Assembly (NCBI GenBank): GCA_029959285.1
Contig: JASCOE010000006.1
Location: 186,001 to 250,000 of the forward strand
From: Flavobacteriaceae bacterium PS02337
GTDB taxonomy: Bacteria; Bacteroidota; Bacteroidia; Flavobacteriales; Flavobacteriaceae
Direction: 5' to 3'
Length of the DNA: 64,000 nucleotides
In this document: positions 1-64,000 of the stretch, piece after piece
Numbering within the stretch: position 1 is the stretch's first letter
How the letters are laid out: each line of letters opens with the position of its first letter
Program-made: the position numbers and the translations under genes
The notes under the pieces: generated by a model
What the model saw: the letters and a program-made list of their open reading frames with translations, nothing else
What the model was told of the DNA's origin: nothing
Database searches by the model: none

Positions 1-723
1 ACAAATTTCTGACATCGCATTCACAGATGATATTCTCTGTGCCAAGAATGCATTAGCTGTCAATTTTGACAACTCTGATGACCAAACATTGGTTGTCAGT
101 ATTTTTTCTGGACTTACCCAATTTGCATAAATATCAAATAACGACTGAATTGCTTTTCGTCCTTCAACAGAGTTATCGCCACCAATTAAAATACGATCTG
201 GGTTCAATAAATCTTGAACGGCCGTACCCTCAGCCAAAAATTCAGGATTGGAAAGTATTTGAAACTGAACTCCATTTCCAGTTGAATCAAGAATATTTTT
301 AATAGCTTCAGCTGTACGAACAGGCAAAGTCGATTTCTCTACTACAATCTTATCATCTTTTGCTACTCTAGCAATTTGCCTGGCACACAATTCGATGTAC
401 TTCAAATCAGCTGCCATTCCTTTTCCATTCCCGTACGTTTTGGTAGGAGTATTTACTGAGATAAAAATGATTTGTGCCTCATCAATTGCTTTATCTACTT
501 CGGTTGAAAAAAACAAGTTTCTATCTCTGGCTTCAGCAACTATACTTGATAATCCAGGCTCATAAATTGGAATATTATCAGTATTTTCATCATTCCATGC
601 CAAAATTCTTTCCGCATTCAAATCGACAACTGTAACTTTGATGTCTGGGCATTTTTGTGCTATTACAGTCATGGTTGGTCCTCCCACATATCCTGCTCCA
701 ATACAACAAATTTTTGTAATCAT
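1..723 (-). CDS. ugd: UDP-glucose 6-dehydrogenase, 5' part, cut by window edge
   Basis: This reading frame is open from an ATG at 723 to the left edge, giving the first 241 residues. It begins [18 protein letters not shown], an NAD-binding Rossmann start, and contains the family blocks [28 protein letters not shown] and [14 protein letters not shown]. The catalytic cysteine and the C-terminal UDP-binding domain lie beyond the window. The enzyme oxidises UDP-glucose to UDP-glucuronate for surface polysaccharide. It is roughly 80 percent identical by eye to the full copy at 8758-10149, but the DNA differs at many third positions, so the duplication is not recent. It is separated from the wzz gene by 319 bp and I see no consensus promoter in that gap. 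Confidence 0.95.
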
Positions 724-1042
724 TCCTTTCCCCATTACGAGTTTTATTTTTTTAATAACAGTAAATTAATTATTTGTTTTTTTGATGTCCTTGCCAATAT
801 TGAGAATCAAATTATGCATACATCAATTTTAAAAGAACATAAAAACATTCTTTTATATACTATTTGGTCCTATAATATAGTATCTAATCTAGTTTATTTA
901 TATAATAGTGCTACTTGAGGAGCTGACTTTTTTCTAAATGCTATAATCTTTTTTTTGAGGACCAGCTTATCTTTTTTAGAAGAAAAATTAAAATACTTAT
1001 TTTGAACTGAATAAGTGGTAACCCAAAGCAGAGAACTGATAA
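724..1042. other. Gene-free AT-rich gap between wzz and ugd copy 1
   Basis: This stretch of 319 bases holds no credible gene. I looked for TANNTTTG and hairpin-plus-T signals on the minus strand. The only candidate is a weak 6 bp CTTATT/AATAAG hairpin near 985-1015, so transcription may simply read through into ugd. The short plus-strand frame that overlaps its start is a shadow of ugd. Confidence 0.5.
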
Positions 1043-2113
1043 TTACGACATTACTTGCTTCAACAATCTTCTAACTATTAATCCTAATACTGTTAAAAAG
1101 CCAGCTAAAAATCCTCCTATTAATAATCCTTTAGCTTTCCCAAAACGCTCTTTAGGCAATGGCAAAATTGGCCTGTCAATTACTTGAATCAATGGTGTCT
1201 CTTTACGCAAAGTCACTTTCGCTAATTCACTTTGCTTAACCAATTCAGTAAGTATAGCTGTATTAGCCTGAACATCTACCTGTTTCCTTGCGGAAGGTGC
1301 TCTACGCACGTTCAGGGCTGGATTCAAATTAAAAGTATTGTCATTTGCCACAGCCACACCGGTGATAGCTCCATTCAATTCAGCGCGTACAGAATCAACC
1401 TGATGCTGTAAAATATCCATATTCATGCGTGCTTTTTTACTTTTAGTCTCAACATAAAATTTACTTACCTGCCTAGCAAGAGCTTCACAAAAGCTAAGAG
1501 AGAATAGTTCATCTTCAGAAGCTACTTCCATAGATATTATAGAAACCTTTTTATCTTTTTGAGCTATAGACAAGGAAGTCTTAGATAAATTTTCATAAAT
1601 TACACCCAATATACTGTCATGAACTCTTGTAAAATATTTACGTTTTCTATCAGGTAAAAATTGTATATTCTTGAACTTAGGATTATCACCCCATACTTTT
1701 CTCCATTTATTATTTTGAATATACATTTCTGCCAAAGAAATCACTTTTCCATTTACTGTAATCGAACTCAGTAAGGTTTGTTCAATCATTATACGAGATT
1801 TAAACAATTCCGTTAAATTGGAGCCAGAAAACATTCCTCCGCCTCCGCCTCCGATATCAAAACCAAATGAACTTGCCAATCCCAGAGCACCACCTAATCC
1901 ACCGCCAGATTTTTCATCCTCTAATGCAAATGTCAATGCTGCAGTATAAGTTGGTTTTTTTATAAGTGAGTAAGTTAATCCCAAAGCTGCACCAATTATG
2001 CCAGCAAAAAGAATAATCTTCCATTTAGACAATATATATTCTTTCCACTCTCCAATTTTTTGGATTATCTCTCTTAATGAAATTTCATCGTTAACATTAG
2101 ATTGTTTTTCCAT
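1043..2113 (-). CDS. Wzz-type polysaccharide chain-length/export protein
   Basis: This 356-residue inner-membrane protein has a Wzz N-terminal domain. The first membrane segment is at about residues 32-51 (IILFAGIIGAALGLTYSLI) and the second at about 328-350, preceded by a proline-rich LPLPKER stretch typical of Wzz proteins. The periplasmic part has a glycine-rich insert at about residues 68-95 and a helical region near 215-250. It has no kinase domain. It follows the SLBB export protein by 7 bp and is the last gene of the tviB unit. It probably sets chain length or couples polymerisation to the SLBB exporter. Which polymer it serves cannot be told from the sequence. Confidence 0.85.
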   Translation of the reverse strand: MEKQSNVNDEISLREIIQKIGEWKEYILSKWKIILFAGIIGAALGLTYSLIKKPTYTAALTFALEDEKSGGGLGGALGLASSFGFDIGGGGGGMFSGSNLTELFKSRIMIEQTLLSSITVNGKVISLAEMYIQNNKWRKVWGDNPKFKNIQFLPDRKRKYFTRVHDSILGVIYENLSKTSLSIAQKDKKVSIISMEVASEDELFSLSFCEALARQVSKFYVETKSKKARMNMDILQHQVDSVRAELNGAITGVAVANDNTFNLNPALNVRRAPSARKQVDVQANTAILTELVKQSELAKVTLRKETPLIQVIDRPILPLPKERFGKAKGLLIGGFLAGFLTVLGLIVRRLLKQVMS

Positions 2114-2120
2114 TATGTAT

Positions 2121-4547
2121 TTATTTAAAAGCAGTAATAATTAATAATGCTAAACTTGAAATCACACTACCGATTCCTACCCACTCTCCTGTCGTCATTT
2201 TCTTTTTTTCTGGCTTTTCAGGAACTACAATTTGAGAATCTGGTTCAACTTTTGGATAAGATCTAAAAAATAAAAATGAAGTAGTAACATCAGCTTTTCC
2301 ATTTGGATAAATTATGTAAGATTTTCTCTTCCACCCTTTATTGTCAACACCTCCTACAGCATTAATATAGTATTTAAATCCTTTACCGCTTCTGTACGGG
2401 ATTTCTGATGTTAATAAAACATTTCCTGTAACTTTAACTCCTTCATTATAAACTGACACCTCAATTTCATCGCCTGGAAATAGTGTAACATTAGAAAAAT
2501 GATTTTTATCCTTTACTATTTTCTCCCAATTTACTGGAATTGTTGCAAATTTTAAATCTTCTTTTAATTTTTTAGCCAACTTACCTTTTAAAGTATCATT
2601 TTTAGAAATATTTAAATCAATACGTTCTAACGTCTCAATCTGTTCTTCTCTTATAGGTCTCTTAATCTTCATTCCATCTAAATTTGCAATTGAGGTTAAA
2701 CCACCAGCTCTCATTACGACGTTATAAACAGTTTCTTTTTTATTTGCTAAAACATATTTTCCGGGATAGCCAACTGCTCCACTAACAGTTACCATTTGCG
2801 GTTTTTCATAAACTGCCATTCTTCGAATGTTAATTACATCGAAAGGTTTTAAAACAAAGTTTTTAATCTGCTCGTTATTATCTGCTGTAATTTCCAATTC
2901 AACTAATTCAATACGTTTAGGATCGGCATCATCTATAGCATCGGCTTTTACCATTCTAGCAATTTCAACTCTTTTTGATGCAGAACCAGTTAAACCTCCA
3001 ACTTGAACTACCAAATCATTTAAAGTTAAATTGTCAAAATATTCGTATTCTCCAGGATTTTTTACTTCACCATCAATTGTAACTTTATATTCTTCTCTAA
3101 AATCTAAAATAGAATATACGGTAACGATATCTTCACGTTTTAAAACTACATCTGCATTTAAGTCACCTGCTAAAGCTAATCCTAAATCTACATTTACAAT
3201 TTCTGTTGTTAAATCTTTTTTTAAACGGATAATTCTTGCTCTTTTACTGTATGCATCTTCTTTCAAGCCTTCAGCTCTAGTAATAAGATCTGAAATTCTC
3301 ATACCTTCTGTAAAAGAATAATAGTCTGGTCTAAAAACTGCTCCTTCAATTTTAATACGATTTTCAAAACGGTTTAATATTTTAGTTACACGAAAAACAT
3401 CTCCTGATTGAGGTTGATATGTAACATATTCACTTTCGTTTATATCATGAACCTTAAATTCTTTTCCCGTTTTTTGTAATACGTTTACAGAAGCAGTGTA
3501 AGCAAATTCATTGAATCCTGATGCAAAATTTAATAAATCGGAGAATTTTTCTCCTTTTTTCATTTCAAAAATCCCTGGTCTTTTAACTTCTCCTTCAACA
3601 GTAACTCTCTGGCTATACGCTGGAATTCTGATTACATCATTTTCTTTTAAGCTAACATTGTCAGATTGATCTCCTTTTACTAAGAATCGATAAATATCAA
3701 TATTTTTGTAAACCTTATTGTTTCGTATCAATTCAATATTCCTATAACTACCATTTTTCCCTGGTCCACCCGCTAAGTGCAAAGCATTATAAACTGTTGC
3801 TAGAGAAGATATTGAATAATTACCTGGCTGTTTTCCACCAACTACTGTAATCTTTATTGTTCTGATTTTACCTAAACTCACACTTACCTGTGACTGTCCT
3901 GATCTAACTGTACTATATACTTTTGCTATTGCTGCTTTTATTTTTTGTGTGGCAGCCTCTATTGTCATTCCTGAAACAGTGATTTGACCAACATATTCAA
4001 TAGAAATTTTTCCTTCAACACTAACTGGTAGATTTCCATTATACTCTTGTACGCCATACACCGTAACTTGAATTTCATCCCCAGGTCCCAAAACATAATT
4101 AATTGGAGTAGCCATTTTTAAGTCTGGTTCGAAATTAAGAGTTGGATTATCAAAAAGTTCAGATCCAAAAATAAGCGCATTTGCTGAGTCTTTTAGTTTG
4201 ACATTTTCGATTTTTTCCTGTTTTCTTCCAGAATCAAAATCCTTTTCAATAGCTTTTTCATCATTTTTCTTTATTCCTGAATTTTTCTTCTGATATTCAT
4301 TCAGTTTAATTTTCAATTTGTTAAAATTAGCTTGAGTCATCCCTTTTGATAATGCCATTTGCTCAACTTGGTCAATAGTTGCATTATTGCTTTTTAGTTG
4401 AGCACTAATTTTTGCTAAATCATCATCAGATAAATAATCAACATTAACTGTACTTAAGTCTTTAGACTTCATTATATCTTGTGCTTTAACACTTAAAGAC
4501 ATTGTAAGTGTAAAAAGCAAAAAGAGAACGTATGTTATTTTTTTCAT
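2121..4547 (-). CDS. Large SLBB-domain polysaccharide export protein
   Basis: This protein has 808 residues and a clear signal peptide (KKITYVLFLLFTLTMSLSVKA). After a Lys/Glu-rich segment, the Poly_export domain starts around residue 145 with NYVLGPGDEIQVTVYG. It is followed by a series of SLBB-type beta-grasp repeats marked by phrases such as VEGEVKRPGIFEM, IDGEVKNPGEYEY and VSGAVGYPGKYVL. The last 20 or so residues are hydrophobic (GIGSVISSLALLIITAF), a possible C-terminal anchor. It is about three times longer than the classic Wza lipoprotein encoded at 13633-14421 and has no lipobox. It lies 4 bp after rfbB and 7 bp before wzz and is probably an outer-membrane or periplasm-spanning exporter. 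Confidence 0.88.
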   Translation of the reverse strand: MKKITYVLFLLFTLTMSLSVKAQDIMKSKDLSTVNVDYLSDDDLAKISAQLKSNNATIDQVEQMALSKGMTQANFNKLKIKLNEYQKKNSGIKKNDEKAIEKDFDSGRKQEKIENVKLKDSANALIFGSELFDNPTLNFEPDLKMATPINYVLGPGDEIQVTVYGVQEYNGNLPVSVEGKISIEYVGQITVSGMTIEAATQKIKAAIAKVYSTVRSGQSQVSVSLGKIRTIKITVVGGKQPGNYSISSLATVYNALHLAGGPGKNGSYRNIELIRNNKVYKNIDIYRFLVKGDQSDNVSLKENDVIRIPAYSQRVTVEGEVKRPGIFEMKKGEKFSDLLNFASGFNEFAYTASVNVLQKTGKEFKVHDINESEYVTYQPQSGDVFRVTKILNRFENRIKIEGAVFRPDYYSFTEGMRISDLITRAEGLKEDAYSKRARIIRLKKDLTTEIVNVDLGLALAGDLNADVVLKREDIVTVYSILDFREEYKVTIDGEVKNPGEYEYFDNLTLNDLVVQVGGLTGSASKRVEIARMVKADAIDDADPKRIELVELEITADNNEQIKNFVLKPFDVINIRRMAVYEKPQMVTVSGAVGYPGKYVLANKKETVYNVVMRAGGLTSIANLDGMKIKRPIREEQIETLERIDLNISKNDTLKGKLAKKLKEDLKFATIPVNWEKIVKDKNHFSNVTLFPGDEIEVSVYNEGVKVTGNVLLTSEIPYRSGKGFKYYINAVGGVDNKGWKRKSYIIYPNGKADVTTSFLFFRSYPKVEPDSQIVVPEKPEKKKMTTGEWVGIGSVISSLALLIITAFK

Positions 4548-4551
4548 CTAT

Positions 4552-5598
4552 TTATGAATATTGTTTTTTATAATAATCTTTATAAGAACCAGAAGTCACA
4601 TTTTGTAACCATTCTGAATTGTTTAAATACCAATTTATAGTCTTTTCCAAGCCTTCTTCAAAAGTTACTGAAGGTTTCCATCCCAATTCTTTATTAATTT
4701 TCGAAGCATCAATTGCATAACGCAAATCATGTCCTGGTCTGTCTTTTACATATGTAATCAACTTCTCAGAATCTCCAACCACACGACATAACTTTTGATC
4801 CATTATTTCACAAAGGAGCTTTACCAAATCAATGTTTTTCCATTCATTGAATCCGCCAATATTGTAGGTTTCGTGATTTTTTCCTTGATGAAAAACAAGA
4901 TCTATTGCAATTGCGTGATCTTCAACAAATAACCAATCACGAGTATAATTACCATCACCATAAACAGGTAAAGGTTTATTATTAATAATATTATTGATGA
5001 AAAGCGGAATCAATTTTTCAGGAAAATGATATGAGCCATAATTATTTGAACAATTTGTCAAAACATAAGGCAATCCATAAGTCTCTCCGTAAGCTCTAAC
5101 AAAATGATCAGAACTTGCTTTCGAAGCTGAATAAGGTGAATTTGGATCATATGGTGTCGTTTCTGTAAATAGTCCTTCACTACCTAGAGAGCCGTAAACT
5201 TCATCAGTACTAATATGATAAAACCTCTTTCCCTCAAAATTATTTTTCCATTGATTTTTTGCCGCATTCAATAAATTCATTGTTCCAATAACATTTGTTT
5301 TTACAAATGCTAATGGATCTTCTATAGAACGATCAACATGTGATTCTGCTGCTAAATGTAAAACTCCGTCAAAATTATGAAGATTAAAAAAATCATTAAT
5401 AAAACTTTCATTTACAATATCTCCTTTAACGAAAGTATAGTTAGATTTATCTTCAATATCTTTTATATTCTCAAGATTTCCCGCATAAGTCAAAGCATCC
5501 AAATTAAAAATTTGGTATTCCGGATACTTATTTACAAAACGTCTTACTACATGAGATCCAATAAAACCTGCACCACCCGTTATAAGTATTTTTTTCAT
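4552..5598 (-). CDS. rfbB: dTDP-glucose 4,6-dehydratase
   Basis: This 348-residue extended short-chain dehydrogenase converts dTDP-glucose to dTDP-4-keto-6-deoxyglucose, the precursor of rhamnose and many deoxysugars. The NAD motif GGAGFIGS is at residues 8-15. The TDE triad characteristic of dehydratases is at 131-133, and the catalytic YxxxK is at Tyr156/Lys160 (PYSASK). The length is normal for the family. It is spaced 10 bp from manC and 4 bp from the SLBB gene, so it is co-transcribed. The partner genes rfbA, rfbC and rfbD are not in the window, so the final sugar is unknown. Confidence 0.95.
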   Translation of the reverse strand: MKKILITGGAGFIGSHVVRRFVNKYPEYQIFNLDALTYAGNLENIKDIEDKSNYTFVKGDIVNESFINDFFNLHNFDGVLHLAAESHVDRSIEDPLAFVKTNVIGTMNLLNAAKNQWKNNFEGKRFYHISTDEVYGSLGSEGLFTETTPYDPNSPYSASKASSDHFVRAYGETYGLPYVLTNCSNNYGSYHFPEKLIPLFINNIINNKPLPVYGDGNYTRDWLFVEDHAIAIDLVFHQGKNHETYNIGGFNEWKNIDLVKLLCEIMDQKLCRVVGDSEKLITYVKDRPGHDLRYAIDASKINKELGWKPSVTFEEGLEKTINWYLNNSEWLQNVTSGSYKDYYKKQYS

Positions 5599-5608
5599 TT
5601 TATTACTT

Positions 5609-6616
5609 CTAATTTAGTAATTCTGAGTTTTGTTTTTCTAGTTTGCTATATATATCTTTTACATCTTGAGAACTTTCTTTTTGTAAAATTAGATTCGCTG
5701 TCTCTGTATAAACAAAAATAGTGTTTTTTAACCCCAAGAAAGTTGTATGCTTATCAGATCCGATAACCATGTTTCCGTTTGCATCAATTGAATGACCTTT
5801 TAAATATAAATAATCATAAACTGATTCAAATGAACCTAAATCTGACCACGAGAAAGAAGCAGGCACCACTTTAATTTTTTTACTTCTTTCCATTACAGCA
5901 TAATCAATACTAATTGAGGGAATTTCGATTGATAAATCTAAATCTAAAAATCCCTCTTTATTTGTAAGCCATACTTCTTTTGATTTTTCATAAACATCAG
6001 GTTGATACTCTTTTAATTCCTCTAAAAGAATGCTCGCTTTGAAACAAAACATTCCACTATTCCATAAAAAATTACCTTTAGCAATAAATTCTTTTGCTGT
6101 TGTTTCGTTAGGTTTTTCACGAAATGATATCACATTATCTCCTTCTGCCTCTATGTAACCATAACCTGTTTCTGGTTTTGTCGGTATAACCCCAAAGGTT
6201 ACAATAAAACCTTCATTTGCTTTTGAAACAGCTTCTGAAATAGCTTGGTTGTAATTATCCATTTGATCTATGATATGATCTGAGGGAGTGATAATTAAAA
6301 TATCATCAGGTTCTGAAGCAAATGCCGCAAAAGCAATTGCTGCTGCAGTATTTCTAGGCGTCGCCTCAATAATATTTATATAAGAAGTATTGGTTTTATC
6401 CATTACTTTTCCGCTTAATTGATGATTATCAACATTTCCAACCACCATTACTTTATTTGCTAAATGACTATTTCTTTCGACTGTCATTTCAAATAAAGAC
6501 TTTCCTTCAAATATTTCAAGATATTGCTTTGGTCGACTTTTACGAGAAAGAGGCCATAATCGGCTTCCTACTCCTCCTGTAAGGATTACATGTGTAATAG
6601 ATTTATCTGAACTCAT
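5609..6616 (-). CDS. manC: Mannose-1-phosphate guanylyltransferase
   Basis: This 335-residue nucleotidyltransferase makes GDP-mannose from mannose-1-phosphate and GTP. The N-terminal signature GGVGSRLWPLSRKSRPKQYL is intact. Later blocks (RNTAAAIAFAA, ITPSDHIIDQ, GYGYIEAEG, FREKPN, WNSGMFCF) follow the order of the GDP-mannose pyrophosphorylase family. It lacks the C-terminal cupin isomerase domain found in bifunctional versions, so phosphomannose isomerase must come from elsewhere. It lies 31 bp after tviB in the same unit. Confidence 0.93.
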   Translation of the reverse strand: MSSDKSITHVILTGGVGSRLWPLSRKSRPKQYLEIFEGKSLFEMTVERNSHLANKVMVVGNVDNHQLSGKVMDKTNTSYINIIEATPRNTAAAIAFAAFASEPDDILIITPSDHIIDQMDNYNQAISEAVSKANEGFIVTFGVIPTKPETGYGYIEAEGDNVISFREKPNETTAKEFIAKGNFLWNSGMFCFKASILLEELKEYQPDVYEKSKEVWLTNKEGFLDLDLSIEIPSISIDYAVMERSKKIKVVPASFSWSDLGSFESVYDYLYLKGHSIDANGNMVIGSDKHTTFLGLKNTIFVYTETANLILQKESSQDVKDIYSKLEKQNSELLN

Positions 6617-6647
6617 ATATTTTAAATAAAAAAAGAAATTTTAAAAA

Positions 6648-7937
6648 CTAAAGCCTATTATCAGCTAAAGAACCTAAAACTCCTTTTACATCATAAATTA
6701 AACTTTTTTCTTTTTGTAAATTTGAGAAATTAATATCAAGAAATTCAGAATGTGCAACTCCTAATACTAAAGCATCGAATTTTTGTGTAGGTAACGTATT
6801 TACTGTTTGCAATTTGTATCCACTTTTCACTTCATCAGCATTTGCAAGAGGATCGAAAATAGTAACTGCGATTCCGTAATCTTTTAATGCTTTTATTACA
6901 TCAACAATTTTAGTATTTCTTACATCTGGACAATTCTCTTTAAAAGTAATTCCGAGCATTAACAATTCCGCACCATTAACAGAAATTCCTTTTTTGATCA
7001 TTAGTTTCACTATTTGTGAAGCTACATATTCTCCCATGCTGTCATTTAAACGCCTTCCTGCTAAGATTATTTCAGGATGATATCCAAATTCTTGTGCTCT
7101 TTGCGCCAAATAATAAGGATCTACACCTATACAATGACCTCCGACAAGGCCTGGTTTAAATGGTAAAAAATTCCATTTTGTAGCCGCTGCAGTTAATACT
7201 TCTTGAGTATCAATATTCATTAAATTGAATATTTTTGCCAATTCATTTACGAAAGCAATATTGATATCACGTTGCGAATTCTCAATAACTTTTGCCGCTT
7301 CTGCGACTTTTATTGTCGGTGCTAAATGCGTTCCTGCAGTAATAACTGATTTATAAAGTCCATCCACTTTTAAACCAATTTCAGGAGTTGAACCAGAAGT
7401 AACTTTTAATATCTTTTCAACTGTATGTTCTTTATCTCCTGGATTTATTCTTTCTGGAGAATATCCAGCAAAAAAATCTTCGTTGAATATCAATCCTGAA
7501 ACTCGCTCTAAAACTGGCACACATTGTTCTTCTGTAACACCAGGATATACTGTCGATTCGTAGACTACAATATCTCCTTTTTTCAAAACCTTCCCAACCG
7601 TCTCACTTGACTTGTATAAAGGTGTCAAATCTGGCCTATTATTCCTATCAACCGGAGTAGGAACAGTAACTATGTAATAATTACAATCTTGGATATCATT
7701 TATAGAAGTGGTACAGTATAGCCCCTTTTCTTCATCAACATTAGTAATTAAAACCTTTTGTAAAACTTCATCTTCAACTTCTAAAGTTGTATCTGTTCCA
7801 GATTTTAAAGAGTTAACTCTTGATTCATTTATATCAAAGCCAACAACTGAATATTTCGTTGCAAATAATCGCGCTAAAGGCAACCCAACATAGCCTAAAC
7901 CAATAACTGCAATTTTTACATTATTTTCTAATTTCAT
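6648..7937 (-). CDS. tviB: UDP-N-acetylhexosamine dehydrogenase (TviB/WbpO-like)
   Basis: This 429-residue nucleotide-sugar dehydrogenase opens with VKIAVIGLGYVGLPLARLF and carries the catalytic cysteine at about residue 269 in PGLVGGHCIGVDPYYL. The ASKV-type features (YESTVYPGVTEEQC, SPERINPGDKEH) match the TviB/WbpO group, which oxidises UDP-GalNAc or UDP-GlcNAc to the uronic acid, rather than the Ugd group. With the WbpP/TviC-like epimerase at 10178-11161 it would complete a Vi-antigen-type UDP-GalNAcA route. It is the first gene after a promoter and structured leader. The exact substrate is inferred, not shown. Confidence 0.88.
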   Translation of the reverse strand: MKLENNVKIAVIGLGYVGLPLARLFATKYSVVGFDINESRVNSLKSGTDTTLEVEDEVLQKVLITNVDEEKGLYCTTSINDIQDCNYYIVTVPTPVDRNNRPDLTPLYKSSETVGKVLKKGDIVVYESTVYPGVTEEQCVPVLERVSGLIFNEDFFAGYSPERINPGDKEHTVEKILKVTSGSTPEIGLKVDGLYKSVITAGTHLAPTIKVAEAAKVIENSQRDINIAFVNELAKIFNLMNIDTQEVLTAAATKWNFLPFKPGLVGGHCIGVDPYYLAQRAQEFGYHPEIILAGRRLNDSMGEYVASQIVKLMIKKGISVNGAELLMLGITFKENCPDVRNTKIVDVIKALKDYGIAVTIFDPLANADEVKSGYKLQTVNTLPTQKFDALVLGVAHSEFLDINFSNLQKEKSLIYDVKGVLGSLADNRL

Positions 7938-7948
7938 TTTTTTAATTT

Positions 7949-8014
7949 ATTTAGGTCATTAAAATTCACGGCTTCGCCGTTCCGAGTCCCATCATTGGTC
8001 TCAGCTACCTAAAT
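7949..8014 (-). promoter_or_regulatory. Structured 5' leader of the tviB operon (three-way junction)
   Basis: In RNA sense on the minus strand this leader can fold into a closed three-way junction. The outer stem of 8 bp pairs 8014-8007 with 7956-7949 (AUUUAGGU with ACCUAAAU). Hairpin A has the stem CUGAG/CUCGG (8004-8000 with 7986-7982) and inner CC/GG pairs. Hairpin B is ACGGC-GAA-GCCGU (7980-7968). The element GGUAGC (8009-8004) sits at the outer-stem/hairpin A junction, about 12-20 bases after the predicted transcription start. The outer stem closes 11 bases before the tviB ATG. It could be an UpxY recruitment site, an attenuator or a ligand-binding RNA; the function is inferred. Confidence 0.6.
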
Positions 8015-8027
8015 TAATCATTTTCGG

Positions 8028-8058
8028 CAAATATAGTACAATAAGTCAACTTTTTCAA
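8028..8058 (-). promoter_or_regulatory. Promoter of the tviB-wzz operon
   Basis: The minus strand reads TTG (8058-8056), a 20-base spacer, then TATATTTG (8035-8028). This is an exact match to the Flavobacterium TTG-N19/21-TANNTTTG promoter. Transcription should start near 8020-8024 and give a leader of about 85 nt before tviB. Confidence 0.8.
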
Positions 8059-8151
8059 TACGGTTTCCCGTAATCCTTGAAAACAAATTGTTAATAAAAA
8101 AGTACTTAAGCACAACACCTTATTAATCAGGATGTAAATAATTACTTTATA

Positions 8152-8204
8152 AAAAAAACAGAAGAAAAAAATCTAAAAAGACTTTCTCTTCTGCTGTTTT
8201 TTAT
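8152..8204 (-). terminator. Terminator after upxY
   Basis: On the minus strand the stem CAGAAGAGAAA (from 8193 down) pairs with a T-rich arm ending CTTCTG (8164-8159), and a run of eight T follows. It lies just after the upxY stop codon and separates the wza-upxY unit from the tviB unit. The plus-strand reading also ends in a T-run. Confidence 0.65.
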
Positions 8205-8216
8205 TGAATAACGCTG

Positions 8217-8681
8217 TTATTTATATTTTATTTTCAAAACACACCCTAAAGTTTCTAAAACTAGAATATAATAATTATTAGAAACTTCTTGCACAATTGC
8301 GCTTTGATTACTAAATGCACCTGACTCTAATTTAATTTTATCTCCAACTTGCATCGCCGAAACTGAAACTTCACTAATATTGGTTGCTTTAAGACTTGTT
8401 TTTATATTTTCGATTTCGTGTTCTTTAACAATGGCCGGTTTTCCTAACCAAAACAAATATCTCACAACTCCAGAAACTTGAAAAACTGAATTTCTTTCCG
8501 AATCGGGCAATTGAACAAAAACATAGGAATTAAAAAGAGGGACTTCAATCTTTTTCTTCCTATCCGACCATTGTTTAACTTGAGTAATCAACGGACAATA
8601 ACATTCAATCCCTAATTGTTTTAGCTTATCAGCAACTTTCTTTTCCCACTTCGGTTTTGTATAAACTACGTACCAATTCAT
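8217..8681 (-). CDS. UpxY/RfaH-type NusG paralogue
   Basis: This 154-residue protein has a NusG N-terminal (NGN) domain over residues 1-100, opening MNWYVVYTKPKWEKKVADKL and including VPLFNSYVFVQL and VRYLFWLGKPA. A KOW domain follows at about residues 118-154 (MQVGDKIKLESGAFSNQSAIVQEV). Such specialised NusG proteins (UpxY in Bacteroides, RfaH in enterobacteria) travel with RNA polymerase and suppress premature termination in long polysaccharide operons. It is encoded within the polysaccharide locus, 76 bp after ugd and directly upstream of the tviB promoter and leader. That placement makes local control of the capsule genes likely, though its target is not proven. Confidence 0.88.
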   Translation of the reverse strand: MNWYVVYTKPKWEKKVADKLKQLGIECYCPLITQVKQWSDRKKKIEVPLFNSYVFVQLPDSERNSVFQVSGVVRYLFWLGKPAIVKEHEIENIKTSLKATNISEVSVSAMQVGDKIKLESGAFSNQSAIVQEVSNNYYILVLETLGCVLKIKYK

Positions 8682-8696
8682 TTTTCTATTTATAAC

Positions 8697-8742
8697 GAAG
8701 TAAAACTAATCACTACTTCACATTTCGACATCATTTTACTTC
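8697..8742 (-). repeat. Inverted repeat in the upxY leader
   Basis: A 9 bp perfect inverted repeat, GAAGTAAAA at 8697-8705 and TTTTACTTC at 8734-8742, occupies the 76 bp gap between ugd and upxY. No T-run follows on the minus strand, so it does not look like a terminator. It may be an mRNA hairpin controlling upxY or a protein-binding palindrome. Confidence 0.45.
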
Positions 8743-8757
8743 ACTTTAAAACAAACC

Positions 8758-10149
8758 TTAAGAACCTATTCCGTGATAAACAAAACCTATAGATTCCAAT
8801 TCTTTGGCATTTAAAATATTTCTTCCATCAAAAATAAAAGCTGGTTTATGCATTGCATCATAAATATTTTGCCAATCATAAGTAGTAAATTCATCCCACT
8901 CGGTTAAAACGGCAACTGCATGAGCATCCTTACATGCTTCATATGCATTTTCAAATGCACTCAAATATTTAGCATTATCTGCGTTAGATCTTGTTTCCAA
9001 ATAATCTAAATCATTCAACATTTTATTTTTAGAAACTTTAGGATCAAAAACCGAAATCTGTGCCTGTTCATTAATCAAATCATCGGCAACATAAATCGCT
9101 GCTGATTCTCTTGTATCATTTGTATCTTTTTTGAAAGCCCAACCCAAGAATGCAATTTTTTTATCTGCTACAGTATTATATAATGTTTGAACAATTTTGT
9201 TCGAAAATCTTCTTTTTTGATGATCATTCATAATAATGACCTGTTCCCAATAATCTGCAACCTCATTTAATCCATATGATTTTGCGATGTAAACCAAATT
9301 TAAGATATCTTTCTGAAAACAAGAACCTCCAAAACCTACTGATGCTTTTAGAAATTTTGGCCCAATTCTGCTATCCATTCCAATTGCTTTAGCAACTTCA
9401 CTCACATTAGCGCCGGTTTTTTCACACAATTCAGACATTGCATTTATTGATGAAATACGTTGTGCCAAAAATGCATTTGCCGTAAGCTTAGACAATTCTG
9501 AAGACCATACATTAGTTGTTAAAATTCTATCACGACTTACCCAGTTTGAATAAACATCAACCAACGCATTAATTGCTTCTTCGCCTTCTGGAGTCGTATC
9601 TCCACCAATTAAAATTCTATCTGGATTTAACAAATCGGTTACAGCAGTACCTTCTGCTAAAAATTCTGGATTAGATAAAATCTGAAATTGAACTCCATTT
9701 CCTGTATTATCCAATATGCTTTTAATCGCTTCTGCAGTGCGAACAGGTAAAGTTGATTTTTCGACTACAATTTTATTTTGCTTTGCAACTCTTGCAATTT
9801 GTCTTGCACATAACTCGATATATTTCAAATCGGCAGCCATTCCCTTTCCTTTTCCATAGGTTTTTGTTGGCGTATTTACCGAAATAAATATCATTTGTGC
9901 TTCATCTATTGCTTTATCAACATCTGTTGAGAAAAATAAATTGCGACCTCTTGCTTCAGAAACAACTTCAGAAAGACCGGGCTCATAAATTGGAATGTTT
10001 TCTGGATTTGGATCATTCCAATCTGCAATCCTTTGTTCATTTAAATCAACAACTGTAACTTGAATATGTGGACATTTTTGAGCAATGACTGCCATTGTAG
10101 GCCCTCCAACATATCCTGCGCCAATGCAGCAAATTTTTGTAATTTTCAT
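8758..10149 (-). CDS. ugd: UDP-glucose 6-dehydrogenase, full copy
   Basis: This 463-residue enzyme makes UDP-glucuronate from UDP-glucose with two rounds of NAD reduction. The Rossmann start is [13 protein letters not shown], the substrate block is [14 protein letters not shown], the catalytic cysteine is at about residue 277 ([10 protein letters not shown]), and the C-terminal UDP-binding block is [16 protein letters not shown]. The length matches the eukaryote-like Ugd class. It lies 28 bp after the epimerase gene and 76 bp before upxY. A close paralogue is cut by the left edge of the window. Confidence 0.96.
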
Positions 10150-10177
10150 TTGATCTATTATTATCTTGATCTTTTAT

Positions 10178-11161
10178 TTATTTTAAATTATTCCAATACC
10201 ATCCAACTGCTTCTTTCAATCCTTCTTGTAAAGAATATTTTGGACTGTAACCTAGCATTTTCTTTGCTTTATCAATACTTGCCAATGAATGAGGAATGTC
10301 ACCTGCTCTATTCTCTCCATAAACAACTTCAACGTCATTTATTTTTTCATCCAATTCAGCTAAATATTGTTTTAAATATTTCACCAAATCATTTAACGTA
10401 TTTCTATCGCCAAAGGCAGTATTGTAAACTGTATTAATTGCTTCTGGATTCTGACAACTGATTGCTAATTCATTCATCTGAATCACATTATCTATATATG
10501 TAAAATCACGAGAATAGTTTCCATCTCCATTAATTACAGGACTTTCGTAATTCATAAATTGTTTTACAAATTTTGGAATTACTGCGGCATAAGCTCCATT
10601 TGGATCTTGTTTTCTTCCAAAAACATTAAAGTAACGAAGCCCAATTGTTTCTAATCCGTATGTTTTGCTAAAAATATCAGCATATAATTCGTTTACATAT
10701 TTTGTGATTGCATAAGGCGATAATGGCTTACCAATAACATCCTCTACTTTTGGTAATCCTTGCGAATCTCCATAAGTTGACGAACTTGCCGCATAAATAA
10801 AACGCTTTACCTTAGCATCACGAGCTGCAGTGAGCATATTTAAAAAACCCGAAACATTAACATCGTTTGTTGTAATAGGATCTTTTATTGATCTTGGAAC
10901 TGACCCCAAAGCTGCTTGATGCAATAAATAATCTACACCTTCTACAGCAGAAACACAATCTTCTAAATTTCGAATATCACCTTCAATTAATTTGAAATTA
11001 GGATTATCGAGAAAATCTTTCAAATTATGACGATGTCCAGTAGAAAAATTATCCAAACAAATAATTTTATGACCTAATCTTAAAAAATACTCAGTCAAAT
11101 TTGAACCGATAAACCCAGCTCCTCCTGTAATCAAAATTGTATTTTTTATCGTATTTTCCAT
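10178..11161 (-). CDS. UDP-N-acetylglucosamine 4-epimerase (WbpP/TviC-like)
   Basis: This 327-residue extended short-chain dehydrogenase has GGAGFIGS at residues 13-20, the serine-rich block AASSSTYGD near 124-132 and YxxxK at Tyr150/Lys154. The early blocks DNFSTGHRHNL, HQAALGSVPRSI and NVFGRKQDPNGAYAAVIPKF resemble WbpP/TviC enzymes, which interconvert UDP-GlcNAc and UDP-GalNAc or their uronic acids. A role with TviB in making UDP-GalNAcA is likely. It is 10 bp from wzc and 28 bp from ugd. The sequence alone does not exclude a GalE-like or GlcA-epimerase role. Confidence 0.87.
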   Translation of the reverse strand: MENTIKNTILITGGAGFIGSNLTEYFLRLGHKIICLDNFSTGHRHNLKDFLDNPNFKLIEGDIRNLEDCVSAVEGVDYLLHQAALGSVPRSIKDPITTNDVNVSGFLNMLTAARDAKVKRFIYAASSSTYGDSQGLPKVEDVIGKPLSPYAITKYVNELYADIFSKTYGLETIGLRYFNVFGRKQDPNGAYAAVIPKFVKQFMNYESPVINGDGNYSRDFTYIDNVIQMNELAISCQNPEAINTVYNTAFGDRNTLNDLVKYLKQYLAELDEKINDVEVVYGENRAGDIPHSLASIDKAKKMLGYSPKYSLQEGLKEAVGWYWNNLK

Positions 11162-11171
11162 TTATCAACGT

Positions 11172-13619
11172 TTAGTTTTTTCTAAATCTATTTACTAATG
11201 TTTTCCAAAAACCCAGTTTGCTTTCTTCTTCATGATATCCATTAGCATAAGCTCCGTATCCATAACCATAACCGTAACCAGTACCATACTTAGCTTTATT
11301 TTCATAACCGTTTAATACAATACTAACATTACTCAATTCACCACGTTTAATCCTGTTATTCAACATGGTAATCATTTCTTTTTTGGTATAATTTTGCCTA
11401 ACGATATACAATATAACATCTGAGAATTGTACTAATTCTAAAGAGTCTGCTACTAAACCAACCGGTGGAGTATCTAAAATTATATAATCATATTTCTGTT
11501 TTAACTCCTGAATTAATTCATTCATTGCATCGCTTAAAATAAGCTCCGAAGGATTTGGAGGAATTGGACCTGAAAGTATTACATCTAAATTCGGTACTGC
11601 AGTAGAATTTGTTATTTCTTCTAAACTATTTTGTCTAATAAGATAATTTACCACACCTAAAGGAGTTGTCAACTGAAATTCATCGGCTAATCTTGGTTTT
11701 CTTAAATCCAAGCCAATAATTACTGTTTTCTTTTCACTTAAAGCAAAAACGGTTGCAATATTTATTGAACAAAATGTTTTTCCTTCACCACTTATAGAAG
11801 ATGTTATCATCAAAGTTTTAGACCCACTTAATTGTTGTTTTTTGTACAAAAATTGCAACGAAGAACGAATTCCTCTAAAAGCCTCAGAAAGAGCAGATTT
11901 AGGCTTGTCAAAAACAGCAAGGCTAAGAGAACTTTTATTTAATCCGATAATTCCAATCATTGGAATTTGAGTCAGCTTACTAATATCATCAGCATTTTGA
12001 ATCGAATTATTTATGAAGAAAATCCCTAAAACAAACATTAAAGGAATTAATGTTCCTAAAAATAAAGCTAGAATATAATTTGCCGAAGTTTTCGGGCCAA
12101 TTAATCCTCCTCCAATATCTTTGGCTGGATCGATAAAATGAATATCAGACAAGTTAGATGCTTTTACTATTTCCGCTTCATTCCTTTTTTGAAGAAACTC
12201 AGTGTAAATATTATCATTCAAATCATATTTCCGCTTGATCTTTAATAATTCTTGCTGTTCTTGTGGCAGTCGTTTAACAGTACTTTCAGCTTGGCCTAAT
12301 TTTGCATTAATTAGAGATAAATCATAAACCAGAGATGATTTTGCCGAAACTATATTTTCCTGAAGCACGTTTTTAACAGCCTGCATTTGATTGTCAAAAT
12401 CTTTGAAGATTTTTTCACTTTTTACCGCATAAGCCATTTCGGATCTTTGAGTAGAAAGTGCTATTAATTTTGAAATATTTGAAACAATATTTGGGTCTTC
12501 AATTCCTGCTACAGATGGCGCTGGTAATCTAGAGTAATCAACACTGTTATTTAAATAAGATTTCAATGAATTATAATAGGCTATTTTTCTTGTTATTTGA
12601 TCTTTTTCAACATCAAAACTCATTATTTTATCTGAAACTTTAAGCCCTCCATCTTGTACTTCAAAAATATTTTTATCTTTTTGAAAAGATTTTAATTCGT
12701 TCCCTGTTTGCTTCAATTGAGACTCCATTGCAACCAAAGTACTATCAATAAACCTAATTGTATTTGTAGCAAATTGATTCTTTCCGTCAAGTTGTATTTT
12801 AATAAGCATTTTTACAGTAGAATTAAGATAATCGACCATTCTTGCCTTATTACCTCCCTGCATCGACAAGGTTAATATTGAACCTGCATTTTTATCTGCC
12901 TCAACCGATATACCTCTGTATGCTGCAACTGTTCCGTTAAAATCGTTAAATCTAACAAAATACTCTTTGCCTTTATAAAAACCAGGATTATCTGTAATTT
13001 GCAATTTCCAATTTAAAAATGGCAAATTAACCTGTTCTCCAACTTTATATTTTTTTGAAAAGTTCCCAAGCTGTACAGCAGTACTGCTGTAAGAATTTGT
13101 ATTGTAACTAATTAATGAAACTGAATTATTCTCAAAAGGAACACTAATTAAATATTCATTTTCGCTAATAAATTTAACACTTATTAATGTACCAGCAATT
13201 TGCCCTTTTGATTTGTCAATATCCACAAAAAATGGCACGGCTCCATAAGAATCTATAAAATTATATTTTCCTTGTTCTAAATAATCAATGTAGAATTGAA
13301 GCTTGTCTACAACTAATTCGTTGTGAGATCTTGATTTTAAAATTGTAGAGATTCCGTTGACTTGGTCTGACACACCGCCCCAATTAAAAACCAAACTTGT
13401 ATTGGAAGTAAAAAATGGATTGCTTTCTTCTTTAATAGAAACCATCGTTTGCATTCCGTAAACTTTCTCTTTACGAACATTTACTTGGTAAGCAATTGTG
13501 AATGCAATTATCAAACTTATCAGAAACCATTTCCAATAGCTGATAATTTTCAACAAAAGACCTTTAAAATCAAAATTGGACTGATTTTCAAAAATGGAAA
13601 AATCTTTAATATCTAACAT
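11172..13619 (-). CDS. wzc: Wzc-type bacterial tyrosine kinase / chain-length regulator
   Basis: This 815-residue inner-membrane protein has a Wzz-like N-terminal half with a membrane segment at about 32-45, a coiled-coil region around 290-490 and a second membrane segment at about 515-537. A cytoplasmic BY-kinase domain follows. It has Walker A SGEGKT near residue 610, Walker A' VIIGLDLRKP near 632 and Walker B YIILDTPP near 712. The C-terminus carries a Tyr/Gly ladder (GTGYGYGYGYGAY) at about 778-792, the expected autophosphorylation cluster. It drives export and polymerisation with the neighbouring Wza, 13 bp upstream. It is a one-gene fusion of membrane and kinase parts, as in proteobacteria. 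Confidence 0.95.
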   Translation of the reverse strand: MLDIKDFSIFENQSNFDFKGLLLKIISYWKWFLISLIIAFTIAYQVNVRKEKVYGMQTMVSIKEESNPFFTSNTSLVFNWGGVSDQVNGISTILKSRSHNELVVDKLQFYIDYLEQGKYNFIDSYGAVPFFVDIDKSKGQIAGTLISVKFISENEYLISVPFENNSVSLISYNTNSYSSTAVQLGNFSKKYKVGEQVNLPFLNWKLQITDNPGFYKGKEYFVRFNDFNGTVAAYRGISVEADKNAGSILTLSMQGGNKARMVDYLNSTVKMLIKIQLDGKNQFATNTIRFIDSTLVAMESQLKQTGNELKSFQKDKNIFEVQDGGLKVSDKIMSFDVEKDQITRKIAYYNSLKSYLNNSVDYSRLPAPSVAGIEDPNIVSNISKLIALSTQRSEMAYAVKSEKIFKDFDNQMQAVKNVLQENIVSAKSSLVYDLSLINAKLGQAESTVKRLPQEQQELLKIKRKYDLNDNIYTEFLQKRNEAEIVKASNLSDIHFIDPAKDIGGGLIGPKTSANYILALFLGTLIPLMFVLGIFFINNSIQNADDISKLTQIPMIGIIGLNKSSLSLAVFDKPKSALSEAFRGIRSSLQFLYKKQQLSGSKTLMITSSISGEGKTFCSINIATVFALSEKKTVIIGLDLRKPRLADEFQLTTPLGVVNYLIRQNSLEEITNSTAVPNLDVILSGPIPPNPSELILSDAMNELIQELKQKYDYIILDTPPVGLVADSLELVQFSDVILYIVRQNYTKKEMITMLNNRIKRGELSNVSIVLNGYENKAKYGTGYGYGYGYGAYANGYHEEESKLGFWKTLVNRFRKN

Positions 13620-13632
13620 TTTTTAAATCTTT

Positions 13633-14421
13633 TTAATTTTTTAAAATAAAGAAAACTGTTGTTCCTAAAGACAATAGCGTTATTATGGTTCCTATCGATT
13701 GTATTCCAGTCTCTCCAGTTCCCCATGTTTTCTGTCTTAACGGCTTTACATACACGTAATCATTTGGCTGTAAATAATAATATGGCGATTTCATTACATT
13801 TACATCTGTAAGATCTATGTTGTGCATCTCTGTTCCAGTGGGGCTTTGTCGAATTATAGTTACTTCTTTTCTATTACCTGTTAATTTAATATCGCCTGAA
13901 TTAGCAATAGCATCCATAATAGTAACTTTCTCTTTAAATAACGTTTTTGTACCAGTAGATCCAATTTCACCATTTATTGTATAACTAAATCCTGCCAATT
14001 TTACTGTTACAAAAATATTGGCCTCACTTTTAAAATATTCTTCTAGTAATTTTTTTTCAACTTTTAATCTAACTTCTTCAAGTGTGTAACCAATTACATT
14101 TATTTCACCTAAAATTGGAACTCTAATATTTCCATGATCATCAACTGTAAATCCGTTAAAATAAAGACCAGATTCAGAAGTACCAGGTTCACCAGAATTT
14201 GTTGTATTAAAAATAGCAACCAACTTAGGATCTATGGCTTTAATGGTAATACTTAAAACATCATTAACCTGTAATCGATATGGTTTCGATTGTATAGTTT
14301 CAATTGTCTTTTGCTCACTTGAAGTACTTTTATCTTGTAGATAAACCAAGTCTTTCATGGGAATACATGACGTAAATAATACTGAAATCAATAAGAATAG
14401 ATAAAAACTGTTTTTTGTCAT
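13633..14421 (-). CDS. wza: Wza-like polysaccharide export lipoprotein
   Basis: This 262-residue outer-membrane lipoprotein has the lipobox LFTSC at about residues 15-19. The Poly_export domain runs from about 45 (YRLQVNDVLSITIKAIDP) and is followed by an SLBB-type segment (FSYTINGEIGSTGTKTLF). The C-terminal hydrophobic helix (GTIITLLSLGTTVFFIL) is characteristic of Bacteroidota Wza proteins. It is the first gene of its unit, with a TATATTTG element upstream, and it partners with Wzc to form the export channel. Its size is normal, in contrast to the 808-residue SLBB protein of the next unit. Confidence 0.93.
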   Translation of the reverse strand: MTKNSFYLFLLISVLFTSCIPMKDLVYLQDKSTSSEQKTIETIQSKPYRLQVNDVLSITIKAIDPKLVAIFNTTNSGEPGTSESGLYFNGFTVDDHGNIRVPILGEINVIGYTLEEVRLKVEKKLLEEYFKSEANIFVTVKLAGFSYTINGEIGSTGTKTLFKEKVTIMDAIANSGDIKLTGNRKEVTIIRQSPTGTEMHNIDLTDVNVMKSPYYYLQPNDYVYVKPLRQKTWGTGETGIQSIGTIITLLSLGTTVFFILKN

Positions 14422-14437
14422 TAGTCTAATTTTATCA

Positions 14438-14445
14438 CAAATATA
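14438..14445 (-). promoter_or_regulatory. -7 element upstream of wza
   Basis: TATATTTG on the minus strand matches TANNTTTG and lies 17 bp before the wza ATG, in the recR-wza gap. No TTG is present at the usual distance, so the -33 part is weak and this locus may need an activator. Confidence 0.5.
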
Positions 14446-14493
14446 GTTTTTCCTTTAATCGTTAGAAAAAGCTAAATAGTATTTGGGGTTTAG

Positions 14494-15114
14494 TTAATTA
14501 TTTTTAAATGTCTTTTCAAAAGGAACTCTATGGAGAATACTTCTGCCTAAAGTAATTTCATCTGCATATTCCAATTCATCACCAACAGAAATTCCTCTCG
14601 CTATGGTGGAAATTACAATTTCTGACTCTGCAATTTGTTTATAGATATAAAAATTTGTTGTATCTCCTTCCATTGTAGAACTCAATGCAAATATAATCTC
14701 AGTTACTTTTCCAGATTTTACCTTTTCAACTAAAGTTGAAATATTTAGCTGACTTGGTCCAACTCCTTCAATTGGTGAAATTTTTCCACCAAGAACGTGA
14801 TAAATCCCTTTAAACTGACCTGTATTTTCTATTGCCATTACATCTCGAATATCTTCAACAACACATATTGTTTCATGATTTCTAAGCGCATTAGCACATA
14901 TATCACATATTTTAGTATCAGAAATATTATGACAGCTTTCACAAAACTTAATATCCTCTCGCATGTTTATTAATGCTTGAGAAAGGAAAGAAGTTTGTTC
15001 TTTTGGTTGCTTTAACAAATGAAGAACTAAACGAAGCGCCGTACGTTTACCAATACCAGGTAATTGAGACATTTCGTTAACTGCTTTTTCAATTAATTTT
15101 GATGAAAATTCCAT
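14494..15114 (-). CDS. recR: Recombination protein RecR
   Basis: This 206-residue recombination mediator acts with RecO and RecF in gap repair. The N-terminal helix-hairpin-helix is [13 protein letters not shown] four-cysteine zinc site follows ([16 protein letters not shown]), then the Toprim domain ([17 protein letters not shown]) and the C-terminal block [17 protein letters not shown]. The length is standard. The start at 15114 is supported by alignment with the family and by a -7 element five bases upstream. Confidence 0.97.
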
Positions 15115-15119
15115 GACGA

Positions 15120-15127
15120 CAAAAGTA
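15120..15127 (-). promoter_or_regulatory. -7 element of recR, 5 bases from the ATG
   Basis: The minus strand reads TACTTTTG followed by five bases and the recR ATG. If transcription starts at the usual distance from a -7 element, the mRNA begins at or next to the start codon. No TTG is seen about 20 bases upstream. Confidence 0.5.
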
Positions 15128-15254
15128 ATACTTTTAATGGTTTAGCTGGCATCAGAGCAATTAAATTCACTCTTTATTGACGTCTCCAGTTGATTATTAA
15201 AATCTGTATAAAAATTGCCAGTCATAACAAGTCTAAAAAACAGTCTTTCAATTA

Positions 15255-15629
15255 TTAATATTGACTAGTCGACAGCAAAACCAAAGTACAAGCCACTTCA
15301 ACTTGAATATTATTCAGTTCTAATAATTGATATAATTCAGGATTTTCTGTTCCTGGATTAAAAATTACTCTTTTAGGCTGAGCTTCAATAATATAATTAT
15401 AATAATCACGCTGACGAGCAGGATTTAGATATAAGGTAATTGTATCTATGTTTTTAACAGGTATTGACTTAGTTTGAATTTTTACTCCTGCAACTTCTCC
15501 GGTTTTTTGTCCAATCGCCAAAACAGAATGTCCTTTTCCAACCAACATATTTACCGCTCTATAAGAATAACGTTCTGGATTTATAGACGCTCCTATAACT
15601 AATGTTTTTTTACTTTTCATTATTTTCAT
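15255..15629 (-). CDS. CoA-binding (YccU-like) Rossmann protein
   Basis: This 124-residue single-domain protein has a CoA-binding Rossmann fold (KTLVIGASINPERYSYRAVNML, continuing GHSVLAIGQKTGEVAGV) and the block VIFNPGTENPELYQLL. Proteins of this family (YccU/YneT) bind CoA in vitro, but their cellular role is not settled. A second in-frame ATG three codons in could also be the start. A TACTTTTG element lies 8 bases upstream of the first ATG. It is transcribed toward recR and separated from it by 140 bp. Confidence 0.85.
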   Translation of the reverse strand: MKIMKSKKTLVIGASINPERYSYRAVNMLVGKGHSVLAIGQKTGEVAGVKIQTKSIPVKNIDTITLYLNPARQRDYYNYIIEAQPKRVIFNPGTENPELYQLLELNNIQVEVACTLVLLSTSQY

Positions 15630-15637
15630 TTAGATTG

Positions 15638-15645
15638 CAAAAGTA
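15638..15645 (-). promoter_or_regulatory. -7 element of the CoA-binding gene
   Basis: TACTTTTG on the minus strand, followed by GCA, lies 8 bases before the ATG at 15629. No TTG occurs at 19-21 bases upstream, so only the -7 half is supported. Confidence 0.45.
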
Positions 15646-15773
15646 ATCAAAAAGAACCATTTAATTCTATGTGTCTGATTTTAGAATAACAAAAGTAATT
15701 AAACAATATCCTAACATTATTTCATTTAAAAACTTCAAAAAATAACTACTTTTACTTTACTAACCCAAACTTT

Positions 15774-16400
15774 ATGGAATTATTTATTTATTTGTTTGCA
15801 GCATTATTTTCAGTATTAAACCCAATCGGAACTGTACCAATTTTTGTTGGACTTACTCAACATGATTCACAAAAAGAAAGATCTAGAATCTCACTTTGGA
15901 CCGCTATTAATGTCTTTATCATTTTATTGGTTTCGTATTTTATTGGTCAGTACGTCTTAACTTTTTTCGGAATTAGCATTGATGCTTTAAGAATAGCTGG
16001 AGGAATTGTGATTGTAAACTCTGGTTTTTCTTTGCTTTCTGGAAAATTCAACAAAAAAAGAGGAATTAATAAAAAGATTGAAAACGAAGCGCAACAAAGA
16101 AACGACATTGCATTAACACCATTAGCAATTCCGATGCTTGCAGGACCAGGTTCTATGTCGCTTTTAATTGCTTTTTATCAAGAACATCACGAATTAAATG
16201 AAATTATAATTTCTTCATTAGCAATTCTTGCAATTGCTGTTGCGATTTTTGCAATTCTAAAAAGCGCTCATTATTTAGCTAGAATTTTAGGAGCATCCGG
16301 AATTGTTGCCATTTCCAGAATTGTTGGCTTTATAGTTATTTCTATCGGAATTCAATATATAGTAAGTGCTCTTGTAAATATTATTAAAGGAAATTTTTAA
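15774..16400 (+). CDS. marC: MarC/UPF0056 family membrane protein
   Basis: This 208-residue protein has about six membrane segments. The first contains LFAALFSVLNPIGTVPIFVGL, the family signature NPIG, and a later loop has the diagnostic PLAIPMLAGPGSM block. MarC proteins were once linked to multiple antibiotic resistance, but that link was not upheld, and their substrate is unknown. It is a single gene transcribed away from the CoA-binding gene and is followed by a strong shared terminator. Confidence 0.92.
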   Translation: MELFIYLFAALFSVLNPIGTVPIFVGLTQHDSQKERSRISLWTAINVFIILLVSYFIGQYVLTFFGISIDALRIAGGIVIVNSGFSLLSGKFNKKRGINKKIENEAQQRNDIALTPLAIPMLAGPGSMSLLIAFYQEHHELNEIIISSLAILAIAVAIFAILKSAHYLARILGASGIVAISRIVGFIVISIGIQYIVSALVNIIKGNF

Positions 16401-16419
16401 CCTTACTAGTATCTTTATA

Positions 16420-16466
16420 AAAAGAAAGGGATAAAATCTTAATTTGATTTTATCCCTTTCTTTTTA
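16420..16466. terminator. Bidirectional terminator between marC and ctlX
   Basis: A perfect 20 bp stem (16420-16439 with 16447-16466) with a 7-base loop is flanked by A-runs and T-runs. It lies 19 bp after the marC stop and 13 bp after the end of the convergent ctlX gene, so it can serve both. Confidence 0.9.
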
Positions 16467-16479
16467 TTTGATTTTTATT

Positions 16480-17415
16480 TTAACTTCTTGGCAAAAAAAC
16501 TTCAGCCATCATACATCTCGCACTTCCACCTCCGCAAGCTTCAATAGTATCAAGGCTTGAACTTAGAATTTCAGCATGATTTTCTAATTGAGCTATTTGT
16601 TTTGGAGTTAAACTTTGATGCGCAGAAGCACTCATAACAATATATCTTTTATCATCTTTTCCTCTAACTTCTAACATATTTCCAGCAAAATTATTCACTT
16701 GTGCTTCTGTTATTAGGATAACTTCTTTCTGATCTTGTTTAAGATTATCCAGAACCATTTTTCGTTCTTTTTTATCATCGATAGAATCTGCGCAAATTAC
16801 TGCAAAAGTTTCACCCAAGCACATCATTACATTGGTATGATAAATTAGTTTACGTTCACCATCAACCGTTTGAAAAGCTTCGAAAATAACTGGTGCATAA
16901 TCAAAATCTTCACAAAATTCTATGAATAATTCTTCATCTGCTCTTGGAGATAATGCACAATATGCTTTTCCATTTGTTCTGTCTAACAATAAACTTCCAG
17001 TTCCTTCTAAGAAAATACCATCTTCTTCTGCAGAAGTGTAATCCATGATATTAGCAATTTCAAATCCTTTTTCTTCCAAAGTATCCAAAATATCTTCACG
17101 ACGTTCCTGACGACGATTTTCTGCAAACATTGGATAAAGTGCTACATCACCATTTTCATGAAATGAAACCCAATTATTTGGAAAAATACTATCTGGAGTA
17201 TCTGTTTCTAGGTTATCATCGACTACAGTAACATCAACGCCTACTGCTCGTAATTTTTCTACGAAAGTGTCAAATTCCTGCTGTGCTTTAGCATTAACCG
17301 TACTTGGCAAAAGTCCGTCTAATACTTTTTGATAATAATTATTTACCGCCGTCTGTTCATTCATTCTGAATGCAACTGGACGAATCATTACGATAGCATT
17401 AGTTGTTTGTTTCAT
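16480..17415 (-). CDS. ctlX: CtlX-like guanidino-modifying enzyme (citrulline-related hydrolase)
   Basis: This 311-residue protein has the pentein (amidinotransferase/arginine deiminase) fold. Active-site landmarks are TPDSIFPNNWVSFH, FLEGTGSLLLDR, the histidine in IYHTNVMMC, and the C-terminal nucleophile GGGSARCMMAE. These match the CtlX group, which is named for citrulline utilisation. The likely reaction is hydrolysis of a guanidino or ureido compound, but the substrate is not fixed by sequence. It lies 87 bp after a second pentein-family gene, with a long hairpin between them. Confidence 0.85.
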   Translation of the reverse strand: MKQTTNAIVMIRPVAFRMNEQTAVNNYYQKVLDGLLPSTVNAKAQQEFDTFVEKLRAVGVDVTVVDDNLETDTPDSIFPNNWVSFHENGDVALYPMFAENRRQERREDILDTLEEKGFEIANIMDYTSAEEDGIFLEGTGSLLLDRTNGKAYCALSPRADEELFIEFCEDFDYAPVIFEAFQTVDGERKLIYHTNVMMCLGETFAVICADSIDDKKERKMVLDNLKQDQKEVILITEAQVNNFAGNMLEVRGKDDKRYIVMSASAHQSLTPKQIAQLENHAEILSSSLDTIEACGGGSARCMMAEVFLPRS

Positions 17416-17437
17416 TTTTTATATTTTTTTGTTTCAG

Positions 17438-17492
17438 GTTTCAAGTTTCAGGTTTCACGTCTTATAAAAACTTGAAACCTGAAACTTGAAAC
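17438..17492. repeat. 20-bp inverted repeat of TTTCAAG/TTTCAGG units
   Basis: Arms at 17438-17457 and 17473-17492 are perfect complements (GTTTCAAGTTTCAGGTTTCA). They are built from alternating 7-base units TTTCAAG and TTTCAGG and enclose a 15-base loop. An extra unit lies just left of the first arm. The gap separates two co-oriented genes. It could end the upstream transcript, stabilise its 3' end, or be a dispersed palindromic repeat. Confidence 0.8.
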
Positions 17493-17502
17493 TTAAACTT
17501 TT

Positions 17503-18417
17503 TTAGTCTCTAATTAATGGCAAAGTTGAACATCTCAACAAACCTTCTTGTTTTGCAATTTCGGCATATGGAATTTCCTCAACAGTAAAACCATTTTCAC
17601 GAAGCCAGTTATTTAAACGTGTAAAATTCTTCTCAGAAACCACTACATTTTCATCAATTGAAAATACGTTTGAGAACATATTATACATTTCATTTCTTTC
17701 GATATGGAAAAGATTTTCTTTTCCAAAAAGATTTACTAAATACAAATAATCTGCTTCTTCACGGAAACCTCTTTTGTAGATAATTCCTTTATTTTTTCCA
17801 ACTGGCTGAAAACAACAATCTAAATGCAGTGCATTGTCGCGAGCTTCCAATTTCGATTTAACCAAATCAAATTCTTTGACAATCTTATTTGGAAATAATT
17901 CTTTAATATAATTTACACCCTGCATGTTGGTTCTTGCAGTAATATAATCTTTGTAATCACTTCCTTTATAAGTTCCAATAAAAATATGATCATTCCAAAG
18001 CATAACATCTCCACCTTCGATATGAACTTCTTCTGGTGGACGAACTATACTTTTTGGATTAATCTGGTCAAGTACATATTGAATCGCATCTAACTCACGT
18101 TCTCTATCTGGCAGAATGTTCGATTTTACAAAAATATCATCAATTACAAAACCTATATCTCTAGCAAAAATCTGATTGTAGTTTTCGATCATTTCAGGAC
18201 GATAAACCGTTACATCATATTTTTGAAAAACAGCATTAAAAGCATCCATTTCAGCAACCATATCTTTTTCTACAGGATAAGTTCCCGCTTTAATATGTTC
18301 CAATGATTTAGGATCATAAGCTTCCTCTATAGTTGGAGTAGGCCCATTATGAACAGCAGAACCCAAAACAACCGCGCGAAGTCTCGATGTTTCGTTCTTT
18401 ACATTTAATTGCAACAT
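17503..18417 (-). CDS. Dimethylarginine dimethylaminohydrolase-like / arginine deiminase family protein
   Basis: This 304-residue pentein-fold hydrolase has the substrate-binding block VHIEGGDVMLW, the catalytic histidine in ALHLDCCFQPVG and the catalytic cysteine near the C-terminus in GLLRCSTLPLIRD. The early aspartate/asparagine region is FARDIGFVIDD. This pattern fits amidinohydrolases acting on arginine, methylarginines or similar compounds, giving citrulline plus ammonia or methylamine. The neighbouring CtlX-like enzyme may act on the product. A TATATTTG element precedes it, and the gltA terminator lies just upstream. Confidence 0.85.
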   Translation of the reverse strand: MLQLNVKNETSRLRAVVLGSAVHNGPTPTIEEAYDPKSLEHIKAGTYPVEKDMVAEMDAFNAVFQKYDVTVYRPEMIENYNQIFARDIGFVIDDIFVKSNILPDRERELDAIQYVLDQINPKSIVRPPEEVHIEGGDVMLWNDHIFIGTYKGSDYKDYITARTNMQGVNYIKELFPNKIVKEFDLVKSKLEARDNALHLDCCFQPVGKNKGIIYKRGFREEADYLYLVNLFGKENLFHIERNEMYNMFSNVFSIDENVVVSEKNFTRLNNWLRENGFTVEEIPYAEIAKQEGLLRCSTLPLIRD

Positions 18418-18436
18418 AACTCTATTATATTTTGAG

Positions 18437-18444
18437 CAAATATA
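18437..18444 (-). promoter_or_regulatory. -7 element of the DDAH-like gene
   Basis: TATATTTG on the minus strand lies 19 bases before the ATG at 18417, in the gap after the gltA terminator. A TTG at the normal spacing is not evident. Confidence 0.5.
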
Positions 18445-18447
18445 AAA

Positions 18448-18473
18448 AAAGCTTCACAGTTAAGTGAAGCTTT
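18448..18473 (-). terminator. gltA terminator
   Basis: A 10 bp perfect stem, AAAGCTTCAC at 18448-18457 and GTGAAGCTTT at 18464-18473, with a 6-base loop is followed by T-runs on the minus strand. It lies 7 bases past the gltA stop. Confidence 0.88.
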
Positions 18474-18480
18474 CTTTTTT

Positions 18481-19758
18481 TTATTTATTAGACTTGAACT
18501 CTCTTAAAGGGTGTCCAGTGTAAATTTGTCTTGGTCTTCCAATTGGTTCTTTGTTTTCACGCATTTCTTTCCATTGTGCAATCCAACCTGGTAATCTTCC
18601 GATAGCAAACATTACAGTAAACATATCAGTAGGAATTCCTAAAGCTCTGTAAATAATTCCAGAGTAGAAATCTACGTTTGGATATAAGTTTCTTGATTTG
18701 AAATAATCATCTTCTAAAGCTGCTGCTTCCAATTTTTTAGCAATTTCTAAAATAGGATCTTCAACTCCTAAAGTTTCTAGAACTTCTTTAGCTGCTTTTT
18801 TAATAATTCTTGCTCTTGGGTCGAAGTTTTTGTAAACTCTGTGTCCGAATCCCATTAAACGGAAAGGATCATTTTTATCTTTCGCTTTCGCTAAAAACTT
18901 ATCTGTATCTCCACCATCTTTATTGATTTCTTCAAGCATTTCAAGTACCGCTTGATTTGCTCCTCCGTGAAGAGGTCCCCAAAGAGCAGAAACTCCTGCA
19001 GAAACTGAAGCAAATAAACCTGCATGAGACGAACCAACCATTCTTACTGTAGAAGTAGAACAGTTTTGCTCGTGATCTGCATGAAGAATAAATAATTTAT
19101 CTAATGCATTTACAATTACAGGATTTGCAGCGTAAGGACCTGTAGGCAATTTAAACATTAATTGCATAAAGCTTTCTACATATCCTTTTGTGTTATCATA
19201 ATAATTTAATGGATAACCCATAGATTTTCTGTAAGTCCATGTAGCGATTACAAGAAATTTAGCCATTGTTTTGCAAATAGCTTCATACATTTCTTTTTCG
19301 TTATCAACATTTACTGCTTTTGGATTAAATGCTGTTAAAGCACTTGTTAAAGCAGATAAAACTCCCATAGGGTGTGCTGTTTTTGGAAAACCATCAATGA
19401 TATTTTTCATTTCTTCGTTTACCAAAGAATGTTTTTTAATACCATTTTCGAAATCTTCTAATTGTGCAGCAGTTGGTAATTCTCCAAAAATCAAAAGATA
19501 AGAAACCTCTAAGAAACTAGCTTTTTCAGCTAAATCTTCGATTGAATATCCTCTGTAACGTAAAATTCCTTCTTCTCCATCTAGGAAAGTGATTTCACTT
19601 GTACAAGATCCTGAATTTTTATAACCCGGATCAATTGTAATAACGCCTGTTAAATCACGTAGTTTGTTAATATCGATAGCTGATTCGTTTTCGCTTCCTG
19701 TAATTACCGGAAGTTCAATCTTTTTACCATCTATTTCTAATGTAGCTATTTTTGACAT
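18481..19758 (-). CDS. gltA: Citrate synthase
   Basis: This enzyme condenses acetyl-CoA and oxaloacetate to citrate. It has 425 residues starting MSKIATLEIDGKK. The open frame extends 13 codons further to 19797, but that start lies upstream of the predicted transcription start and adds non-conserved residues, so the ATG at 19758 is chosen. Catalytic residues appear in LHADHEQNCSTS and GFGHRVYKNFDPRA and in the aspartate of NVDFYSGIIYRALG. The length and N-terminal beta domain fit the hexameric type II enzyme. It is transcribed alone with its own terminator. Confidence 0.96.
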   Translation of the reverse strand: MSKIATLEIDGKKIELPVITGSENESAIDINKLRDLTGVITIDPGYKNSGSCTSEITFLDGEEGILRYRGYSIEDLAEKASFLEVSYLLIFGELPTAAQLEDFENGIKKHSLVNEEMKNIIDGFPKTAHPMGVLSALTSALTAFNPKAVNVDNEKEMYEAICKTMAKFLVIATWTYRKSMGYPLNYYDNTKGYVESFMQLMFKLPTGPYAANPVIVNALDKLFILHADHEQNCSTSTVRMVGSSHAGLFASVSAGVSALWGPLHGGANQAVLEMLEEINKDGGDTDKFLAKAKDKNDPFRLMGFGHRVYKNFDPRARIIKKAAKEVLETLGVEDPILEIAKKLEAAALEDDYFKSRNLYPNVDFYSGIIYRALGIPTDMFTVMFAIGRLPGWIAQWKEMRENKEPIGRPRQIYTGHPLREFKSNK

Positions 19759-19794
19759 AATATCTTGGAAATAATTCTTTAAATAATAATTTAC

Positions 19795-19802
19795 CAAATC
19801 TA
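19795..19802 (-). promoter_or_regulatory. -7 element of gltA
   Basis: TAGATTTG on the minus strand matches TANNTTTG and lies 36 bases before the chosen ATG. The -33 half is not convincing. Its position argues against the upstream start at 19797. Confidence 0.5.
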
Positions 19803-19861
19803 ATGAATTTAAGACTAATTAAAAAAAGAATACTACTATGAATTTGTTAAAACTCCAAAAA

Positions 19862-19889
19862 AAAACCATTCATTAAAAAATGAATGGTT
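19862..19889 (-). terminator. Enolase terminator
   Basis: An 11 bp stem (AAACCATTCAT at 19862-19872 with ATGAATGGTTT at 19879-19889) is followed on the minus strand by a long T-run. It sits 22 bases past the eno stop codon. Confidence 0.88.
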
Positions 19890-19911
19890 TGTCTTAATAT
19901 AACTCTTATGA

Positions 19912-21216
<1,305 letters not shown>

Positions 21217-21315
21217 TTATTAATAAATTATATTTTTTTTTCGAAATTATAAAAATATTTAATACTATAAACGCATTTTAAATATTAAACACCTTTATTT
21301 ATTAACTACATCGTT

Positions 21316-22425
21316 TTAGGCTTTCGCTGTTTTGATGTTCTCCACAAACTGATCAAATAAATATGACGAATCATGCGGTCCTGGACTTGCTTCTGGATGA
21401 TATTGAACTGAGAAACAATTCTTGTTTTTCATTCTCATACCTGCAACAGTATTATCATTCAAATGTATATGAGTAAGTTCTAATTCTGAATGCCCCTCTA
21501 AAGCCTCTCTTTTTACTGCGAAACCGTGATTTTGAGAAGTAATCTCTCCTTTACCAGTAAGAAGATTTTTTACAGGGTGATTAATACCTCTGTGACCTCC
21601 AAACATTTTATAAGTTTTAACGCCATTTGCAAGTGCAATAACTTGATGCCCTAAACAGATACCAAATAAAGGCTTATCATTAGCAATAATTTTTTTCGCC
21701 ACTTCAATTGCACCAAAAAGCGGATCAGGATCTCCAGGTCCATTAGACAAGAAATAACCATCAGGGTTAAATGCTGTCAAATCTTCATAAGTAGAATCGT
21801 ATGGAAAAACTTTAATATAACAATCTCTTTTAGCAAGATTTCTTAGTATATTCTTTTTTATTCCTAAGTCTAAAGCCGAAATTTTATAAGTAGCATTTTC
21901 ATCACCAACAAAATAAGGCTCTTTTGTAGACACTTTAGAAGCCAACTCCAAACCTTCCATATCAGGAACATTAGCTAATTCTTTCTTTAAATCTTCAATA
22001 GAAGTTCCATCTGTACAAATAACAGCATTCATTGCGCCGTTATCACGTATATAACTAACTAGAGCTCTTGTGTCAACGTCTGAGATACAGATTAGATTTT
22101 GTTTAGCAAAATAATCTTCTAAACTTCCAGAAGCACCAGTTCTTGAATAGTTAAAGCTAAAATTTTTACAAACTAAACCAGCAATTTTCACGCTTTCTGA
22201 TTCAACTTCTAAATCATTTATACCATAATTCCCAATATGCGGATTAGTAGTAACCATAATTTGACCAAAATACGATGGATCTGTAAAAATCTCTTGATAT
22301 CCGGTCATTCCAGTATTAAAACAAACTTCACCAAAAGTTTTACCGCTAATACCGATAGACTTTCCATGAAAAATAGTTCCATCACTTAGTAATAAAATGG
22401 CGCTTTGTCGTGTTGTGTATTTCAT
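21316..22425 (-). CDS. carA: Carbamoyl-phosphate synthase small subunit
   Basis: This 369-residue glutaminase subunit supplies ammonia to CarB for carbamoyl phosphate, which is used for pyrimidine and arginine synthesis. The N-terminal domain carries LLLSDGTIFHGKSIG and VCFNTGMTGYQEIFTDPSY. The class I amidotransferase domain carries the nucleophile in FGICLGHQVIALANG and the His/Glu pair in VQYHPEASPGPHDS. carB is not in the window. A consensus promoter 70 bases upstream gives a leader of about 65 nt. Confidence 0.97.
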   Translation of the reverse strand: MKYTTRQSAILLLSDGTIFHGKSIGISGKTFGEVCFNTGMTGYQEIFTDPSYFGQIMVTTNPHIGNYGINDLEVESESVKIAGLVCKNFSFNYSRTGASGSLEDYFAKQNLICISDVDTRALVSYIRDNGAMNAVICTDGTSIEDLKKELANVPDMEGLELASKVSTKEPYFVGDENATYKISALDLGIKKNILRNLAKRDCYIKVFPYDSTYEDLTAFNPDGYFLSNGPGDPDPLFGAIEVAKKIIANDKPLFGICLGHQVIALANGVKTYKMFGGHRGINHPVKNLLTGKGEITSQNHGFAVKREALEGHSELELTHIHLNDNTVAGMRMKNKNCFSVQYHPEASPGPHDSSYLFDQFVENIKTAKA

Positions 22426-22495
22426 TCTTTAATTTGTATTGTTTTTTTTAATTGTGTATGAAACTTAAAAGCTCCATTTGTAATTAGATATTTTG

Positions 22496-22526
22496 CAAAT
22501 TTACTTCTTTAAAAGAGCGCTTCCAA
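22496..22526 (-). promoter_or_regulatory. carA promoter
   Basis: On the minus strand TTG (22526-22524), a 20-base spacer and TAAATTTG (22503-22496) match the Flavobacterium promoter consensus. The predicted start is near 22490. Confidence 0.78.
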
Positions 22527-22610
22527 GATTTTTTAAAACTTTCATCTTTAAAAATGAAACCTAACATTTTAAATTAGTTACATTTTTTTAGTTTTGAAAA
22601 AATCAAAAAA

Positions 22611-22641
22611 AAAGGATAAACTAAAAATTAGTTTATCCTTT
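22611..22641 (-). terminator. Terminator of the ribosomal protein operon
   Basis: A 13 bp perfect stem (AAAGGATAAACTA at 22611-22623 with its complement at 22629-22641) is followed on the minus strand by a T-run. It lies 27 bases past the rplQ stop and ends the long ribosomal unit. Confidence 0.9.
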
Positions 22642-22668
22642 AATATTATAGAATGATTACTCTCATAA

Positions 22669-23160
22669 TTATTCAGAAGCTTCAGTAGTCGTTTCTGTTT
22701 CAGCAACAGGAGCTTCTGGAGCAGCAGTTTCAGCTTTTTTAGCTTTTCCACCACGACGGCTTTTCGCTTTTTTAACTTCTTTTTTACCTCCGTTGTAAAG
22801 TTCATTGAAATCAACAAGTTCGATCATTGCCATATCAGCATTATCTCCCAAACGATTTCCAACTTTAATGATACGAGTGTATCCACCTGGACGGTCTCCA
22901 ACTTTAGCAGCTACATCTCTGAACAAATCTGTTACAGCATATTTACTACGTAAGTAAGCAAAAACAATACGACGGTTGTGAGTCGTATCTTCTTTTGATT
23001 TTGTAATTAAAGGCTCAACAAATTGTTTAAGCGCTTTAGCTTTAGCAACAGTAGTATTAATACGTTTGTGCTCGATAAGAGAACAAGCCATATTAGCTAA
23101 CATAGCTTTTCTATGTCCAGTCTGTCTACTTAAGTGGTTGAATTTTTTTCCGTGTCTCAT
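22669..23160 (-). CDS. rplQ: Ribosomal protein bL17
   Basis: This 163-residue large-subunit protein starts [20 protein letters not shown], the invariant L17 opening. The core of about 120 residues is followed by a tail of some 40 residues rich in Lys, Ala, Glu and Thr ([20 protein letters not shown]), longer than the roughly 127-residue E. coli protein. Such tails are common in Bacteroidota. It is the last gene of the operon, as in the alpha operon of E. coli, 62 bp after rpoA with a hairpin in the gap. Confidence 0.97.
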
Positions 23161-23176
23161 GACGTGTTTTTTTTAT

Positions 23177-23218
23177 CTTCATCTTGCTACAATCCACTAT
23201 GGAGAGCAAAATATGAAG
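23177..23218 (-). promoter_or_regulatory. Hairpin in the rpoA-rplQ gap
   Basis: The minus-strand RNA can fold as CUUCAU/AUGAAG (6 bp), then UUGCU/AGCAA (5 bp), then UCCA-UAG-UGGA (4 bp), with small internal loops. This uses almost the whole 62-base gap. It is followed by an A-rich stretch, not a U-run, so it is not an intrinsic terminator. It may be a processing or ribosomal-protein binding site. Confidence 0.55.
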
Positions 23219-23222
23219 TAAA

Positions 23223-24215
23223 TTATTCTTTATCTAATTTGTATTTAGCTAAATCCATTCCGAAAGTTAAATTCTTCACTGCAACAAGTTCATCAAGTTC
23301 AGTTAAAGATTTTTTACCGAAATTACGGAATTTCATTAGGTCATTTTTATTGAACGATACTAAATCACCAAGTGTATCAACTTCAGCCGCTTTCAAGCAA
23401 TTTAATGCTCTCACAGATAAATCCATATCAACAAGCTTAGTTTTAAGCAATTGTCTCATATGCAATGACTCTTCATCATACGATTCTGTTTGTGCAATTT
23501 CGTCAGCCTCAAGTGTAATTCTTTCATCAGAAAACAACATGAAATGGTGAATTAAAACTTTAGCAGCTTCAGTAAGAGCATCTTTTGGATTAATAGATCC
23601 ATCAGTTTTTATTTCAAAAACTAATTTTTCGTAATCTGTTTTTTGCTCTACACGGAAATTTTCGATTGCATATTTTACATTTTTTACCGGAGTAAAAATA
23701 GAATCTGTAAAAATCGTTCCAATTGCAGCATTCTGTTTTTTGTTCTCTTCAGCAGGAACGTATCCTCTACCTTTTTCGATTGTTAAATCGAAGTTCAATT
23801 TGATTTTAGAATCTAAATTACAGATAACAAGGTCTGGATTCAAAACTTGGAAACCTGAAATAAATTTTTGAAAATCACCTGCTGTTAATTGATCTTTACC
23901 AGAAACAGAAATAGTAACTGATTCATTATCGATATCTTCAATCTGACGTTTGAAACGTACTTGTTTTAGATTAAGGATAATTTCGGTAACATCCTCAACA
24001 ACACCTGAAATAGTAGAAAACTCATGATCTACACCTTCGATACGAACAGATGTAATTGCATAACCTTCTAACGCTGAAAGCAAAACTCTTCTAAGTGCAT
24101 TACCAACTGTCAATCCGTAACCAGGTTCTAAAGGTCTAAATTCAAATTTACCTTCAAAATCGGTTGAATCGATCATGATAACTTTATCGGGCTTTTGAAA
24201 ATTAAATATTGCCAT
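23223..24215 (-). CDS. rpoA: RNA polymerase alpha subunit
   Basis: This 330-residue protein has an N-terminal dimerisation domain ([20 protein letters not shown] and [20 protein letters not shown]). A linker at about 235-255 leads to the C-terminal DNA-contacting domain ([21 protein letters not shown], continuing [15 protein letters not shown]). It is essential for RNA polymerase assembly. It lies 21 bp after rpsD, within the alpha-operon-like segment rpsM-rpsK-rpsD-rpoA-rplQ. Confidence 0.98.
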
Positions 24216-24236
24216 AAATTTCGACTAAGTCAATTA

Positions 24237-24842
24237 TTATTTGTTGTACAACTCTACGATTAATTGTTCTTTAATGTTTTCTGGAATTTGAAGTCTTGCA
24301 GGTACAGAAACGAAAGTTCCTTCTTTAAGATCATTGTTCCAAGTAATCCATTCATAAACATGACTTGAATTTGATAAAGAACGTTCGATAGCTTCTAAAG
24401 ATTTAGATTTTTCACGAACTGCAACTTTATCACCAGGCTTAAGGTGGTAAGAAGGAATATTAACAACCTCTCCATTTACAGTAATGTGTCTGTGAGAAAC
24501 GATTTGACGTGCTCCTCTTCTAGATGGAGCAATCCCCATTCTAAAAACAACATTATCCAATCTTGCTTCGCATAATTGTAATAAAACTTCACCAGTTACT
24601 CCTTTAGTAGCTGATGCTTTTTCGAATAAATTTCTGAATTGTTTTTCTAAAATTCCATAAGAATATTTAGCTTTTTGCTTTTCCATTAACTGAACAGCGT
24701 ACTCAGATTTTTTTCCTCTTTTTTTAGCCATCCCGTGTTGTCCAGGTGGGTAATTTCTTTTTTCGAAAGATTTATCATCTCCGAAGATTGCCTCGCCAAA
24801 TTTACGAGCGATTTTGGTTTTTGGACCAGTATATCTTGCCAT
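24237..24842 (-). CDS. rpsD: Ribosomal protein uS4
   Basis: This 201-residue primary 16S rRNA-binding protein nucleates the small-subunit body. The N-terminus ([17 protein letters not shown]) lacks the four-cysteine zinc site seen in some S4 proteins. The S4 RNA-binding domain is at about 90-155 ([20 protein letters not shown], then [14 protein letters not shown]). In E. coli S4 represses its own operon. Here a large hairpin with a U-run lies immediately upstream, so local control is plausible. Confidence 0.98.
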
Positions 24843-24856
24843 TTTAAAAAAAATTT

Positions 24857-24910
24857 AAGGTAGAAATTATGAATTCAGGTCTAATCCTTCGATAATCTAT
24901 GTTCTACCTT
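24857..24910 (-). promoter_or_regulatory. Hairpin/attenuator candidate upstream of rpsD
   Basis: In minus-strand RNA, AAGGUAGAA (24910-24902) pairs with UUCUACCUU (24865-24857). Inside are AUUAU/AUAAU and AGG/CCU pairs. Three bases after the stem comes a run of eight U (24853-24846), and then the rpsD ATG at 24842. It resembles an attenuator in the rpsK-rpsD gap, or an S4-binding structure. The function is inferred. Confidence 0.6.
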
Positions 24911-24933
24911 GTTTATACTATAAAAATAAAAAA

Positions 24934-25317
24934 TTAAACTCTACGTCTTTTTGGAGGACGACATCCGTTGTGTGGCATTGGAGTAACATCGATAATCTCT
25001 GTAACTTCAATTCCACCGTTATGAATAGAACGGATAGCAGACTCACGTCCATTACCTGGTCCTTTTACATAAACTTTCACTTTTTTAAGTCCTGCCTCAA
25101 GTGCTACTTTAGCGCAATCTTCTGCTGCCATTTGAGCTGCATAAGGAGTGTTCTTTTTAGAACCTCTGAAACCCATTTTACCAGCTGAAGACCAAGAGAT
25201 AACTTCACCTTTCTTATTAGTCAAAGAAATAATAATGTTATTAAAAGTGGCAGAAATATGAGCCTCACCCGTTGATTCAACGATAACTTTACGTTTTTTT
25301 GCAGTTGCTTTAGCCAT
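24934..25317 (-). CDS. rpsK: Ribosomal protein uS11
   Basis: This 127-residue protein lies at the platform of the 30S subunit near the mRNA exit. Family blocks include [17 protein letters not shown], the conserved [20 protein letters not shown] and the C-terminal [18 protein letters not shown]. Length is normal. It is 8 bp after rpsM. Confidence 0.98.
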
Positions 25318-25325
25318 ATTACTTA

Positions 25326-25700
25326 TTATTTAGTTGCTTTTTTCTTGTTAGCAACAGTTTTTCTTTTACCTTTTCTTGTTCTTGAGTTGTTTTTAGTTCT
25401 TTGCCCTCTTAATGGAAGACCAGATCTATGACGAATACCTCTGTAACATCCAATATCCATTAAACGTTTAATGTTTAAAGAAACTTCAGAACGTAATTCA
25501 CCTTCAATTTTGTAAAATGAAACAGCTTCACGAATTGCTCCGATTTCATCGTCATTCCAATCTTGAACTTTTTTATCTTGGCTTACTTGAGCTTTTTCTA
25601 AAATCTCAATAGCTCTACTTTTTCCTAATCCGAAGATATAGGTAAGTGCAATAACACCTCTTTTGTTTTTTGGGATATCTACCCCTGCTATTCTTGCCAT
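25326..25700 (-). CDS. rpsM: Ribosomal protein uS13
   Basis: This 124-residue head protein contacts the P-site tRNA and 50S. The start [20 protein letters not shown] and the helix-turn-helix segment [14 protein letters not shown] are typical. The C-terminal signature [20 protein letters not shown] leads into a basic tail. It is 2 bp after rpmJ. Confidence 0.98.
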
Positions 25701-25702
25701 AA

Positions 25703-25819
25703 TTATCCTTGTCTTTGTTTAAATCTAGGATTCTTTTTGTTTATTACGTACAGTCTCCCTTTTCTACGCACGATAATGCACTCGGCACTTCTCTTTTTTA
25801 CTGATGCTCTAACTTTCAT
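25703..25819 (-). CDS. rpmJ: Ribosomal protein bL36 (zinc-free type)
   Basis: This 38-residue gene is too short for ordinary ORF calling. It begins [20 protein letters not shown], and its C-terminus is [11 protein letters not shown]. Of the usual zinc ligands, three are replaced (residue 11 Ser, 27 Asn, 33 Phe) and only Cys14 remains, so it is a zinc-independent L36. It lies between infA (12 bp) and rpsM (2 bp), the standard place for this gene. Confidence 0.97.
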
Positions 25820-25831
25820 AGTGAATATCCT

Positions 25832-26047
25832 TTAATATCGATAAGTAATTCTTGCTTTTGACAAATCATAAGGACTCATTTCTAGTTTCACTTTATCACC
25901 AGGTAATAATTTGATGTAATGCATACGCATTTTTCCAGAAATATGAGCAATTACAATATGTCCATTTTCTAACTCTACACGGAACATCGCATTTGACAAT
26001 GCTTCAATGATTGATCCGTCTTGTTCTATTGCTGATTGTTTTGCCAT
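25832..26047 (-). CDS. infA: Translation initiation factor IF-1
   Basis: This 71-residue OB-fold protein binds the A site of the 30S subunit during initiation. It contains the family blocks [39 protein letters not shown] and [14 protein letters not shown]. It lies between secY (7 bp) and rpmJ (12 bp). Confidence 0.98.
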
Positions 26048-26054
26048 AAATATA

Positions 26055-27401
26055 TTAAGCTACCGCTTTTCTATTTTTACCAGTCTTCATTAAACCATCA
26101 TAATGTTTGTTTAACAAGTATGAATTGATCTGTTGAATAGTATCTATTGCAACTCCAACCATAATTATTAAAGAGGTACCTCCAAAAAACATCGCCCAAG
26201 ATTGTTGTACATCCATAATACTTACAACAATAGCTGGGAACACAGCAATCAAAGCAAGGAATAAAGATCCTGGGAAAGTTATTAAAGACATCACTTTATC
26301 AAGGAAATCAGAAGTTTCAGCTCCTGGGCGAACACCTGGAATAAAACCACCGCTTCTCTTTAAATCATCAGCCATTTTGTTAGTAGGTACAGTGATCGCA
26401 GTATAAAAGAATGTAAATACAATAATTAAAGTTGCAAAAACAAAATTATACCAGAAACCAAACATATTACTAAATGCACCAACAATCGATTGTGATGTAT
26501 CTGATTTAGATAGCCCAGCCACAGCCGCAGGGATAAACATAATTGCCTGAGCAAAAATGATTGGCATAACTCCAGAAGCATTAAGCTTAAGAGGAATCCA
26601 TTGTCTATTACCACCTGCTAAATCTTGCTCGTAATCACCAGTTGTTGTACGACGAGCGTACTGAACCGGGATTCTACGTACTGCCATTGTAAGCAATACA
26701 CAAGAAATAATAACTAATAGCCACACAATAATTTCAATAACTAATAACATTGGACCTCCATTATTATTGGTAACACGAGTTGTAAACTCTTGGATAAAAG
26801 CTTGCGGTAAACGAGCTAAAATACCAACCATAATTAACAATGAAATACCATTTCCAATACCTTTATCTGTAATTTTTTCTCCAAGCCACATAGCAAAAAT
26901 TGTACCTGTAACCAAGATAATAACAGAAGAGAACAAAAATTCAGGAGAATTAAAGCCTAGCAAAAATGCATTACTAGGCAATGTTCTGTATAAATTATAG
27001 ATATAAGTTGGACCTTGAACCAATGTGATAGCGATTGTCAACCAACGAGTGATTTGATTAATCTTTTTTCTACCACTTTCTCCATCATTTTGAAGTTTTT
27101 GTAAATATGGAATCGCAATTCCCATCAACTGAACAACAATAGACGCAGAAATATAAGGCATGATACCTAAGGCAAAAACTGAAGCCTTAGAGAAAGCACC
27201 CCCGGTGAACATGTCTAGAATAGATCCTAGACCATTTTTAGTTTGTCCCGCTAAACCAGTCAATTGCGTTGCGTCAATTCCAGGAAGCGTAACGTGTGCT
27301 CCAAAACGATATACTAAAAGTAATCCTAATGTAATTAAGATTCTGTTTTTTAGTTCTTCGATTTTCCAAACATTACTTATTGATTCAATAAATTTCTTCA
27401 T
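26055..27401 (-). CDS. secY: Protein translocase subunit SecY
   Basis: This 448-residue channel protein has ten predicted membrane helices and forms the SecYEG pore for protein export. Recognisable parts are the N-terminal [20 protein letters not shown], the plug-region [20 protein letters not shown], the cytoplasmic loop [20 protein letters not shown] and the [20 protein letters not shown] block. It lies between rplO (13 bp) and infA (7 bp), as in the spc operon. Confidence 0.98.
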
Positions 27402-27414
27402 CTTAATAGATAAG

Positions 27415-27867
27415 TTATATAGTTACAGCTTCTCCACCAGCAGCTTCAATAGCAGCTTTTGCAGTAGCAGTAAATTTGTGGGCAGTTACTTTTAATTTTG
27501 CTTTCAATTCTCCTCTACCTAAAATCTTAACGATTTCATTTTTAGTAGCTAGACGATTTGCTACGAATTCTGCCATAGAAACAGAATCTGTAATTGCACC
27601 GTTATCAACTAATAATTGAAGAGTATCTAAATTAACACCTTCGTATTCTTTACGATTGATGTTTTTGAAACCAAACTTAGGTACACGTCTTTGAAGTGGC
27701 ATCTGCCCTCCTTCAAAACCAATCTTTTTAGAATAACCAGAACGAGATTTTGCTCCTTTGTGTCCACGTGCAGCGGTACCACCTTTACCAGAACCTTCTC
27801 CTCTACCTAATCTTTTATTTTGATTGTGTGTAGATCCCTCAGCAGGTTGTAAGTTACTTAAATTCAT
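27415..27867 (-). CDS. rplO: Ribosomal protein uL15
   Basis: This 150-residue protein has the glycine-rich N-terminus typical of L15 (LGRGEGSGKGGTAARGHKGA, then KSRSGYSKKIGFEGGQMPLQ). The C-terminal globular part ends with KAAIEAAGGEAVTI. It is an early-binding 50S protein. It is 11 bp after rpmD. Confidence 0.97.
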   Translation of the reverse strand: MNLSNLQPAEGSTHNQNKRLGRGEGSGKGGTAARGHKGAKSRSGYSKKIGFEGGQMPLQRRVPKFGFKNINRKEYEGVNLDTLQLLVDNGAITDSVSMAEFVANRLATKNEIVKILGRGELKAKLKVTAHKFTATAKAAIEAAGGEAVTI

Positions 27868-27878
27868 AACAGTATTTG

Positions 27879-28061
27879 TTATTTAGCTTCTTCAACAGAA
27901 ACTAAGTGTTTAACTTTGTTTATCATCCCAAGGATAGCAGGATTTGACTCATGCTCCACAACTTGTCCAATTTTACGTAGACCTAAAGCTTCCAATCCTC
28001 TTTTTTGAGAAAGAGGGCAGTTGATTTTGCTTCTTACTTGTTTTACTAATAATTTAGCCAT
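27879..28061 (-). CDS. rpmD: Ribosomal protein uL30
   Basis: This 60-residue protein contains [20 protein letters not shown] and [20 protein letters not shown], the full L30 core. It is found in bacteria and archaea but missing from some lineages. Spacing is 10 bp to rpsE and 11 bp to rplO. Confidence 0.96.
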
Positions 28062-28071
28062 AATTTCCTAA

Positions 28072-28593
28072 TTAACCTTTAAAAACTTTCTCTAAAGAAA
28101 CACCTCTTTGTTTTGCAACAGTATGAGCGCTTCTCATTTGCAATAAAGCATCAAAAGTTGCTTTTACTACGTTATGTGGATTTGATGATCCTTGAGACTT
28201 AGACAATACATCGTGAATACCAACTGATTCAAGAACTGAACGAACAGCTCCACCAGCAATAACTCCAGTACCATGAGATGCTGGAATTAAGAATACACGT
28301 GCACCACCAAATTTACCTTTTTGTTCGTGAGGAACAGATTGTCCGTTCAAAGGAATTCTAACTAAGTTTTTCTTAGCATCTTCTACTGCTTTCGCAATTG
28401 CTTCAGAAACGTCTTTAGATTTTCCTAATCCGTGACCAACTACTCCATTTTCATCACCTACAACTACAATAGCAGAAAAACCAAAAGCTCTACCTCCTTT
28501 TGTAACTTTAGTAACACGATTAACACTAACTAGACGATCTTTAAGTTCAAGACCACTAGGTTTTACCAATTCTACATTTTTGTATTTAGACAT
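28072..28593 (-). CDS. rpsE: Ribosomal protein uS5
   Basis: This 173-residue protein helps decoding fidelity at the mRNA entry site. The S5 double-stranded RNA-binding domain contains [20 protein letters not shown] and the [20 protein letters not shown] block. The C-terminal domain contains [19 protein letters not shown]. It is 6 bp after rplR. Confidence 0.98.
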
Positions 28594-28599
28594 AATATA

Positions 28600-28950
28600 T
28601 TAGAATTTAAGTCCAGCGGCTCTTGCGCCTTCTGCTAATGATTTAATACGACCGTGATACAAATATCCACCTCTATCAAAAGTGATGGTATCAATCCCAG
28701 CTTTTAACGCTTTCTCTGCAACTAGTTTTCCAACAGCAGCAGCTACTTCAACGTTAGTACCGTTTCCTATTTCTTTTTCTCTTGAAGATGCAGCTAATAT
28801 AGTAACTCCATTTACATCATCAATAATTTGAGCGTAAATTTCTTTATTACTTCTAAATACAGAAAGTCTAGGTCTAGCAGCAGAACCACTAACCGATTTT
28901 CTAATTCTGAATTTAATTCTCTGTCTTCTTTCAGATTTTGTTAATGACAT
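28600..28950 (-). CDS. rplR: Ribosomal protein uL18
   Basis: This 116-residue 5S rRNA-binding protein has the basic N-terminus [20 protein letters not shown] and the conserved [17 protein letters not shown] and [20 protein letters not shown]. It is 11 bp after rplF. Confidence 0.97.
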
Positions 28951-28961
28951 AATCTTATTTT

Positions 28962-29504
28962 TTAAGCTGATTTACCTGCTTTTCTTCTTAATACTTCACC
29001 CACAAATTTAACACCTTTTCCTTTGTACGGCTCAGGCTTACGGAAACCTCTGATTTTCGCAGCAACTTGACCTAAAAGTTGTTTATCAAATGATGTTAAT
29101 TTTACGATAGGGTTCTTACCTTTTTCAGATATTGTTTCTAAAGATACTTCTGGAGCAATTTCTAAAACAATATTGTGAGAATATCCAAGAGCTAAATCTA
29201 ATTTTTGACCTTGGTTTGAAGCTCTATAACCAACTCCAACTAATTCTAGTTCTTTTGTGAAACCTTCAGAAACACCAACAACCATATTACTGATCAAAGA
29301 TCTGAATAATCCGTGTTTTGCTCTATGGTCTTTATGATCAGACGATCTTTCTACTGAAACTTGATCACCTTCAACAGTTACAGTTACGTCCGAAAACTCC
29401 TGAACCAGTTGACCTCTTTTTCCTTTTACTGTAATAATACCGTCTTTAACTTCAACAGTTACACCAGCAGGGATTACAATTGGGCTTTTACCTATTCTTG
29501 ACAT
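28962..29504 (-). CDS. rplF: Ribosomal protein uL6
   Basis: This 180-residue protein has two repeated L6 domains. It begins [20 protein letters not shown] and carries the C-terminal signature [18 protein letters not shown]. It sits near the factor-binding site on 50S. It is 18 bp after rpsH. Confidence 0.98.
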
Positions 29505-29522
29505 CTTATCTAGTGTTTAAAA

Positions 29523-29921
29523 TTAGTATACGTAACAAATTACTTCACCACCTACATTTAATTGCTTAGCTTGTTTTCCTGTCATCAAACCTTTTGATGT
29601 AGAAACAATAGCAATTCCTAATCCGTTAAGGATTCTAGGTAATTTGGCAGCACCTGCGTACTTACGTAAACCAGGTTTACTAATTCTTTGGATATCTTTA
29701 ATTACAGGCTCTTTAGTATCTTTATCATACTTCAAAGCAATTTTGATAGAACCTTGTACTGTGTTCTGTTCAAATTTGTAACTCAAGATATAACCTTGAT
29801 CAAATAAGATCTTAGTTATTTCTTTTTTTAGATTAGATGCTGGAATTTCAACAACTTTGTGGTTTGCAGCCACAGCGTTACGAACTCTAGTCAAATAATC
29901 TGCAATAGGATCTGTATACAT
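29523..29921 (-). CDS. rpsH: Ribosomal protein uS8
   Basis: This 132-residue protein starts MYTDPIADYLTRVRNAVAAN. The open frame runs 12 codons further to 29957, but those residues are not conserved and overlap a hairpin, so 29921 is chosen. The C-terminal signature STSKGLMTGKQAKQLNVGGE is intact. S8 binds 16S helix 21, and in E. coli it also represses the spc operon mRNA. Here it is the first gene after an internal promoter and a perfect leader hairpin, which suggests that control may be exerted at this point. Confidence 0.97.
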   Translation of the reverse strand: MYTDPIADYLTRVRNAVAANHKVVEIPASNLKKEITKILFDQGYILSYKFEQNTVQGSIKIALKYDKDTKEPVIKDIQRISKPGLRKYAGAAKLPRILNGLGIAIVSTSKGLMTGKQAKQLNVGGEVICYVY

Positions 29922-29945
29922 ATGTATTTGATTACGATTATGGTT

Positions 29946-29969
29946 TTCGGGAAACACTCGTTTCCCGAA
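29946..29969 (-). promoter_or_regulatory. Perfect 10-bp leader hairpin before rpsH
   Basis: TTCGGGAAAC (29946-29955) and GTTTCCCGAA (29960-29969) form a GC-rich stem with a 4-base loop. No T-run follows on the minus strand. It lies 24 bp upstream of the rpsH ATG and downstream of an internal promoter, so it is part of the rpsH leader. It may be a ribosomal-protein (possibly S8) binding site or a stability element. Confidence 0.65.
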
Positions 29970-30002
29970 CCTTTAATCAATTAAAAATTATTTTTTGGTT
30001 TG

Positions 30003-30033
30003 CAAAAGTAATAACTTATTGCGAGATTACCAA
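30003..30033 (-). promoter_or_regulatory. Internal promoter in front of rpsH
   Basis: On the minus strand TTG (30033-30031), a 20-base spacer and TACTTTTG (30010-30003) match the Flavobacterium promoter exactly. The TTG falls within the last tryptophan codon region of rpsN. The predicted start near 29997 gives a leader of about 75 nt for rpsH. Confidence 0.75.
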
Positions 30034-30296
30034 GATGCTTTTTTAACTCCTGGAATTAATCCATTATTAGCCATCTCACGGAAAGTTACACGTGAAATAC
30101 CAAACTGACGGATGTAACCTCTAGGCCTACCTGTTAATTTACAACGATTATGTAAACGAACTGGTGAAGCATTTTTAGGTAATCTTTGTAAGCCTTCATA
30201 ATCTCCAGCTTCTAACAAAGCTTTTCTTTTTTCAGCATACTTAGCTACCGTTTTCTCTCTTTTCACCTCACGGGCTTTCATTGATTCTTTAGCCAT
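30027..30296 (-). CDS. rpsN: Ribosomal protein uS14 (zinc-free type)
   Basis: This 89-residue protein is the long form without the CxxC zinc motif ([20 protein letters not shown] at the start, [20 protein letters not shown] near the end). It ends KKASW. It acts in 30S head assembly. It is 3 bp after rplE and is followed by a 105 bp gap before rpsH, unusually large for this operon. Confidence 0.97.
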
Positions 30297-30299
30297 GTC

Positions 30300-30851
30300 T
30301 TAATTCTTTTTAAAAGGTAATCCTAATTCAGCCAATAATGACTTTGCTTCCTTGTCTGTTTTTGCAGTAGTAACAAATGTAATATCCATTCCTGAAATTT
30401 TGTTTACTTTGTCAATATCAATTTCTGGGAAAATGATTTGCTCTAAAACTCCAAGATTATAGTTACCTCTTCCGTCGAAACCAGTAGCTTTAATACCACT
30501 AAAATCTCTCACACGTGGCAAAGAAGAAGTAATAAGTCTATCTAAAAACTCATACATTCTTTCTCCACGTAAAGTTACTTTTGCTCCAATAGGCATCCCT
30601 TTTCTTAATTTGAAAGACGCAACGTCTTTCTTAGAAATTGTAGATACTGCTTTTTGTCCAGTGATCTTTGTTAACTCATCAACAGCATAGTCAATAAGTT
30701 TTTTATCAGATACAGCTGCACCAACTCCACGGCTCAAAACGATTTTCTCAAGTTTTGGAACTTGCATTACGTTTGTATATCCGAACTCTTCTTTAAGAGC
30801 AGAGATTACTCTACTCTTATATTCTTCTTTTAGTCTAGGTGTATATGCCAT
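30300..30851 (-). CDS. rplE: Ribosomal protein uL5
   Basis: This 183-residue 5S rRNA-binding protein forms a bridge to the 30S head. Family blocks include [40 protein letters not shown] and [10 protein letters not shown]. It is 2 bp after rplX and 3 bp before rpsN. Confidence 0.98.
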
Positions 30852-30853
30852 TA

Positions 30854-31168
30854 CTATAGTACTTGATTAGATTTTTTTGAAAATCTTACTTTCTTATCTC
30901 CTTCTACTCTAACCCCAACTCTAGTTGTTTCCTTAGTTTTAGGATCAATTAGAGAAATGTTAGAAATTTGAATAGAAGCCTCTTTCTTAACGATACCACC
31001 TTGAGGGTTTTTAGCACTTGGTTTTGTATGTTTTGAAACCATGTTCACACCTTCAACTATCGCTTTGTTTTTCTCACGGTAAACACGTAAAACTTTACCT
31101 TCAGCACCTTTATGGTCTCCAGCAATAACTCTTACGATATCTCCTGATTTTATTTTTAGCTTTATCAT
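30854..31168 (-). CDS. rplX: Ribosomal protein uL24
   Basis: This 104-residue assembly-initiating 50S protein has a KOW motif ([20 protein letters not shown]) and the block [20 protein letters not shown]. It is 11 bp after rplN. Confidence 0.97.
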
Positions 31169-31179
31169 CTTAAAACGAA

Positions 31180-31548
31180 TTAAAGCACTTCTGGTGCTAA
31201 TGATACAATTTTCATGAATTGTTTTTCACGAAGTTCTCTTGCTACCGGACCAAAAACACGAGTTCCTCTCATTTCCCCTGCGGCATTCAAAAGAACACAT
31301 GCATTGTCATCGAAACGGATATAAGAACCATCAGCTCTTCTCACTTCTTTTTTGGTACGCACAACAACTGCAGTTGAAACAGCTCCTTTTTTTACGTTTC
31401 CGTTTGGAGTTGCATCTTTGATAGAAACTACAATTTTGTCTCCAACAGAGGCATATCTTCTTTTAGTACCTCCTAAAACACGAATAGTTAAAACTTCTTT
31501 AGCTCCCGTGTTATCTGCTACTTTTAGTCTTGATTCTTGTTGTACCAT
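31180..31548 (-). CDS. rplN: Ribosomal protein uL14
   Basis: This 122-residue protein has the L14 opening [20 protein letters not shown] and the conserved [20 protein letters not shown] and [20 protein letters not shown]. It forms an intersubunit bridge. It is 2 bp after rpsQ. Confidence 0.98.
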
Positions 31549-31550
31549 AA

Positions 31551-31811
31551 TTATTTAGCTCTTTCTAAGATTTCAACTAATCTCCAACATTTTGTTTTAC
31601 TTAAAGGACGCGTTTCGCTAATTCTTACAGTATCTCCAATGTTACAGTCGTTTGTTTCGTCGTGTGCAACATATTTCTTAGTTTTCAACACGAACTTACC
31701 GTATAATGGGTGTTTTACTTTTCTTACTTCAGCAATAACAATAGATTTATCCATTTTATTTGAAGTAACAACACCTATTCTTTCTTTTCTTAAATTTCTT
31801 TTTTCTTCCAT
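31551..31811 (-). CDS. rpsQ: Ribosomal protein uS17
   Basis: This 86-residue OB-fold 30S protein contains [20 protein letters not shown] and the block [19 protein letters not shown]. It is 17 bp after rpmC and 2 bp before rplN. Confidence 0.97.
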
Positions 31812-31828
31812 CTTTCAGCAGAATACAA

Positions 31829-32020
31829 TTATTGTAACTCTCTTTTAGTTAACTCGGTAGCCAATCTTGCAACTGTTCTTCTAACGCTTCTAATTTGAAG
31901 TGGGTTAGCAATTGGAGAAATAGCGTGAGCCATTTTTAGGTCAGCATATACTTTCTTAGTTTGACTAAGTTTTTCTTGCAACTCCGCTGCAGAAAGATCT
32001 TTTATTTCTGATTGTTTCAT
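31829..32020 (-). CDS. rpmC: Ribosomal protein uL29
   Basis: This 63-residue helical-hairpin protein lies near the peptide exit tunnel. It starts MKQSEIKDLSAAELQEKLSQ and carries the C-terminal signature RSVRRTVARLATELTKRE. It is 12 bp after rplP. Confidence 0.97.
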   Translation of the reverse strand: MKQSEIKDLSAAELQEKLSQTKKVYADLKMAHAISPIANPLQIRSVRRTVARLATELTKRELQ

Positions 32021-32032
32021 AATAAATATAAA

Positions 32033-32458
32033 TTATGCTTCGAAATCTCTAGCAACGACGAACTTAGTTTTTACTGGAAGCTTTTGAGCTGCAAGACGTA
32101 AAGCCTCTTTTGCAACTGACAATGGAACTCCTCCAACTTCAAACATAATTCTTCCTGGTTTAACAACAGCAGCCCAATACTCAACTGCTCCTTTACCTTT
32201 ACCCATACGTACTTCAAGAGGTTTCTTAGTAATAGGTTTGTCTGGAAATATTTTAATCCATAATTGTCCCTCTCTCTTCATGTAACGAGTTGCAGCAATA
32301 CGCGCAGCTTCGATTTGACGAGAAGTTAAGAACATTCCATCTTCATGTACAGATTTAATACCAAACATTCCATTAGAAAGTTCATGCCCTCTTTGAGAGT
32401 TACCTTTCATTTTACCTTTTTGTACCTTACGGTATTTTGTTCTTTTAGGCTGTAACAT
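32033..32458 (-). CDS. rplP: Ribosomal protein uL16
   Basis: This 141-residue protein of the A-site region of 50S contains [20 protein letters not shown] and the signature blocks [19 protein letters not shown] and [14 protein letters not shown]. It is 19 bp after rpsC. Confidence 0.98.
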
Positions 32459-32477
32459 TTTTCTTTAGTTTAAAAAT

Positions 32478-33236
32478 TTACTTTCTTTTACGAGCGTCTG
32501 GTTTTCCACCTTTGTTAAAGTTAGATTTGCCTCTAGGAGCATCTCCACCTTTACCACCACCTGTACCAGATTGTTTTTTGTCCATTCCAGCAAGTGGAGA
32601 AAGTTCTCTCTTACCGTAAACTTCACCTTTCATGATCCATACTTTGATTCCCATTCTACCATAAGTAGTATGAGCTTCAGCCAAAGCATAATCAATGTCA
32701 GCTCTGAAAGTTGATAGAGGAATTCTACCTTCTTTGAAACCTTCTGAACGCGCCATCTCAGCTCCATTCAAACGACCAGAAATCAAAACTTTGATACCTT
32801 CAGCGTTCATACGCATAGAGGCAGCAATAGCCATTTTGATTGCACGTCTGTAAGAAATACGACTTTCGATTTGACGAGCGATGCTTGTCGCCACAAGATA
32901 AGCATCTAACTCAGGTCTTTTAATTTCAAAGATGTTGATTTGAACCTCTTTGTCAGTAACTTTCTTAAGTTCCTCTTTTAACTTGTCTACCTCTTGTCCA
33001 CCTTTTCCGATAATGATACCAGGTCTAGCAGTAGTGATAGTAACGGTTACAAGTTTCAAAGTTCTCTCGATGATTACTTTTGATACACTAGCTTTTGATA
33101 AACGAGCATGGATATACTTTCTGATTTTGTGATCTTCGGCTAATTTATCACCGTAATCATTTCCACCATACCAGTTTGAGTCCCATCCTCTGATGATACC
33201 AAGTCTATTTCCAATTGGATTTGTCTTTTGTCCCAT
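32478..33236 (-). CDS. rpsC: Ribosomal protein uS3
   Basis: This 252-residue protein at the mRNA entry channel starts [20 protein letters not shown]. It has a KH domain with the GxxG loop in [19 protein letters not shown] and the C-terminal S3 domain with [21 protein letters not shown] basic Gly/Lys-rich tail of about 30 residues makes it longer than the 233-residue E. coli protein. It is 5 bp after rplV. Confidence 0.98.
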
Positions 33237-33241
33237 GCTGC

Positions 33242-33655
33242 TTAAGAATTGCTTTGTGTGTTATTGATAGCTCCAAGCACGATTGTAACGTGATTAGAAC
33301 GTTTTCTTATTCTGTGTGCACGACCTTGTGGAGCTGGACGAAGTCTTTTCAACATCATTCCACCATCTACTCTGATCTCTTTAACAAATAATCCAGCTTC
33401 TTCTAAATTACCTTCACTATTTTTTTGCTCCCAGTTATTGATTGCAGATAATAATAGTTTTTCTAATTTTCTTGAAGCTTCTTTAGAACTGAATCTTAAG
33501 ATGTTAAGTGCTCTTTCTACCTTCTGACCTCTTACCAAGTCCGCTACTAAGCGCATTTTTCTAGGTGAAGTAGGGCAGTTATTCAATTTTGCGAAAGCGA
33601 TAGACTTATTAGCCTCTTTTCTCGCATCTGCTGTTTCTCTTTTACGAACTCCCAT
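33242..33655 (-). CDS. rplV: Ribosomal protein uL22
   Basis: This 137-residue protein lines the peptide exit tunnel through its long beta-hairpin ([20 protein letters not shown], then [12 protein letters not shown]). The N-terminal helices include [20 protein letters not shown]. The N-terminal extension of about 20 residues is usual in Bacteroidota. It is 8 bp after rpsS. Confidence 0.97.
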
Positions 33656-33663
33656 TGCTTCTT

Positions 33664-33942
33664 TTATTTTTTACCTTTATTTTTTGCTCCAGCATGACCT
33701 CTAAAAGATCTAGTTGGTGAAAACTCTCCTAATTTGTGACCTACCATGTTTTCTGTTACGTAAACTGGTACAAATTGACGTCCGTTATGAACTGCGATAG
33801 TTTGTCCAACGAAATCTGGAGTAATCATTGAAGCTCTAGACCAAGTCTTAACAACTGCATTTTTACCACTTTCTACGTTTTCTTGAACTTTCTTGTCTAA
33901 TTTATAATGAACGAAAGGTCCTTTTTTTAATGAACGTGCCAT
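33664..33942 (-). CDS. rpsS: Ribosomal protein uS19
   Basis: This 92-residue 30S head protein begins [20 protein letters not shown] and contains [20 protein letters not shown] and the signature [19 protein letters not shown]. It is 6 bp after rplB. Confidence 0.98.
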
Positions 33943-33948
33943 ATCTTA

Positions 33949-34773
33949 TTATTTCTTTCTACGTTCTACGATATACTTGTTACTCGGGTTTTTCTTAGAA
34001 CGAGTTCTGTAACCTTTAGCTGGCAATCCGTTTCTTGAACGTGGGTGCCCTCCAGAAGAACGTCCTTCACCACCTCCCATAGGGTGATCAACTGGGTTCA
34101 TCGCTACTGGTCTAGTTCTAGGTCTTCTTCCTAACCATCTTGTTCTACCTGCTTTTCCAGATACAACTAATTGGTGGTCAGAGTTTGAAACAGCTCCAAT
34201 TGTAGCCGAACAAGTTAACAAGATCAATCTTGTTTCTCCAGACGGCATTTTAATTGTTGCATATTTCCCGTCTCTTGCCATTAACTGAGCAAAAGTTCCA
34301 GCCGAACGAGCAATAACAGCTCCTTGTCCTGGACGTAACTCAATACAAGATATAACAGTTCCAAGAGGAATTCTGCTTAAAGGTAAAGTATTACCAATCT
34401 CCGGTTGAGATTCTGGACCAGAAACTAATTTCTGACCAACTTTCAATCCGTTTTGAGCGATAATATAAGTTTTCTCTCCATCAGCATAAGCTAACAAAGC
34501 GATAAACGCAGTACGATTTGGATCGTATTCGATTGATTTCACTGTAGCTGGAATCCCATCTTTAGTTCTTTTGAAATCAATAATACGATATCTCTGCTTG
34601 TGACCACCACCCGTATAACGCATGGTCATCTTTCCTTGACTATTTCTACCTCCAGAGTTTTTTATCGGCGCTATCAAAGAGCGTTCCGGCTTATCAGTTG
34701 TAATAGCGTCATAACCATTCACAACTCTAAATCGCTGACCCGGGGTAATAGGTTTTAATTTTCTTACTGACAT
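33949..34773 (-). CDS. rplB: Ribosomal protein uL2
   Basis: This 274-residue primary 23S rRNA-binding protein is required for subunit joining and peptidyl transfer. The C-terminal signature [20 protein letters not shown] holds the conserved histidine. The N-terminal domain includes [20 protein letters not shown]. It is 9 bp after rplW. Confidence 0.98.
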
Positions 34774-34782
34774 TTTTCTATC

Positions 34783-35073
34783 TTAGATATTGTTGTAAAA
34801 ATCAATTGTTTCTCCTTCTTGTACTTGAACAATTGCTTTTTTATAAGCATTTGTCTTTCCACTGATTAAACCACTTTTAGTGTATTTAGTAGATCTATCT
34901 GGTCTCACATTCATTGTGTTAACAGAAACGATAGTCACTCCATAAGTAGCTTCAATAGCTTTCTTAATCTCAACTTTGTTCGCTTTTTTGTCAACAACGA
35001 ATCCGAAGCGGTTTAGAACTTCACTTTCTTTGGTTACTTTTTCCGTTACTATAGGTCTAATAATGATGCTCAT
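34783..35073 (-). CDS. rplW: Ribosomal protein uL23
   Basis: This 96-residue exit-tunnel protein docks trigger factor and SRP in other bacteria. It begins MSIIIRPIVTEKVTKESEVL and contains FVVDKKANKVEIKKAIEATY and TMNVRPDRSTKYTKSGL. It is 7 bp after rplD. Confidence 0.97.
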   Translation of the reverse strand: MSIIIRPIVTEKVTKESEVLNRFGFVVDKKANKVEIKKAIEATYGVTIVSVNTMNVRPDRSTKYTKSGLISGKTNAYKKAIVQVQEGETIDFYNNI

Positions 35074-35080
35074 ATTCCTA

Positions 35081-35710
35081 TTATTTACTTAAATTTTCTT
35101 CAATTAACTCTAAAGAACCTTCCAAAAGCACTAAATTATTAGCGTTTAATATTGCGTAAGTGCTTAATTCTGAGCTAGTTACGACATTAGAAGCCTTCAA
35201 ATTGCGTGACGACAAATATACATTTTTATTTGACTCACCCAACACGAATAGAGATTTTTTATTTTCTAACCCTAAAGCTTTCAAAACGTTAATGAAATTT
35301 TTAGTGTTTGGCACTTCAAAATTAAAGTCTTCAAGAACCACAATGTTCGCTTCTTTTGCTTTAATTGAGAAAGCTGATTTTCTAGCCAATCTTTTCAAGT
35401 TTTTATTCAATTTGAATGAATAACTTCTTGGTCTTGGTCCGAAAACTGTTCCTCCACCTTTAAACAAAGGATTCTTAACACTTCCTGCACGAGCAGTACC
35501 AGTTCCTTTTTGTTTTTTAATCTTACGTGTACTTCCAGTTACTTCAGCTCTTTCTTTAGCCTTGTGAGTACCTTGTCTTTGATTAGCAAGATATTGCTTA
35601 ACATCAAGATATACAGCGTGATTGTTTGGTTCAATTGCGAATACTGAATCAGAAAGTTGAACTTTTCTACCAGTATCTTTTCCGTTGAAATCTAATACTT
35701 TTACTTCCAT
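35081..35710 (-). CDS. rplD: Ribosomal protein uL4
   Basis: This 209-residue protein starts [20 protein letters not shown]. The open frame extends 15 codons to 35755 inside rplC, but the extra residues are not conserved and the ATG at 35710 overlaps the rplC stop as TAATG, a typical coupled junction. The long loop that reaches the exit tunnel contains [20 protein letters not shown] and [18 protein letters not shown]. In E. coli, L4 also controls its own operon. Confidence 0.97.
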
Positions 35711-36327
35711 TACTTCTGAATGATTACATAAGAGTTTTTGTGCCCAGGAATACACCCTTTAACAACAAGTAGATTCTTTTCAGCAACTACTTTTAAAACT
35801 CTAAGGTTTTGAATTTTCACATTTTCTCCTCCCATTCTTCCAGCCATACGCATTCCTTTGAATACTCTAGATGGATAAGAAGAAGCTCCTACAGAACCTG
35901 GCGCTCTTAAACGGTTGTGCTGACCATGAGTAGCTTGTCCAACCCCACCAAAACCGTGACGTTTAACAACACCTTGGAAACCTTTACCTTTAGACACACC
36001 TTGTACATCTACAAATTCTCCTTCTTCAAAAATAGTAACATCAATAAGATCTCCTAATTTTTGTTCAGTTGCGAAATCTTGGAATTCAACGACTTTTTTC
36101 TTAGCAACAGTTCCAGCTTTTTTAAAGTGACCTAAAGCCGCTTTAGTAGAATGTTTCTCGTTTTTGTCATCGAAACCAAGTTGCAACGCTTCATACCCGT
36201 CAACCTCGTTGGTTCTGACTTGGGTAACAACGCATGGACCAGCTTCGATTACTGTACAAGGAATGTTTTTCCCGTTTTCGTCAAAAATACTAGTCATGCC
36301 GATTTTCTTACCAATTAACCCAGACAT
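35710..36327 (-). CDS. rplC: Ribosomal protein uL3
   Basis: This 205-residue protein initiates 50S assembly near the peptidyl transferase centre. It begins [20 protein letters not shown] and has the central loop signature [20 protein letters not shown], followed by [17 protein letters not shown]. It is the first gene of the long ribosomal unit, behind a consensus promoter, and is separated from rpsJ by a terminator. Confidence 0.98.
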
Positions 36328-36396
36328 AAATATTAATTATTAATTACTAAAATTCCCTTCAATTTGAAAATAACAGAAATTTCCAAACAGGGAGTG

Positions 36397-36428
36397 CAAA
36401 AGTAGACATTAAAATTGAATATACCAAA
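36397..36428 (-). promoter_or_regulatory. Promoter of the rplC-rplQ ribosomal operon
   Basis: On the minus strand TTTG (36428-36425), a 20-base spacer and TACTTTTG (36404-36397) match the Flavobacterium consensus exactly. The predicted start near 36390 gives a leader of about 63 nt before rplC. Confidence 0.82.
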
Positions 36429-36684
36429 CAGTTATAAAAATTAAATCGCTCATAATCAAAATCCAAGCTCCAAAATAACACCAAAAACAACTTAGTTTAT
36501 CTCAAAATTTAAAACATTTTTTTTAATCTTTAGACCATTCAGACTTAACAATTACATAACAAAATTGAAATAAAAAACTTTCGCAGCTCCTTAAAACAAA
36601 GGGCTTTATGCAAATTCAAAAGATTATAAAACCCGCAAAACATTTAAAAAATAAGCGAATCAAAATCATCTTTCAAAAACAAAA

Positions 36685-36710
36685 AAAGCGAGACATTTCC
36701 GTCTCGCTTT
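36685..36710 (-). terminator. Terminator after rpsJ
   Basis: The stem AAAGCGAGAC (36685-36694) pairs with GTCTCGCTTT (36701-36710) across a 6-base loop, with a T-run following on the minus strand. It lies 22 bases past the rpsJ stop and ends the rpsL-rpsG-fusA-rpsJ unit. Confidence 0.9.
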
Positions 36711-36732
36711 TTATATAAAAAAATATAAAAAA

Positions 36733-37038
36733 TTATACTTTTATCTCCACTTCTACTCCACTTGGCAATTCAAGTTTCATTAAAGCATCAATAGTTTTAG
36801 ATGAAGATGAATAAATATCAATCAATCTCTTGTATGACATTACTTCAAATTGCTCTCTCGCTTTTTTGTTAACGTGCGGAGAACGTAATACAGTGAAAAG
36901 TTTTTTGTGAGTTGGCAACGGAATTGGACCTGTTACAACTGCTCCAGTAGTTTTTACTGTTTTTACGATCTTTTCAGCAGATTTATCTACCAACATGTGA
37001 TCGTAAGATTTTAGTTTTATTCTGATTTTTTGACTCAT
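36733..37038 (-). CDS. rpsJ: Ribosomal protein uS10
   Basis: This 101-residue 30S protein (NusE) also takes part in transcription antitermination with NusB. It contains [20 protein letters not shown] and the signature [20 protein letters not shown]. It is 11 bp after fusA, not joined to rplC as in the E. coli S10 operon, and a terminator follows it. Confidence 0.98.
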
Positions 37039-37049
37039 TTTCTTAAGAA

Positions 37050-39206
37050 TTAAGCGTTACCTTTTGCTTTTTTAATTACCGCTTCTGAAATATTAGAAGG
37101 CGTTTCTGCATAGTGAGAAAACTCCATTGTTGAAGTTGCTCTACCAGAAGACAATGTTCTTAATGTTGTAACATAACCAAACATTTCTGATAAAGGTACA
37201 TCAGCCTTGATAGTTTTAGCTCCATTTCTGTCACCCATATCATTAACTTGACCTCTACGACGGTTCAAGTCACCTACGATATCACCCATATTTTCTTCTG
37301 GAGTAATAACTTCGATTTTCATAATTGGCTCAAGAATAACAGCTCCAGCAGCACGTCCAGATTCCTTATAACCCATTCTTGCAGCTAACTCAAAAGATAA
37401 TGCATCAGAATCCACAGGGTGGAAAGATCCATCAGTTAAAGTTACTTTCAAACTATCCACAGCATATCCTGCCAACGGACCAGTTTTCATAGCTTCTCTA
37501 AATCCTTTTTCAACAGCAGGGATATATTCTTTAGGAACGTTACCACCTTTTACAGCATTGATAAATTGTAATCCAACCGGAACTTTACCATCAACTTCAT
37601 CAGCAGGCTCAATTGTAAATACGATATCACCGAATTTACCACGACCTCCAGATTGTTTTTTGTAAGTTTCTCTATGTTGAGCAGATTTTGTAAATGCTTC
37701 TTTATATTCAACCTGAGGCTCACCTTGATTCACCTCCACTTTGAACTCACGCTTCATACGATCTACTAAGATATCTAAGTGAAGCTCACCCATACCTGAA
37801 ATAATAGTTTGACCAGAAGCCTCATCAGTTCTAACTGTAAATGTTGGATCTTCTTCAGCTAATTTAGCTAAAGCCATACCCATTTTATCAACGTCAGCTT
37901 TTGTTTTTGGCTCAATAGCAATACCAATTACTGGATCAGGGAACTTCATAGACTCCAAAATAATTGGATTCTTTTCATCACATAATGTATCTCCAGTTTT
38001 GATATCTTTAAATCCTACAGCAGCCCCAATATCTCCAGCCTCAATAAATTCGATTGGATTTTGTTTATTTGCGTGCATTTGGTAAATACGAGAAATTCTC
38101 TCTTTGTTACCAGAACGAGTATTTAAAACATAAGAACCAGCATCTAAACGTCCAGAGTAAGCACGGAAGAAAGCTAAACGACCTACGAATGGGTCAGTTG
38201 CAATTTTAAATGCCAAAGCCGCGAATGGCTCTTTAACATCTGGCTTACGCAAGATTTTAGTTTGATCTTCCTCTAATAAATCAGCATCATCAGGATGAAT
38301 TCCTTCAATACCTTCTTTATCCAAAGGAGATGGCAAATACTTACAAACTGCATCCAACATAAATTGAACACCTTTGTTTTTGAAAGATGAACCAGCAAGC
38401 ATTGGAATAATTGCCATATCAATAGTAGCAGCTCTTAATGCATTGTTGATTTCTTCCTCTGTAATAGAGTTTTCATCTTCCATGTATTTATCCAAAAGAT
38501 TCTCATCATAAGTAGCAATCTCTTCGATAAGGATAGAACGATATTGTCTAACCTCGTCTACCATATCAGCAGGAATATCAACGATATCAAAAGTAGCTCC
38601 TTGAGTTTCATCATGCCATACAATAGCTTGATTTTTAACTAAGTCAACAATACCTTTAAAATCAGCTTCATCACCAATAGGCAAAGTAATTGCAACCGCA
38701 TTCGATTTCAACATATCTTTAACCTGTCCGCATACTCCTAAAAAGTTAGCACCTTGACGGTCCATTTTGTTTACGAATCCCATACGTGGAACTCTATATT
38801 GATCTGCAAGTCTCCAGTTAGTTTCTGATTGAGGCTCAACACCATCAACAGCACTAAACAAGAATACCAAACCATCAAGCACACGTAAAGAACGGTTTAC
38901 CTCTACAGTAAAGTCAACGTGTCCAGGAGTATCAATAATATTAAAGTGATAAGGCAATGATTCTGGAAGAACTTTACCTTGCTCAGTTGGAAAATTCCAA
39001 GTACAAGTTGTAGCAGCAGAAGTAATTGTAATACCTCTTTCTTGCTCTTGCGCCATCCAGTCCATTGTTGCAGCACCATCGTGTACCTCACCAATTTTGT
39101 GTGACTTTCCAGTATAAAAAAGAATACGCTCAGTTGTTGTTGTTTTACCAGCATCAATGTGAGCAGCAATCCCGATATTTCTTGTATATTTTAAATCTCT
39201 AGCCAT
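37050..39206 (-). CDS. fusA: Elongation factor G
   Basis: This 718-residue translocation GTPase has the P-loop [14 protein letters not shown], switch and G-motifs ([20 protein letters not shown]) and domain II. Domains III-V follow with [20 protein letters not shown] and [20 protein letters not shown]. It is 10 bp after rpsG. It is the canonical, in-operon EF-G. Confidence 0.98.
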
Positions 39207-39216
39207 TTCTTACGAA

Positions 39217-39693
39217 TTAAAATCTAAAGTGAGAGAATGCTTTGTTAGCTTCTGCCATTTTGTGAGTATCCATTCTTTTCTTAACCGCAGCACCTTCTTC
39301 TTTAGCCGCAGCTAAACATTCTGAAGCTAAACGCTGTGCCATAGATTTTTCATTTCTTCTTCTTGAATAAAGTATTAACCACTTCATTGCCATAGAAATT
39401 TTTCTGTCTGGACGAATCTGCATTGGAATTTGGAATGTAGCTCCACCAACTCTACGGCTACGTACTTCTACGTGAGGCATAACGTTTGTTAAAGCATCTT
39501 TCCAGATTTCTAATGAAGTTTTCTCATCATTTTGCTTTTTAGTTTCAATGATATCAATCGCATCATAAAATACTTTAAAAGCTGTAGATTTCTTACCATC
39601 CCACATTAAGTTATTCACGAAACGCGTTACTAATTGGTCGTTAAACCTTGGATCCGGTAAAAGTGGTCTTTTCTTTGCCGCTCTTTTTCTCAT
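39217..39693 (-). CDS. rpsG: Ribosomal protein uS7
   Basis: This 158-residue 16S 3'-domain binding protein nucleates the 30S head. It contains [40 protein letters not shown] and [19 protein letters not shown]. It is 22 bp after rpsL. In E. coli, S7 represses the str operon. Confidence 0.98.
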
Positions 39694-39715
39694 GTCTTTT
39701 TCTTAAAAGTTTAAA

Positions 39716-40099
39716 TTACTTTTTTGCTTCTTTTGGGCGTTTAGCACCGTACTTAGATCTTCTTTGCGTTCTTCCTGCAACACCTGACGTATCAAGCGCT
39801 CCACGAACGATATGATATCTAACACCTGGTAAATCTTTTACCCTTCCACCTCTAACTAATACTATCGAGTGCTCTTGTAAATTGTGTCCTTCTCCAGGGA
39901 TGTAAGCATTCACTTCATTACCATTTGTCAAACGTACACGCGCAACTTTACGCATTGCAGAGTTTGGTTTTTTTGGTGTAGTAGTGTAAACACGCGTACA
40001 AACCCCTCTTCTTTGAGGACAAGAATCTAAAGCAACCGATTTACTCTTCTTAGTTATCTGAGTTCTTCCTGTTCTTACTAATTGTTGAATTGTTGGCAT
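39716..40099 (-). CDS. rpsL: Ribosomal protein uS12
   Basis: This 127-residue decoding-centre protein is the first gene of its unit. It begins [20 protein letters not shown] and has [19 protein letters not shown] and [20 protein letters not shown]. The lysines in KKPNSA and GRVKDLPG, which are changed in streptomycin-resistant mutants of other bacteria, are both present, so the allele looks wild type. Confidence 0.98.
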
Positions 40100-40152
40100 A
40101 ATTAATACTAAAAATTATTATGTTTATTAAATTCCCGCTTTTTACGGGGTTG

Positions 40153-40183
40153 CAAATGTATAAAATATTTTTCAGTATACAAA
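40153..40183 (-). promoter_or_regulatory. Promoter of rpsL-rpsG-fusA-rpsJ
   Basis: On the minus strand TTTG (40183-40180), a 19-base spacer and TACATTTG (40160-40153) match the consensus. The predicted leader of about 50 nt contains a short GC hairpin (CCCG/CGGG near 40134-40148). Confidence 0.8.
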
Positions 40184-40275
40184 CGTTAATTCATTAATTT
40201 TCAACAACATTATTTATATCTATGATTTAACAAAGAAACATATGATATTTGCTTAACATTTAATAAACCAATCAA

Positions 40276-41982
40276 TTGCAACTAAAACATTTTATATACA
40301 CACTTATTTTTCTTTTAGGATCGAAATCTTTCGGCCAATCTTTTTACTTGTCTATTAAAGGAATCAATGAAAAACAAAACAATACTATTGACTCTATTCA
40401 ATACAATAAGACGCATCAAAATTTAAAATCCCTTATTAATGAAATTTCTTCTGTCTCTAACAACCTTACAAAACAAGGCTACATAGACGTTACTACATTA
40501 GAAAACAACAAGATAAATGACAGCTCTTATACCGCTATTTTCGACCTAAAAAACAAAATAAAAACTATACATATATATATAGGTACAAATAATATATTTT
40601 TTGAAACTCAAAAAAGGTCAAAAGACAGCATAATTATACCTTATTCTGAGTTAGAGAATTTCTTAAATCAAGAAATTCAAAACAAAGAAAAAACTGGTTT
40701 TGCATTTTCTAAAATAAAACTAACAAACATCAAAAGAAGAAACTCGATAATTTATGCAGATTTAATTTTGGATTCCGAAAAAAAACGTAACCTAAATTCA
40801 ATAATCCTAAATTACAGTAATCCCAATTTAAGAGATTTTTTTCCAAAAGGAGCTCTTAAACAATTAAACAAAAAATACGTCAATAAGACTTTTAATCAAG
40901 AAATGATTAAAAACTTATTTAATGACATAAATAGTTTTGAATTTATTTCACAGACAAAATATCCAGAAATATTATTTACAACAGATTCGACTAAAGTATA
41001 CACTTACATTGAAAAGAGAAAAGCAAATACTTTTGACGGATACATTGGATTTTCTAATGACGAAGACAAAAAACTAAATCTAAACGGTTATTTGGATATT
41101 TCACTTGTAAACACATTACGCGCTGGCGAAAAATTTTCACTTTATTGGAAAAGCGATGGCAATCAACAAAAAACCTTCAACACTAAAATCGAAATTCCAT
41201 ATTTATTTCAATCTCCAATTGGAATTAAAGCACAATTAAATATTTTCAAACAAGACAGCACTTTTCAGAACACAAAGACTGATATCAATTTAGGTTATTA
41301 CTTAAATTATAATTCCAAACTTTATGTTGGATATCAATCGACCGAATCTAGCGATATTCAAAATGCGAACAATTCAACGATTAGCGATTTCAATAATTCT
41401 TATATCACAACCACTTATGATTATCAGAAAAGTGACTTTCAAAATACAATATTTGGAAACAAAGCTTATATAGCCGCTTCATTTGGATATGGAAATCGAA
41501 CTACAAATAATTCTTCTGAAACAGCCGGAAAAAGCAATCAGTTTTTTACAAATATAAATCTGAAGTACAATTTTGAATTAAATCCCAAAAATTTCATTAA
41601 CATAAATTCACAAAATTTTATCTTAAAGAGTCAAAACTACATTTCTAATGAATTATTTCGTTTTGGCGGAATAAATTCGATTAGAGGGTTTTTAGAAAAT
41701 AGTTTACAAGCAAATTTTACCACAATGCTTCTTACAGAATATCGCTATCTTCTTTCCAAAAATCTTTACATTAATTCGATTGTTGATTACGCGTTATACC
41801 AAGATTCAACAAGCACTTCAAGCCCTAACCAAATAAAAAAATTATTAGGAATCGGAATAGGCACTACAATATACACTGCAAACGGAATCTTAAAGATTAA
41901 TCTCACAAATGGAGCAGAGAACGCATCGGGTTTACAATTATATAACACTATAGTGAACATATGTTATAATGTTAAATTTTAA
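40276..41982 (+). CDS. Omp85-superfamily outer-membrane barrel protein, TTG start
   Basis: This 568-residue protein has a signal peptide (MQLKHFIYTLIFLLGSKSFGQ). About 250 residues that look POTRA-like follow, then a beta-barrel of about 300 residues. The barrel contains FRFGGINSIRGFLENS, which carries the RGF motif of the Omp85/TpsB loop 6, and ends in Phe (NICYNVKF). The start codon is TTG. A stop codon lies four codons upstream in frame with no ATG in between, and the signal peptide begins right there. It resembles the D15/surface-antigen family but is shorter than BamA. It stands alone, divergent from rpsL. Its substrate is unknown. Confidence 0.75.
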   Translation: MQLKHFIYTLIFLLGSKSFGQSFYLSIKGINEKQNNTIDSIQYNKTHQNLKSLINEISSVSNNLTKQGYIDVTTLENNKINDSSYTAIFDLKNKIKTIHIYIGTNNIFFETQKRSKDSIIIPYSELENFLNQEIQNKEKTGFAFSKIKLTNIKRRNSIIYADLILDSEKKRNLNSIILNYSNPNLRDFFPKGALKQLNKKYVNKTFNQEMIKNLFNDINSFEFISQTKYPEILFTTDSTKVYTYIEKRKANTFDGYIGFSNDEDKKLNLNGYLDISLVNTLRAGEKFSLYWKSDGNQQKTFNTKIEIPYLFQSPIGIKAQLNIFKQDSTFQNTKTDINLGYYLNYNSKLYVGYQSTESSDIQNANNSTISDFNNSYITTTYDYQKSDFQNTIFGNKAYIAASFGYGNRTTNNSSETAGKSNQFFTNINLKYNFELNPKNFININSQNFILKSQNYISNELFRFGGINSIRGFLENSLQANFTTMLLTEYRYLLSKNLYINSIVDYALYQDSTSTSSPNQIKKLLGIGIGTTIYTANGILKINLTNGAENASGLQLYNTIVNICYNVKF

Positions 41983-42009
41983 TATAAACTGAAAAAAGTT
42001 TAAGCGAAC

Positions 42010-42067
42010 ATTAGGATAGTTAACAAATTATTAAGAGTTTTACCGAACTAATTCAAAATATTTAAAA
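42010..42067 (+). promoter_or_regulatory. Conserved leader of SusC gene 1
   Basis: The 58 bases before the first SusC gene closely match those before the second (47008-47065). Shared blocks are TTAGGA, TTAACAA, ATTAAGA and CTAATTCAAAATA. No perfect TANNTTTG is present. The conservation suggests a shared promoter or leader control of both pairs. Confidence 0.5.
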
Positions 42068-45000
42068 ATGAAACTAAAGTTCAATGGATTTCTAGTACTT
42101 CTTTTGGTACTAGTCGCGCAATTGTCGTTTGCGCAAGAAAGAGCTGTCTCGGGAACAGTTTCTGATAATGCAGGAATGCCTCTTCCAGGTGTAAGTGTAT
42201 TGATCAAAGGAACAAAAACGGGGACACAAACAGATTTTGATGGAAAGTTTTCTATCAAAGCAACTACAAGCCAAGTTTTGGTATTTAGCTACATTGGGAT
42301 GAAAACTCAAGAGGTAGCAGCAAGCTCATCTGTTATTAATATAAAATTAGCAGGAGACGCTCAGGAGCTAGAAGGAGTTGTAGTAACAACCGCCTTAGGG
42401 GTTAAAAGAGAGAAAAAATCTTTAGGTTATTCTTCTCAATTAGTGACAGCTGATCAAGTAAACAGCAGTCCAACAAACAATTTCCTTAACAACTTATCTG
42501 GAAAAGTTGCTGGTTTGGAAATTAAAGCGAACTCAAACTTTGGCGGTTCTACCAACATCGTATTAAGAGGTGTGAAAAGTATCACAGGAAACAATCAAGC
42601 TTTGATTGTAATTGATGGTGTTGCTGTAAGTAATGCAAACTTGAACGATAGCGATTCGCAAAACGGAAGACAAGGATTTGACTTTGGTAACGCGGCGTCT
42701 GATATTGACCCAAATAACATTGAATCAATCAACGTACTTAAAGGTGCTGCTGCAACAGCATTATACGGTAGCCAGGCTTCAAACGGAGCTATCATGATTA
42801 CTACTAAAAAAGGAAAAAAGAATACTGCTTTAGGAGTTAGCGTTAGCTCAACTGTTTCTGTTGGCGCAATTGACAAATCTACTATGCCAACTTACCAAAA
42901 CAAATATGGTGAAGGATATGGTGGAGAAGACAGTAGCTATACTGCAGATGTTTTCGGAAACCCTAACGGATTAGTTGCATCAACTGGAGACGATGCTTCT
43001 TATGGAAACGCTTTTGATCCTAGCATTATGGTTTACAACTGGAATGCATTTGTATTAGGAAATCCTAACTACGGAAAAGCAACTCCTTGGGTAGCTGCTA
43101 AAAACACTCCTGTGGATTTCTTCCAAAAGTCAACTACATTCACAAACAACATCAATTTAAGTGGTGGAGACGAAAAAGGAGCTTACAACTTAGGTTTTAC
43201 AAACAGCAACAATACTGGAGTATTACCAAACAGTTTACTAAACAAAAACAGTTTAAATGGTAATTTCTCAAGAGATTTATCAGACAAATTAACTTCAACT
43301 GCTTTCTTTACATTTACAAACCAAAACACTACTGGTAGAAACAATACTGGATATGGAGACAACTTCATTGGAGGTTTCAGACAATGGTGGGCTACAAACG
43401 TAGATATTAAAGAACTTGAAAGAGAATATAACAGAACGCACCAAAACATTACTTGGAACATGACTGATCCAACTAATGGTAACCTTGCCCCAGCATTCTG
43501 GAATAACCCATACTTTGATAGATACCAAAACTTCGAGCAAGATTCAAGAACAAGATTCTTAGCTGGTACTAGTTTATCTTATGACATTACTAAAGACTTT
43601 ACAGTATTAGGTCGTGCAACAATTGACTACTCTAACGATCAACAAGAATTAAGAAAAGCTGTTGGTAGTCACGCTGAAACTTTCGGTATTAGTGGTGCTA
43701 ATGACGGATCAGGTTACTCTTTATACAAAAGAGATTTCATGCAACAAACTTATGATTTCATTGCTACTTACAACTTCAATATCTCTGAAAACATTGGAGC
43801 AAAAGCTTTAGCAGGATACACTTTCTTAAGATCTGATGCTTATTCTATTCAAGCTTCTACAACTGGAGGTTTAGCAAAAGAAGGATTATACAGCTTAGAC
43901 AACTCTAACGTATTTTTACCTGCAAAAGAATCTCAAGTTACTTATGAGAAATCAGGTTTATACGGACAATTATCTTTAGACTTCAAAAAGACTTTATTTG
44001 TTGAAGGTTCTTACAGATTAGACAAAAGTACAGCTTTACCAAACGAGGAGAACAACTACAGCTACTACTCTATTGGTTCAAGTTTAATTTTCTCTGAATT
44101 AGCAAAAGCTGAATGGTTAAACTTAGGAAAAGTAAGAATCAACTATGCACAAGTAGGTAACGACCCTGCAGCTGGAAGATTAGGAGCAAAAGTTAACAAC
44201 TACGGTTTAGATGGAAATCCATTATTCGGAAACAGCAACACTTACTTAGATTTCGCAAACTTAAAACCAGAGGTCCAAAAAGCTTGGGAAGCAGGTTTGG
44301 AGATAGCAATGTTTAGAAATAGATTAAACTTTGATTTATCTTTATACAAAACAAATACTGAAAACCAAATTTTCAACGTACCACAATCAACTTCAACTGG
44401 TGTAAACTACGCAACAGTTAATGCTGGAGAAATTGAAAACAAAGGTATCGAGCTTGCTTTATCTGGAAAAGTAATCAAAACTGAAAACTTTTCTTGGGAC
44501 CTTGGTGTAAACTGGTCTACAAACAAAAACACTGTTGTTTCATTAAACCAAGGTAGAGATAACTTATTATTAGCTACTTTCCAAGGAGGTGCTTCTCTTA
44601 ACGCAACTGTTGGAGAATCTTACGGAACATTAAGAGGTAAAGATTATACTTATGACACTAATGGAAACAGAGTAATTGACGAAGACGGTTATTATGTTTT
44701 AGCTTCAAATAAAGTTATTGGTAATACACAAGCAAAATGGATTGGTGGTGTATCTAACAGAGTAGCTTACAAAAATCTTGCATTCAACTTTTTAATTGAT
44801 GTTAAAAAAGGTGGAGATATTTTCTCTCTTGACCAAGCTTATGGTAGAGAAACAGGTATTTACGATTTAGGAGTTAACGATCTTGGAAATTCTGTGAGAG
44901 ACCCATTGACAACTGGTGCAGACAGCGGTGGAGTTATTCTTCCTGGAGTACACGAAGATGGAACACCAAACACAACTAGAATTGACGCATCTACATCTGG

Positions 45001-45295
45001 AGGAACTGCATTTAGTTCTGACACAAACCCAACAAAAGCTTCTGTTTATGATGGATCTTTTGTAAAACTAAGAGAAGTTGGATTAACTTACAGTGTACCA
45101 TCTAAAATCTTAGATAAAATGAACATTAAAGGTATGACATTTAGCATTATTGGAAACAACCTTTGGATCATCAGTAAAAATCTTCCTTATGCAGATCCTG
45201 AAGCAGGATCATCAGCAGGAAACATTCAAGGATTCCAATCAGGAGTTATGCCAGCTACAAAAGTATACTCGTTTAATGTTAAACTTAACTTCTAA
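42068..45295 (+). CDS. SusC/RagA-type TonB-dependent transporter 1
   Basis: This 1075-residue outer-membrane protein has a signal peptide ending SFAQ, then a carboxypeptidase-regulatory-like domain at about residues 25-105 (VSGTVSDNAGMPLPGVSVLI). The motif EGVVVTTALGVKREKKSLGY is at about 112-132. The plug domain to about 240 contains LRGVKSITGNNQALIVIDGV and LYGSQASNGAIMITTKKG. A barrel follows that ends KVYSFNVKLNF. It imports an oligomeric nutrient together with the SusD-like protein five bases downstream. The first 130 residues are nearly the same as in the second SusC at 47066-50221, but the rest has diverged. Confidence 0.95.
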   Translation: MKLKFNGFLVLLLVLVAQLSFAQERAVSGTVSDNAGMPLPGVSVLIKGTKTGTQTDFDGKFSIKATTSQVLVFSYIGMKTQEVAASSSVINIKLAGDAQELEGVVVTTALGVKREKKSLGYSSQLVTADQVNSSPTNNFLNNLSGKVAGLEIKANSNFGGSTNIVLRGVKSITGNNQALIVIDGVAVSNANLNDSDSQNGRQGFDFGNAASDIDPNNIESINVLKGAAATALYGSQASNGAIMITTKKGKKNTALGVSVSSTVSVGAIDKSTMPTYQNKYGEGYGGEDSSYTADVFGNPNGLVASTGDDASYGNAFDPSIMVYNWNAFVLGNPNYGKATPWVAAKNTPVDFFQKSTTFTNNINLSGGDEKGAYNLGFTNSNNTGVLPNSLLNKNSLNGNFSRDLSDKLTSTAFFTFTNQNTTGRNNTGYGDNFIGGFRQWWATNVDIKELEREYNRTHQNITWNMTDPTNGNLAPAFWNNPYFDRYQNFEQDSRTRFLAGTSLSYDITKDFTVLGRATIDYSNDQQELRKAVGSHAETFGISGANDGSGYSLYKRDFMQQTYDFIATYNFNISENIGAKALAGYTFLRSDAYSIQASTTGGLAKEGLYSLDNSNVFLPAKESQVTYEKSGLYGQLSLDFKKTLFVEGSYRLDKSTALPNEENNYSYYSIGSSLIFSELAKAEWLNLGKVRINYAQVGNDPAAGRLGAKVNNYGLDGNPLFGNSNTYLDFANLKPEVQKAWEAGLEIAMFRNRLNFDLSLYKTNTENQIFNVPQSTSTGVNYATVNAGEIENKGIELALSGKVIKTENFSWDLGVNWSTNKNTVVSLNQGRDNLLLATFQGGASLNATVGESYGTLRGKDYTYDTNGNRVIDEDGYYVLASNKVIGNTQAKWIGGVSNRVAYKNLAFNFLIDVKKGGDIFSLDQAYGRETGIYDLGVNDLGNSVRDPLTTGADSGGVILPGVHEDGTPNTTRIDASTSGGTAFSSDTNPTKASVYDGSFVKLREVGLTYSVPSKILDKMNIKGMTFSIIGNNLWIISKNLPYADPEAGSSAGNIQGFQSGVMPATKVYSFNVKLNF

Positions 45296-45300
45296 ACAAA

Positions 45301-46821
45301 ATGAAAAAGATATTTCTATCAATAGTAACACTAACATTTTTAACTCTATCGAGTTGTGTTAGTGACAATGAAAATTTTAACGACGATATTAAGAAGTCGT
45401 ATGATGTTTCTGCAGAATCATTATTATCAAATGCACAAAAGGAATTAACAGATCAGTTGACTACCCCAAGTGTAAACAACAACCCTTTACGTTATTATGT
45501 TCAATATTGGGCGGCGACTTTATACACTGCTGAATCTAGATATAATTTAACAACAAGAACAATTCCTGATACACATTGGACAAAATTATACCAAGATGTT
45601 TTGGGTAATTTAAAAACTTCTCAAGAAGTTCTTGAAGCTCAAGTTAAGCCTGGCGATGTTGCTGATGCTGATTGGCAAAAACAACAAAAAAACAAAGTTG
45701 CAATTCTTGAAATCTTAAGAGTTTATACATATCAAATTTTAGTGGATACTTTTGGAGATGTTCCTTACTCAGAATCATTACAAAATCCAAAAATCATTTT
45801 ACCTAAGTATGATGATGACGAAGCGATTTATCCTTTATTAATTGCTCGTATAGATGCAGCTATTGCCCAACTTGATGTAACAGGTAAAAGTTTTGAGACC
45901 GGAGACCTAATCTACAAAGGTGATGTTGCTAACTGGAAATTGTTTGCAAACTCTGTGAAATTGAAATTAGGAACAAATATCGCTGACAAGAATGCAGCAT
46001 TAGCAAAAACAACAATTGAATCAGCTTATGCTGGTGGAGTTCTTTTAAACAATGCAAATAACGCATTATTGAAATATGCTTCTTTTGCTCCAAACTACAA
46101 TCCCGTTTTTGACAATCTTGTAGCTAGCCAAAGAAATGATAACGTTCCTGCAACTACATTGGTTAACCAAATGAATGATTTGTCTGACCCAAGAAGACCA
46201 ATTTTCTTTACACCAATGGGAGATGGTACTTACAAAGGAGGAGTTCCTGGAGGTCGTAACTCACTTCCATACGAAACAACTTATTCTCACGTAGGTGATG
46301 TTATTAAAAAACCAGATGCTGCTGGAGTATTATTAGAAGCTTTCGAGGTAAACTTCTATTTAGCAGAAGCTGCAGCTAGAAATTTCAACGTAGGCAATAC
46401 AGCACAACATTATTACAATAACGCAATTACATTATCATGTGAGTTTTGGGGAGTTTCAGCAGCAGACACTCAAGCATACTTAGTTAATCCTAAGGTTGCT
46501 TATGCTACCGCAGCTTCTACTCCAATAGCAGGCGTAGCTGGAACAGGAACTGGTAAATGGCAAGAAAAAATTGGATACCAAGAATGGATTGCTTTGTATA
46601 ACAGAAGTTTCCAATCTTGGACTGCATATAGAAGATTAGATTTTCCTAAATTAACTTCTCACCCAAGTTCTGTTCAAGCTTCAGAAGGAAAAGTTCCTGT
46701 AAGATGGACTTACCCAACTGCAGAGCAAACTGTTAACGGAGCTAATTGGACAGCTGCTTCAAGCGCTATAAAAGGAGACAAACTAACAACTGCTATTTTC
46801 TGGGATGTAGCACCCCAATAA
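45301..46821 (+). CDS. SusD/RagB-like nutrient-binding lipoprotein 1
   Basis: This 506-residue outer-membrane lipoprotein has the lipobox LTLSSC. It belongs to the SusD-like type seen with the YQILVDTFGDVPYSESLQNP block, the WKLFANSVKLKLGTNIAD segment and a C-terminal tetratricopeptide-like region (NFYLAEAAARNFNVG, then YQEWIALYNRSFQSWTAYRR). It caps the SusC barrel and binds ligand. It starts 5 bp after SusC 1 and ends at a terminator. The ligand cannot be inferred because no degradative enzymes are nearby. Confidence 0.93.
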   Translation: MKKIFLSIVTLTFLTLSSCVSDNENFNDDIKKSYDVSAESLLSNAQKELTDQLTTPSVNNNPLRYYVQYWAATLYTAESRYNLTTRTIPDTHWTKLYQDVLGNLKTSQEVLEAQVKPGDVADADWQKQQKNKVAILEILRVYTYQILVDTFGDVPYSESLQNPKIILPKYDDDEAIYPLLIARIDAAIAQLDVTGKSFETGDLIYKGDVANWKLFANSVKLKLGTNIADKNAALAKTTIESAYAGGVLLNNANNALLKYASFAPNYNPVFDNLVASQRNDNVPATTLVNQMNDLSDPRRPIFFTPMGDGTYKGGVPGGRNSLPYETTYSHVGDVIKKPDAAGVLLEAFEVNFYLAEAAARNFNVGNTAQHYYNNAITLSCEFWGVSAADTQAYLVNPKVAYATAASTPIAGVAGTGTGKWQEKIGYQEWIALYNRSFQSWTAYRRLDFPKLTSHPSSVQASEGKVPVRWTYPTAEQTVNGANWTAASSAIKGDKLTTAIFWDVAPQ

Positions 46822-46850
46822 TTTTAGAATACCTAAATAATTAAATACTA

Positions 46851-46873
46851 AACCGCTGGCAAAACCAGCGGTT
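46851..46873 (+). terminator. Terminator after SusC/SusD pair 1
   Basis: The stem AACCGCTGG (46851-46859) pairs with CCAGCGGTT (46865-46873) across a 5-base loop, and a T-run follows. It lies about 30 bases past the SusD 1 stop. Confidence 0.88.
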
Positions 46874-47007
46874 TTTTCATTTTTTTAACATTCATTTATA
46901 TTAACAATAAAATAACCAATATTAGAATGCAAAATTGTGATTTATATAGCAAAATAGTGGGTAAATGTTAAATTAACATATGTAGAAGGTAAAAAAAATA
47001 CTTTTCT

Positions 47008-47065
47008 GTTAGGAATATTAACAATTAATTAAGATTTTTGCGATACTAATTCAAAATAATTAAAA
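47008..47065 (+). promoter_or_regulatory. Conserved leader of SusC gene 2
   Basis: This is the counterpart of 42010-42067, with the blocks TTAGGA, TTAACAA, ATTAAGA and CTAATTCAAAATA retained. The palindrome TGTTAA-A-TTAACA at 46966-46978 lies 30 bases upstream and may be an operator. It has no equivalent before pair 1. Confidence 0.5.
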
Positions 47066-50000
47066 ATGAAACTAAAGTTCAGTGGACTGTTAGTACTGCT
47101 TTTGGTACTAGTAGCGCAATTATCTTTTGCGCAAGAAAGATCTGTTTCGGGAACTGTTTCTGATAATTCAGGCATGCCTTTACCAGGTGTAAGTGTCTTG
47201 ATTAAAGGAACAAGAACTGGAACTCAAACAGATTTTGATGGTAAATTTACTATCAAAGCCTCAACAAGTCAAGTTTTAGTATTTAGCTACATTGGTATGA
47301 AAAGCCAAGAAGTTCCAGCTAGTGCTTCAACAATTAGTGTTAAATTAAAAGATGATTCAGTAGAATTAGAAGGTGTAGTAGTAACTACGGCTTTAGGTAT
47401 CAAACGTGAGAAAAAATCTCTTGGATACTCATCAACAACTATTAATTCAGAAGAATTAAACAAAGCTTCTCAAGGAAACGTTGCTGACGCATTGAAAGGA
47501 AAAGTTGCAGGGGTAACTATCTCTAGTGCTTCAACTGACCCAGGTGCTTCTTCAGGAGTTATCATTAGAGGTTTCAGCAGTTTATCTGGAAACAACCAAC
47601 CACTTTATGTTGTAGATGGTATTCCAGTTAATAACGGATCAACATATTCTGACAGTTTAAACGGTGGATATGACTTTGGTCGTGGTTCAAATGACATAAA
47701 CCCAGAAGACATCGAAACAATGTCTATCTTAAAAGGTGCAGCTGCAACAGCTCTTTACGGATCTAGAGCTGCAAGTGGTGTAATTCTTATTACTACTAAA
47801 AAAGGAAAAGCTGGTAAAATGGACATCAGTTTCTCTAACGCAACTTCATTCACAGAAATTTTAAGAACTCCAAAATACCAATCAGAATTTGGTCAAGGAT
47901 GGAACGGACAACATTTCTTAGGAGAAAATGGTTCTTGGGGACCTAAATTTGATGGTGTAATGAGACCATGGGGTAACGTAGTTGATGATTCTCAACTAAT
48001 CAAACCTTTCTCTTTCCAAAAAGATCAATTAGAGCATTTCTTTGATACAGGAACAAATGTATTAAACAGTCTTTCTCTTTCTGGAGGAAATGGTGACTCA
48101 TCAGTTAGACTTTCTTACTCAAACTCTCAACAAGATGGTATTATGCCAACTGACGCAGATAAATTTGAAAGAAACACTTTAGGTTTATCAGGAACTTCTA
48201 AAGTTGGTAAAATCACACTTACAGGTAGTTTAAACTACGTAAATACTGGTGGTAGTGGTGTAGCAACTGGACAAGGATTAACTGTTATGAACAACTTAAT
48301 GCAAATTCCAACAGATATTCCTATCACAGAATTTAAAGATTACAATAATAAATTCCATAACGTATCTAACTATTATACTCCTTACGGTGTAACAAACCCA
48401 TATTTCACATTAAGCCAAAATGGTTCGAAATATGCAAAAGATAGAATTTACGGATCTGTAGAGGTTAAATATGACATTAACAAATGGTCTAACTTTATAT
48501 ACCGTTTTGGATTAGATCAATCTAGCGAAAGTTTAGCAGTTTGGACATCAAAAGTAGATGCTGATCCAGGTAGCCCTAACGATGGTTCGTCAACAGAAGC
48601 TCCAGGTTCATATGCTGAATCTAAAACTATAACAAAACAAATTAACCACGAGATTTTATATAATTTAGATTTCAAACTTAATACAAGTTTTGATTTACAA
48701 TCATCTTTCGGTTTCAACATGAACCAAAGAACAGGAAGTGTTATTTCTGGATCTGTAGCAAGTCAAGACCTTGCAGGTTTTCACTCATTTGACAACTCTT
48801 CTGAAATTGCTAGAGCTAGTTCAAGCAGAACAGAAAGAAAACTTTATGGTGTTTACAACAGTACAACTTTAAGTTTCAAAAATCAACTTTTCTTAACTAC
48901 TACATTACGTAATGACTGGTATTCAACATTACCAGAAGGAGCTCGTTCTGTATTATACGGAGGAGTAAACGCGAGTTGGGCATTTACAGATACTTTCCCA
49001 GGAATCAAAAATGTTATCAATTTTGGTAAATTAAGAGCTAACTACGGTGAAACTGGGGTTGATACAAATCCTTACCAAGTTTTATCAGTATATACTAAAG
49101 GTGATGTTGGTTTAGGTTTTGGTAACATTACTTACCCATTCAACGGTATCAATGGATACGAAGTTGGAAATAGAGTTGCAAACCCAGGTTTAAAACCAGA
49201 AAGAAGAAAAGAATTTGAGGTTGGTTTAGAGGCTTCATTCTTCAAAAACTTCATCAACATTGACGTATCTGCTTATGACTCAAAAGTTGTAGATCAGATT
49301 ATTGCTTTACCATTAGCTTCATCTACTGGATATACTTCACAGACTGCTAACGTTGGTACAATTAGAAACAAAGGTTTTGAAGGTTTAATTACTTTTAACT
49401 GGGTTAAAGCTAAAGGCGGAAGTTTCGGATGGTCTTCAACTGTAAACTACTCAACTAACAACTCAATTTTAGAAAAATTAGATCCACGTTTAGGACAACT
49501 TAACTTAGGAGGTACTTCTGCAACTGGTTTAGTTGCTAGAGAAGGTTATCCTTTAGCATTAATTGAAGGTAGTGTTCCAGAAAGAGATCCTGACGGAAAC
49601 ATTGTTGTTGATGCAAACGGAGTTCCTGTAGCTTCAACTCAAAAACAAATCTACGGAGATACTCAATACGATTACACAATGGGAGTTGGAAACACATTAA
49701 GCTACAAAAACTTTACATTAGATTTCTCTTTTGATATTCGTCAAGGTGGTTTAATGTATTCTAGAACAGCAGATATTACTCGTTTCACAGGAAACTCTAT
49801 TACTACAACTTACAATGACAGACAACCATGGGTTGTTCCAGGTTCAGTAGTAAAAACTACAGCAGCAAACGGAACTGTTACATACACTCCTAACACAACT
49901 GCAATTGATACAGAACACCAAGATGATTACTACAGTGCTGTAGCAAATGATAGAGAAACTGTAATTGACAAATCTTTTATCAAATTAAGAGAGGTTGTAA

Positions 50001-50221
50001 TTGGATATGATTTCCCTAAAAAACTTTTAGGAAACGCTCCAATCCAATCATTATCTTTATCTGTAATAGGAAGAAACTTATTTTTATGGACTCCTAGAAG
50101 CAATCAATACATCGACCCAGAAACTTCTACTTTTGGAACAGATTTATCAGGACAATTTGGTGAATTTAGTGCAAACCCATCTACAAGAAGCGTAGGTTTC
50201 AGCGTAAAAGCTAACTTTTAA
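47066..50221 (+). CDS. SusC/RagA-type TonB-dependent transporter 2
   Basis: This 1051-residue transporter has the same architecture as transporter 1: a signal peptide, a carboxypeptidase-regulatory-like domain, EGVVVTTALGIKREKKSLGY, a plug (IIRGFSSLSGNNQPLYVVDG, LYGSRAASGVILITTKKG) and a barrel ending GFSVKANF. The N-terminal 130 residues match transporter 1 closely, while the plug and barrel differ, which suggests a different substrate. It is followed at 11 bp by a SusD-like gene and by two small lipoproteins in one unit. Confidence 0.95.
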   Translation: MKLKFSGLLVLLLVLVAQLSFAQERSVSGTVSDNSGMPLPGVSVLIKGTRTGTQTDFDGKFTIKASTSQVLVFSYIGMKSQEVPASASTISVKLKDDSVELEGVVVTTALGIKREKKSLGYSSTTINSEELNKASQGNVADALKGKVAGVTISSASTDPGASSGVIIRGFSSLSGNNQPLYVVDGIPVNNGSTYSDSLNGGYDFGRGSNDINPEDIETMSILKGAAATALYGSRAASGVILITTKKGKAGKMDISFSNATSFTEILRTPKYQSEFGQGWNGQHFLGENGSWGPKFDGVMRPWGNVVDDSQLIKPFSFQKDQLEHFFDTGTNVLNSLSLSGGNGDSSVRLSYSNSQQDGIMPTDADKFERNTLGLSGTSKVGKITLTGSLNYVNTGGSGVATGQGLTVMNNLMQIPTDIPITEFKDYNNKFHNVSNYYTPYGVTNPYFTLSQNGSKYAKDRIYGSVEVKYDINKWSNFIYRFGLDQSSESLAVWTSKVDADPGSPNDGSSTEAPGSYAESKTITKQINHEILYNLDFKLNTSFDLQSSFGFNMNQRTGSVISGSVASQDLAGFHSFDNSSEIARASSSRTERKLYGVYNSTTLSFKNQLFLTTTLRNDWYSTLPEGARSVLYGGVNASWAFTDTFPGIKNVINFGKLRANYGETGVDTNPYQVLSVYTKGDVGLGFGNITYPFNGINGYEVGNRVANPGLKPERRKEFEVGLEASFFKNFINIDVSAYDSKVVDQIIALPLASSTGYTSQTANVGTIRNKGFEGLITFNWVKAKGGSFGWSSTVNYSTNNSILEKLDPRLGQLNLGGTSATGLVAREGYPLALIEGSVPERDPDGNIVVDANGVPVASTQKQIYGDTQYDYTMGVGNTLSYKNFTLDFSFDIRQGGLMYSRTADITRFTGNSITTTYNDRQPWVVPGSVVKTTAANGTVTYTPNTTAIDTEHQDDYYSAVANDRETVIDKSFIKLREVVIGYDFPKKLLGNAPIQSLSLSVIGRNLFLWTPRSNQYIDPETSTFGTDLSGQFGEFSANPSTRSVGFSVKANF

Positions 50222-50232
50222 TAAAAAATAAC

Positions 50233-51714
50233 ATGAAAAATATATCTACATTATTAACATTAATCTTTTCAATAGGAGTATTTACTTCTTGCGACGGAGA
50301 TTTAGATGTAAATACAGATCCGAATTCTCCGGCAAATATTACACCTGCTTTAGCACTTGCATCGTCAGAAGCATCAATTATTGCAATGACAGGTGGAGAA
50401 TTTGCTAACCTTGGAGGATTTTATGCTCAGTATCATACACAGTCACCAAGTGCTGGACAATATGATGCTATCGATCAGTATAACTTAAGCACATCTTTTG
50501 GAGACAGAGCGTGGGTTGAACTTTATTCTGGAGCTTTAAATGATTTGAACTATGTTCTTACTGAAGCAAACAAACCAGAAAACAACAATACTGGACAAAA
50601 TCTTATTGCGACATTACTTCAAGTATACACTTACCAAGTTTTAGTGGATGTTTTTGGAGATGTTCCTTACACAGAAGCTTTAGGTGGAGTATCTAACTTC
50701 AATCCTAAACCAACTCCTGGTGACGAAATTTATAAAGATTTGTTAGTTAAAATCGATGCGGCTGTAGCTAAATACAATGCTAACCCAGTAGCTTCAGGTT
50801 TTGGAACTCAAGACGTAATTTATAATGGTGATGCTGCAAGCTGGATTAAGTTTGCAAACACATTAAAATTAAAAATTTATTTACGTATGGCTTATACTTC
50901 GCTTGCTAATCCAGCAGCAGTTCAAGCTCTTTTAGCGCAAAATAATTTTATCACTGCAGATGCTGCTTTCGCAAAATTCGGAACTGCAGTTGCTCAACAA
51001 AATCCATTTTACGCAGTTAACTTAAGACCAAGTCCAGGTCTTGGAGATATCAACCATATTGCTAGTAACACTTTACTACAATTTTACGCTTCTCACAATG
51101 ATCCAAGACGTACTGCTGTATACAGAGCAAGTAATACAGGTGCTTATGTAGGGCTTGACCAAGGTAATGGTGAAAATTTCACTAATACTGCTGTTAGTTA
51201 TGCAAGACCAAATGTAGGAACTCAAACTCCAGTATATTTATTGACTGTAGCTGAAAGTAACTTTTTACAAGCTGAAGCACTTATCAGATATTCTGGTCAA
51301 GCTGGTGCAAAAGCAAAATATGACTTAGGAGTTGCAAGTTCATTCGCTACTTACGGTGTAGGAGCTGCTAATGCGGCACCATTTACTGCTGCAGGTGGAG
51401 CTTACGAATTTGTTGCTGGTCTTCCAACTGAGCAAGCTATTAGACAAGTAATCGTTCAAAAATGGGCATCTTTAGCAAACGTAAATAATATCGAAGCTTA
51501 TATTGAAACTACAAGAACTAAATTCCCTGAAGTAGTAACTTTTGGATCTCAAGATTACGCAAAAGGAAACAGAATACCTTCTCGTACTTCAATCTTGACA
51601 GGTAATGCTGTACCAAGCATCTTATTCTATCCTCAAAATGAAGTTGATAGAAACATAAACATAACACAAAGAACATCAATTACTCAAAAAGTTTGGTGGG
51701 ACCAAAAAAATTAA
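50233..51714 (+). CDS. SusD/RagB-like nutrient-binding lipoprotein 2
   Basis: This 493-residue lipoprotein has the lipobox GVFTSC followed by a Asp/Asn-rich DGDLDVNTDPNSPANI, typical of this SusD subgroup. Diagnostic blocks are YTYQVLVDVFGDVPYTEALG, WIKFANTLKLKIYLRMAY and LTVAESNFLQAEALIRY. It partners with transporter 2. It is clearly homologous to SusD 1, sharing the VLVDVFGDVPY region, but is otherwise well diverged. Confidence 0.93.
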   Translation: MKNISTLLTLIFSIGVFTSCDGDLDVNTDPNSPANITPALALASSEASIIAMTGGEFANLGGFYAQYHTQSPSAGQYDAIDQYNLSTSFGDRAWVELYSGALNDLNYVLTEANKPENNNTGQNLIATLLQVYTYQVLVDVFGDVPYTEALGGVSNFNPKPTPGDEIYKDLLVKIDAAVAKYNANPVASGFGTQDVIYNGDAASWIKFANTLKLKIYLRMAYTSLANPAAVQALLAQNNFITADAAFAKFGTAVAQQNPFYAVNLRPSPGLGDINHIASNTLLQFYASHNDPRRTAVYRASNTGAYVGLDQGNGENFTNTAVSYARPNVGTQTPVYLLTVAESNFLQAEALIRYSGQAGAKAKYDLGVASSFATYGVGAANAAPFTAAGGAYEFVAGLPTEQAIRQVIVQKWASLANVNNIEAYIETTRTKFPEVVTFGSQDYAKGNRIPSRTSILTGNAVPSILFYPQNEVDRNINITQRTSITQKVWWDQKN

Positions 51715-51731
51715 TATAATACTTTAGGTAT

Positions 51732-52484
51732 ATGAAAAATTTACAAATAATAAAAATGCTTGGAGTTTCAGCATTAATTCTTGCAATATCTTCTTGCAGT
51801 CTTGATCCTGTAATACATTCTCAAGTTACAAATTACCCTATTATGTCATTAAAGGGTGATGCAACTATATTTGTTCCACTAGGAGGCACTTATAACGATC
51901 CTGGAATCGTTGCTACAGAAAATGGAGCTCCAATTCCTTTTACTTCGACTGGAGCAGGAAAATATCGTAATGGTAAAACATTAGATTTAAATGTTGCTGA
52001 TGAATACGTACAAACTTATAAAGCTGTTAACAAAGATGGTTTCGCAAGAACTATTGACAGAAAAGTTATTGTGTACAAAAATGGAGATTTAGTAAACAGC
52101 ATTGAAGGTGTTTATCTTTCAACTACTAGAAGAAATGGTTCATTATTACCAGCTTCACAAGGTAGTTCAGTTGACCAAAAATATGTTTATGTTTGGAAAA
52201 ACAGTAACGGAACTTATGGTGTATCTGACGCTTTTGGTGGATGGTATGACATAGGAAGAAAAATTGGTGTAACTTCTGCAACAAGAGGCGGAACAATTGC
52301 TGGAAACATTCCTACAAACACATTCACTTTCCCTGGAAATCCGTTAACTAACGTATATTTCGGAGGTGTTGCAGCTATTACAGGATTAACTGTTGCTCCT
52401 GCCAGCAAACAACTTACTCTTTCTTGTAGCTGGGATGCAGGTCCGTATACATTCGTATCTACATTAACTCAATTCCAACCTTAA
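51732..52484 (+). CDS. Lipoprotein with BT_2262/DUF5012-like Ig domain
   Basis: This 250-residue lipoprotein (lipobox LAISSC) has an Ig-like domain at about 35-110: IMSLKGDATIFVPLGGTYND, then DEYVQTYKAVNKDGFARTID. This is the pattern of DUF5011/DUF5012-type domains often found beside SusC/SusD. The C-terminal half of about 130 residues includes SDAFGGWYDIGRKIG. It follows SusD 2 by 17 bp and is probably a surface-exposed accessory ligand-binding lipoprotein. The family assignment is from memory of the sequence pattern. Confidence 0.7.
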   Translation: MKNLQIIKMLGVSALILAISSCSLDPVIHSQVTNYPIMSLKGDATIFVPLGGTYNDPGIVATENGAPIPFTSTGAGKYRNGKTLDLNVADEYVQTYKAVNKDGFARTIDRKVIVYKNGDLVNSIEGVYLSTTRRNGSLLPASQGSSVDQKYVYVWKNSNGTYGVSDAFGGWYDIGRKIGVTSATRGGTIAGNIPTNTFTFPGNPLTNVYFGGVAAITGLTVAPASKQLTLSCSWDAGPYTFVSTLTQFQP

Positions 52485-52495
52485 TTGTAAAAAAA

Positions 52496-52993
52496 ATGAA
52501 AATAATACAAAATAATTTAAGCAAAGTTCTTTTCGGAATTTTTACGATGACAGTTTTAGCTTCTTGCGAAAACGATGGTTACGATGATTACGATTTAGGA
52601 ACAACTCCATCTGTAGAAATGAATGGAGAATGGTACATCAACGGAAGCGATGCTAGCGGTTTACTTTTTGAACATGCTAAGCACGTAACTTACGATTCAA
52701 ACGAAGGTAACAATACTATGTACATCAATGACAATAAAACAGGATGGTACTTAAAAGGTAAGGTTGTAGTAGATACTAAAGCTTTAACATTTAGCGCTAC
52801 TGCTGAACCTAACTTGTTAGATTCTGGAACATTTACTATCACTGAAGGTAAAATATTAAAAGGCGCTGCTCATTCTAGAGCTGGAAACGTTACTGACAGT
52901 ATTTACTTTAAAGGTGTATTTAGTTATCAGCCAACAAGAGTAATAACTTTTGCTGGTCATAAAAGAACTGGATTCTTAGAAGATAACTACTAG
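52496..52993 (+). CDS. Small lipid-binding-like lipoprotein of the SusCD unit
   Basis: This 165-residue lipoprotein (lipobox TVLASC) has an acidic linker (ENDGYDDYDLG), then a beta-rich domain that starts VEMNGEWYINGSDA and ends VITFAGHKRTGFLEDNY. The composition and the place after a DUF5012-like lipoprotein fit the calycin-like putative lipid-binding family seen in Bacteroidota SusCD loci. It lies 11 bp after the previous gene, and a terminator follows. Its function is unknown. Confidence 0.68.
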   Translation: MKIIQNNLSKVLFGIFTMTVLASCENDGYDDYDLGTTPSVEMNGEWYINGSDASGLLFEHAKHVTYDSNEGNNTMYINDNKTGWYLKGKVVVDTKALTFSATAEPNLLDSGTFTITEGKILKGAAHSRAGNVTDSIYFKGVFSYQPTRVITFAGHKRTGFLEDNY

Positions 52994-53016
52994 TATACAG
53001 TAAAATCAATTATTAC

Positions 53017-53046
53017 AAAACCGCTCTGTTAATTCAGAGCGGTTTT
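53017..53046 (+). terminator. Terminator after SusC/SusD unit 2
   Basis: The 12 bp stem AAAACCGCTCTG (53017-53028) and CAGAGCGGTTTT (53035-53046) with a 6-base loop runs into a T-run. It ends the plus-strand SusCD unit just before rlmB. Confidence 0.9.
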
Positions 53047-53065
53047 TTTATAGAAACATATTACC

Positions 53066-53073
53066 TATATTTG
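53066..53073 (+). promoter_or_regulatory. -7 element of rlmB, 4 bases from the ATG
   Basis: TATATTTG is followed by CCCT and then the rlmB ATG. The expected transcription start therefore falls at or beside the start codon. No TTG lies at the usual spacing, because that position is in the T-run of the terminator. Confidence 0.55.
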
Positions 53074-53077
53074 CCCT

Positions 53078-53812
53078 ATGGAAAAAGAACATCAAATATT
53101 TGGCATTAGAGCCATTATAGAAGCAATTCAAGCAGGAAAAGAAGTAGATAAAGTTTTCATTCAGAAAGAGATTTCTAGTGAATTGATGAAGGATTTAATG
53201 AAGGTAATGAAACGTGCCAATATTAACTTCTCTTATGTACCTGTAGAAAAACTAAATCGTCTTACTCCAAACAATCATCAAGGTGCTGTAGCAACTATTT
53301 CTCCTATTGGTTTTATTGATTTAGAACATCTTGTTGAATCTACTATCGAATCTGGAAAGAAACCATTGTTTTTAATATTAGATCAAATTTCTGATGCAAG
53401 AAATTTTGGCGCCATCATCAGAACTGCAGAATGTACTGGAGTAAATGGAATTATTGTTCAAAAAGCAGGTTCGGCTCCTGTTAATGGCGATACCGTTAAA
53501 ACTTCTGCTGGTGCAGTTTTTAATGTTCCCATTTGTAAAGTCGAGCATATAAAAGATGCTATTTTCTATTTGCAAGGATCTGGAATTAAAACAGTAGCTG
53601 CAACTGAGAAAACAGATCAAAACATTTATGATGTAACACTTACAGATCCAGTAGCTATTATTATGGGATCTGAAGATCGCGGAATAAATCCTTCTGTTTT
53701 GAAAATAGTAGATGAAAAAGCAAAATTACCAATGTTTGGATCTATAGGATCTTTAAATGTGTCTGTTGCCTGCGGCGCATTTTTATATGAGACTGTTCGT
53801 CAAAGAAGTTAA
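53078..53812 (+). CDS. rlmB: 23S rRNA 2'-O-ribose methyltransferase RlmB (SpoU family)
   Basis: This 244-residue SPOUT-class enzyme methylates a guanosine of 23S rRNA (G2251 in E. coli). The N-terminal substrate domain begins QIFGIRAIIEAIQAGKEVDK. The knotted catalytic domain holds the three SpoU motifs DARNFGAIIRTAECTGVNGI, IIMGSEDRGINPSVL and LPMFGSIGSLNVSVACGAFL. The length is normal. The ATG at 53078 fits the family start. Confidence 0.95.
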   Translation: MEKEHQIFGIRAIIEAIQAGKEVDKVFIQKEISSELMKDLMKVMKRANINFSYVPVEKLNRLTPNNHQGAVATISPIGFIDLEHLVESTIESGKKPLFLILDQISDARNFGAIIRTAECTGVNGIIVQKAGSAPVNGDTVKTSAGAVFNVPICKVEHIKDAIFYLQGSGIKTVAATEKTDQNIYDVTLTDPVAIIMGSEDRGINPSVLKIVDEKAKLPMFGSIGSLNVSVACGAFLYETVRQRS

Positions 53813-53859
53813 ATTGACTTAGAATAAGATTAGAATGAATAATTAAAAAACTTTAATTA

Positions 53860-54669
53860 ATGCTTTCAAAATCTAATCCAAAACAAATATTTACTATACT
53901 CCGATGCTTGTTTGTAATCTTCGCGATTGCAAACAGCTACGGACAAAATACTACATACAACCAATTTTGGAATGAGATACAGTTCAATCAAACTCTCAAC
54001 AAAAAATGGTCGACCGAAATAGATTTAGGAGCAGCTTACAGCAGTACAGCAGCATCTTCAAATCTTTTCGAAAATACTATTCAAAGATCTTTAAGAGGTT
54101 GGGGACACTACTATTTTTCTCCTCGATGGAAATTCTCTACTTTTCTAGCTTATTACAACAATAGAGACGTTCCAGAAATTGGTCAATTTGAATCTCCCGA
54201 ATGGCGTTTTGCTCTTCAAGGCATCTATTATTTTCATAAAACAGGCTACACTTTAAGCACTAGAATGCGAACAGAGTTTCGGCACATGAAAAACCAAGAT
54301 GATGATTTTGAAAACGTTTTTAGATATCGTCATCAAATTAAATACATACAACCTCTAAATAGCAAAGTTTTACGGAAAGGCGTTATCTATGCAACTGCAT
54401 CAGATGAAATTTATCTAAAATCTGGAACAAAAGTTACTGGTGAAAGTTTTTTCGATCGTAATAGATTGAATATTGGCGCTGGATATCTTTTTTCAGATGA
54501 TGTTCAAATTGAACTGGCTTATGCAAATGAATATCTTCCTAGAAATAATGGAAATCAAATGACAAATGCCGCATCTTTAACAATGAGTTTCAATAACCTA
54601 TTTAAGAATATTAAAAAGAGAATTGAAAGTAAACTACACGACAAAGAAAAAAAAGATGACGAAGAGTAA
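53860..54669 (+). CDS. DUF2490 outer-membrane protein
   Basis: This 269-residue protein has a signal peptide (residues 1-28, ending NSYGQ). The segment NQFWNEIQFNQTLNKKWSTE and repeated aromatic beta-strands (HYYFSPRWKFSTFLAYYNN) are typical of DUF2490, a predicted small outer-membrane barrel. The C-terminus is a charged tail (RIESKLHDKEKKDDEE). It lies 47 bp after rlmB. The function is unknown. Confidence 0.8.
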   Translation: MLSKSNPKQIFTILRCLFVIFAIANSYGQNTTYNQFWNEIQFNQTLNKKWSTEIDLGAAYSSTAASSNLFENTIQRSLRGWGHYYFSPRWKFSTFLAYYNNRDVPEIGQFESPEWRFALQGIYYFHKTGYTLSTRMRTEFRHMKNQDDDFENVFRYRHQIKYIQPLNSKVLRKGVIYATASDEIYLKSGTKVTGESFFDRNRLNIGAGYLFSDDVQIELAYANEYLPRNNGNQMTNAASLTMSFNNLFKNIKKRIESKLHDKEKKDDEE

Positions 54670-54674
54670 AGAAA

Positions 54675-55181
54675 TTAATCATCCTCTTTCTTTAAAAAAC
54701 AATTGAGCTGATTACGAATCGCATTTTTATGAAGCTTAAAATTATAACTTCTAATAAATTCGGTTCCAGCCATATTTATTTCGGCAGTAACAGCTTCATT
54801 TTTTGAAAACGCATCAATATCTTTCTCATCAATTAAATACAAAACTTGCATGATCGAATCATTACGTTGATATTGTGTGTCGTAATGTGCTAATTTATAC
54901 GTTTTATTATCAGAAAGAATAATGAGTAAATCGTCTTTAATCTTCTTCCCTATTTTCTTATCTGGAAATGGCGTTGGCTGTAATGCCACAAAATAATGTT
55001 CTTTGTCAGTAACAATATTAATTTTCAGAGACTTTGATTTTGTTGTATAAAACACAGCTGGATCAAAATAATACAACATACTTCCGTCAGCTTGTACCCT
55101 ATTTTTAATTTCACATTGAGCGGTGCTATCTACAAAAAAAGCAAAACACAAAAACAAAATCAAAAAATCCACCTTCTTCAT
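54675..55181 (-). CDS. Secreted protein of unknown function
   Basis: This 168-residue protein starts MKKVDFLILFLCFAFFVDST, a signal peptide. The open frame extends 16 codons upstream, but that longer start would bury the signal sequence, so 55181 is chosen. The mature part has a beta-rich pattern (KSLKINIVTDKEHYFVALQP, MAGTEFIRSYNF) and no motif I recognise. It is convergent with the DUF2490 gene, 5 bp apart, and lies 63 bp after the rhomboid gene. Confidence 0.7.
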   Translation of the reverse strand: MKKVDFLILFLCFAFFVDSTAQCEIKNRVQADGSMLYYFDPAVFYTTKSKSLKINIVTDKEHYFVALQPTPFPDKKIGKKIKDDLLIILSDNKTYKLAHYDTQYQRNDSIMQVLYLIDEKDIDAFSKNEAVTAEINMAGTEFIRSYNFKLHKNAIRNQLNCFLKKEDD

Positions 55182-55244
55182 GACACTGTAAATTAATCTG
55201 TTACACAACAAATTTACTCTTTTTATCAAAGGAAATTACTAAAA

Positions 55245-56003
55245 CTAGTTATCATCTTCCAATTCAGATTTTCTTATAATATAATTAACAGCATGACTGG
55301 AAGAAAAATACTCAATTGTTTCCTCCTCTTCTTCGGGAGAAATATTTACAAAATTACCGTCTTCATCAAAATGTTTCATAAAAGGATCAGCGCTAGGATC
55401 AAAATCCGGTCGCTGCCATTCATAAACAATTGGTTTTGCATATTCTGGCGCTTTATAAAACAAAGTCAACCCAAAACCAGTAATAAGTCCGCCTAAATGC
55501 CCTTCCCAAGAAATTGACTGATCTACGTCTGGAAAAACGTACCAGATCATTCCGCCATAAACTAAAATTACTGTGAGAGACAAAGCTACCAATCTATAAT
55601 ATCGCGTTTGAATTCCTTTAAAAAAAATAAAACTTACCAAAACATAAATTAATCCGCTAGCGCCGATATGAAAATTTTCTCGACCAACAATCCAAGTAAT
55701 TAATCCCGAAAATAGTATGCCGTATGTAATAACTCCAAATGTTTGTTTTGGATAAAAAAATTGCATCGCTGCCAGCAATATTAAAAGCGGAATACTATTA
55801 TTATATAAATGATCTAGATTTTCGTGAATGAATGGACTAAAAAGAACACCTCGCAATCCAAGAAAATCTCGCGGATAAATCCCGTATCGATAGAAATCAA
55901 AATCAAAGCGAATCTGAAGCCAGTAAATAATCCATAAGAAAAGGACAAAAAACAATGGCAGTCCGATTACGGCATTCGAAAACTTAAAATTATTATCGCT
56001 CAT
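55245..56003 (-). CDS. Rhomboid-family intramembrane serine protease
   Basis: This 252-residue protein has six predicted membrane helices. The catalytic serine is in GASGLIYVLVSFIFFKG and the catalytic histidine in WEGHLGGLITGFGLTLF. The block SPFIHENLDHLYNNSIPLLI matches the conserved HxxxHLxxN region. An acidic cytoplasmic tail of about 65 residues follows the last helix. Substrates of bacterial rhomboids are mostly unknown. It is divergent from rarA with a 170 bp gap. Confidence 0.9.
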   Translation of the reverse strand: MSDNNFKFSNAVIGLPLFFVLFLWIIYWLQIRFDFDFYRYGIYPRDFLGLRGVLFSPFIHENLDHLYNNSIPLLILLAAMQFFYPKQTFGVITYGILFSGLITWIVGRENFHIGASGLIYVLVSFIFFKGIQTRYYRLVALSLTVILVYGGMIWYVFPDVDQSISWEGHLGGLITGFGLTLFYKAPEYAKPIVYEWQRPDFDPSADPFMKHFDEDGNFVNISPEEEEETIEYFSSSHAVNYIIRKSELEDDN

Positions 56004-56161
56004 AGTGGTATAAATAACATTTTAATGAACTCAAAAAACTATCCAAAAAAAAATTACTGATAATTTGTCATAGAAAATAAAAATTGTCTCAGATTGGAAC
56101 AATCCTACTTTCAATGGAGTGTTTTAACTTTTGAATGAATGAAATTTAAATCTTAAAACAT

Positions 56162-56169
56162 TAATTTTG
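56162..56169 (+). promoter_or_regulatory. -7 element of rarA, 4 bases from the ATG
   Basis: TAATTTTG is followed by TAGA and the rarA ATG. As with rlmB and recR, this spacing predicts an mRNA that begins at the start codon. The nearest TTG is 28 bases upstream, too far for a normal -33 element. Confidence 0.5.
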
Positions 56170-56173
56170 TAGA

Positions 56174-57451
56174 ATGGAAGCACCTTTAGCAGAGCGTATT
56201 CGTCCGCAAAAATTAGAAGATTATATTAGTCAGCATCATTTGGTTGGTCCAACTGGCTCTTTAACACAACAAATTTCGAAGGGAATAATTCCGTCTCTAA
56301 TTTTTTGGGGACCGCCTGGAACAGGAAAAACAACACTTGCCCAAATTATTGCACAAGAATCTAAAAGACCTTTTTATATTTTAAGCGCAATCAACTCTGG
56401 AGTAAAAGATATTCGCGATGTAATTGATAAAGCAAAACAAAGTGGTGGATTGTTTACTGCCAAAAACCCTATTCTTTTTATTGATGAGATTCACAGATTT
56501 AGTAAATCGCAGCAAGATTCGCTTTTAGCTGCTGTAGAAAAAGGATGGATTACCTTGGTTGGCGCTACGACAGAAAATCCGAGTTTTGAAGTGATTCCTG
56601 CATTATTGTCACGTTGTCAAGTTTATATTTTAAATGCATTTACAAAAGCCGATTTAGAAGCGCTTTTAGAACGTGCAATGAAAACCGACGCTTATTTATT
56701 GACAAAAAAGATAAATCTAAAAGAAACAGAAGCTTTATTACGCATTTCTGGCGGTGATGGAAGAAAACTATTAAATGTATTTGAACTTGTTGTGAATGCT
56801 TCTACAGTTGATGAAATAACAATTACCAACGATCGCGTTTTAGCATTAGTCCAGCAAAATACTGTTTTGTATGATAAAACCGGAGAACAGCATTATGATA
56901 TTGTTTCTGCATTTATAAAATCGATTCGTGGTAGCGACCCGAATGGTGCAGTTTATTGGCTTGCCCGAATGATTGAAGGCGGTGAAGATGTAAAATTTAT
57001 TGCCCGAAGAATGCTGATTCTTTCGAGCGAAGATATCGGAAATGCCAATCCGACAGCTTTTATTATGGCTAATAATACTTTTCAAGCTGTTACTACGATT
57101 GGATATCCTGAAAGCCGTATCATTTTAAGTCAATGTGCAATTTATTTGGCTACATCGCCAAAAAGTAATGCATCTTATATGGCAATCGGAAACGCACAGC
57201 AATTGGTAAAACAAACTGGAGATTTGCCAGTTCCGATTCATTTAAGAAATGCTCCGACAAAATTAATGAAAGAATTAGGATATGGCGATGAATATAAATA
57301 TTCGCACGATTATGCAAATAATTTTGCCGAACAAGAGTTTTTACCCGATGCTATAAAAGAAACGGTTCTTTATAATCCTGGAAGCAATTCTAGAGAGAAC
57401 AGCAACCGCGAATTTTTAAAGAACCGTTGGAAAGATAAATACGGCTATTAA
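56174..57451 (+). CDS. rarA: Replication-associated recombination protein A (AAA+ ATPase)
   Basis: This 425-residue clamp-loader-like ATPase, also called MgsA, acts at stalled replication forks. It begins PLAERIRPQKLEDYISQHHL and carries Walker A GPPGTGKTTLAQ, Walker B ILFIDEIHRFSKSQQD and sensor motifs (GATTENPSFEVIPALLSRCQ). The C-terminal tetramerisation domain ends NRWKDKYGY. Length and motif order are complete. It is a single gene. Confidence 0.96.
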   Translation: MEAPLAERIRPQKLEDYISQHHLVGPTGSLTQQISKGIIPSLIFWGPPGTGKTTLAQIIAQESKRPFYILSAINSGVKDIRDVIDKAKQSGGLFTAKNPILFIDEIHRFSKSQQDSLLAAVEKGWITLVGATTENPSFEVIPALLSRCQVYILNAFTKADLEALLERAMKTDAYLLTKKINLKETEALLRISGGDGRKLLNVFELVVNASTVDEITITNDRVLALVQQNTVLYDKTGEQHYDIVSAFIKSIRGSDPNGAVYWLARMIEGGEDVKFIARRMLILSSEDIGNANPTAFIMANNTFQAVTTIGYPESRIILSQCAIYLATSPKSNASYMAIGNAQQLVKQTGDLPVPIHLRNAPTKLMKELGYGDEYKYSHDYANNFAEQEFLPDAIKETVLYNPGSNSRENSNREFLKNRWKDKYGY

Positions 57452-57466
57452 ACCGTATTTTATATT

Positions 57467-58255
57467 TTAGAATTTCACTACAATTTTTTCTGAAACTAAT
57501 TTGTCATTTTGATACGATTCAAAATACCAATTTCCGTCTTCTTTTAAAATTAAAGAACCTTGAACATTGTCTTTAATAGCAATAAAAACATTTGTTTGCG
57601 AAGTTTTAAGAAGCTTCATAACCACTTTTGGCGTTTTATCGATCAATTGATATCCTGATTCTGTTGGCTGAGCGTATAATAAATTAGGATCTTTTAAATC
57701 TGGTACAGGCGCAACAACAACCATTTTGTTTTGTGGTGTTGCTACAGCAGCAGTTGTAACTACAGCCGCAGCCGCAGGAGAAATTTTTGCTTGTGTATTA
57801 GTTTGAGCAGCTGCAACTACCGGTGCATTGCCACTGTATTTATAATGCAAAGCAATAATTGATTTAAAAGCATTATCAAGAGATTCTCTGTAAGCCAAAT
57901 CAAAATCTTTCTCTTTACTTTTTCCAACTTCTGATGTATAAACTACTTGACCAAAACAATCTTTAAATTGTACAAAAAGTTTCGTTACTAAAAAAGCACT
58001 GTCTTTTATCACATCGATATACAAAACTTGGCAACGATCTGTGTAACCTTCAGGAAGTTGTTCGTTAGCATAAAAAGCTTGAAAACCTGCTTTTACCAAA
58101 TTTGACTTCGTTAATGTCGCCAAACGATATTGATTATCTGTTTTTGTAAAATCATATCTTAAAGGAATAATTACGGCTTTGTAGTCATTAAGCGACTGCG
58201 CAAATCCAGCAACTGAAAATAAAATTGCAGTAATTAAAAGTTTAATTTTCATCAT
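57467..58255 (-). CDS. Secreted protein of unknown function with Ala-rich linker
   Basis: This 262-residue protein has a signal peptide (KIKLLITAILFSVAGFAQ), then a domain to about residue 145 (LNDYKAVIIPLRYDFTKTDN). An Ala/Val/Pro linker at about 145-190 (SPAAAAVVTTAAVATP) leads to a small C-terminal beta domain (LILKEDGNWYFESYQNDKLV). Two adjacent ATG codons could start it; the first overlaps the yjjG-like stop as TAATG, so translation is probably coupled. I do not recognise the family. Confidence 0.75.
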   Translation of the reverse strand: MMKIKLLITAILFSVAGFAQSLNDYKAVIIPLRYDFTKTDNQYRLATLTKSNLVKAGFQAFYANEQLPEGYTDRCQVLYIDVIKDSAFLVTKLFVQFKDCFGQVVYTSEVGKSKEKDFDLAYRESLDNAFKSIIALHYKYSGNAPVVAAAQTNTQAKISPAAAAVVTTAAVATPQNKMVVVAPVPDLKDPNLLYAQPTESGYQLIDKTPKVVMKLLKTSQTNVFIAIKDNVQGSLILKEDGNWYFESYQNDKLVSEKIVVKF

Positions 58256-58941
58256 TATAAATATTTTTTTAGTTCTAATAAATGGTTAATTTGTTTATAA
58301 TTTTCGGAAACATCCAGTTTCTTTTCATTGAAGAAAATAGCATCTAAACCAGCATTCAACGCTCCGTTTACATCTGCTTCAAAATCGTCGCCAATCATGA
58401 TACTGTTTTCTTTAGATGTTTTGGCTAAATTTAATGCATAATCAAATATAATACTATTTGGCTTTTTTACGCCTGCTAATTCAGAATTTGTAATCGTGCT
58501 GAAATAACTTCCTAAAGATGCATTGGTAATTTTCTTTTCCTGAACAGTTGCAAATCCGTTTGTAATAATGTGCAGTTTATATTTTGGTTTTAAATATTCT
58601 AAAACCTCAATTGCACCATCAAAAAGATAATTATTATCCGTAAGAAACTCGATGTAATCATTGGCAATTTCAAAAATATTTTCTTCTGAAATAACATAAT
58701 TCAAAGCATCAAACGAAAACTTCAAACGATTATAACGCAATTCTTGATGCGTAATTTTATCATTTTGATACAATCTCCAACATTCCTGATTGATCGGAAT
58801 ATAAGCTTTGATAAAATCTTGCGTAATAATTTCGTTGTACTTGCTTTTAAAAATTCGATCAAAAGCCATTTCTGAGTTTTTGTCAAAATCCCAAAGTGTG
58901 TGATCTAAATCGAAAAAAATGTCGGTAATATTGGTGTTCAT
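58255..58941 (-). CDS. yjjG: YjjG-family HAD nucleotidase
   Basis: This 228-residue haloacid dehalogenase-like phosphatase has motif I in DIFFDLDHTLWDFDKNS, motif II around LHIITNGF, a lysine in GVKKPNSIIF and motif IV in MIGDDFEADVNGALNAG. The pattern fits the noncanonical pyrimidine nucleotidase YjjG group, which removes phosphate from nucleoside monophosphates. It lies 3 bp after radC and overlaps the next gene by one base. Confidence 0.85.
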   Translation of the reverse strand: MNTNITDIFFDLDHTLWDFDKNSEMAFDRIFKSKYNEIITQDFIKAYIPINQECWRLYQNDKITHQELRYNRLKFSFDALNYVISEENIFEIANDYIEFLTDNNYLFDGAIEVLEYLKPKYKLHIITNGFATVQEKKITNASLGSYFSTITNSELAGVKKPNSIIFDYALNLAKTSKENSIMIGDDFEADVNGALNAGLDAIFFNEKKLDVSENYKQINHLLELKKYL

Positions 58942-58944
58942 GTA

Positions 58945-59640
58945 TTAAAAAATTCCTTCATCTACAAAACTATAATATTTTGATTCAGTAATAATCAAAT
59001 GATCTAAAACTTTAACATCTAAGATTTCTCCTGCCGTTTTAATTTTATGTGTAATTTGTTTGTCGGCATTACTTGGGTTTAATTCTCCAGAAGGATGATT
59101 ATGACACAAAATCAAACCAGTAGCGCCATTTTCTAACCCTAATTTAAAAACCAATCGCATATCTACAACTGTTCCTGCAATACCACCTTTACTCAATTGC
59201 GATTTAGAAATTACCTTATTTGAATTATTAAGAAAAAGCACCCAAAATTCTTCATGCGGAAGTTCACCAATAATGGGTTGCATGATATCAAATACAGCTT
59301 TGCTAGAAGTTATTTTTTTAAGCTTCACCACTTCTTCAGATCGTTGTCTCCTTCCTAATTCTAATGCAGCAACAATCGAAACCGCTTTTGCTTCACCAAT
59401 TCCTTTAAACTGCATTAGTTGAGAAAGAGACATTTTTCCTAAAGCATTTAGATTTTTTGCTGCAGCTAAAATCCGTTGACTTAATGCAACCGCAGATTCA
59501 TTGCGACTTCCAGAACCAATTAAAATTGCCAATAATTCAGCATCACTCAAAGAATCTTTTCCTTTAAGCATTAATTTTTCGCGAGGTTTATCATCTTCCG
59601 ACCAATTCTTTATTGCAAAATGACTTCCTTCCATAATCAT
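58945..59640 (-). CDS. radC: RadC-family JAB/MPN domain protein
   Basis: This 231-residue protein has an N-terminal helix-hairpin-helix region (MQFKGIGEAKAVSIVAALEL) and a C-terminal JAMM metalloprotease-like fold with the metal motif CHNHPSGELNPSNADKQI. RadC proteins are widespread, but the DNA-repair role first proposed for E. coli is not established. An ATG two codons downstream (MEGSHF) is an equally good start. It is divergent from the DUF1287 gene. Confidence 0.92.
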   Translation of the reverse strand: MIMEGSHFAIKNWSEDDKPREKLMLKGKDSLSDAELLAILIGSGSRNESAVALSQRILAAAKNLNALGKMSLSQLMQFKGIGEAKAVSIVAALELGRRQRSEEVVKLKKITSSKAVFDIMQPIIGELPHEEFWVLFLNNSNKVISKSQLSKGGIAGTVVDMRLVFKLGLENGATGLILCHNHPSGELNPSNADKQITHKIKTAGEILDVKVLDHLIITESKYYSFVDEGIF

Positions 59641-59691
59641 AAAAATTTAAGAAGCGAATATAAATTAAATACAAGAAAAATCTTTCAAATA

Positions 59692-59723
59692 TTGTTATGC
59701 TTTTAAAAAAATTACTATCTTTA
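59692..59723 (+). promoter_or_regulatory. Probable promoter of the DUF1287 lipoprotein
   Basis: TTG (59692-59694), a 21-base spacer and TATCTTTA (59716-59723) match the consensus with one change in the -7 element. The start near 59728 favours the ATG at 59742 over the one at 59697. Confidence 0.5.
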
Positions 59724-59741
59724 AAAACAAATCTTCTGAAA

Positions 59742-60371
59742 ATGAAAACATTAAAAACCATTCTCCTACTTTTTATTTTCATATCGTGCCAGCAAAAAGA
59801 ATCAAAAGCTTTGGCAATTTCAAATTCTGTTGAACCAAAAACTTTTTCAGAAAAATTGTCCCAAGCCGCAATTTCTATAATTGATCCGTCAATTGATTAT
59901 GATCCCGCATATTTTAAAATTGATTATCCAAATGGAGATGTACCAAAAGGAAAAGGCGTTTGTACAGATGTCATAATTCGTTCGTATCGCATTTTAAATA
60001 TCGATTTGCAAAAAGAAGTTCATGAAGATATGGCTGAAAATTTTTCACTTTATCCCAATCTCAAAAAATGGGGAATGACAAAAACAGATACTAATATTGA
60101 TCATCGAAGAGTTCCCAATCTTGAAGTTTTTTTTGAAAGAAAAGGAACAAAATTACCCGTAACACAAAATGCAAGTGATTATAAAACGGGAGAATTAGTC
60201 ACTTGGATGATTAATGATAAATTACCACATATCGGAATTGTAACGAGTAAAAAATCTTCTGACGGAAAACGAAATCTTATCGTTCATAATGTCGGCGGCG
60301 GACAAGTTTTAGAAGATTGTTTATTTGAATATAAAATCGTTGGACATTTTAAATATGAGAAATCTAATTAG
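59742..60371 (+). CDS. DUF1287 lipoprotein
   Basis: This 209-residue protein begins MKTLKTILLLFIFISCQQKE, a lipoprotein signal with lipobox FISC. An in-frame ATG 15 codons upstream would place the signal internally and precede the predicted promoter, so it is rejected. The mature domain has YPNGDVPKGKGVCTDVIIRS, the block IDHRRVPNLEVFF, LPHIGIVTSKKSSDG and HNVGGGQVLED. The conserved Cys, His and Asn resemble an NlpC/P60-like cysteine hydrolase layout. Its enzymatic role is not known. Confidence 0.85.
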   Translation: MKTLKTILLLFIFISCQQKESKALAISNSVEPKTFSEKLSQAAISIIDPSIDYDPAYFKIDYPNGDVPKGKGVCTDVIIRSYRILNIDLQKEVHEDMAENFSLYPNLKKWGMTKTDTNIDHRRVPNLEVFFERKGTKLPVTQNASDYKTGELVTWMINDKLPHIGIVTSKKSSDGKRNLIVHNVGGGQVLEDCLFEYKIVGHFKYEKSN

Positions 60372-60421
60372 ATAATGTGCCAATTATATAATTATATAAA
60401 TTGATAATTAAAACTCAAAAA

Positions 60422-60456
60422 AAAATGTGCCAACTACAAAAGCATTGGCACATTTT
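60422..60456. terminator. Bidirectional terminator between the DUF1287 gene and mpl
   Basis: The 12 bp stem AAAATGTGCCAA (60422-60433) and TTGGCACATTTT (60445-60456) is flanked by A-runs and T-runs. It serves the convergent genes on both sides. A partial copy of the left arm (AATGTGCCAATT) occurs near 60374. Confidence 0.8.
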
Positions 60457-60480
60457 CTAATTCTCTAATTATCAAATTCT

Positions 60481-61836
60481 CTAATTAATCAAACCTTTTA
60501 CTTCGTCAAAATTTAAACCTCCGTAATTTCCTGAACTCATTAATAAAAGTGCAGAATTTTCTAAATTTAAGTTGAATAAATATTCTTTAAATTCAGCAGG
60601 ATTGGTATAAATAATTAAATCTTTTCTGTTGAATGAAGTTGCAATTTGCTCATAAGTTACTTCTTCCAATTGCTTGATTTTTACCGCATCTGGCGAATAA
60701 AAAACAACAGCAACATCTGCATATTCTAAAGCGCCTTCGTATTCTTTTAAAAATTCAGCATTCAAACTGCTATAAGTATGTAGTTCTAAACAAGCCACTA
60801 AAGTTCTGTTCGGATATTGTTCTTTTACCGCTTTTGTCGTTGCAGCCACTTTACTTGGCGAATGCGCAAAATCTTTGTACGCTACTTTTCCTTTTCCTTC
60901 AGCAATTTTTTCTAAACGTTTAGAAGCGCCTTTAAAACTTGCAATTGCTTCGTAGAAATCTGCTTCATCAACGCCCATATTTTGGCAAATCCATTTTGCA
61001 CCAGCAAGATTATTTAAATTGTGAGCTCCAAAAACCTCAATTGGCATATCGCCTTCTGGAGTTTTTAAAAGTGTTACACCGTCACTTACAGAATATTCTG
61101 GAGTCGAGTAAGCAATTTTTCTAATCGGATTTGTTGCCGCTTCAGAAACGCGTTTTACTTCTGGATCATTTTCGTTGTAAACTAAAATTCCGCCGTTTGT
61201 AATTTTTTGAATGAAAATCTCAAATTGCTCTACATAATTTTCATACGTTGGAAAAACATTAATATGATCCCACGCAATTCCAGAAATTAAGGCAATATTT
61301 GGTTGATATAAGTGAAATTTGGGACGTCTGTCAATTGGAGAAGATAAATATTCATCGCCTTCTAAAACCATAAAATCGTTTTCTTCAGTCAAATGCACCA
61401 TCGTGTCAAAACCTTCTAATTGTGCACCAACCATATAATCAACCGCAATATTATGATAATGCATTACATGAAGAATCATCGAAGTAATGGTTGTTTTTCC
61501 GTGCGAACCGCCAATTACGACACGCGTTTTATTTTTAGATTGTTCGTATAAAAATTCAGGATACGAATAGATTTTCAAACCTAATTCCTGCGCTTTTAAC
61601 AATTCAGGATTATCCGCTTTTGCGTGCATTCCTAAAATGATTGCATCAATATCTGAAGTAATTTTTTCTGGAAACCAACCCATTTCTGCAGGAAGAATTC
61701 CTTTTTTTTCTAATCTTGATTTTGAAGGTTCAAAAATAGCATCGTCACTTCCTGTAACTTGATATCCTTTATTATGTAATGCTAATGCCAGATTGTGCAT
61801 AGCGCTTCCGCCAATTGCGATGAAATGTGTCTTCAT
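60481..61836 (-). CDS. mpl: Mur ligase Mpl (UDP-MurNAc:tripeptide ligase)
   Basis: This 451-residue ligase re-attaches the recycled peptide L-Ala-D-Glu-meso-Dap to UDP-MurNAc in cell-wall recycling. The N-terminal domain starts HFIAIGGSAMHNLALALHNK. The ATP-binding P-loop is GGSHGKTTITSMIL, and the central block is GDEYLSSPIDRRPKFHLYQP. It is closer to Mpl than to MurC, judged by GSAMHNLA and the DEYLSS pattern. The ATG is preceded by an imperfect 17 bp hairpin. Confidence 0.9.
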   Translation of the reverse strand: MKTHFIAIGGSAMHNLALALHNKGYQVTGSDDAIFEPSKSRLEKKGILPAEMGWFPEKITSDIDAIILGMHAKADNPELLKAQELGLKIYSYPEFLYEQSKNKTRVVIGGSHGKTTITSMILHVMHYHNIAVDYMVGAQLEGFDTMVHLTEENDFMVLEGDEYLSSPIDRRPKFHLYQPNIALISGIAWDHINVFPTYENYVEQFEIFIQKITNGGILVYNENDPEVKRVSEAATNPIRKIAYSTPEYSVSDGVTLLKTPEGDMPIEVFGAHNLNNLAGAKWICQNMGVDEADFYEAIASFKGASKRLEKIAEGKGKVAYKDFAHSPSKVAATTKAVKEQYPNRTLVACLELHTYSSLNAEFLKEYEGALEYADVAVVFYSPDAVKIKQLEEVTYEQIATSFNRKDLIIYTNPAEFKEYLFNLNLENSALLLMSSGNYGGLNFDEVKGLIN

Positions 61837-61859
61837 TGAATACGTTGAATCATTTAGAT

Positions 61860-61899
61860 GTTGAATCGTTTATTCGATTAAACGAATACACAATTCAAC
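61860..61899 (-). repeat. Imperfect hairpin in the mpl leader
   Basis: On the minus strand GTTGAAT pairs with ATTCAAC, followed by a mostly paired TGTG/AACG step, then TATTCG/CGAATA with a 6-base loop. It ends 23 bp before the mpl ATG. A further GTTGAATC unit lies nearby at about 61849. No T-run follows, so it is not a terminator. Confidence 0.5.
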
Positions 61900-62060
61900 G
61901 ATTAAACCGGTTAATTATTTTTCAAAAATAAGGAAATATAACATGCTCTATTTGGTTTTGAAAATAAATTATTAATTTGTACGAAAATTATTTTTAAAAA
62001 TATTTTTAAATCTTTCCAACCTTTTTCAAAATTTGATTCTCTATAGATTAAAACTCTCTT

Positions 62061-64000
62061 ATGAAAAATATAGTATTTGTATTCTTATTGATTTCTTCTG
62101 TAATTTTTGGTCAAAAAAATGACAAAAAGTGGGACGCTGTTATTGCTTTTGAAAATGAAGCCCGCGTAAAGTCTGCAAATGAAATAGTCGATAAAATTTA
62201 CAAAAAAGCAGTAAGTCAAAAAGACGAAGTTCAAATGATAAAATGCTTTTTTTATCAATCTAAATATCTACAGGTTGTTGATGAAAATGCACGAATTAAA
62301 ATTCTAAATAATCTTAATAGAGATCGTAGCCGCATTTCTGTACCTTCAAAAACAATTTTGGACTTGGTTTATGCAAAATGTTTGGTTGATTTTTTTGAAA
62401 AAGAACCTAATTTCTCTTATTTCAGAGATAATGATAATAATATATTTCAGGATAATAATTTTTTGACATGGAGTGATGATTATTTAAAGAAACAAATTGA
62501 TAGCTCCTACACCAATTCATTAAAAAATGAAGCCATTTTAAAACAGACTCCTTTAAACAATTATGAAAAAATATTTGATTATGCAATCCTTAATGAATTT
62601 AAGAATAAATCGCTCTATGATTATATTTTAACTGAAAACATCGATTATCGATCTTCAAAAATTAATGAGTGGGAAATCTCAAAAAGTGATTATTCATCGT
62701 ATCGAAAAGATCTTTTATCAAGTTCAACCGATTTTATAAAATTAAACCTTGACTTTGTAAAAAATGAAAAGTTAAAAGACGTTTTATTTTTATATCAAAA
62801 ACAAGAAACAAATAATCCGACCGAAAATAATCAATTCAAAAGAATACTGTTTTGTAAAAAACATATGATTTACGCCGACGAAGATTATATTTCTTTTTTA
62901 AATAATTTTCAAAAAACAATCAGCAATACAGAGTTAATTGAAAAAATTCAGCTAGAGAAAGCATCGATTTATTATCAGCTTTCATCCAAAAAACTTCATC
63001 CAGATTATAGAGTTAAAGCTGCTGAAATTCTTGATAGCATATTAAATTCTAAAATTCATTCTAACTCCTATAAACTTGCTTTGCAACAAAAATCGCTACT
63101 AGAATCTAAATACCTTTCCATTAAACTTCAGGAAAACAATTATGAAGGCGAGAACAAAAGAGCTGCCATCTTTTACAATAACATTACCAAATTAAAAATT
63201 TCCTTTTTTAAGATTAATCAAAAAGAATTTTCAGATTTAAAAGCTGTACATTATAATGCTGATATTCGCTCACATCACATTCTTGAAAATCGAAAACCAA
63301 TTGTCACACAAGATTATTCCCTTCCAATAAAAAAAGATTATTTTGAACATACTACAGAAATACTATTTCCTCAACTTAAAAAAGGAACTTATGTTGTTTA
63401 TTTTGAAAGTGATCCTAACATCAAAAAAGCAAAAACGTTTTCTTTTGATTTCATTACTATAACCGACATTGCCGTATCTAGCAGAAAAGATGGTTTACAA
63501 AACCTTTTTCAGGTAGTAAATAGAAAGTCTGGAATGCCTTTGGAGAATGTGACGATCAAACTGCAAAATCAAACTGTCACTACAGATAAAAATGGTAAAG
63601 CCTATTTAGAAGGTATAGCAACTGACTATTATAGCCAAGAGCCAATTGAATTTTATACCTTAAACGACACGCTTTCAATTAGCAAAAGAGTTTTAAATAA
63701 TGTTCATGGCTACTACAATCAAGAAGAAAAAAAAAGAGGAGCAGTACAATTTTATTTAGACAGAGCTATTTATAGACCAGGCCAAACGGTTTATTTTAAA
63801 GGAATTGCCATTCAAAAAGATAAGGATATAACTTCTATTGTTGCAAATACTATTTTTAAAATCGTTATCCAAGATTCCAATTACAAAAAAATTAAAGAAT
63901 TTGACGTAATTACAAACGAATTTGGCTCTTTTTCTGGCGATTACGTTTTGCCTAAAAATGGACAAACGGGAAGTTATATCATAAGAGTTGTTCCGCCAAA
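62061..64000 (+). CDS. Alpha-2-macroglobulin-like protein, 5' part, cut by window edge
   Basis: The frame is open from the ATG at 62061 to the right edge, giving 646 residues. A signal peptide (MKNIVFVFLLISSVIFGQ) is followed by about 460 residues of mostly helical, Lys/Asn/Glu-rich sequence. Macroglobulin-type beta domains follow. The segment FQVVNRKSGMPLENVTIKLQ leads to the hallmark LDRAIYRPGQTVYFKGIAIQ at about residue 566. Bacterial homologues are large periplasmic or surface proteins thought to trap or resist proteases. The bait region and thioester, if present, are outside the window. Confidence 0.88.
   Translation, partial: MKNIVFVFLLISSVIFGQKNDKKWDAVIAFENEARVKSANEIVDKIYKKAVSQKDEVQMIKCFFYQSKYLQVVDENARIKILNNLNRDRSRISVPSKTILDLVYAKCLVDFFEKEPNFSYFRDNDNNIFQDNNFLTWSDDYLKKQIDSSYTNSLKNEAILKQTPLNNYEKIFDYAILNEFKNKSLYDYILTENIDYRSSKINEWEISKSDYSSYRKDLLSSSTDFIKLNLDFVKNEKLKDVLFLYQKQETNNPTENNQFKRILFCKKHMIYADEDYISFLNNFQKTISNTELIEKIQLEKASIYYQLSSKKLHPDYRVKAAEILDSILNSKIHSNSYKLALQQKSLLESKYLSIKLQENNYEGENKRAAIFYNNITKLKISFFKINQKEFSDLKAVHYNADIRSHHILENRKPIVTQDYSLPIKKDYFEHTTEILFPQLKKGTYVVYFESDPNIKKAKTFSFDFITITDIAVSSRKDGLQNLFQVVNRKSGMPLENVTIKLQNQTVTTDKNGKAYLEGIATDYYSQEPIEFYTLNDTLSISKRVLNNVHGYYNQEEKKRGAVQFYLDRAIYRPGQTVYFKGIAIQKDKDITSIVANTIFKIVIQDSNYKKIKEFDVITNEFGSFSGDYVLPKNGQTGSYIIRVVPP

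Follow-up and report, generated by a model that had tools for sequence, protein, structure and literature searches.

The leader between upxY and a tviB-like gene in this flavobacterial genome contains a conserved element that, as judged by comparing related loci, is a covarying hairpin carrying TG[TG]GA, followed 13–14 nt later by GCGNAGC with a covarying flanking pair and then by RTG. We consider it likely that the leader serves as a loading site for UpxY at a hairpin-assisted pause, helping RNA polymerase through the polysaccharide operon. The computations show that the element exists, covaries, has a rigid geometry and is linked to UpxY, and that a second UpxY clade has a different element. 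A UpxY leader site is a known kind of loading site, now defined letter by letter, and the vague statement that UpxY acts on leaders becomes a searchable site that predicts which operons, near or far, are under a given UpxY. Among the matches listed from open-licence PMC papers, none names a flavobacterial UpxY site.

Organization of the locus

The window is the whole 64,000-nucleotide stretch of DNA that was analysed, and all features of the locus given here are on its minus strand. As originally predicted, a consensus promoter and then the leader lie between upxY and the tviB-like gene at the positions proposed, and the gene just upstream (8217..8681) does encode a NusG paralogue of the UpxY family (NCBIfam NF033644, 142.3 bits with a cut-off of 100; Pfam NusG, 73.7 bits), the likely trans-acting partner of the leader. 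Downstream of upxY, a terminator-like hairpin read from the sequence (CAGAAGA...TCTTCTG with a T-run; 8159..8193) stands between the gene and the leader promoter, and many relatives have, by eye, a comparable hairpin 3' of upxY. The promoter TTGACTTATTGTACTATATTTG (8028..8049) reads as the Bacteroidetes type (-33/-7, TAnnTTTG; TTGAC...TATATTTG), and would start transcription of the leader near 8021. TAnnTTTG is found 51–59 nt before GCGAAGC or GCGGAGC in 55 of the 56 genus loci with upxY, which were fetched using the leader; the genus locus outside these 55 (L069) has the element too. A six-codon frame, MINLGS (8021-8001), runs from the presumed start site to hairpin 1 and, by eye, is not kept in relatives.

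The tviB-like nucleotide sugar dehydrogenase gene (6648..7937) is likely the first gene of the target operon; it scores 390.2 bits with TIGR03026 (cut-off 189.8) and 553.5 bits with NF011729 TviB, under that family's cut-off of 592. It is followed on the same strand by manC-like (5609-6616) and rfbB-like (4552-5598) genes. We note that upxY is flanked by two nucleotide sugar dehydrogenase genes (6648-7937 and 8758-10149), the second of them beside a gene for a TviC-like epimerase (10178-11161) whose best family match is under its cut-off, and that the window also has an S4-Flavobacteria ribosomal protein leader at 24865-24897 on the minus strand (Rfam RF03141, 47.2 bits). Two UpxY genes of the host score above the cut-off of the family model, and a third match, which is weaker, is presumably NusG. 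GGCGAAGCCRTG occurs once in the 5.7-Mb host genome and not at all in a backwards control, and a plasmid collection in which five records have a UpxY match contains nothing that matches the leader DNA.

Predicted fold of the leader

The 68-nt leader has a predicted folding energy of -20.4 kcal/mol (z -3.89), with none of 200 shuffles equally good, and the three stems originally drawn as a three-way junction are recovered. The junction therefore stands as a fold of this sequence, but its closing stem (ATTTAGGT/ACCTAAAT; 5' arm 8007..8014, 3' arm 7949..7956) is not conserved across 103 non-redundant leaders, where pairing with its own partner scores -5.36 versus -5.46 when partners are permuted (z 0.46); the z score is -1.08 over 26 Flavobacterium leaders. 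As it fails this permutation test, the three-way junction was dropped as a conserved unit. The closing stem may nonetheless be real among close relatives, since in 55 genus leaders both-side changes are seen at four of its seven main pairs, which are held in 71.3% of cells. Over the wider set, covariation is seen in hairpin 1 and in the flanking pair of hairpin 2. For the genus alignment as a whole structure, two of five measures do not clearly beat shuffles (both-side-changed pairs, 40/500; pair types, 292/500).

The GGUAGC at the junction (GGTAGC, 8004..8009), which the original prediction took for an ops core, is present in 7 of the 55 genus leaders and was dropped as such. Over the leader every Rfam family stays below its gathering score, and a scan of 7900-8220 at E≤10 listed ten matches, all under the gathering score and none of them to Flavo-1, which has no support. 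The working parts are instead the two hairpins, which the original prediction drew but gave no prominence.

Hairpin 1 and the TG[TG]GA motif

Cores for comparison were collected with the pattern TG[TG]G[AG]N5-15GCGNAGCNNT[GA] and thinned to <75% identity (151 distinct sequences, 103 retained); letters fixed in this pattern do not count as evidence. Hairpin 1 (CTGAGACCAATGATGGGACTCGG; 7982..8004) is a candidate pause hairpin of the nascent RNA, recognised by its fold and by covariation of its arms. Across the 103 cores the arms pair with their own partners at -9.07 versus -5.93 when permuted (sd 0.213; 0/5000), and the effect is present both outside the genus set (z -12.2) and within it (z -5.2). 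In the alignment of the 55 genus leaders, seven of eight pairs have both-side changes and 82.8% of cells are paired, although two of the pairs are open in 18 and 24 of the sequences.

The 3' side of hairpin 1 includes TGGGAC (7986..7991), the window's copy of the conserved TG[TG]GA(C), located 14 nt before GCG. The distance from the start of TG[TG]GA to GCG is 14 nt in 70 of the 103 cores, 13 nt in 30, 15 nt in two and 8 nt in one, where the search pattern permitted 10–20 nt. The motif is a candidate contact, either as upstream duplex or as RNA.

Hairpin 2 and the pause letters

The predicted pause and UpxY-loading core is GGCGAAGCCGTG (7967..7978), in which GCGNAGC is followed by RTG. Within it GCGAAGC (7971..7977) could form a GNA-loop mini-hairpin, hairpin 2, with a flanking pair at 7970/7978. 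This flanking pair is a standard pair, G-T included, in 96 of the 103 cores versus 71.6 when permuted (0/20000), and a Watson-Crick pair in 75 versus 48.6 (0/20000); its forms include G:C (58), A:T (11), C:G (5) and, in 21 of the 96, G-T. A five-pair version was dropped, the second outer pair occurring in 52 cores versus 55.2 permuted (Watson-Crick, 29 versus 28.2), so that of the ACGGC-GAA-GCCGU hairpin in the original prediction GCGNAGC and one covarying flanking pair survive and the two outermost pairs do not. The loop base that varies is A in 88 cores, G in 10 and T in 5.

In a set of 111 cores gathered with no letters imposed downstream (thinned from 161 distinct sequences), there is a T at +9 in 108 and a G at +10 in 81. 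We predict from these letters that the RNA 3' end would be at 7968 (T-1) with G+1 at 7967. A pause with this T as RNA 3' end puts the window's GCGAAGC at -10 to -4, the end of hairpin 1 at -15 and TGGGA at -24 to -20, and the consensus pause letters G-10, Y-1 and G+1 are all present, G-10 being fixed by the search pattern and T-1 and G+1 unconstrained. Vienna DNA parameters give -0.6 kcal/mol for GGCGAAGCC and -4.4 for the window's five-pair form, and do not reproduce the extra stability of GCGAAGC: GNA- and GNNA-loop DNA mini-hairpins are described as unusually stable, and that of GCGAAGC as melting at 78 C, in a passage of PMC4686876.

The RNAalifold-based model of the element, R1, contains hairpin 2 only, hairpin 1 being left out because its loop length varies. 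It matches the window at 7966-8011 with 40.1 bits (E 4.7e-9), the window sequence being part of its training set. At one locus (L152:300-520) there are two copies of the element upstream of upxY, about 160 nt apart.

Linkage of the element to UpxY

At E≤0.01, BLAST with the leader matches 87 of 300 genomes of the genus, many of the matches being short; of the 62 loci gathered in this way 56, including the host's, encode upxY. These 56 are circular, having been fetched with the leader itself, and the fair count is that of 80 loci fetched with UpxY. The pattern TG[TG][GA][AG]-N8-9-GCGNAGC is present within at most 3 kb on either side in 72 of the 80, with 72 matches on the strand of upxY, none on the opposite strand and one in reversed sequences; the other eight have no element within the stretch examined (≤3 kb each side). 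In the family set the element is found in 41 of 59 UpxY loci and absent from 18 (reversed control, 1), and in the phylum set it is found in 29 of 70 and absent from 41, some of the 29 perhaps arising by chance given five matches in the reversed control. Of the phylum loci, 30 came from the search itself and 40 were hand-picked for family coverage. A scan of the upxY strand alone with slightly different spacing is likewise positive for 29 of the 70; these loci come from families within the same class and, beyond it, from the families that we label f20 (2/2), f24 (2/2) and f27 (1/2), while f22 has one doubtful match. Families f17 and f18 (11 loci each) have no element on the strand of upxY, and one f18 locus (L279) matches under the two-strand pattern. 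In Spirosoma (L386) the sole GCGNAGC near upxY falls within the preceding gene. Over all pooled loci, which include leader-fetched and overlapping ones, there are 183 matches in 1.30 Mb and none in reversed sequence.

The position of the element and the genes behind it vary. In some Flavobacterium it follows upxY at a distance of roughly 1 kb or more, and at four loci (L035, L040, L060, L063) the order of upxY and leader is retained with no visible tviB downstream. The genes downstream of the element include tviB, gmd, rmlB, rmlD, fcl, manC, wecA-like, asnB and others, and the link to UpxY is the constant.

At the level of genomes, 47 of 249 Flavobacteriaceae have both UpxY (at least 79 bits, a threshold of our own) and the element (R1 at E≤0.01), nine have UpxY only, five the element only and 188 neither (Fisher 1e-35, a result that is partly circular because many of these loci were in the training set of R1). 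The model thus matches 47 of the 56 genomes with UpxY versus 5 of the 193 without, and the nine UpxY genomes lacking a match at this threshold count against a loading site. The five matches in genomes without UpxY all lie within reading frames of 371–583 codons. In contrast, for 15 copies remote from upxY in genomes with UpxY (L360–L374; picked by hand from outside the training set, one at E 0.022) no enclosing frame exceeds 121 codons. For eight of these 15, a sugar-nucleotide or glycosyltransferase gene is the longest open reading frame with its start within 1.5 kb (Glycos_transf_4, gmd-like, rmlD-like twice, fcl-like, tviB-like, rmlB-like and manC-like), which fits a trans-acting, RfaH-like regulon; for the other seven it is asnB-like, or encodes an NRPS, a DUF4956 protein, an AAA ATPase, an oxidoreductase, a methyltransferase or a product without a family. 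The copy at L370:1095-5000 stands ahead of an NRPS-like gene with AMP-binding and Condensation domains, and suggests that UpxY may also serve non-capsule operons. A pattern search of the family found matches in 39 of 397 genomes, mostly not beside upxY, with a upxY match at 8 of the 30 loci fetched (L076–L105). UpxZ (PF06603) was detected in none of 149 class genomes, a search that is uninformative because its controls were silent too.

A second UpxY clade with a different element

The second UpxY of the host is encoded outside the window (L074:5861-6950, contig C1), by a gene divergent from a capsule cluster whose leader contains CAGTTATTATGTAACTATTCACGGGGAACCC. Eleven of 200 genus genomes, the host included, align at this leader region, and by eye its best-kept piece is GAGTAGTTA..TGTAACTATTCACGGGGNACCC, with arms that change on both sides (AGTTA..TAACT, AGCTA..TAGCT) and with one GTA loop. 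A GGGNACC hairpin is present at all 12 UpxY2-like loci at the same spacing as GCGNAGC, with no GCGNAGC at the expected spacing, and UpxY1-like loci have GCGNAGC in 72 of 79 cases and GGGNACC in none. Eleven of the 12 UpxY2 loci were fetched by the region of this second element, and the twelfth (L253), fetched by UpxY, is independent. As the clade to which the host's second UpxY belongs has GGGNACC at the same spacing, the hairpin may determine which UpxY loads. The second element is without T-1 and G+1, CTTT following in most cases, and its pause may therefore differ.

Proposed mechanism and alternatives

We infer a pause of RNA polymerase, recognition of DNA rather than RNA, binding of UpxY, and antitermination. 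RNA polymerase would start near 8021, transcribe hairpin 1 (7982-8004), and pause about 54 nt in, at a consensus-type pause ending in GGCGAAGCCGT with G as the next letter. Hairpin 1 would then lie at the RNA exit of the paused polymerase, where it could hold the pause, and GCGAAGC would be in the melted non-template DNA, free to snap into a GNA mini-hairpin. UpxY from the adjacent upstream gene would recognise the paused complex through this non-template hairpin and probably also through TG[TG]GA, some 20–24 bp upstream; it would bind RNA polymerase and stay on through tviB-manC-rfbB, suppressing pausing and termination, with antitermination of the downstream capsule operon as the presumed outcome. 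The comparisons strongly support the original proposal that the leader holds a loading or pausing site for the local UpxY, though not for the reasons first offered, GGUAGC and the junction.

The strongest alternative, though an unlikely one, is that UpxY binds the element as RNA, through the GNA triloop of hairpin 2, through hairpin 1, or both. According to a passage of PMC12691694, LoaP, also a NusG paralogue, binds a small RNA hairpin in its leader. Hairpin 1 is itself a covarying RNA hairpin, and the G-T pairs (21/103) at the flanking position of hairpin 2 suit RNA. GNA triloops occur in RNA as well. Hairpin 2, however, ends 3 nt ahead of the conserved T-1 (108/111) and G+1 (81/111), and at a pause there its RNA would be buried in the hybrid, unable to fold, the DNA strand being exposed; the T-1 and G+1 letters are themselves hard to account for with an RNA ligand, and the local UpxY scores 44.2 bits with the LoaP model, under the cut-off of 125.

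It is far less probable that the element is a pause or mRNA-stability element kept for its own sake and tied to upxY merely by sharing its operons. An RNA hairpin with a consensus pause would indeed work without a partner, but genomes without UpxY yield 5 matches in 193, every one within a long reading frame, genomes with UpxY have copies far from upxY, and the UpxY1-like and UpxY2-like clades differ in the hairpin at equal spacing. Least credible of all is a cis-acting RNA switch or attenuator that responds to a small molecule, for instance a nucleotide sugar. This possibility, raised in the original prediction, is in keeping with how compactly and stably the window's leader folds (z -3.89), its place ahead of a nucleotide-sugar gene and some both-side changes in the closing stem among close relatives, yet it is at odds with the lack of any Rfam match, the failure of that stem in the permutation test over 103 leaders, and downstream genes that vary while the link to UpxY persists.

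Comparison with known systems

The proposed UpxY loading site resembles the leaders of the dfn and mln operons, where LoaP likewise combines a NusG paralogue with a leader hairpin. The ligand of LoaP is given in a passage of PMC12691694 as a UNCG-type hairpin bound as RNA, with a terminator. The UpxY element differs in having a GNA loop and pause letters, and the local UpxY is not a LoaP by the family model.

Bacteroides UpxY proteins are known to act on the leaders of capsule operons. UpxY-dependent Bacteroides capsule leaders were reportedly studied by Chatzidaki-Livanis in 2009 and by Saba in 2024 (Nat Commun 15:10862), the latter said to have found that UpxY reads non-template and upstream duplex DNA to recognise a paused RNA polymerase, with nascent RNA hairpins assisting. 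In passages of two further papers UpxY is stated to prevent termination within leaders (PMC7819879) and to contact upstream duplex DNA (PMC12691694). These leaders have the protein family and the kind of operon in common with the flavobacterial site, at which upxY is in the locus and the covarying hairpin 1 is just upstream of the predicted pause; unlike them, the flavobacterial leader lies after upxY with its own promoter and a terminator-like hairpin. The predicted layout fits such UpxY-DNA contacts, with GCGNAGC in the predicted bubble and TG[TG]GA 13–14 nt before it. In all four Bacteroides and Phocaeicola loci read (two of Bacteroides finegoldii, two of Phocaeicola massiliensis), GCGTAGC or GCGAAGC lies no more than 60 nt ahead of the portion of upxY that aligns, with TG[TG]GA at the usual spacing in two and, by eye, a hairpin ahead of GCGNAGC in three; in the two annotated loci GCGNAGC falls inside the annotated start of upxY. 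Given GCGNAGC before upxY in these four loci, the Bacteroides sites are probably of the same kind as the flavobacterial one.

The closest parallel in detail is RfaH, with which UpxY aligns at E 3.5e-9. A passage of PMC5995543 describes RfaH as loading where the non-template DNA forms a hairpin at a consensus pause, the ops element GGCGGTAGCGTG, with the pause at U11/G12. The flavobacterial element shares the register of ops (G-11 G-10 ... T-1 G+1) and the possibility of a small non-template hairpin, and GGCGAAGCCGTG and GGCGGTAGCGTG are equal in 8 of 12 letters. The ops sequence GGCGGTAGCnTG itself is not found, GGCGGTAGC being present in none of the 55 genus leaders on either strand. The loop of the element is a three-base GNA and that of ops is GGTA, so that the flipped T6 has no counterpart in the element, and RfaH H20, R23, Q24 and R73 of the T6 pocket correspond in a hand-read alignment to K19, Q22, L23 and S70 of UpxY. 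The SDRK segment of UpxY, invariant across 11 aligned sequences, is by alignment with RfaH a candidate upstream DNA contact.

By our own comparison both sites would fit GC-loop-GC mini-hairpins of the GNA or GNNA type, ops GCGGTAGC being formally GNNA, and among the matches listed no paper combines RfaH with a term for such mini-hairpins. That both fit known ultra-stable DNA mini-hairpin types suggests a reason for the form of ops. We put forward tentatively, at a little under an even chance, that RfaH and UpxY share a recruitment code, an ultra-stable GNA or GNNA DNA mini-hairpin popping from the non-template strand at a paused polymerase, with the inner stem pair as the letter of clade specificity that prevents cross-talk. 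If so, the UpxY1 clade would read GC-GNA-GC and the UpxY2 clade GG-GNA-CC, and two UpxY proteins in one cell would serve separate operons. GCGNAGC and GGGNACC form a natural pair of sites for studying how NusG paralogues choose their targets.
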